Of a stretch of DNA of 23,124 nt, positions 1 through 23,124 are shown in pieces (the stretch's first letter is position 1; each line of letters opens with the position of its first letter). Position numbers and translations under genes: made by a program. The notes beneath the pieces were generated by a model. The model ran no database searches, was not told the DNA's origin, and was given only the letters and a program-made list of their open reading frames with translations. The DNA comes from a virus: the IMG/VR virus record IMGVR_UViG_3300012920_000282, positions 1 through 23,124 of that record. The stretch is one strand, 5' to 3'.

Positions 1-1
1 C

Positions 2-979
2 AGAGGCATTGAGGATATTGACCAAATGCGGAGGACTGCTTTGACAGGTCTTTCAGGTCAACCCAATCTTCCTGATTACGAAGGCGGTTTGCTCGGAGAG
101 GTAGAAAGGCAGTCTCAATTTAGGCCGTTTACCGTTACAAGCACCAACGTGTTTGGTCAGCCCTCTGCTGCAACGATCTCCAGAGAAGGAACGGAGCTTG
201 CTCTAAGTCCACAAGAAGCAGATATACAACGCGCTTTAACAGGGTTTGGGCAAGGAGCATTTGACTTCTTAAATGATCCTGCTGCAAGAGAGCAGGAACA
301 GAGTGCATTGATCGGTATGCTTACTCAAGATCCAGGTCAAAGGGCAGGAAGGGAAGCAGATATTTTTGCCAGACTTGAGGCCGCACAAGAACCCGCAAGA
401 GAACGAGCTAGATTACAGCTTGAGGAACGACTGTTGGGTCAAGGTCGAACTGGTGTCAGAACAGCCGCTTACGGCGGTACGCCAGAGCAACTTGCACTAA
501 ATCAGGCCATTGAAGAGCAGAGAGCCAGATCAGCCGTATCTGCTATGGAACAAGCCAGAGCAGAGCAAGCCTTGCAATCTAATCAAACTTTGCAGGGTCT
601 ACGAGAGTTTAGGGGCCGCATGGGTCTACTCGGTCAACTTGGACTGTCGGCCATCCCAACAGCTTATGTGCCTCAACAAGAAACCCTGCGAACGCTAACA
701 CCACAATTACAGGCAACTAGACTTGCAACAGATCTTGAGCGAACTGGTTTGGGTCTGGGTGCTGCGCTTGCAGAAGCAGGACTGGAGGCAGAACTTGGAT
801 TTGCAGGTTTGCAAAATGCTCTGCGACAGCAGCAATATCAAGGATTGTTTGATTTGTTGCGCGGTGAACGCGCTGCTCAGGCCCAAGAAGCCGCAGCTTC
901 AGGTGGTGGAATGTCTGGCAATCTGATTACGAACCTTTTTGGAATGCTTGATGAAGCAGGAATACCAAGGATTAGATAA
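2..979 (+). CDS. Putative internal virion protein, 5' end cut by window edge
   Basis: The reading frame is open from base 2 to the stop at 977-979, so the ATG at 26 may be internal and the gene probably begins upstream. The visible protein is rich in Ala, Gln, Glu, Arg and Leu. Long helical stretches lie in about residues 80-200 and 235-290 (numbered from ATG 26), and a Gly-rich turn comes just before the C terminus. No enzymatic motif is seen. It is followed with a one-base TAATG overlap by two more long structural-type genes. That composition and position resemble the internal or ejected virion proteins of short-tailed phages. The role is inferred from context, not from a recognised domain. 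Confidence 0.6.
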   Translation, partial: RGIEDIDQMRRTALTGLSGQPNLPDYEGGLLGEVERQSQFRPFTVTSTNVFGQPSAATISREGTELALSPQEADIQRALTGFGQGAFDFLNDPAAREQEQSALIGMLTQDPGQRAGREADIFARLEAAQEPARERARLQLEERLLGQGRTGVRTAAYGGTPEQLALNQAIEEQRARSAVSAMEQARAEQALQSNQTLQGLREFRGRMGLLGQLGLSAIPTAYVPQQETLRTLTPQLQATRLATDLERTGLGLGAALAEAGLEAELGFAGLQNALRQQQYQGLFDLLRGERAAQAQEAAASGGGMSGNLITNLFGMLDEAGIPRIR

Positions 980-2322
980 TGGCTATAAACATACCATCTC
1001 TTTTTAGTGACATTATTGGTACAGATGAGCAAAGACGATTGCAGATGCTGCAAGAAGGCGATCTGTTAGCGCGTCAGCTTACAGGAAACCTTAGAACAGG
1101 TGCTGGAGCTAGTCTTGGTCAAAGATTAACAGCGACGGCAGCACCAACAGTCACGGCTATCGCAGGTCAACTACCACAACGCAGAGAGGATATAAGGCGG
1201 GCAGCAGGAGGTATGCTTGGCCTAGATGTCAGAACAGAGGGAGAGAAGGTTGCCGATGTCTTAGGTGAAGGATTTAATACGGATCCATCAGGTTTAAGAG
1301 ACTTATCAAAACGATTGTTAAATGTAGCACCAGTTCAAGCGGCGGGATTGATGCAGCTTGCTGATGAAAAAGATGCGGAGTTGGCTCAATTACAAAGGCA
1401 AGAACAATTAGATAATTTGCAAATACGGCAACTTGAGGGCGCATTAGACAGGGCAGATGCGGAGTCAAAGGCTCAACAGAGCTATAGAGATTATGTTGCA
1501 GAATTAGTGAAAGAAACAAGATTTGACGGTTTTTCTGAAGGAATAAGAGATGGCTCTGTTCCGCAGGATAGGTTACAAAAAATAGTAGATCAGATTACAG
1601 AAAAGATTGATCCAACCTCATTAGATGTTGTCGCTGCGGTGGTCAGTGGAGAACAAAAAGTTTTACATTCTGATGGTTTTGGAAACTACTTTACTCTAAA
1701 TGGAGAGAAAATATCGCTCGGAGAGGAGGATAGGGTCGCGCCTATTTCTGCAACGGGGACTTTTCAGGAAGTTGCAGGCTTGACTGAAACGCAAAATCAA
1801 AAATTAAAAGATATGCAAGTTGGCGTGGCCAATTTCATAGCAACGTCAAATAACACCATAAGCCAGTTAGAGCAAAACGAAAATCTAAATACAAGTGTAG
1901 CTGGAATAGCTAGAGTTACTGCTGATGTGGCGCAAAACGCTAAGGCTTTTGCTAGAACTATCGGATTAGAGGCTTCAGATAACATCTTTGATTTAGAAAC
2001 GTATAGCGAAGATTTTGATAGCTTAAATATAGAAAGCTCCGAATTGAAATCGTCAATACTAGGTTTAGCTCTTCAATATGCAGCAGCATCCGGTCTTGGA
2101 ACTGGTAGGGCGTTGACAGACAATGATATTAAACGCGCAATTCAGTCATTAGGATTTGATAGGGCTGATCCAGACGCAATCATATCTGTTCTAAGAGACA
2201 GACAGCAGGAGTTGATAGATAGATTTAAGACTGTTTATGAGGTTAATTATCAACAACCTTTTGCAGGAAACTTTGGCCTGGATATGGATAGGCCCGTATC
2301 TGAATTAATTAATGAAGGTTAA
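979..2322 (+). CDS. Putative internal virion / ejection protein (447 aa)
   Basis: The ATG at 979 overlaps the stop of the preceding gene by one base (TAATG), indicating translational coupling. The protein is mostly predicted helix. Residues about 120-165 form a charged, Gln- and Glu-rich coiled-coil-like segment, and a second helical block spans about 265-430. The C-terminal part contains a pattern common in phage internal proteins (GRALTDNDIKRAIQSLGF). No signal peptide or catalytic motif is visible. It sits between two other long structural-type genes in the late strand. I infer an internal virion protein; the exact family is not recognised. Confidence 0.6.
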   Translation: MAINIPSLFSDIIGTDEQRRLQMLQEGDLLARQLTGNLRTGAGASLGQRLTATAAPTVTAIAGQLPQRREDIRRAAGGMLGLDVRTEGEKVADVLGEGFNTDPSGLRDLSKRLLNVAPVQAAGLMQLADEKDAELAQLQRQEQLDNLQIRQLEGALDRADAESKAQQSYRDYVAELVKETRFDGFSEGIRDGSVPQDRLQKIVDQITEKIDPTSLDVVAAVVSGEQKVLHSDGFGNYFTLNGEKISLGEEDRVAPISATGTFQEVAGLTETQNQKLKDMQVGVANFIATSNNTISQLEQNENLNTSVAGIARVTADVAQNAKAFARTIGLEASDNIFDLETYSEDFDSLNIESSELKSSILGLALQYAAASGLGTGRALTDNDIKRAIQSLGFDRADPDAIISVLRDRQQELIDRFKTVYEVNYQQPFAGNFGLDMDRPVSELINEG

Positions 2323-2324
2323 AT

Positions 2325-4307
2325 ATGGCAGCCACATTAAGGGAACTTAAAAGACTTCACGATGCAATACAGTCGGGCGAAGTTACTGTTGACCAAATCA
2401 AAGCAGACATAAGGCCAGATTATGATGAATATGTTGCTAACTTGGCTGCCCGACCCCCTGCGCCTCAACAATCTAACGTAGAGAATATGAGTGCCTTCCA
2501 GTTAATGAGCGAAGGAGTAAAAGGCGTAGGAGAGGCGGCTCTTAGTATGGCTACGGCGATTCCTGCTCAAATAGCGGGCGGGTACGCTGGTATGTATAAG
2601 GCAGCGACAACTGATGCTGACTTTATAAGCAAAGAGGTTGTTGACACAATGCAAGACGTTTCAGGAAACCTCACTTATCAACCTAGGTCATTTGCAGGTC
2701 AGCAAATTATGAGAGGCATTGGGATGGCAGTGGAGCCTCTTGAGCAAATCGCTGAAAGTGCTGGGACAACAGTAACAAGAGTCACTGGGTCGCCTACGTT
2801 AGGTGGAGGGGTGCAAACCCTTTTAGAGCTTGGGCCAATCGGATTTGGATCAAAAAGTCCGATTAAACCATTAAAGAACAGAGCGGCGGGAACAGTAGAG
2901 GCAAGAAGGCGTTTAGATAACGCTGGGATTGATCCTAGACTGCCAATAGAGCAGCAATTAAATCAAGTGCCAGAGGCGGCTGTTGCGTTAGCTGGAGAGA
3001 CAACGCAAAGAGCGCAAGGTCTTTTGGCTGTCCAACAGGCCACACAGAGAGCTAAGCAAGCTCAAAAAAACATGATCTCAGAATTTTACAGGGAGGCTAG
3101 AGAGTCCGGTACTGCTTTAGTTCCAATAAATGAAGTCAGAATCCTCAACGAAACCATGGGTGCTACCCTCGCAGAGGGATTCGCTGACGCGAATATCCCC
3201 GCAGTCAGAAATATGCTTGATAACTTTGTAAGAATTATAGAGCCATCCAAGCCGTCTTTTAGAGGAGTAAATGTTTCACGCAGGGGCTTAGGAAGTATAA
3301 GGATTGAGTCTAGGATGCAAACAGCGGTTATGCCTAGAGAGCAATTACAAAAGAGTGTAGTGGAGCTAAATGATATTGCTCGTTTAAGAAGAGAGGCTAG
3401 TCGCCTTGCTAGGGTCAATAACGCTGAGGTGGCGGGTGCTGCAACAGCAATAAAGGGGAATATAGACAACTGGATGAACGCTCAGTTTGATAGAGATATG
3501 ATCTCTGGCGTTCCAGATGCCATTGATAAATGGAGAAACGCCAACACGGCATATAGAGAGTATTCAAATATTTTTAATGAAAATCAATACATGAAAAACA
3601 TCATTGAAAATGAAGCAACCCCAGAAATGGTTGCAGATTGGATACATGGAGCAAATGCTGTAGGAGCAAAGTCTGAGTCTGCTTTAGTTGTAAATCGCCT
3701 CAATAAGGTTCTAGGCAAAGACAGCCCAGAAATGCAAACGGTAAGGAACAGCGTTGCTTTTGATATTGTCTACCCTATTTTGAGAAAAAACCTAGATCAA
3801 GACTCGATTACTTCATTTCAAACCAACTATGTTGATTTTGTCAAAAAAAACCCTTCCTTATCAGAGGCACTGTTTGATCCAAAACAATTAGAGAATTTTG
3901 ACACATTATCAAAGATAGTTAGATCTGCTCAAAAACTTGATAACAAGCAAGGAATAGTCCCAAATGTTGACAGAGCGTTAGCCATTGCTTTGTTTCCCAA
4001 AGCGCAGGGACTTGCTACGGGGTCTACTGTACTTGGTGCAGCAACAAATGCAGTATCTAGGCTAAGACGGATTGGCGAACCTTCTGCTAAGAAGAAAGTA
4101 TATTCAGATCTGACAGGAATAGACATGACGCAACCATTAGTGAGAGCTAAGGATGTAAGAACCGCAGCATATATCGAGTCTGCGATTAATCAGGGTGACT
4201 ACTGGGATGATATCCAGCTAATGTTAACGGAGACAATGGATATTGCTAGACAACAAATAAATGAGCGTAGTGCAAGAAATAGGGCCAGAGAAGTAAGAGA
4301 CCGTTAA
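2325..4307 (+). CDS. Putative internal virion protein, large (660 aa)
   Basis: The gene starts two bases after the preceding stop, with a weak GAAGG-type ribosome site. Residues about 60-95 are a small-residue hydrophobic stretch (GEAALSMATAIPAQIAGGYA), and a Gly-rich turn follows near 150-175. The remainder is a long charged helical region. Such a protein with one amphipathic or membrane-seeking segment fits internal core proteins that phages eject into the cell envelope. There is no lytic transglycosylase motif that I can see. It is the last late gene before the convergent minus-strand operon, and its stop overlaps the stop of that operon. Confidence 0.6.
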   Translation: MAATLRELKRLHDAIQSGEVTVDQIKADIRPDYDEYVANLAARPPAPQQSNVENMSAFQLMSEGVKGVGEAALSMATAIPAQIAGGYAGMYKAATTDADFISKEVVDTMQDVSGNLTYQPRSFAGQQIMRGIGMAVEPLEQIAESAGTTVTRVTGSPTLGGGVQTLLELGPIGFGSKSPIKPLKNRAAGTVEARRRLDNAGIDPRLPIEQQLNQVPEAAVALAGETTQRAQGLLAVQQATQRAKQAQKNMISEFYREARESGTALVPINEVRILNETMGATLAEGFADANIPAVRNMLDNFVRIIEPSKPSFRGVNVSRRGLGSIRIESRMQTAVMPREQLQKSVVELNDIARLRREASRLARVNNAEVAGAATAIKGNIDNWMNAQFDRDMISGVPDAIDKWRNANTAYREYSNIFNENQYMKNIIENEATPEMVADWIHGANAVGAKSESALVVNRLNKVLGKDSPEMQTVRNSVAFDIVYPILRKNLDQDSITSFQTNYVDFVKKNPSLSEALFDPKQLENFDTLSKIVRSAQKLDNKQGIVPNVDRALAIALFPKAQGLATGSTVLGAATNAVSRLRRIGEPSAKKKVYSDLTGIDMTQPLVRAKDVRTAAYIESAINQGDYWDDIQLMLTETMDIARQQINERSARNRAREVRDR

Positions 4308-4726
4308 TACTCTAACACATCCAGAATACCAACCTTACCCTGCTCTCGCAGAGCCTTCAGTCGTTTGTGTTCTTCTCGATAGTGTTTGGCTACGCCCTTC
4401 AGGTCTTTATTGATGGACTTAGCCAAACCAATATCGTTACGCTTCTCTCGTAAGATCTCCATCATGCCCTCACCTACCTTGTCTACCATCCATCTCTGGA
4501 AGTCATCAGGGTTAGAACCTAGCCTCTGGTGGCATCCAAAGCAGTGGGCAAAAGCATTGTCTGGACAGAATCTCAGGGATTTGGCCCTTCTCCCAAAGTA
4601 GTGTGAGCAGTGGAGTCCCATGCTCTTTTCTTCATACTTCTTCCCGCAGCACTCGCAAGTCCAATCAGCAGCCTCTCGGATGCACATAGAGAACCAACGG
4701 TCTGCGGGTGTTATTTTGATCGACAT
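4304..4726 (-). CDS. ninG: NinG-like recombination protein (HNH-type zinc fold)
   Basis: The 140-aa protein carries Cys24-x2-Cys27, then His39-Cys-Ser-His42, Asn57 and Cys62-x2-Cys65, the spacing of the lambda NinG (Rap) family, whose members act on branched recombination intermediates. A Lys/Arg-rich helical tail follows (about residues 95-130). It is shorter than lambda NinG (about 200 aa), chiefly in the tail. It is the last gene of the minus operon, three bases after the preceding stop, and shares its operon with NinB-like, SSB, exonuclease and annealing proteins, which supports a recombination role. A general HNH-related nuclease is the alternative. Confidence 0.8.
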   Translation of the reverse strand: MSIKITPADRWFSMCIREAADWTCECCGKKYEEKSMGLHCSHYFGRRAKSLRFCPDNAFAHCFGCHQRLGSNPDDFQRWMVDKVGEGMMEILREKRNDIGLAKSINKDLKGVAKHYREEHKRLKALREQGKVGILDVLEY

Positions 4727-4729
4727 AGG

Positions 4730-4957
4730 TTATCCGTATGGTGATTTATAGCCAGATTCCGGTGACGCATTGCCGTTAGTCGCCGGTGTTTTATCTGTTA
4801 GCTGCTCATCGAGGTAGTATGCTAGGACTTTGGCTAGTGTCTGCGCGTTAGTCAGGCGTAGCCCTGTAGCCTTTGAAGCCTTCTTCATTGCCTTCTCAAA
4901 GTCTGTCTTGATCTCTGGTGTCGATGTTAGGTTGAAACTAAGTGTTGCCTTTGCCAT
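4730..4957 (-). CDS. Small hypothetical protein (75 aa)
   Basis: The gene is in the recombination operon, overlaps the 3' end of the thermonuclease-like gene by 20 bases, and has a GGAG about ten bases ahead of its ATG. The N-terminal two thirds (about 1-52) look folded: a beta-like start, then helices rich in Lys and Ala. The last 20 residues are Pro/Gly/Asn/Ser-rich and probably disordered. No family is recognised. The short strand followed by helices is loosely like a ribbon-helix-helix DNA-binding protein, but I see no firm signature. Confidence 0.65.
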   Translation of the reverse strand: MAKATLSFNLTSTPEIKTDFEKAMKKASKATGLRLTNAQTLAKVLAYYLDEQLTDKTPATNGNASPESGYKSPYG

Positions 4958-5342
4958 TCAGTAGTCTCCTGTTCTCCAAGTGGGCTTGTTTAATCTCTGC
5001 TTTGCTCTGTCCGTGGTACTCCACCGCATGGTGGGCTTTAACCAGTTCTCGACAGATCCATTTGCGTCCTGACTTGATGTCACCTAAGTACCTTCCGTAC
5101 TTTCCTTTTTTGGTGGTCCTGAGTGTGACCTCCGATCCAACAGGCGCGAACGATTGAACAAAGTCTTTTGCCTGTAGTCCGTATTTCTTCTCTTCCAGAT
5201 CTCTAGTGCGAGACTCGGGTGTATCGATTCCATTAAGACGAATCCGCTGACGGTGCAGCCAAGTATCAAAACCAAGATCAATATCAACATCGACTGTATC
5301 TCCATCAATCCATTTCAGAACTACGCTTTTGTATTCGTGCAT
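4938..5342 (-). CDS. Thermonuclease (SNase-like) family nuclease
   Basis: This 134-aa protein shows the staphylococcal-nuclease-like OB-fold pattern: an acidic calcium-site segment WIDGDTVDVDID (about residues 12-23), IRLNGIDTPESR (about 34-45) with the Arg and Asp expected at the active site, and KYGRYLGDI (about 82-90) containing a second Arg. Family members hydrolyse DNA and RNA phosphodiester bonds in a Ca-dependent way. There is no signal peptide, so it probably acts in the cytoplasm, for example on host DNA or on recombination products. A GGGG-type ribosome site precedes the ATG. It is a member of the recombination operon. Confidence 0.85.
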   Translation of the reverse strand: MHEYKSVVLKWIDGDTVDVDIDLGFDTWLHRQRIRLNGIDTPESRTRDLEEKKYGLQAKDFVQSFAPVGSEVTLRTTKKGKYGRYLGDIKSGRKWICRELVKAHHAVEYHGQSKAEIKQAHLENRRLLNGKGNT

Positions 5343-5353
5343 TGCTTATCCCC

Positions 5354-5542
5354 TTAGCAGTGATCTGCACCAGGCGGTATGCCCACATAGTCATGCCCAG
5401 TAGATTCCCACGCCATGCGTTGTTTACAGACATCGCTGTAATGCGGGTCCGTAGAGAATATGCCGTTGAGTAGCATCATCAGCATGAATAGAAATAAAAC
5501 GGTGGTTCCTGCTGCGTATAAGGTTTCTTTTAGTATTTTCAT
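5354..5542 (-). CDS. Small single-pass membrane protein (62 aa)
   Basis: Residues about 9-29 are a strongly hydrophobic helix (AAGTTVLFLFMLMMLLNGI) after a short Lys-containing N terminus. About 30 polar residues with two Cys (C39 and the C-terminal C62) follow. The ATG overlaps the upstream stop (ATGA) and follows an AGGAGG ribosome site, so the gene is real. No lipobox is obvious. It could be a signal-anchored periplasmic protein or a holin- or spanin-like component. It lies far from the lysozyme gene, so a lysis role is only a possibility. Confidence 0.75.
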   Translation of the reverse strand: MKILKETLYAAGTTVLFLFMLMMLLNGIFSTDPHYSDVCKQRMAWESTGHDYVGIPPGADHC

Positions 5543-5691
5543 TGTTCCTCCTGCGCCTGCTCTAGTTTGAATCGAATATCCTCAAGTTGATCCCTGAGTT
5601 CTTCTAGTATGGATTCGAGAGAGGCTAACCGCCTCGCAAGATCCATTATCTCTTCTGTCTCTTCTTCGCTCATATCCAGTGTAATTCTCAT
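5539..5691 (-). CDS. Small coiled-coil protein (50 aa)
   Basis: I place the start at the ATG at 5691-5689, which overlaps the stop of the NinB-like gene as ATGA. A longer version starting at 5808 would run 120 bases into that gene and is unlikely. After a short strand (MRITLDM) the protein is one acidic, heptad-like helix with regular Leu/Ile spacing (about residues 8-46), so it probably oligomerises. Its own stop overlaps the ATG of the membrane protein gene. The function is unknown. Confidence 0.65.
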   Translation of the reverse strand: MRITLDMSEEETEEIMDLARRLASLESILEELRDQLEDIRFKLEQAQEEQ

Positions 5692-6155
5692 TCGTTTTGG
5701 CTTCCGCTGTATTCCAAGTAATCGCCCTGAGCCTCTAATAACAGGCCCTCCTCGGCAAAGAATGACTGCATCCAATCTAGGAAGAAAGTCATCTCGCCCT
5801 TGGTCCACCCGCTACTGGAGGTCAGATCTATCTTGCGCTCCTTAGTCTCTGGGTTGATTAGTGTCTGGACTAGAAAATTCTGTTTGGTGTCGCTGTAGCA
5901 CCGCATCTTGCAGTACCGCTTCATGCTCTCTAGCTCGATCTCGGACACCTTAGTCTTGAATGTAAACTTAGCCGCCTCGCGCAGCCAGATATGAAACAGA
6001 GCGTTTTGGGATAGACCGCGCAGTGAGAACACCTTGCAGTCCATCCCTTCGCTAGAAAACGCCACAGATAGCTGACCCTCCTTACGGAGAACCTCTAAAG
6101 CCGACCGGAATACATCCCGTAGATCGTCTTCGCTATGTATGGAATGTACGTCCAT
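5688..6155 (-). CDS. ninB: NinB-like recombination protein
   Basis: The 155-aa protein matches the layout of the NinB (Orf) family, lambda recombination mediators that bind single-stranded DNA and interact with SSB. It has an N-terminal helix-strand region, then a SLRGLSQNALFHIWLREAA segment (about 44-62, like the family's 'S..QN..W...' helix), a YCKMRCY segment (about 85-91) and an EMTFFLDWMQSFFAEEG helix (about 120-136). It shares the operon with NinG-like and SSB genes. The match is by pattern recognition, and sequence divergence within the family is large. Confidence 0.7.
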   Translation of the reverse strand: MDVHSIHSEDDLRDVFRSALEVLRKEGQLSVAFSSEGMDCKVFSLRGLSQNALFHIWLREAAKFTFKTKVSEIELESMKRYCKMRCYSDTKQNFLVQTLINPETKERKIDLTSSSGWTKGEMTFFLDWMQSFFAEEGLLLEAQGDYLEYSGSQNE

Positions 6156-6158
6156 AAC

Positions 6159-6761
6159 TCACCCCCACTGATCAGCCATTGCATTGGCCATTCCAGGGTA
6201 TGTCTTGCTTCTAAGTTTCCATCTGTCTTCACTTGGTGACATATGGTGAACCTCAGGCTGTATGTCTTCTTTCTCGATCACCTCGGTCGGGTCCAGAAAA
6301 AAGTCCTGCTGATGACTGCTAGTCGGCTTCATTGGAGACAATCCGCGCGTCCAGAAGCACGTTCTTTTAGTTGCCGCGTCACCAAACTCCCACGGCTGAC
6401 AAGTAAAGTCGGGACCCCTGCCAACAATGTCGAGTGCATATTTGTGCATGATAGGGTTCTCCACAGCTACCTTTGGTGAGTTGGCGTTGAGACAGTCCAA
6501 GAAAAACTGGGCTGCTAACCTCATTTCATCCCAGAGATTGCGCTCATGCAGCCACCTGACACCTGAATTACAAAGTCTGGTACATGGAGGGTGAGCGATC
6601 ACCAGATCCCACTCGTAACCAAGGACCATATTCACATCACCTTGTATGTGCGGACCCTCAGCCTCAGTTGGCAAAAGGTCACAACTAAAAGCGTCATGAC
6701 CCTTTGCAATGAAGGCATCCCTCACCGTCCCAGAATATTCACAAGCCACTAAGACTCTCAC
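6159..6761 (-). CDS. C5 DNA methyltransferase-like protein
   Basis: The 200-aa protein has ordered motifs of cytosine-C5 methyltransferases: an SAM-site-like start VLVACEYSGTVRDAF (3-17), IAHPPCTRL (55-63) with the Pro-Pro-Cys catalytic motif, VENP (100-103) in place of the usual ENV, TKRTCFW (131-137), and a C-terminal GMANAMADQW segment like the last conserved motif. The size is about half that of a standard enzyme, and the variable target-recognition region is nearly absent. This is typical of a compact phage subfamily. It may methylate phage DNA to evade restriction or act on nucleotides; activity on DNA is inferred. Confidence 0.75.
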   Translation of the reverse strand: MRVLVACEYSGTVRDAFIAKGHDAFSCDLLPTEAEGPHIQGDVNMVLGYEWDLVIAHPPCTRLCNSGVRWLHERNLWDEMRLAAQFFLDCLNANSPKVAVENPIMHKYALDIVGRGPDFTCQPWEFGDAATKRTCFWTRGLSPMKPTSSHQQDFFLDPTEVIEKEDIQPEVHHMSPSEDRWKLRSKTYPGMANAMADQWG

Positions 6762-6773
6762 GTTCAGGACTAC

Positions 6774-7187
6774 CTAGAATGGTATATCGTCTTCAAGATC
6801 GTCAAAGTCAGTGATGTGCTTGATCATTGGGGTACTGGTAGCAACATCCTCACTGGTAGCCTCTACTGAGTCTGGGGTGTATACCAGTTCGATAGTTACG
6901 GCCACGATCTGAGTCTTCCAGACCTTATGCTTCTGCCCGTCACCAAAGTCTTTCTCATAACTAGAGTTCTGTAGCCTGCCTTCAACGTAGAGCCTAGAAC
7001 CCTTGTGAACGTACTTTGATAGGAAGTTATCTACAACGGCCCCGAATGCTACGCAGTCGTGATAGGTCGCTGTTTCTTTGAAGTTGGTAGCCAGTGTGAA
7101 GTTAGCCACCGATACATCTTTTGCTTGCCTGATACTGGGGTCTTTGACCACTGTACCGACTATGATTGCTTTGTTTACGCCTTTCAT
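6774..7187 (-). CDS. ssb: Single-stranded DNA-binding protein
   Basis: The 137-aa protein has an OB-fold SSB core (about residues 1-108): the opening VNKAIIVGTVVKDPSI, HDCVAFGAVVDNFLSKYVHKG and the SRLYVEGRLQNSSYEK strand are typical. A Ser/Thr/Glu-rich linker and an acidic tip ending DDIPF follow; this tip is the classic docking peptide for partner proteins. It should coat single-stranded phage DNA during replication and recombination. The ATG overlaps the exonuclease stop by four bases, so exonuclease and SSB are translationally coupled. Confidence 0.95.
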   Translation of the reverse strand: MKGVNKAIIVGTVVKDPSIRQAKDVSVANFTLATNFKETATYHDCVAFGAVVDNFLSKYVHKGSRLYVEGRLQNSSYEKDFGDGQKHKVWKTQIVAVTIELVYTPDSVEATSEDVATSTPMIKHITDFDDLEDDIPF

Positions 7188-7822
7188 GAGAATAATCCAT
7201 TCCAGTTAAATTTATCGACACCATCCTCAATGAGCAGGACGGCTTCCTGTAGGTTTGTGGCTAACTCGTTGATGAGGTCATCATCCCTGTAAGTGCGGAC
7301 AATCAATGGCTTCATCTTCGGGTGGTAGGACATGAAGTCCCAATAGCCTCTACCCGTAACAAACATACATCCTTGTACCTGGAGCATGTACTTTGAAGGC
7401 ACTTTACCCGCCCTCAAATACTCAACGTGCGTACCTTGTAGGGGGCATTTAATCTCTAGCCCGCCTATCAACCCACGGTCGCACTTAACATCTATCAACC
7501 CGTCAGGGCTGCACCCCACCTCCATATTGGGATGTTTGATGAAATCTACCTGCCTGACCTCAGTATCATTGATAAGCTGGTACATGGCTCTGGCTTCATC
7601 TTCCAAGCTAGTGCCGCGCTCCATTGGCTCGGTGATCTTGACGTATGTGGGGTCACCAGTGAGCTTCTCTGCTATCAGGGCGTTCACATAGCCCATGAAG
7701 GACGTACTACGCAGACCCTTGGTGGTGACTACCTTGCTGAAGTTTGACGCGCTAGGAACGCCCAGACGGGCTTTGAGCCACTCCTCAGTGCCTTGACCGC
7801 CACAATCTATTTCTCTGCTCAT
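7184..7822 (-). CDS. YqaJ / lambda Exo-like recombination exonuclease
   Basis: The 212-aa protein carries the YqaJ family pattern: a G-x-EEW-x-R start (QGTEEWLKARLGVPSAS, 10-26), ERGTSLEDEAR (69-78), SPDGL with Asp107, LEIKCP with Glu123 and Lys125 (the D-ExK metal centre of PD-(D/E)xK nucleases), and YMLQVQGCMFVTG (145-157). Such enzymes resect double-stranded DNA to give single strands for an annealing protein. The annealing protein and SSB genes lie in the same operon, so this is the nuclease of a Red-like pair. Confidence 0.92.
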   Translation of the reverse strand: MSREIDCGGQGTEEWLKARLGVPSASNFSKVVTTKGLRSTSFMGYVNALIAEKLTGDPTYVKITEPMERGTSLEDEARAMYQLINDTEVRQVDFIKHPNMEVGCSPDGLIDVKCDRGLIGGLEIKCPLQGTHVEYLRAGKVPSKYMLQVQGCMFVTGRGYWDFMSYHPKMKPLIVRTYRDDDLINELATNLQEAVLLIEDGVDKFNWNGLFS

Positions 7823-8055
7823 ACGATCTCCTTTTGAAAAATCTGTTTCAGTTTTCTAAAAATGTCTAGCTCTCTACTCAAAGCAATACTGCTGATATCG
7901 GACAGATCTTTATCGTCCAGATCACCACATAGATCGTTGTAAGCCACATAAATAAGGCTGTAGAGGGCTTCATACTCAGCCCCCTCAATGACAAACTCCT
8001 TGTTTGATTGATTTGTCACCGTGATAAAGGGTATCTCCCTTGTAATTTTAGACAT
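7819..8055 (-). CDS. Small hypothetical protein (78 aa)
   Basis: The gene is translationally coupled on both sides: its ATG lies inside the end of the previous gene (8-base overlap) and its stop overlaps the exonuclease ATG by four bases. The protein begins with beta-like residues (about 5-27) and continues with acidic helices (about 28-75). I recognise no family. The position between a putative DNA-binding protein and the exonuclease suggests an accessory role in recombination, but nothing in the sequence demonstrates it. Confidence 0.75.
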   Translation of the reverse strand: MSKITREIPFITVTNQSNKEFVIEGAEYEALYSLIYVAYNDLCGDLDDKDLSDISSIALSRELDIFRKLKQIFQKEIV

Positions 8056-8374
8056 CTAACACCCCCTGACCCTTGTACTTGGTAGATCTCATGACACGGC
8101 ATCTGTCACGCTTGTCGCCCTGATAAAAGATATCGCCCTGCTCTTCAAGCTGCGCCGGTCTAGCAGTAATACTGCTGTAAGGTAGGTGAGGGTACATGGT
8201 GCGGATCTCTTTGGTGGTAATGCCCCTGATACCGGCCTTTACGACCTCTTCATGGACCAAGGCAAGCATTTTGCCGCTTGATACCGCATTTGCAGCGTCT
8301 TTACTGGTCTGTGGGGATTCTTTACGCACTAGCTTGTAAGCAGGCGTATCGTCATAGTCTTTGTACATACTCAT
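8048..8374 (-). CDS. Putative winged-helix DNA-binding protein (108 aa)
   Basis: Residues about 38-95 fit a winged-helix arrangement: helix (MLALVHEEVVKAG), helix (GITTKEIRTMYP), a recognition-like helix (PYSSITARPAQLEEQGD), then a strand pair with Arg/Lys (FYQGDKRDRCRVMRS). The first 35 residues look flexible. The gene overlaps the annealing protein stop by four bases and the next gene by eight. It may regulate the operon or help recombination. Its similarity to MarR-like or restriction-associated wings is structural guesswork. Confidence 0.65.
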   Translation of the reverse strand: MSMYKDYDDTPAYKLVRKESPQTSKDAANAVSSGKMLALVHEEVVKAGIRGITTKEIRTMYPHLPYSSITARPAQLEEQGDIFYQGDKRDRCRVMRSTKYKGQGVLDV

Positions 8375-8934
8375 GACTCACCGCCTTGCTTCTCTAGCTT
8401 CTTCTTGAGCATGGCTTTGGCTGTCTCAAACTGATCAACCTGCAACTGGTCTAGCTTGGTGACCTTAAACGCCTGACAGAACTTAGACTCTAGGGTCTTT
8501 GTCTCAACCATCAGGTCCACGATCTCTCGGGCTTGCTTAGGGCTGATCAACTGGACCTTCTGTCTCGGAACGCCCTCACCCTGATAAATGTAGAACCCAA
8601 GTCCAAACATCGCCATATTCTTGGTGAAGCACCTCATGCGGGCATCAGATATATCATCGCAGCTTGGATTCTGGATAGCCTGGTTCTTATGATCAGTGAC
8701 AGCGAGCCACATTGGGCGGGTGATGCTGTTGATCTCCATCTCAGTATGCACAGTGACAGAGCCGTCACCATGCACCTGATCGGGTAGTTCACGGAATATC
8801 GCGCTCGGGTAATACTCCATTAAAGTTGCCCATGCGAAATTCCACGGTAGGTAGTCAAACTTCCCCTTCTGCTTCTTGTGGGCGTTGACATCGATTGCTG
8901 AAAGAGTTTCCCAGATTTTCTTTGCTTCACTCAT
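8371..8934 (-). CDS. Rad52-like single-strand annealing protein (DUF1071/Sak type)
   Basis: The 187-aa protein begins with a helix and the signature KKGKFDYLPWNFAWATLMEY-like segment (about 20-41) of DUF1071 annealing proteins. A strand-rich domain including VHTEMEINSITRPMWLAVTDHKNQA follows, then DISDARMRCFTKNMAMFGLGFYIYQGE (about 94-120), also typical. The C-terminal tail is helical and Lys-rich. It should anneal complementary strands made by the YqaJ-type exonuclease four genes further along the operon. An AGGAG ribosome site lies ahead of the ATG. Family assignment is by motif; the biochemical role is known for relatives. Confidence 0.85.
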   Translation of the reverse strand: MSEAKKIWETLSAIDVNAHKKQKGKFDYLPWNFAWATLMEYYPSAIFRELPDQVHGDGSVTVHTEMEINSITRPMWLAVTDHKNQAIQNPSCDDISDARMRCFTKNMAMFGLGFYIYQGEGVPRQKVQLISPKQAREIVDLMVETKTLESKFCQAFKVTKLDQLQVDQFETAKAMLKKKLEKQGGES

Positions 8935-8944
8935 AATTTATCTC

Positions 8945-10030
8945 CTATGCAGTTTGCTTTAAGAAATTGTCACGTTTTGTGAGTAGGTAGTCTTTATGGA
9001 CAGTGCCATACTGAGAGTCACCCCTAGTATGCTCACCAATCCATACGCGTTCCCCAGTGCGCTTGTAGTACCGCCAGTGACCCCTGACAACGTGTTCTGC
9101 TGTCCCAAACTTACGGGTCCGTGGCTTTTGCTTAAAGAAGTCTAAAACTTGCTTTGACTTAGGTAGGTTCAGCTTAACTTGCTTGTATTGATCCTTCGCT
9201 ACGCCTGATGTGTTGACGCTCTTCACGCTATCAACAATGACCCCAGGCTCTCTCTCAACGGTCCAATCGTAATTAATCAAAGAAACAAGCGAGATAAAGG
9301 TAAGGATACCTTCCCTTGTTCTTTCAAGCTCATGTTCCGTTTTGAAACACTTTAACGGATCTACCTGATATTGGTGATTCTTTCCAAGCCTAAAGTCTTC
9401 ATAACCGTCCACAAAAACCTGAGGTTGCCAATGCACCTTGTAGAGCGCATGGCGTATGTCCTCTGGTAAATCCTCTGGCTTCGGCCCAAAACGATCAAGA
9501 TCAAAAAATGAACTGAAAAAAATCCTTGCAGCATAAGTCCCGAAGGCCTGATCCCCTTCAGGTTCAAACCAAAATTCAACTGGGACAAATGAACAACCCG
9601 AATCGTGACCAATGTATATAACGATTGAGGTGACTTCCTTTCTTCGTGTTTCGGACTTTCCAGTTACAATATGGTTAGTGACATCAGATGCTGACAATGT
9701 CCTTTGCTCGGTGAAGGCGTGAACGCCAAATAAAATATCCTCTGTCTGCCATTCAACAAAAAAATTGCGGTGTGGTGGCATAAAATTATTGCAAGCATTC
9801 ACGAAATGACGAGTAGATCTGCGCTGTAAAGACGTAGAAACCAAGTCAACAAGATTTTGGTCAACCGTGTAATGAACGCTTGATTGCACCTTGTTTGATA
9901 GCTTTCGACAAAACTTTTTTACAGAAGATTTGTACTGATTTGATAGCACAAAGCCCTTATGACGCGTGTACGGGTTAAGCAGCATCTGAGCGACTTTGAG
10001 TCGTAAATCGCCCAGAGCTAAGTCACTCAT
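8945..10030 (-). CDS. Conserved-looking protein of unknown function (361 aa)
   Basis: I choose the ATG at 10030-10028: it overlaps the previous stop (ATGAGTGA) and follows a GGGAGG ribosome site, whereas the upstream candidate at 10072 has none. The protein has a basic N-terminal 60 residues, then a mixed alpha/beta middle (about 85-230) with aromatic-rich strands (NFFVEWQTEDILFGVHAF; CSFVPVEFWFEPEGD). The compact basic C-terminal segment contains VRGHWRYYKRTGERVWIGEH (about 319-338), a motif I have seen in unnamed phage proteins. It is the largest gene of the operon and precedes the annealing protein. The function is unknown. Confidence 0.75.
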   Translation of the reverse strand: MSDLALGDLRLKVAQMLLNPYTRHKGFVLSNQYKSSVKKFCRKLSNKVQSSVHYTVDQNLVDLVSTSLQRRSTRHFVNACNNFMPPHRNFFVEWQTEDILFGVHAFTEQRTLSASDVTNHIVTGKSETRRKEVTSIVIYIGHDSGCSFVPVEFWFEPEGDQAFGTYAARIFFSSFFDLDRFGPKPEDLPEDIRHALYKVHWQPQVFVDGYEDFRLGKNHQYQVDPLKCFKTEHELERTREGILTFISLVSLINYDWTVEREPGVIVDSVKSVNTSGVAKDQYKQVKLNLPKSKQVLDFFKQKPRTRKFGTAEHVVRGHWRYYKRTGERVWIGEHTRGDSQYGTVHKDYLLTKRDNFLKQTA

Positions 10031-10220
10031 CGTCAGCCTCCCGCAGTTCCTGCGTATGGACGCTAATCTCACGGGCAGTGCTAGTGCCTATGTCAGCCAG
10101 AAACTGCTCCACAACGGCCTGTACGGACTCGTCATGGCTTGCCAGATGGGGGTTACGGATATACTCGACCAAGGCTTGCGCCTCAAGGCCGTCAACAACG
10201 ATTAAGCTAGACTTACGCAT
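10023..10220 (-). CDS. Small hypothetical acidic protein (65 aa)
   Basis: The gene lies between the acidic 143-aa protein (two-base gap) and the 361-aa protein (8-base overlap), so it is part of a coupled run. It starts with a hydrophobic strand (SSLIVVDGLE) and continues as helices rich in Ala, Val, Glu and His to an acidic end. No motif or family is recognised. A GGAG-type ribosome site sits just before its ATG. Confidence 0.65.
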   Translation of the reverse strand: MRKSSLIVVDGLEAQALVEYIRNPHLASHDESVQAVVEQFLADIGTSTAREISVHTQELREADDE

Positions 10221-10222
10221 AA

Positions 10223-10654
10223 TTAATCTCCTTTTTTTGATCTGTAATCGTCTAGAGCAATAACTTCACTATCATACTCTTCCTCTTCTCGTGCGGCTTC
10301 CTCGCCGAAATAGACCTCAATAATCCGGTCTTCGCGGGAAACAAGTTCATTTTGAGAAAGCAATCGCAGGTTGCGTTTGAGCGAAATAGCAAACTGCGAT
10401 TCAGGATATTGCCTTGCCATGTGCATTGCTTCGTCAACAAACTCAGCAGAATCACCGTGTAGGCATACAGCCTGAAAGAAGTTATCTGCTTTATCGGTGT
10501 CAGCAAGTAGGTTTTCTGTCACTAAGTCCAGAACGTGATCATCAGCTTGGCGTATACCGATATCACGGTCATATAGGTCATAGATGTTATCGATGATGAT
10601 CTCATCAATCGTAGGCAGTCGTGAGGGGGGTATATCGAAGGGATCGTCTGTCAT
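10223..10654 (-). CDS. Hypothetical acidic protein, first gene of the recombination operon (143 aa)
   Basis: The protein is very acidic overall, with an Asp/Ile-rich N terminus (about 1-45), a helical centre (about 55-105) and an EEAAREEEEYDSE stretch near residues 117-129. No domain is recognised; the acidity would suit a DNA mimic or a regulator, but that is a guess. AGGAG lies six bases before the ATG. The non-coding region upstream (10655-11140) must hold the operon promoter, because the previous minus-strand cassette ends in a strong terminator at 11664-11690. Confidence 0.65.
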   Translation of the reverse strand: MTDDPFDIPPSRLPTIDEIIIDNIYDLYDRDIGIRQADDHVLDLVTENLLADTDKADNFFQAVCLHGDSAEFVDEAMHMARQYPESQFAISLKRNLRLLSQNELVSREDRIIEVYFGEEAAREEEEYDSEVIALDDYRSKKGD

Positions 10655-11139
10655 AATATTCTCCTGTTTTCATAAATTAAGTGTAGCAGGTGGATAATGA
10701 CGTATCACAACCTGCTTGTCTACCATTATCGTAAATAATCGCAGATACTTTAATATAATAATCTGTAGGCAATACTGGTCATTAGAGGGTGTTGGGACCC
10801 CCTGCTGTAGATCTGAGCCTTATTCACATCACAGGACTATTGGCGAAATTGTTTTGCTATCCTAGCTGGCACAACCATAAGCCCCCCTTATTGGGTCCCG
10901 TAAATCGCTTTGCCTGCCTACTGTCGGCCAGTAGCAGCGCGCCCCTCAATGCGGTCCTGTAGTGCTGTCAATCGTTTAAAGCCACCAGGGCATTTGGATT
11001 GGTTACGTCGATCCAGTATAAACCCGACCGGCAAGAGACATGACTGAACGTCATTGAACGTAGTAGCGCATTGGAGAGACTTTGAGATATACTGAAAGAA
11101 ATCGACTCAGGGGCCGTTCCTTGCGAATCTCACGGCCTC
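10655..11139. promoter_or_regulatory. Non-coding region upstream of the recombination operon
   Basis: About 485 bases without a credible gene. Nearest the operon, two inverted repeats interleave (see the repeat entry at 10685-10730). A weak sigma70-like minus-strand promoter may overlap them: TTGTGA (10710-10705) and TACACT (10685-10680), spaced 19, which is longer than ideal. A GGGACCC/GGGTCCC inverted pair lies about 95 bases apart within 10794-10900. A hairpin with arms at 11109-11117 and 11132-11140 closes the region. The promoter call is weak. Confidence 0.35.
10685..10730. repeat. Two interleaved inverted repeats
   Basis: AGCAGGT (10685-10691) pairs with ACCTGCT (10710-10716), and GATAATG (10693-10699) pairs with CATTATC (10724-10730). 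The arms alternate A-B-A'-B', a pseudoknot-like order. They lie 25-70 bases before the first gene of the minus-strand recombination operon, so they may be operators or a leader-RNA structure. Confidence 0.6.
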
Positions 11140-11140
11140 T
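11109..11140. repeat. Hairpin-forming inverted repeat
   Basis: AGGGGCCGT (11109-11117) and ACGGCCTCT (11132-11140) form a nine-pair stem with one mismatch around a 14-base loop. No T-run follows on either strand, so it is not an evident intrinsic terminator. A small TGCG/CGCA hairpin lies directly to its right. Confidence 0.5.
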
Positions 11141-11433
11141 TAATGCGCTGGTAACGCAAGCCGGTTTTTTTGGATGTTAACTGTTGTGGGTTCATCCGTC
11201 CAGTCCTTAGGTGCGATTGACTCCCCGACTACCTCAGGACCGTATCTGAGGGGCTTCGGCCCCTTAGGTACACTTCCCCCAGTAGCAATACCCACCACCA
11301 TATAACCAGGCAGTAGCATTCTGGCCTGTAGCTTCCTGTAGCAGTCAAGTGCAACTGCACCCGTATTAGGTGCATCTGCACCCGTGTCAACGGAAATCCT
11401 CCTCTGATTAGAGGAAATCCGGTTTCCGGACAA
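11140..11433 (-). CDS. Doubtful small ORF (97 aa, TTG start)
   Basis: The frame is open with a TTG start at 11433-11431, but no ribosome site sits at a proper distance. An internal ATG would give about 59 residues. The C-terminal part (LPGYMVVGIATGGSVPKGPK onward) reads like a real protein, but the N-terminal half is built from palindromic DNA repeats. It is isolated: a terminator lies upstream and no coupled gene follows. A second overlapping frame (11229-11468) is equally open. I consider coding possible but unproven; the DNA may be control sequence. Confidence 0.3.
   Translation of the reverse strand: MSGNRISSNQRRISVDTGADAPNTGAVALDCYRKLQARMLLPGYMVVGIATGGSVPKGPKPLRYGPEVVGESIAPKDWTDEPTTVNIQKNRLALPAH
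11246..11267 (+). repeat. Very stable hairpin with UUCG tetraloop
   Basis: Arms CTGAGGGGC (11246-11254) and GCCCCTTAG (11259-11267) pair over nine positions (one G-T) around TTCG closed by C-G, the extra-stable cUUCGg form when read as plus-strand RNA. No T-run follows, so it is not a standard terminator. It lies in the dyad-rich region and could be a processing or stalling site. Confidence 0.6.
11349..11382. repeat. Tandem pair of GTGCA-NN-TGCAC dyads
   Basis: GTGCAACTGCAC (11349-11360) and GTGCATCTGCAC (11370-11381, extended by one further matching pair) are both perfect five-base dyads with a two-base centre, each followed by CCGT. Their starts are 21 bases apart, two helical turns, so bound proteins would lie on the same face. 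They look like operators or initiator sites. Confidence 0.7.
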
Positions 11434-11458
11434 AACTTTGAACTTTTGTCCTTGTCAC
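11424..11458. repeat. 35-base repeat containing a GGACAAAA dyad, copy 1
   Basis: This copy contains GGACAAAA-N8-TTTTGTCC, an eight-base perfect inverted repeat, flanked by TTCC and CTTGTCAC. It matches the copy at 11485-11519 at all but two of 35 positions. The differences are the centre base of the loop and one base in the right flank. Confidence 0.75.
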
Positions 11459-11484
11459 TAAATAACATTTATGCACGCGGTCAG

Positions 11485-11519
11485 TTCCGGACAAAACTTT
11501 CAACTTTTGTCCTTGACAC
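11485..11519. repeat. 35-base repeat containing a GGACAAAA dyad, copy 2
   Basis: This is the second copy, 61 bases downstream of the first in the same orientation, with the same eight-base inverted repeat around an eight-base centre. To its right the sequence continues TTGACAC and a short CACAGTT-type direct repeat, which could include a plus-strand -35 element, but no good -10 follows. Confidence 0.75.
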
Positions 11520-11564
11520 AGTTGTCACAGTTATCACATGTAGACCGGTTTATTTGCTGATTTA

Positions 11565-11601
11565 ATGTGCAAATTCACATAAATCCATGTGAAATTCACA
11601 T
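11565..11601. repeat. Tandem ATGTG-AAATT-CACAT operator-like dyads
   Basis: ATGTGAAATTCACAT (11587-11601) is a perfect 7-1-7 palindrome. ATGTGCAAATTCACAT (11565-11580) is the same element with one extra base. Both are followed by AAA. The starts are 22 bases apart, so a dimeric regulator could occupy both on one DNA face. They lie 60-100 bases downstream of the cassette terminator in the minus direction, ahead of the recombination operon. Confidence 0.7.
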
Positions 11602-11663
11602 AAACAAGGCCCTCAGATCGCGTGTAAGGAACGATCTCGGGTAAGTAATACCTGAGCATAGGC

Positions 11664-11690
11664 AAAAAAAAGGGCCTTCTCAGGCCCTTA
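11664..11690 (-). terminator. Rho-independent terminator of the accessory cassette
   Basis: On the minus strand AAGGGCCT and AGGCCCTT form a perfect eight-pair stem around GAGA (arms at plus 11682-11689 and 11670-11677), followed by an eight-T run (plus-strand A at 11664-11671). It lies 17 bases after the last cassette gene, so it ends that transcript and separates it from the recombination operon. No T-run follows in plus orientation. Confidence 0.9.
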
Positions 11691-11706
11691 AAATCCATCG
11701 ATCTGA

Positions 11707-11892
11707 TCAAAGTATAGGCTGACCATTCATCCGGACCGTGACATCAGCATTCCATTTTTTCTCAAATTCTAATTTCAGCTGCGCCAGTTCCGGAGTACTG
11801 GGTTGATATGGTTTACACTTGGCAAATTCGCATAATTTGGACCAAGTGAGATATTTGGTTTCGCCGTTTTCGACTATTTCAAAATCAATCAT
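11707..11892 (-). CDS. Small hypothetical protein (61 aa)
   Basis: The ATG overlaps the upstream stop as ATGA, so the gene is coupled to its neighbour. The protein is mixed: a beta-like start (DFEIVENGETKYLTW), two central Cys (C21 and C26, separated by four residues) and a helical stretch (PELAQLKLEFEKKW) before a short strand. No family is recognised. It is the last gene before the strong cassette terminator. Small size and position fit a phage accessory protein acting on the host. Confidence 0.65.
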   Translation of the reverse strand: MIDFEIVENGETKYLTWSKLCEFAKCKPYQPSTPELAQLKLEFEKKWNADVTVRMNGQPIL

Positions 11893-12107
11893 AATATTCC
11901 CCGTCTTTTCAGTTCATCTGTTGCGTAGTGGTATTCATCCCAGTACTGGCCCGACTTTGGATTATTGATTGTCTCACCGGCAATTGCTGCTGATCGCGCG
12001 TCAGATCTGATGTATTCCAGGCATTCTGTGGGCATCGTCTTAAATCTGGCGATAGTGTCGGAATGCCAGTTCGGATTCACCGGCCGGCTTATATAGGCAT
12101 AGTTCAT
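11889..12107 (-). CDS. Small hypothetical protein (72 aa)
   Basis: The ATG comes two bases after the stop of the 41-aa membrane gene, with a G-rich stretch (GGGGG) as the likely ribosome site. It overlaps the following gene by four bases. The protein has aromatic residues spread throughout (YAYISRPVNPNWH near the start; QYWDEYHYATDELKRRGIL at the end) and a helical centre. No motif is recognised. It belongs to the accessory cassette, with an unknown function. Confidence 0.65.
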   Translation of the reverse strand: MNYAYISRPVNPNWHSDTIARFKTMPTECLEYIRSDARSAAIAGETINNPKSGQYWDEYHYATDELKRRGIL

Positions 12108-12109
12108 GA

Positions 12110-12235
12110 TTAGACCCCCGTTAATACGCTATTAATGACCCATAAAAGAAAAGCCCCGTACATTGTAAAAGCCGCCAACTCTAACGGCGTTTCCGTCCCT
12201 GTAAGCTTATAAACTATTGATTTAACTAGATTCAT
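12110..12235 (-). CDS. 41-aa membrane microprotein
   Basis: A short frame starts at the ATG at 12235-12233 and ends two bases before the next gene. GGGGAG lies about eight bases before the ATG, a good ribosome site. The product has a short basic N terminus (MNLVKSIVYKLTG), then a hydrophobic helix at about residues 17-40 (PLELAAFTMYGAFLLWVINS). A single inner-membrane span is likely. It fills what would otherwise be a gap in an otherwise coupled cassette. Holin-like, toxin-like or host-inhibitor roles are possible; none is shown. Confidence 0.65.
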   Translation of the reverse strand: MNLVKSIVYKLTGTETPLELAAFTMYGAFLLWVINSVLTGV

Positions 12236-12255
12236 GATACAATCTCCCCGTTATT

Positions 12256-12270
12256 TGCTCTTTAACAATT
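12256..12270 (+). promoter_or_regulatory. Exact rRNA-type boxA match (plus orientation)
   Basis: TGCTCTTTAACAATT is identical to the antitermination boxA of enterobacterial rRNA leaders. It lies in the gap between the GP88-like gene and the 41-aa gene but reads on the strand opposite to both. A TACAAT -10-like box sits just upstream (12237-12242), so a plus-strand antisense transcript is conceivable. Function is unproven. Confidence 0.45.
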
Positions 12271-12275
12271 AGTAA

Positions 12276-12998
12276 TCATGCCGCTATCTGGCGGGCCGGT
12301 ATTTGATTGGTGTCTACTATGAATATATGGTCTAACGGGTCTATACCCTGCCCGCGAGCCGGTTTGTATTTGAGGCCGATTATTGCGCCGGCATGTTTCA
12401 GATTCTCAATGTCTGAATTGTCGCCATTGATTACTGGGCGGCCTAAAAAGGTTTCAGGCATTGGGCCGTGAAATACGACCGACATCGGCACATGAGTCTG
12501 CAATGCAATGTCTACCTGCTTTTGATATGCAGGGGCGCGCGAATAGCTAAACATCAGCTCATAATTGGCCGGCGTGTTTCCTAGTCGCTTTGCTATTTTG
12601 GTGTAATCGTAAAAGCGGATGTTAGGAAAGGATTGCGGGATCTCACCGAAAGCAGGTAATTCCCATTGGATGTCTGACAGAACATTTAGTCGGACATATG
12701 GGATTACGCCGGCTTTCTGACAGACCCGCTCAAAATTCGCCAGTTCACGTTTAAGCTGCGCCAGAAATGCTGCGCGATCTGACAGAAAATAGTCGGTTTT
12801 CGCTTGTCTGCCGCTCACAACATTAGACATAGTCCCGCGACCGGCTGAAACCAAGCAGGGCTTAGCGCAACCGGCAGCATGCCGCATCGGGCATAAAGTA
12901 TTATTAGGGTAGAGTGATAGGCCGGCGACCCTGATTGTGATATCGCGATTGTTTTTGGCGAGTTTGGTGTTACCACCCGAAGTATCTAGTAATTTCAT
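12276..12998 (-). CDS. GP88-like (DUF7227-type) cysteine-cluster protein (240 aa)
   Basis: The protein resembles the 'gene product 88' family found in many phages. After an N-terminal LLDTSGGNTKLAKNN segment comes a strand (ITIRVAGLSLYP) and then a Cys cluster, CPMRHAAGCAKPC (about residues 37-49, C-x8-C-x3-C). The remainder looks like an alpha/beta barrel: repeated strand-helix units with VIPYVRLNVLSDIQWE, IRFYDYTKIAKRL, YELMFSYSR and PMSVVFHG. The family function is unknown; the Cys trio could hold a metal or Fe-S cluster, which is my inference. The ribosome site is weak. It is the largest gene of the accessory cassette. Confidence 0.75.
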   Translation of the reverse strand: MKLLDTSGGNTKLAKNNRDITIRVAGLSLYPNNTLCPMRHAAGCAKPCLVSAGRGTMSNVVSGRQAKTDYFLSDRAAFLAQLKRELANFERVCQKAGVIPYVRLNVLSDIQWELPAFGEIPQSFPNIRFYDYTKIAKRLGNTPANYELMFSYSRAPAYQKQVDIALQTHVPMSVVFHGPMPETFLGRPVINGDNSDIENLKHAGAIIGLKYKPARGQGIDPLDHIFIVDTNQIPARQIAA

Positions 12999-13039
12999 AA
13001 TCTATACTCTGTTTAATAAATAATGGTGTTTCATCCAAA

Positions 13040-13060
13040 AAGGCGACATATAGCCGCCTT
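13040..13060 (-). terminator. Hairpin with short T-run after the 98-aa gene
   Basis: On the minus strand AAGGCG and CGCCTT (plus 13055-13060 and 13040-13045) pair around GCTATATGT, with five Ts at the end. It is probably a weak terminator or attenuator between the 98-aa gene and the GP88-like gene. Its loop shares GCTATATG with the hairpin at 13427-13445. Confidence 0.55.
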
Positions 13061-13083
13061 AATAGATTAATTGCTGAATTGGT

Positions 13084-13380
13084 CTAATTTGGTTTCGGAC
13101 TGATTACTATTTGACCGTAATCAAAAGACCATTGAATACCATTGGAGAAATCGTACTTATTCATCTGTTTATTATTTAGGTCGATAATCGGCCCCTTAAA
13201 TGTTTTTGATACTTTGCGCGGCCCCTTTATATCGACCGTTAGAATAATTTGATCGGCACCATATTCGACTTTATATGGCGTATGAGTATGAAACCCGTGA
13301 TCGTTAAGCAGCTTGCTATTCTCCATCCATGCTCGGACATTGCCTCGGTGGTTTCCTGCGTTGGTGAAATGAACTGTCAT
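13084..13380 (-). CDS. Hypothetical protein, possible AbrB/SymE-like fold (98 aa)
   Basis: I start at the ATG at 13380-13378, which has AGGT seven bases upstream; an upstream alternative at 13425 would run into a hairpin. The protein seems to contain two similar halves. VRAWMENSKLLNDHGFHTHT-type residues (about 15-33) followed by strands is the 'W-x-L-x-GF' layout of AbrB/SymE-like swapped-hairpin proteins, and GPIIDLNNKQ...WSFDYGQIVIS (about 63-95) may be the second half. That would suggest DNA binding or an antitoxin-like role. The match is faint, and the gene could be something else entirely. Confidence 0.6.
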   Translation of the reverse strand: MTVHFTNAGNHRGNVRAWMENSKLLNDHGFHTHTPYKVEYGADQIILTVDIKGPRKVSKTFKGPIIDLNNKQMNKYDFSNGIQWSFDYGQIVISPKPN

Positions 13381-13426
13381 AATAAATACCTGTGTTGAAT
13401 AAATTGTGGGTACTTCTACCGCCAAA

Positions 13427-13445
13427 GGCCCGCATATAGCGAGCC
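13427..13445 (-). terminator. Intergenic hairpin after the 92-aa gene
   Basis: On the minus strand GGCTCGC and GCGGGCC form seven pairs (one T-G) around TATAT and are followed by only three Ts. It is more likely an attenuator or RNA-processing hairpin than a full terminator. It resembles the hairpin at 13040-13060 in loop sequence and position. Confidence 0.5.
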
Positions 13446-13468
13446 GATGGGGTTGATTGTTTAGGCGT

Positions 13469-13747
13469 TTACCATTCGCCGCCGTCTATCCGATACTCGA
13501 ACGTATCGCCGTGATTGCGTTTGCTGTCAGCAATGTACTCTTTGGCAGCTTTAAAGGCCCCGACAAAACCACAGTGGTCAATCGGGTATGCAATGGTCAT
13601 GTTAAACGCATCAGGATCTAGCGTCTGACCATATTCAGACTCGAACCGCTTAGCAGCTTCCAATCGGGCTTTCTTACTTGCCAATCGGTAGGTCACTTTG
13701 ACCCATTGCTGTTTAGCGCGTTGTGTTTTGGTTGCTTGGTTTGGCAT
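13469..13747 (-). CDS. Small basic hypothetical protein (92 aa)
   Basis: The ATG at 13747-13745 follows a GGAG ribosome site and lies about 40 bases after the perfect TATAAT box at 13790-13785; an upstream alternative at 13810 would begin upstream of that promoter. The N-terminal third is strongly basic (about 1-38, helical with many Lys, Arg and Gln). The rest has a GFVGAFKAAKEYIADSKRN helix and a short strand end. As the first gene of the cassette it should be made early. It has no recognised family; a nucleic-acid-binding or host-takeover role is plausible. Confidence 0.7.
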   Translation of the reverse strand: MPNQATKTQRAKQQWVKVTYRLASKKARLEAAKRFESEYGQTLDPDAFNMTIAYPIDHCGFVGAFKAAKEYIADSKRNHGDTFEYRIDGGEW

Positions 13748-13784
13748 GATGTTATCTCCTATTGAATAATATGTAACAGTGACC

Positions 13785-13812
13785 ATTATACAGATACCAC
13801 AATGATCCACAA
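13785..13812 (-). promoter_or_regulatory. Sigma70-like promoter for the accessory cassette
   Basis: On the minus strand a perfect TATAAT (13790-13785) lies 16 bases after TTGTGG (13812-13807). The leader to the first gene would be about 30 bases with a good ribosome site. The -10 box is embedded in CTGTATAAT, the same core as the nearby repeat units. Confidence 0.6.
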
Positions 13813-13893
13813 TAGTTTATTTCATTTATTTTTCAGGATAGGCGATAGGGTACAGGCTAGGGGTGCCAGAAAGACACACACACTTCAATTCAA

Positions 13894-13974
13894 TACTGTA
13901 TATCCATCCACTGTATATCCCACCAGTACTGTACACTTGACCAGGCTGTATAAATATCCAGTACTGTATAAATA
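13894..13974. repeat. Five-unit CTGTA(T/C)A iteron-like array
   Basis: CTGTA begins at 13896, 13911, 13929, 13946 and 13964, giving spacings of 15, 18, 17 and 18 bases. Four units read CTGTATA and two of these extend to CTGTATAAATATC. Two units sit in the palindrome CAGTACTG. Additional half-sites occur outside (in the -10 box of the minus promoter and at about 14266). The array may bind a repressor or initiator. Confidence 0.7.
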
Positions 13975-13980
13975 TCAGGT

Positions 13981-14009
13981 GGGGCAATCGATAAGGGGCG
14001 GGGGAGGGG
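13981..14009 (+). other. G-quadruplex motif
   Basis: Four G runs (4, 4, 5 and 4 bases) separated by loops of 10, 1 and 1 bases on the plus strand, between the repeat array and the late promoter. The rest of the window has no similar run. Folding of the strand or its transcript is predicted by pattern only. Confidence 0.55.
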
Positions 14010-14046
14010 TACGGCACTGTGTAATAATTATAGTAGCCCCCCAAAC

Positions 14047-14074
14047 TTGCAAGAAACGAAAACCCGACTAGAAT
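14047..14074 (+). promoter_or_regulatory. Sigma70-like promoter for the packaging / head genes
   Basis: TTGCAA (14047-14052) and TAGAAT (14069-14074) are 16 bases apart. Initiation near 14081 would place the structured segment at the very 5' end of the transcript, about 200 bases ahead of the first gene. The match is good at -10 and moderate at -35. Confidence 0.5.
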
Positions 14075-14080
14075 GTGTAT

Positions 14081-14230
14081 TGCGTCTACTGGCTAGAGTC
14101 TTAATCCAACTCTGGTGCAAAGATAGGTAAAATCGTGATGCGAAAGGCATGGAGATTGTCTTGGTGTCCCCGCTTTCGCAGTAGATGCGCTTTGAGCGTA
14201 ATAGTGGTTCGATTCCACGGGTTAATCTAT
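14081..14230 (+). ncRNA. Probable structured RNA with tRNA T-arm-like hairpin
   Basis: Successive helices are visible. CTAGAGT pairs with ACTCTGG around a nine-base loop (about 14092-14114). TGCGAAAG (14139-14146) pairs with CTTTCGCA (14173-14180). TGCGCT pairs with AGCGTA around TTG (14186-14200). GTGG-TTCGATT-CCAC (14204-14218) is a canonical T-arm. The next seven bases, GGGTTAA (14219-14225), can pair with TTAATCC in the loop of the first helix, or as an acceptor-like stem. No cloverleaf, D-arm or anticodon arm fits, so it is not an ordinary tRNA. It lies just after the late promoter and before the terminase gene. Confidence 0.5.
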
Positions 14231-14280
14231 CGGAACCTTGCTTGGTAGCCGCTCCTAATTACTGTATCTGTTGAGTTGTT

Positions 14281-14463
14281 ATGACTGAATTAGAGTTAAA
14301 GATAGCTAACTTGGAGTTGGCTGAAGAGTTGAGAAAGGAAGCTCAAAGGCTTCAGAGGGCGTATGAGCTTGATGAAGATGTATCTTTGGTTGATGTAATG
14401 GTAGCTAGGAGGCGGGCTGAAGTTGCTCGTAATGCGTTGTATGGGCGAACCAGTAAAGATTAA
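14281..14463 (+). CDS. Small helical protein at the start of the packaging operon (60 aa)
   Basis: The whole protein is predicted helix: a Leu/Glu heptad region (about 1-30, ELELKIANLELAEELRKEAQ) then a second amphipathic helix (about 36-54). The ATG has no strong ribosome site. It overlaps the small terminase gene by 23 bases, which favours a real coding sequence. It may be a partner of the small terminase or a regulator; no family is recognised. Confidence 0.6.
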   Translation: MTELELKIANLELAEELRKEAQRLQRAYELDEDVSLVDVMVARRRAEVARNALYGRTSKD

Positions 14464-14866
14464 GAATGGCCGACAGGGTGAAGGTGGTGGCCGCCCTATG
14501 GTTGTTCTTAATGAGGATCAGAAACAGAAGTTAGCTTGGATGGCTCCCTATTTAACTATAGAGATGATGGCTGATTCTCTAGAGATTCCTAGATCGACAT
14601 TTAGTGAAATATTGAAGAGAGATCCTGAAGTAGCTGGAATCTATCACAAGCATAAGAGTGATAAGGTCGCAGAAGTGGCTTCTAGCCTCGTTAACAAGGC
14701 CAGAGACGGCGATACGAGGGCAGCTATGTTCTATCTAAGGACTCAGGGAAGATGGCGTGAAGAGGCTCACAGTGCGTCTGAGAGGCCCCAGATTCAGATC
14801 AATGTTTCGTCTATGCCTCAGATTGAGGAAGTAAAAGGAGATGTAATTGAGCCAGAAGCTGATTAA
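14441..14866 (+). CDS. terS: Putative terminase small subunit
   Basis: The product (141 aa) has a Gly-rich opening, then a helix-turn-helix region (about residues 33-60: LTIEMMADSLEIPRSTFSEIL) typical of small terminases, which recognise the packaging site, and a helical, charged middle with AMFYLRTQGRWRE (about 96-108), a pattern shared by many small terminases. Start choice is uncertain: ATG at 14441 is taken, ATG at 14432 or TTG at 14423 are in frame, and none has a clear ribosome site. Its last bases form the first copy of the repeat that flanks the oxygenase gene. The large subunit lies six genes downstream. Confidence 0.75.
   Translation: MGEPVKIKNGRQGEGGGRPMVVLNEDQKQKLAWMAPYLTIEMMADSLEIPRSTFSEILKRDPEVAGIYHKHKSDKVAEVASSLVNKARDGDTRAAMFYLRTQGRWREEAHSASERPQIQINVSSMPQIEEVKGDVIEPEAD
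14832..14864 (+). repeat. Direct repeat flanking the oxygenase gene, left copy
   Basis: TAAAAGG, five differing bases, then 21 identical bases (14844-14864), matched by the copy at 15449-15481 at the same internal spacing. This copy encodes the last residues of the small terminase. In the lysozyme frame it also reads a seven-codon remnant (MSQKLIN) ending on the oxygenase start codon. Confidence 0.85.
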
Positions 14867-14869
14867 CTA

Positions 14870-15451
14870 ATGTATGTAATTTCACCTCAAGTCAGAGAAA
14901 CTCACGCTTATATGCAGTGGGATGATTGTTTTTTTGAGGAAGAGTTAAACTTGTTGCAGGATATTGCTAAAGGGGCTAATCAAAACGCTACTGTTGGCAA
15001 TAGTGTTGAAAGTAAAGAAGATTTAAGTGTAAGACGGTCTGTCTTAAGCTGGCTTACTCCCACAGACTCAAATCTATGGGTTTATCAAAAATTAAGCGGA
15101 ATAGTTAGCAGAATGAATGCTGATAGTTATAATTTTGATTTGACTGGTTTTGGGGAAGATATACAGCTTGCAAGCTATGGTGAAGACCGTCAAGGAATGT
15201 ACTCCTGGCATAAAGATATGCTTGAGCAGGGAATATCAAGGAAGCTGTCTTTAGTTCTTCAGTTATCTAACCCTGATGATTACGAAGGTGGAGAGCTTCA
15301 AATATTAGATAGAAAAGACCCAATGACGGTGGAAAAAAAAAGAGGCAAGATTTGTATTTTTCCTTCTTGGACTCTTCATCAAGTAACACCAGTAACTAAG
15401 GGAACTAGACAATCTTTAGTGGCTTGGGTTTCGGGTCCTCCATTTAAATAA
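14870..15451 (+). CDS. 2-oxoglutarate/Fe(II)-dependent oxygenase (prolyl-hydroxylase-like)
   Basis: The 193-aa protein carries the double-stranded beta-helix oxygenase signature: His114-x-Asp116 (YSWHKDM), His170 (WTLHQVTP) and Arg180 for 2-oxoglutarate, with the GGELQI strand (140-145) between. This is the layout of prolyl-4-hydroxylase and PKHD-type enzymes, which hydroxylate a side chain or a small molecule using O2, Fe(II) and 2-oxoglutarate. No signal peptide is present. The substrate is unknown; phage tail or host proteins are possible. It is flanked by a direct repeat, splits the terminase-lysozyme pair and is more A/T-rich than its neighbours, which suggests a late acquisition. Confidence 0.88.
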   Translation: MYVISPQVRETHAYMQWDDCFFEEELNLLQDIAKGANQNATVGNSVESKEDLSVRRSVLSWLTPTDSNLWVYQKLSGIVSRMNADSYNFDLTGFGEDIQLASYGEDRQGMYSWHKDMLEQGISRKLSLVLQLSNPDDYEGGELQILDRKDPMTVEKKRGKICIFPSWTLHQVTPVTKGTRQSLVAWVSGPPFK

Positions 15452-15481
15452 AAGGTAAGATAATTGAGCCAGAAGCTGATT
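15449..15481 (+). repeat. Direct repeat flanking the oxygenase gene, right copy
   Basis: This second copy (identical core 15461-15481) holds the lysozyme TTG start and its ribosome site. In the small-terminase frame it still reads the residues IEPEAD and then TGA, so it looks like the ancestral overlapping junction of the two genes. Confidence 0.85.
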
Positions 15482-15904
15482 GATCAACTTGCTATTCACG
15501 AGGGTGTTAAGAGGTTTGCCTATAAATGCCCTGCTGGTAAGTGGACGATAGGTGTAGGCCGTAATATCGATGAGGATGGTGGTATTGGTCTGTCTGACGC
15601 TGAAGTCTACACTTTGTTAAGGAATGATGTGGCTCGGGTAGATCGTGAGTTGGATGATGCTTTTGAGTGGTATAGTTTGTTGGATCAGGTGCGTAAGGAT
15701 GCCTTGTGTAACCTGTCTTTTAACCTTGGTATGCCTCGGCTTATGAAGTTCCAGAAGGCTTTAGGTCATCTAGCTGCTGACCGATACAAAGAGAGTGCTG
15801 AGGAGTTCCTAGACTCTTTGTGGGCTACTCAGGTGGGTCAGAGAGCGTTAGATGTGGCTCATATGGTTGAATTTGGAGAATATCCTGATGGGAATGGGAG
15901 TTAA
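15464..15904 (+). CDS. Endolysin: T4-type lysozyme (glycoside hydrolase family 24)
   Basis: The 146-aa protein carries the lysozyme triad at the N terminus: Glu13 in HEG, Cys22 in the place of the usual Asp (YKCPAGKW), and Thr28 in WTIGVGRN, with the spacing of T4-type enzymes. Cys at the second position occurs in some family members. The remaining helical domain includes LCNLSFNLGMPRLMKFQKAL. It should cut the MurNAc-GlcNAc bond of peptidoglycan at lysis. No signal peptide is seen, so a holin elsewhere is needed. The start is TTG with AAGG eight bases upstream, and no ATG exists near it. Confidence 0.93.
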   Translation: MSQKLIDQLAIHEGVKRFAYKCPAGKWTIGVGRNIDEDGGIGLSDAEVYTLLRNDVARVDRELDDAFEWYSLLDQVRKDALCNLSFNLGMPRLMKFQKALGHLAADRYKESAEEFLDSLWATQVGQRALDVAHMVEFGEYPDGNGS

Positions 15905-16067
15905 GCATTACAAAAAGGATGGAACTGAGCATAAGGGCGGTATGCACAAAATGCCCAATGGTGAGTTGCATTCCGGTAAAACACACACTAAATCTAGTGT
16001 TAGACTGTTTCACTACGGTGATTTAACCAAGAAAGCGCAAGAAAAGGCGCGTAAAAGCTGGAGGTAG
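15888..16067 (+). CDS. Small basic phage protein (59 aa)
   Basis: I take the ATG at 15888 with GGAG about nine bases upstream; ATG 15894 is a close alternative. The start lies inside the lysozyme gene end, a 17-base overlap. The protein is Lys- and His-rich: HYKKDGTEHKGGMHKMPNGELHSGK is followed by a short basic helix ending KARKSWR. It is probably nucleic-acid-binding or a minor virion component. No named family is assigned. Confidence 0.65.
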   Translation: MGMGVKHYKKDGTEHKGGMHKMPNGELHSGKTHTKSSVRLFHYGDLTKKAQEKARKSWR

Positions 16068-16069
16068 CT

Positions 16070-16150
16070 ATGCCTGGTTACGGTGGTTCTTACGGTGGTA
16101 TGAAGAAGAAAAAAGTTAAAAAAAAGAAGAAAAAGCCAGTTAATCGATAA
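16070..16150 (+). CDS. Lysine-rich micropeptide (26 aa)
   Basis: The ATG at 16070 follows GGAGG with five bases between, and the stop overlaps the next ATG as TAATG, so a translated gene is well supported despite its size. The peptide has a Gly/Tyr-rich head (MPGYGGSYGG) and a tail of about 11 lysines in 16 residues. Similar peptides occur in other phages near structural genes. A DNA-condensing or virion role is a guess. Confidence 0.7.
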   Translation: MPGYGGSYGGMKKKKVKKKKKKPVNR

Positions 16151-16368
16151 TGGCTCGCAAGTTTGCAAAGGTTCCCAAGACTAAACGGGGTGTCCCTGTT
16201 AAGTATGTGCGCGGTGCTAAAAACAAGAAAGCAACTGAGGACGAGATAAAGTCTACAGCGAAGAAATATCGGGAAGGCACTCTGACCAAAGCAGAAATGG
16301 ATGCTATATCCAAGAAGAGGGCAAAGAGTGGCAAGAAAAAAAGCAAAAAAAAGCGCAAAAAGCGGTAG
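16150..16368 (+). CDS. Highly basic small protein (72 aa)
   Basis: The gene is coupled to the micropeptide by a TAATG overlap. Residues 1-30 carry spaced Lys/Arg, 30-55 form a helix (DEIKSTAKKYREGTLTKAEMDA), and the last 18 residues are almost entirely Lys and Arg. This histone-like charge suggests binding to DNA, or to packaged DNA in the head. It overlaps the next gene by 68 bases in another frame. Confidence 0.65.
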   Translation: MARKFAKVPKTKRGVPVKYVRGAKNKKATEDEIKSTAKKYREGTLTKAEMDAISKKRAKSGKKKSKKKRKKR

Positions 16369-16597
16369 TGCGAAAACGCTAGCTGATTATTCTAAGAAGT
16401 ACAATATTCCTGTTCGCATCCTGAGTCAGGTGAAAAAGCGGGGTATGGGTGCTTATTACTCCTCTGGCTCACGACCTGGGGTTACTGCAAACCAGTGGGC
16501 TATGGGTCGCGTCAGATCTTTTGCTACTGGAAGTGGTGGTGCGCGTAAAGCAGATGCTGATTTGTGGAAAAAAGCGAAAGCTAGCCGCACTGCATGA
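16301..16597 (+). CDS. Basic phage protein with YSSGSRPG motif (98 aa)
   Basis: The frame begins at ATG 16301, inside the previous gene. The first about 25 residues are very basic and may be partly over-extended; GTG 16328 is another start. The folded part (28-98) contains YSKKYNIPVRILSQVKKRGMGAYYSSGSRPG and ANQWAMGRVRSF, a pattern common in small virion-associated phage and giant-virus proteins of unknown function. Its stop overlaps the large terminase ATG by four bases. It is a member of the basic small-protein run. Confidence 0.65.
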   Translation: MLYPRRGQRVARKKAKKSAKSGSAKTLADYSKKYNIPVRILSQVKKRGMGAYYSSGSRPGVTANQWAMGRVRSFATGSGGARKADADLWKKAKASRTA

Positions 16598-17838
16598 ATC
16601 TTGATATTCAATTATTGCCTTGGCAAGAAGCCGTCTGGAATGATCCTACGCGCTTCAAGGTGGTCGCTGCCGGTCGCAGGACAGGTAAATCACGCCTCGC
16701 AGCCTATTTGCTCATGGTCAACGCCCTGCAATCGGACAAAGGCCATGTATTCTATGTAGCTCCTACTCAGGGACAAGCCAGAGACATCATGTGGAATCTA
16801 CTCCTCGATGTTGGCAAAGACGTTATCAAGAACTCCCATGTCAATAATATGCAGATTACTCTGCTCAATGATGTAATTATTTCCCTAAAAGGTGCTGACC
16901 GACCAGAAACAATGCGGGGTGTAAGCCTTTCTTACCTCGTTATGGATGAGTATGCAGATATGAAGCCTGATGTCTGGGAACTCATATTAAGACCTGCACT
17001 GGCTGATAGATCTGCTCCTGCCCTGTTTATCGGCACTCCAATGGGCCGTAATCACTTCTATGACCTATATCGCAATGCTGAGCTGGGAGATGACCCAGAC
17101 TTTGCTGCATGGCACTACACCAGCTATGACAACAACCTGATTGAGCGTGAAGAAATAGATCGGGCCAAGAAATCTATGTCCTCATACGCCTTTAGGCAGG
17201 AGTTTATGGCATCTTTTGAGGCCCGAGGCTCTGAAATGTTTAAAGAGGATTGGGTGTATTTTGATGAAAATGAACCCGAAGGTGACTACTACATAGCCAT
17301 TGACCTTGCGGGTTTTGAGGAAATGGGTAAGAAAAACAAAACTAAAAACCTAGATAACACTTCTATAGCTGTTGTAAAGGTAAATCAGGATGGTTGGTGG
17401 GTTGCCGATATGATTGTAGGTCGGTGGACACTAGATCAAACAGCCGTAAAAATCTTCCAAGCAGTACAGAATTACCGGCCCGTGTCAGTAGGAATAGAAA
17501 AAGGTATTGCAAAACAAGCAGTTATGAGTCCGTTGAGTGACTTAATGGCAAAGTATGCTAGATATTTTCATGTAGTAGAGCTAACGCATGGTAATCGCAA
17601 AAAGGTAGATCGTGTCATGTGGGCGTTGCAAGGCAGGTTTGAAAACGGACTTATTGCGCTAAATAAGGGCGATTGGAACTATCAGTTGATGGATGAGCTA
17701 TTTCAGTTCCCAGATGTTCTGACACATGATGATATGGTGGACTCTTTAGCATATATAGACCAACTTGCCAAGGTATCGTATGCTTCGCACTTTGAAGAAG
17801 ACACCTTTGACGTTTTAGATAGCGTAGCAGGGTATTAA
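16594..17838 (+). CDS. terL: Terminase large subunit
   Basis: The 414-aa packaging motor is complete. The ATPase has Walker A AAGRRTGKS (25-33), a Walker B/glutamate switch LVMDE (115-119) and coupling motif GTPMGR (147-152). The nuclease domain has Asp237 (YYIAIDLAG), Glu302 (VGIEKG) and HDDMVDSLAY near residue 380, an RNase H-like metal site. It translocates DNA into the procapsid and cuts the concatemer. It couples to the upstream gene with an ATGA overlap and precedes the portal by one base. Its length is somewhat short but contains all key motifs. Confidence 0.95.
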   Translation: MNLDIQLLPWQEAVWNDPTRFKVVAAGRRTGKSRLAAYLLMVNALQSDKGHVFYVAPTQGQARDIMWNLLLDVGKDVIKNSHVNNMQITLLNDVIISLKGADRPETMRGVSLSYLVMDEYADMKPDVWELILRPALADRSAPALFIGTPMGRNHFYDLYRNAELGDDPDFAAWHYTSYDNNLIEREEIDRAKKSMSSYAFRQEFMASFEARGSEMFKEDWVYFDENEPEGDYYIAIDLAGFEEMGKKNKTKNLDNTSIAVVKVNQDGWWVADMIVGRWTLDQTAVKIFQAVQNYRPVSVGIEKGIAKQAVMSPLSDLMAKYARYFHVVELTHGNRKKVDRVMWALQGRFENGLIALNKGDWNYQLMDELFQFPDVLTHDDMVDSLAYIDQLAKVSYASHFEEDTFDVLDSVAGY

Positions 17839-17839
17839 T

Positions 17840-19789
17840 ATGATTGACCAAGAAACATTTGCCTATGAACAGTCTGTAAGTAGCTGGGTTATGGACAAGT
17901 GCAATACATGGCGCGATTTTTATTCAAACGTCTACGAAAAAAAGTTTGACGAATACAATCGATTGTTTCGGGGTCAATTTTCTGACGAAGACAAAACACG
18001 AGACTCTGAGCGGTCTACCCTTGTATCTCCTGCCTTACAGCAAGCAGTAGAGTCTGGTGTATCTGAGATCGAAGAGGCTACCTTTGGTCGCGGTTCGTTT
18101 TTTGATATTAAAGACGATCTAAGAGATGGTGAAACTGCCGATATTGCTTATCTACGCAATCAACTGCATAAAGACTTTAGCCAGACCAAGATCCGTAAGG
18201 GTGTCGCTGAATGTTTGATTAACGCTGCTGTATACGGTACAGGCATAGCGGAAATTGTAATTGAAGAGGTAAAAGAGGCTAAACCAGCTACTCAGCCCGT
18301 CCTTGAAGGACAAATGACCGCCGTTGGCATAAATATTGCGACACGCACCATTTGTAGGCTTAAACCTGTCCAGCCAAGAAACTTCCTAATTGATCCTGTT
18401 GCTGTCTCTATTGAAGAGGCAATAGGCGTGGCCGTAGATGAATACGTGCCATATCATCAAGTAGAGCAACTCCAAGAGGTCGGTGTTTACAAGGACGTAG
18501 ACATTACCCTTGCCTATCAAGATTCTGATATTGATGCAGACCCTGAACTGTCTAAACAACCAGACGATAAGATTCGACTGACTAAATACTATGGTCTTGT
18601 TCCTAAAGAGCTTATGGAGCTAGAAGAGGATTTTGAGGAAGAAGAAGACGATGGGATGTACATTGAGGCAATCGTTGTTGTAGCAAACGGTAGTATCTGC
18701 CTCAAGGCAGAACGTAATAACTACATGATGGGCGACAGACCCGTTGTGGCGTTTCCTTGGGACATAGTGCCTGGAAGGTTTTGGGGACGAGGTATATGCG
18801 AAAAAGGCTACAGTTCCCAGAAAGCTCTGGATGCAGAAATGCGAGCTAGGATTGATGCGCTTGCATTGACTGTCCATCCAATGATGGCAATGGATGCAAC
18901 TCGCATTCCAAGAGGGACGCAACCAGAAGTTAGACCAGGTAAGTTACTGCTTACTAACGGTAACCCTCAAGAAGTACTCCAGCCATTTAATTTTGGCACA
19001 GTTTCACAGATTACCTTTGCTCAAGCAGATGCCCTTCAGAAGATGGTACAGACCGCTACAGGAGCGATAGATTCTGCTGGTATACCAGGCTCTATAAATG
19101 GCGAAGCGACCGCAGCGGGAATCTCAATGAGTCTAGGCGCGATTATTAAACGCACCAAGCGCACTTTAATTAACTTCCAAGAGTCGTTTTTAATGCCCTT
19201 TGTTACAAAAGTAGCTCATAGATATATGCAGTTTGAGCCTGAAATTTATCCTGTAAATGATTATAGATTTCAGGTTACGAGTTCTCTAGGAATTATAGCC
19301 AGAGAATATGAGGTTACTCAGCTTGTGCAACTGCTTCAGACGATGGGAACGGACTCTCCGTTATATCCGGTTCTTATCCAGTCGATCATAGATAATATGA
19401 ACATCTCTAATCGTGAGCAGCTTGTACAGGTTATACAGCAAGCATCTCAGCCTAATCCACAGGCTCAGGAGGCAGCACAAGCACAACTTCAGTCTCAATT
19501 ACAGTTTCAAGGCGCACAAAGTGCAGCTCTCGCTGGTCAGGCTGTTGAATCACAAGCTAGAGCTAAGAAGATTGAGGCAGAAACCAAAGCTATACCAGTT
19601 GAACTTGAGATCGATCAAATCAATGCTGCTACTAAGAATCTCGCTGTTGGGGATGCTGATGACAAAGAGTTTGAACGCCGTATGAATGTAACTGATAGAT
19701 TGTTAAGAGAAAAACAACTTAATCTTCAGCAAGCGGCTCTGACCCCACAGGTTCCGACACCCCCGCAGCCAGAGGCACAGCCTAACTAA
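17840..19789 (+). CDS. Portal protein (head-tail connector)
   Basis: The 649-aa size, helix-rich N terminus, acidic central segment (LEEDFEEEEDDG, about 257-268) and Gln/Ala-rich C-terminal coiled-coil region (about 530-600, followed by a Pro/Gln-rich tail) fit a podovirus-type portal. The position directly after the large terminase and before scaffold and capsid supports it. It forms the ring through which DNA enters and leaves. The family is recognised by composition and context; individual portal motifs are weakly conserved. Confidence 0.85.
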   Translation: MIDQETFAYEQSVSSWVMDKCNTWRDFYSNVYEKKFDEYNRLFRGQFSDEDKTRDSERSTLVSPALQQAVESGVSEIEEATFGRGSFFDIKDDLRDGETADIAYLRNQLHKDFSQTKIRKGVAECLINAAVYGTGIAEIVIEEVKEAKPATQPVLEGQMTAVGINIATRTICRLKPVQPRNFLIDPVAVSIEEAIGVAVDEYVPYHQVEQLQEVGVYKDVDITLAYQDSDIDADPELSKQPDDKIRLTKYYGLVPKELMELEEDFEEEEDDGMYIEAIVVVANGSICLKAERNNYMMGDRPVVAFPWDIVPGRFWGRGICEKGYSSQKALDAEMRARIDALALTVHPMMAMDATRIPRGTQPEVRPGKLLLTNGNPQEVLQPFNFGTVSQITFAQADALQKMVQTATGAIDSAGIPGSINGEATAAGISMSLGAIIKRTKRTLINFQESFLMPFVTKVAHRYMQFEPEIYPVNDYRFQVTSSLGIIAREYEVTQLVQLLQTMGTDSPLYPVLIQSIIDNMNISNREQLVQVIQQASQPNPQAQEAAQAQLQSQLQFQGAQSAALAGQAVESQARAKKIEAETKAIPVELEIDQINAATKNLAVGDADDKEFERRMNVTDRLLREKQLNLQQAALTPQVPTPPQPEAQPN

Positions 19790-20040
19790 TGGAAGAAAAT
19801 GACTATGAAGTCTTCCAAGAGATGTTTCTAACTGAGGGTTGGAAAAAAGTAATAGAAGATTTGGAAGAATTAAGAAAGATAAACAACGATGTGCAATCAA
19901 CGCATACTCTTGAAATGTTGTACAAAAATAAAGGAAAATTAGAAATTATAGATATTTTGCTTAGTCTTGAGACTACAGCAGAAATGGCAAAAACCGAACA
20001 GGGTAGCAATCTGAACTGGTGGTCTGATGTTAGTTCGTGA
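19789..20040 (+). CDS. Small acidic hypothetical protein (83 aa)
   Basis: The ATG overlaps the portal stop (TAATG) and the 3' end overlaps the next gene by 14 bases. The protein is helical and acidic (EENDYEVFQEMFL...EDLEELRKINN), with a second helix about 45-72 and a short WWSD end. No family is recognised. The place between portal and scaffold suggests a head-assembly or virion factor. Confidence 0.65.
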   Translation: MEENDYEVFQEMFLTEGWKKVIEDLEELRKINNDVQSTHTLEMLYKNKGKLEIIDILLSLETTAEMAKTEQGSNLNWWSDVSS

Positions 20041-20254
20041 CTTTGAGTGCGATGAGGGCCACATTTTTGAAAAATTTGTTTCACATGGAACAAATGTCTT
20101 AGATTGTCCTGTATGCGGTAAAATTGCAAAAAGGATCGTTTCTGCTCCGATCTTTCATCTTGACGGGTGTAGTGGGCATTTTCCTACAGCATCTGAAAAG
20201 TGGGTAAAGAAAAGAGAAGAAAAGATAGCATTAGAACGTAAGGCAGCCGAGTAA
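20027..20254 (+). CDS. FmdB-like zinc-ribbon small protein (75 aa)
   Basis: The N-terminal half resembles the FmdB/CxxC regulatory ribbon seen in many phage head operons: FECDEGHIFE (Cys8, His12), then CPVCG (Cys27, Cys30) and AKRIVSAPIFHLDG. Only one Cys of the usual first pair is present, so metal binding may use His12. The C-terminal tail is basic and helical. Small ribbons of this type often lie near phage capsid genes, with unknown roles. Confidence 0.7.
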   Translation: MLVRDFECDEGHIFEKFVSHGTNVLDCPVCGKIAKRIVSAPIFHLDGCSGHFPTASEKWVKKREEKIALERKAAE

Positions 20255-20310
20255 ACGTCCTGCGGGTTAAAGAACCCAAAGGGTAGCCAATACAAGGTCT
20301 TAGGAGTTTA

Positions 20311-21099
20311 ATGATGGCAAAAATTATAGATCCGGTTAAGGTAGATGAAGACGTTAACGCTTCTGTCTCTGAAGAACCACAGGTTCAAGAAGAGGTAGCA
20401 GAAGTTCCAGAGCAATATCGTGACAAGTCTCCTGCTGAACTCATCAAGATGCACCAAGAATTGGAAACAAAACTTGGTAATCAAGGCAATGAGTTGGGAG
20501 AGCTACGCGGCGCGAAGCAAGAGGTTACGGAGCTTAGGAAGGTAGTTGATGACTTTATTCTTAATCAATCCAGTAATGATAAAGCCAAGGAGCCTGCCCA
20601 AGAGGTAGATTTTTTTGCAGACCCTGATAAGGCTGTTGAAGACAAGATTGCTAATCACCCCCTCATAAAAGAGGCACAGCAAACTACGCTTCAGATACAG
20701 CAGAACCAGGCGAAGCAAGTTTTACTGGAGAAGCATCCAGATGTTGCTGAGATTATCCAAGACCAAGAGTTTGTGAACTGGGTCAAGGGTAGTCCTATTA
20801 GGACAGAGTTGTTGACCAGAGCAGATCAACAGTTTGATTCGGCTGCGGCTGACGAACTGTTTTCTAACTGGAAGCAACTTAAATCAGTGTCTAACAGCAC
20901 TGATAGTTCTGAGAAAGATGTCAGAAAAGAGACTTTGAAAAAGGTATCTACTGGCGGCGCAACTGGAAGCACTCAAACATCTAGTAAAAAAATCTACAAA
21001 AGGGCAGATATTATTGAACTTATGAAAACTGACCCTAAGCGATATCGAAGTATGGAGCCAGAATTAAGACGAGCTTATGCGGAGAATCGTGTCAGATAA
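20311..21099 (+). CDS. Head scaffolding protein (262 aa)
   Basis: The acidic N terminus (about 1-35) is followed by long Glu/Lys/Gln helices with heptad spacing (ELIKMHQELETKLGNQGNELGELRGAKQEVTELRKVVDDF, about 46-85), a middle helix region and a basic Lys/Arg-rich C terminus (about 205-262). This layout and the place directly before the capsid gene are typical of scaffolds, whose basic tail binds coat protein. An AGGAG lies four bases upstream of ATG 20311 (ATG 20314 is also possible). A short GGGTT/AACCC hairpin lies in the preceding gap. Confidence 0.8.
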   Translation: MMAKIIDPVKVDEDVNASVSEEPQVQEEVAEVPEQYRDKSPAELIKMHQELETKLGNQGNELGELRGAKQEVTELRKVVDDFILNQSSNDKAKEPAQEVDFFADPDKAVEDKIANHPLIKEAQQTTLQIQQNQAKQVLLEKHPDVAEIIQDQEFVNWVKGSPIRTELLTRADQQFDSAAADELFSNWKQLKSVSNSTDSSEKDVRKETLKKVSTGGATGSTQTSSKKIYKRADIIELMKTDPKRYRSMEPELRRAYAENRVR

Positions 21100-21109
21100 G
21101 GTGACTTAA

Positions 21110-22117
21110 ATGGCTAATGAAACTTCAGGTACTTATTTTACAGCTAATGCTGCTGTAGATAAGACTGCTGCTGGTACGTTTATTCCTGAAATATGGAGTG
21201 ACGAAGTAATCGCTGCATATGAGAAGAACCTCAAAATGGCTCCTCTTGTAAAAGTTTTGAACTTTTCTGGTTCAAAGGGCGATGTAATTCATGTTCCTAA
21301 ACCAACTCGCGGAAGTGCTAATGCGAAAGCAGAAGCAACTGCGGTAACAATTCAAGCAAGTCTTGAAACCGAATTGCAGGTTACTATTAACCGTCATTTT
21401 GAGTATTCGCGGCTTATTGAGGATATTGTAGAAGTACAGGCTCAAGCGAGTCTTCGAGCTTTCTACACAGAAGACGCTGGTTATGCGCTTGCCAAGCAGG
21501 TTGATGACGATCTGTTTCGCGCAGGTACAGGCTTTGGCACAAGCATACTAGATATGACTGTCGTTATTGATGGCTCTACCGCTGCTGGTACAGCTTTTGA
21601 GAACGCCAACTCATTCTTTGTTGATGCGTCCAGTGGTCTGACCGCATACACCGACGATACTGTTGTAGCCGCAGATGTCTTTACAGACGCGGGATTCCGC
21701 GCTCTGATTAAGAAGATGGATGATAATGACGTTCCTATGACGGATCGTTCGTTTATTATTCCACCTACTCTGCGATCTGCAATCATGGGTATCGAACGAT
21801 ATGTGAGCGCAGACTTTACCTCACCTCAAACTACCCAAAGTGGTTTGATTGGTCAGCTATATGGTATTGATATTTATGTATCATCTAACTGCCCAGTTAT
21901 TGAGGATGCAGCTAGTAATAGTGCTGGCTCTTCAGATGTTCGTGGTGCATACCTTATTCACAAGGATGCAATCATGCTTGCCGAGCAGATGGCTGTAAGG
22001 TCGCAGACTCAGTACAAGCAAGAGCATTTATCGACGCTCTACACCGCAGATACTCTGTATGGTGTACAAGCCTATCGTCCAGAAGCAGGATTTATCCTCT
22101 GCGTTCCAGACGTATAA
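21110..22117 (+). CDS. Major capsid protein (335 aa)
   Basis: Size, Ala/Thr/Val-rich composition and position after the scaffold fit a coat protein of the HK97 fold. Residues about 24-120 hold the usual N-arm and E-loop-like region (AGTFIPEIWSDEV; GDVIHVPKPTRGSANAKAEATAV), followed by helices (EDAGYALAKQVDDDLFRAG, about 123-141) and an alpha/beta domain with RSFIIPPTLRSAIMGI (about 209-224). A terminator directly follows, as is common after the highest-expressed late gene. The family was judged by layout. Confidence 0.88.
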   Translation: MANETSGTYFTANAAVDKTAAGTFIPEIWSDEVIAAYEKNLKMAPLVKVLNFSGSKGDVIHVPKPTRGSANAKAEATAVTIQASLETELQVTINRHFEYSRLIEDIVEVQAQASLRAFYTEDAGYALAKQVDDDLFRAGTGFGTSILDMTVVIDGSTAAGTAFENANSFFVDASSGLTAYTDDTVVAADVFTDAGFRALIKKMDDNDVPMTDRSFIIPPTLRSAIMGIERYVSADFTSPQTTQSGLIGQLYGIDIYVSSNCPVIEDAASNSAGSSDVRGAYLIHKDAIMLAEQMAVRSQTQYKQEHLSTLYTADTLYGVQAYRPEAGFILCVPDV

Positions 22118-22129
22118 GATGAGGCATAG

Positions 22130-22153
22130 AGGGGGGCTTTGCCCCCTTCTTTC
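22130..22153 (+). terminator. Intrinsic terminator after the capsid gene
   Basis: AGGGGGGC (22130-22137) and GCCCCCTT (22141-22148) pair over eight positions (one G-T) around TTT, followed by a short T-rich TCTTTC run. It probably reduces expression of the downstream tail genes relative to capsid. The T-run is interrupted, so readthrough is likely. Confidence 0.75.
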
Positions 22154-22158
22154 ATCTC

Positions 22159-22440
22159 GTGGCTAAAGATCCTAAGCTCAAGAAAGCTGGAGTCTCTGCT
22201 TATAACAAAGCTAAGAGGACTCCCAATCACCCCACTAAAAGTCATGTTGTTGTTGCCAAGAAAGGCGACAAGACCAAGTTGATAAGATTTGGTCAGCAGG
22301 GCGTAACAGGTGCGGGTAAGAATCCCAAGTCTGAAAAAGACAAAAAACGCAGAAAGTCTTATTACAAAAGACATAATGCACAAGATCCTAACCCAGATTT
22401 TTTCAGTGCGAGATATTGGTCGCACAGAGTTAAATGGTGA
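22159..22440 (+). CDS. Small basic conserved protein, DUF6321-like (93 aa)
   Basis: The GTG at 22159 lies six bases after the end of the terminator, with no ribosome site; no ATG is available in frame upstream. The protein pattern KKAGVSAYNKAKRTPNHPTKSH, VAKKGDKTKLIRFGQQG and SARYWSHRVKW closely follows a family of small basic proteins in marine phages and large DNA viruses. Its function is not known. The Lys-rich loops suggest nucleic acid binding. The close spacing to the terminator suggests low expression. Confidence 0.8.
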   Translation: MAKDPKLKKAGVSAYNKAKRTPNHPTKSHVVVAKKGDKTKLIRFGQQGVTGAGKNPKSEKDKKRRKSYYKRHNAQDPNPDFFSARYWSHRVKW

Positions 22441-22445
22441 TGTAG

Positions 22446-23124
22446 ATGGCAGTACGAATTAAACCCAGGCGAGAAACAGGTGGTGCGGGAGATACACCCA
22501 CTACTTCTGATCTTGAAGCCTATGAGATAGCTCAGAATACTGCTGACAAACGGTTGTTTGGTAGAGATGGCAGTAATAATATATTTGAGTTTGGTATAAA
22601 CCCAACATCTCTTACTACAGGTGCAATCACAGCATCTGGAACTGTAACAGCAAACTCATCATTGGTTTCTTCCAATGCCACGTTTACGGGTGGAACCATT
22701 AATGGGATGGTTATTGGTGGGTCATCAGCCGCCGCTATAACTGGCACAGTTATCACTGCGTCTACTAATTTTGCTGGCAATATTACTGGAAATGTCACAG
22801 GAAATGTAACTGGAAATATTACCGGAAACATTACTGGGGATGTTACAGGAAATTTAACTGCGTCTACTGGTACAACGACGGTCAATAATCTAGTTGTAAA
22901 CGGCACAGTTGATTTTACCGATACTGCTCTAACTAACTTAGCAGCTCCTTCTTCTGACACTGACGCTGCCACAAAAGGCTATGTCGATACTCAACTCACC
23001 AATCTAGTCGGTGGTGCGCCAGCCGCATTAGATACATTGAATGAGTTGGCAGCAGCATTGAATGACGATGCGGCGTTTAACACTACGATCACAAACTCTA
23101 TAGCAACTAAATTACCCCTAGCAG
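22446..23124 (+). CDS. Tail fibre protein, 3' end cut by window edge
   Basis: The frame is open from ATG 22446 to the window end, 226 full codons. Residues about 110-135 are GN(I/V)TG repeats, a beta-strand repeat typical of trimeric fibres. The later ATKGYVDTQL and GGAPAALDTLNELAAALNDD segments (about 175-205) are the signature of many phage tail fibre shafts. It should form a receptor-binding or shaft protein on the virion. It lies two genes after the capsid, directly downstream of the DUF6321-like gene. The receptor tip lies outside the window. Confidence 0.9.
   Translation, partial: MAVRIKPRRETGGAGDTPTTSDLEAYEIAQNTADKRLFGRDGSNNIFEFGINPTSLTTGAITASGTVTANSSLVSSNATFTGGTINGMVIGGSSAAAITGTVITASTNFAGNITGNVTGNVTGNITGNITGDVTGNLTASTGTTTVNNLVVNGTVDFTDTALTNLAAPSSDTDAATKGYVDTQLTNLVGGAPAALDTLNELAAALNDDAAFNTTITNSIATKLPLA

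Follow-up and report, generated by a model that had tools for sequence, protein, structure and literature searches.

A conserved structured RNA at the predicted start of a phage late transcript, a candidate optional cis-acting leader

The window, by which we mean the whole stretch of DNA analysed (23,124 nt, from an IMG/VR record), is a fragment (23 kb) of the genome of a tailed phage. It contains a 107-nt structured RNA at 14082–14188 that belongs to a family new to Rfam. On balance, we read this RNA as a 5′ leader of the late transcript that is structured, acts in cis and is optional. Directly supported are a promoter-like site, the position of the RNA, its structure in two sequences, its conservation and its patchy presence: among nine relatives gathered via their small terminase (L002–L010), one (L004, contig IMGVR_UViG_3300030107_005038) has the RNA, at the same place and with the same promoter. 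Few descriptions exist of RNA elements that act from the very start of a late phage transcript.

Early genes of the phage (recombination and Nin-type genes, minus strand) diverge from the late genes on the plus strand, which encode the small terminase (14423), large terminase (16594), portal (17840), a scaffold-like protein (20311) and capsid (21110), and the stretch of interest sits at the junction of the two sets (~13.8–14.3 kb). Elsewhere in the window, three plus-strand ORFs of 317, 447 and 660 aa (26–4307) had no PHROG or Pfam match, and the 60-aa ORF that follows the RNA gave a weak match to FliE, below the Pfam cut-off. Taken alone, the 9/12 consensus match of the promoter-like site is no better than chance expectation. 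Its support comes from the relatives, with TTGCAA and TACAAT hexamers recurring at the same place in L002, L003, L004, L006, L007, L008 and L009, and with the 16-base hexamer spacing also read directly in the L004 promoter. From the promoter match, +1 is predicted at ~14081–14082, the start of helix P1, and in both the window and L004 pairing in the RNA begins 8–9 nt past the −10 hexamer, approximately where transcription is expected to start. An earlier note on this DNA had proposed an unassigned structured RNA just after a promoter and before the packaging genes, and the promoter-like site, the negative Rfam search and the support for the core fold described below all agree with that proposal.

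The elements of the RNA are listed in Table 1. A structured RNA is indeed present within the extent given by the earlier note, 14081–14230, but the conserved unit is 14082–14188 and is closed by a 10-bp helix (P1) that the note does not mention. P1 would join both ends of the RNA, and P2 and P3 would present a conserved single-stranded core that probably binds a conserved partner; a bound partner is also suggested by the near-invariance of TGCAAAnATAGGTAAAATnGT and of CCCGCTTTnG. The P2 and P3 loops are complementary over 4–5 bp (UCCA/UGGA, with UUCCA/UGGAA as the L004 counterpart), and a leader pseudoknotted through this loop-loop pairing is possible and compatible with both sequences; the complementarity is invariant in the two, and covariation neither supports nor opposes it. 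A tentative P4 (14118–14122/14174–14178) pairs perfectly in L004 but contains a single A-C mismatch in the sequence of the window. From the 3′ end of P1 to the next ATG there are 92 nt in the window and ~22 nt in L004. No long ORF spans the element, and the alignment of the two sequences places a 1-nt deletion in the loop of P3.

Table 1. Features at the early/late junction of the window and the basis for each.
Feature	Coordinates	Strand	Basis or remark
Promoter-like site, TTGCAA-N16-TAGAAT	14047–14074	+	Consensus scan, 9/12 match
Conserved structured RNA core, 107 nt	14082–14188	+	Fold z, L004 homology, kept pairs
P1, 5′ strand; 10 bp with 14179–14188 (12 bp in L004)	14082–14091	+	Compensating changes versus L004
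P2 hairpin, 14093–14099/14109–14115; 7 bp, 9-nt loop	14093–14115	+	7 pairs kept, one changed
UCCA of the P2 loop, may form a kissing pair with UGGA 14150–14153 (P3 loop)	14105–14108	+	Sequence
Nearly invariant single-stranded core TGCAAAnATAGGTAAAATnGT	14116–14136	+	Window/L004 alignment
P3 hairpin, 14137–14141/14164–14168 and 14144–14149/14157–14162; 11 bp	14137–14168	+	Pair-keeping changes
Nearly invariant strand CCCGCTTTnG linking P3 to P1	14169–14178	+	Window/L004 alignment
P1, 3′ strand	14179–14188	+	Pairs with 14082–14091; L004 BLAST similarity stops here, at 14186
T-arm-like hairpin GTGG-TTCGATT-CCAC	14204–14218	+	Read directly; window-specific, outside P1
60-aa ORF	14281–14463	+	First reading frame past the RNA; in L003, not L004
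Small terminase subunit	14423–14866	+	phrog_309, E 7e-10

Folded alone, 14082–14188 gave a z of −2.57 and its L004 homologue −2.29, compared with −1.1 for the whole 181-nt stretch 14060–14240, which is not unusually stable. A 10-bp helix such as P1 arose in 3% of shuffles of the 150-nt stretch. The best BLAST segment shared by the window and L004 (14029–14186) ends inside P1, and the part of the RNA that was matched is 84% identical. All 28 pairs of P1–P3 are kept between the two sequences with none broken, and seven of them vary, two by double compensatory and five by single pair-keeping changes, so that the covariation check proposed in the earlier note came out positive for the core, if in two sequences. 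In P1 these are a double change from C-G to U-A (14083/14187) and single changes from G-U to A-U (14084/14186) and C-G to U-G (14089/14181); P2 has one A-U to G-U; and P3 has a double A-U to U-A (14144/14162) and singles from G-U to G-C and from C-G to U-G. When the substitutions were re-dealt to random columns, a mean of 6.0 pairs were broken and none in 0.01% of trials. In a slid-strand control, which scored 37 pairs with P4 and the loop-loop pairs included, 36–44% of cells could pair versus 98.6% for the proposed structure. With two sequences, the double changes do not reach significance by themselves (P 0.07; reached in 129 of 500 shuffles). The structure was derived in part from the two-sequence consensus, which biases the test in its favour, a concern that is lessened because P1 and P3 also appear in the minimum-energy fold of L004 on its own.

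The RNA is not a constant part of this late region. Seven relatives (L002, L003 and L005–L009) have the promoter region without the insert, while the upstream sequence of L010 is too short to score. The available records of the relatives, several of them fragmentary, showed no copy at any other place. The small terminases of L004 and L009 are 97% identical, and those of the window and L003 92%, but the RNA is in L004 and not L009, and that of the window has no counterpart in L003; L002, whose large terminase is 99% identical to that of the window, also lacks it. Since such near-identical pairs differ in the RNA, it has most likely been gained or lost as a cassette. The comparisons with L002 and L003 speak against a packaging RNA, one of the possibilities raised in the earlier note. 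Like the phi29 pRNA (PMC5340915), the RNA has a three-way junction and paired ends, and its loops, with 4–5 bp of complementarity, may be able to pair with each other, conceivably also between molecules; its size, end helix and place beside the packaging genes would fit such a role. Against it, the phage encodes a small and a large terminase of the ordinary kind, and the RNA has no match to the pRNA family in Rfam. Relatives whose terminase subunits are 92–99% identical, some of them represented by fragments, do without the RNA at this site, which makes an obligatory packaging RNA unlikely. We rate this the least probable of the readings considered.

A G-rich/C-rich motif upstream of the small terminase gene, GGGGGAGGGG-N~24-TATAGTA(G/C)CC(C/A)CCC (13999–14042), is a candidate cos site, and is kept in ~14 relatives, of which the most distant has 72% large-terminase identity. 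A repeated sequence, GCACAAAATAGGTnAAAAT, that resembles the core in distant relatives was rejected as a homologue, as it adjoins this candidate cos motif on the 3′ side and fails to align with the core. With the conserved motif lying just upstream, the conserved stretch could be a DNA element, for instance terminase-binding (cosB-like) sites downstream of cos. This we consider improbable, given that relatives sharing the motif lack the insert and that the changes preserve RNA pairs: five of the seven varying pairs change by way of G-U, which favours an RNA over a DNA element.

A cis-acting leader is the simplest reading of an RNA that starts at the predicted +1, has no terminator and precedes the late genes. 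In the seven insert-free relatives, only 6–7 nt separate the −10 hexamer from the ATG that opens the first late gene, and late messages are accordingly predicted to be almost leaderless; it is thus the insert that would create a leader. The main rival, which we think rather unlikely, is a moron-like cassette, an independent gene for a small RNA that would be transcribed from the late promoter, cut from the transcript and have its effect in trans, on the host or the phage. The patchy presence and variable site of the RNA are in line with this, as are the pairing of both ends in P1, typical for stable RNAs, and the end of the L004 similarity where P1 ends. On the other hand, neither a terminator-like site 3′ of the RNA nor a separate promoter was found, and the conserved part is a helix-enclosed core and not an exposed seed. 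Neither did we see an expression platform of a riboswitch or attenuator in the form of a terminator or of a helix over the ribosome-binding site: a terminator-like site is lacking, and P1 stops 92 nt short of the ATG in the window and ~22 nt short of it in L004. Platforms of other kinds are conceivable.

For the cis-acting leader, transcription would start at or within 1–2 bases of the P1 5′ strand, and the 14082–14188 RNA would be the first product of RNA polymerase on the late (packaging) operon, most likely acting in cis on its own transcript. The put antiterminator binds to the zinc-binding domain of β′ and counteracts pausing as well as termination. As a phage leader RNA that works on polymerase, HK022 putRNA provides a precedent, with putL lying just downstream of its promoter and acting in cis on RNA polymerase (PMC9378689). 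Both are structured RNAs in a phage transcript near a promoter, the one described here starting at the predicted +1 of a predicted transcript. However, HK022 put is ~70 nt long, consists of two stem-loops and is found in early operons, whereas the RNA of the window is 107 nt long, has an enclosing P1 and lies before late genes, and no sequence relation between them has been shown. We therefore liken the RNA to putRNA and do not class it as one, since the two-stem-loop, ~70-nt build is lacking. Within the leader reading, the mechanism that we rate highest, and advance tentatively, is a modification of RNA polymerase (anti-pausing or antitermination) in the manner of putRNA; it would rank above protection of the 5′ end or translational control of the packaging message. 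RNA-only antiterminators are few, to our knowledge. More speculative, and unlikely in our estimate, is a new family of late-promoter leader RNAs that would modify RNA polymerase as an RNA-only replacement for, or supplement to, a Q-like antiterminator, carried as a cassette between cos and the terminase genes. The natural presence/absence pairs (window or L004 versus L003 or L009) provide a ready test of a leader effect.

Searches for relatives of the RNA returned little beyond L004. A covariance model (R1) of the RNA detected the window and L004 alone among 90 loci, and nothing in 185 genomes of one bacterial class, which may not be that of the host; BLAST against 369 genomes of that class, with the same proviso, also gave none. 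Against phages and plasmids, BLAST of the core or the 3′ part yielded only chance short matches, and four DNA patterns of the core, run on viral contigs, found only L004/L012 and chance matches. In bacterial genomes a core pattern had 119 AT-rich chance matches, none with the remaining RNA. Rfam assigned no family at gathering or relaxed thresholds, its best match being tRNA-Sec at 14.1 bits (E=10; gathering score 47), and hence the comparison with known families suggested in the earlier note revealed no tRNA, tmRNA or phage RNA.

The T-arm-like hairpin on which that note had based a kinship with tRNA or tmRNA does exist, and is unusual by chance (~0.02 T-arms with a strict 4-bp stem would be expected per window, both strands counted), yet it is one of many motifs that could be selected after the fact. 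It lies outside P1, in ~90 nt of window-specific sequence before the ATG at 14281 (14192–14280), is missing from L004, the sole homologue, and adds no excess stability (z +0.29 for 14192–14233). The seven-base pairing described beside it (TTAATCC 14101–14107 with GGGTTAA 14219–14225) can likewise be drawn, with one G-U, but it uses the P2 loop and is unremarkable because 84% of shuffles of the 150-nt stretch contain one or more 7-bp helices with no more than a single G-U. The note's statement that no cloverleaf fits is upheld by ARAGORN, which found no tRNA or tmRNA. The likeness to these RNAs thus comes down to a single T-arm-like hairpin outside the conserved part, without cloverleaf, D-arm, CCA or a fitting acceptor stem, the proposed acceptor pairing being the one that takes the P2 loop. 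A degenerate tRNA or tmRNA, or a tRNA 3′ end carried as an attachment site, for which the rarity of the hairpin would argue, is scarcely more credible than a packaging RNA and slightly less so than a DNA element: no integrase was among the proteins scanned, and 14190–14280 had no match in phages or, a weaker point as the class may not be that of the host, in 369 genomes of one bacterial class. L011, a different phage contig picked up by its T-arm, was rejected as a homologue since it contains a different RNA, an unannotated tRNA-Leu-like sequence (12290–12470, minus strand) with a second internal T-arm (TAGTGGTTCGATTCCACG). Both ARAGORN and Rfam missed this sequence, and short parts of it match phages of Gram-positive hosts.
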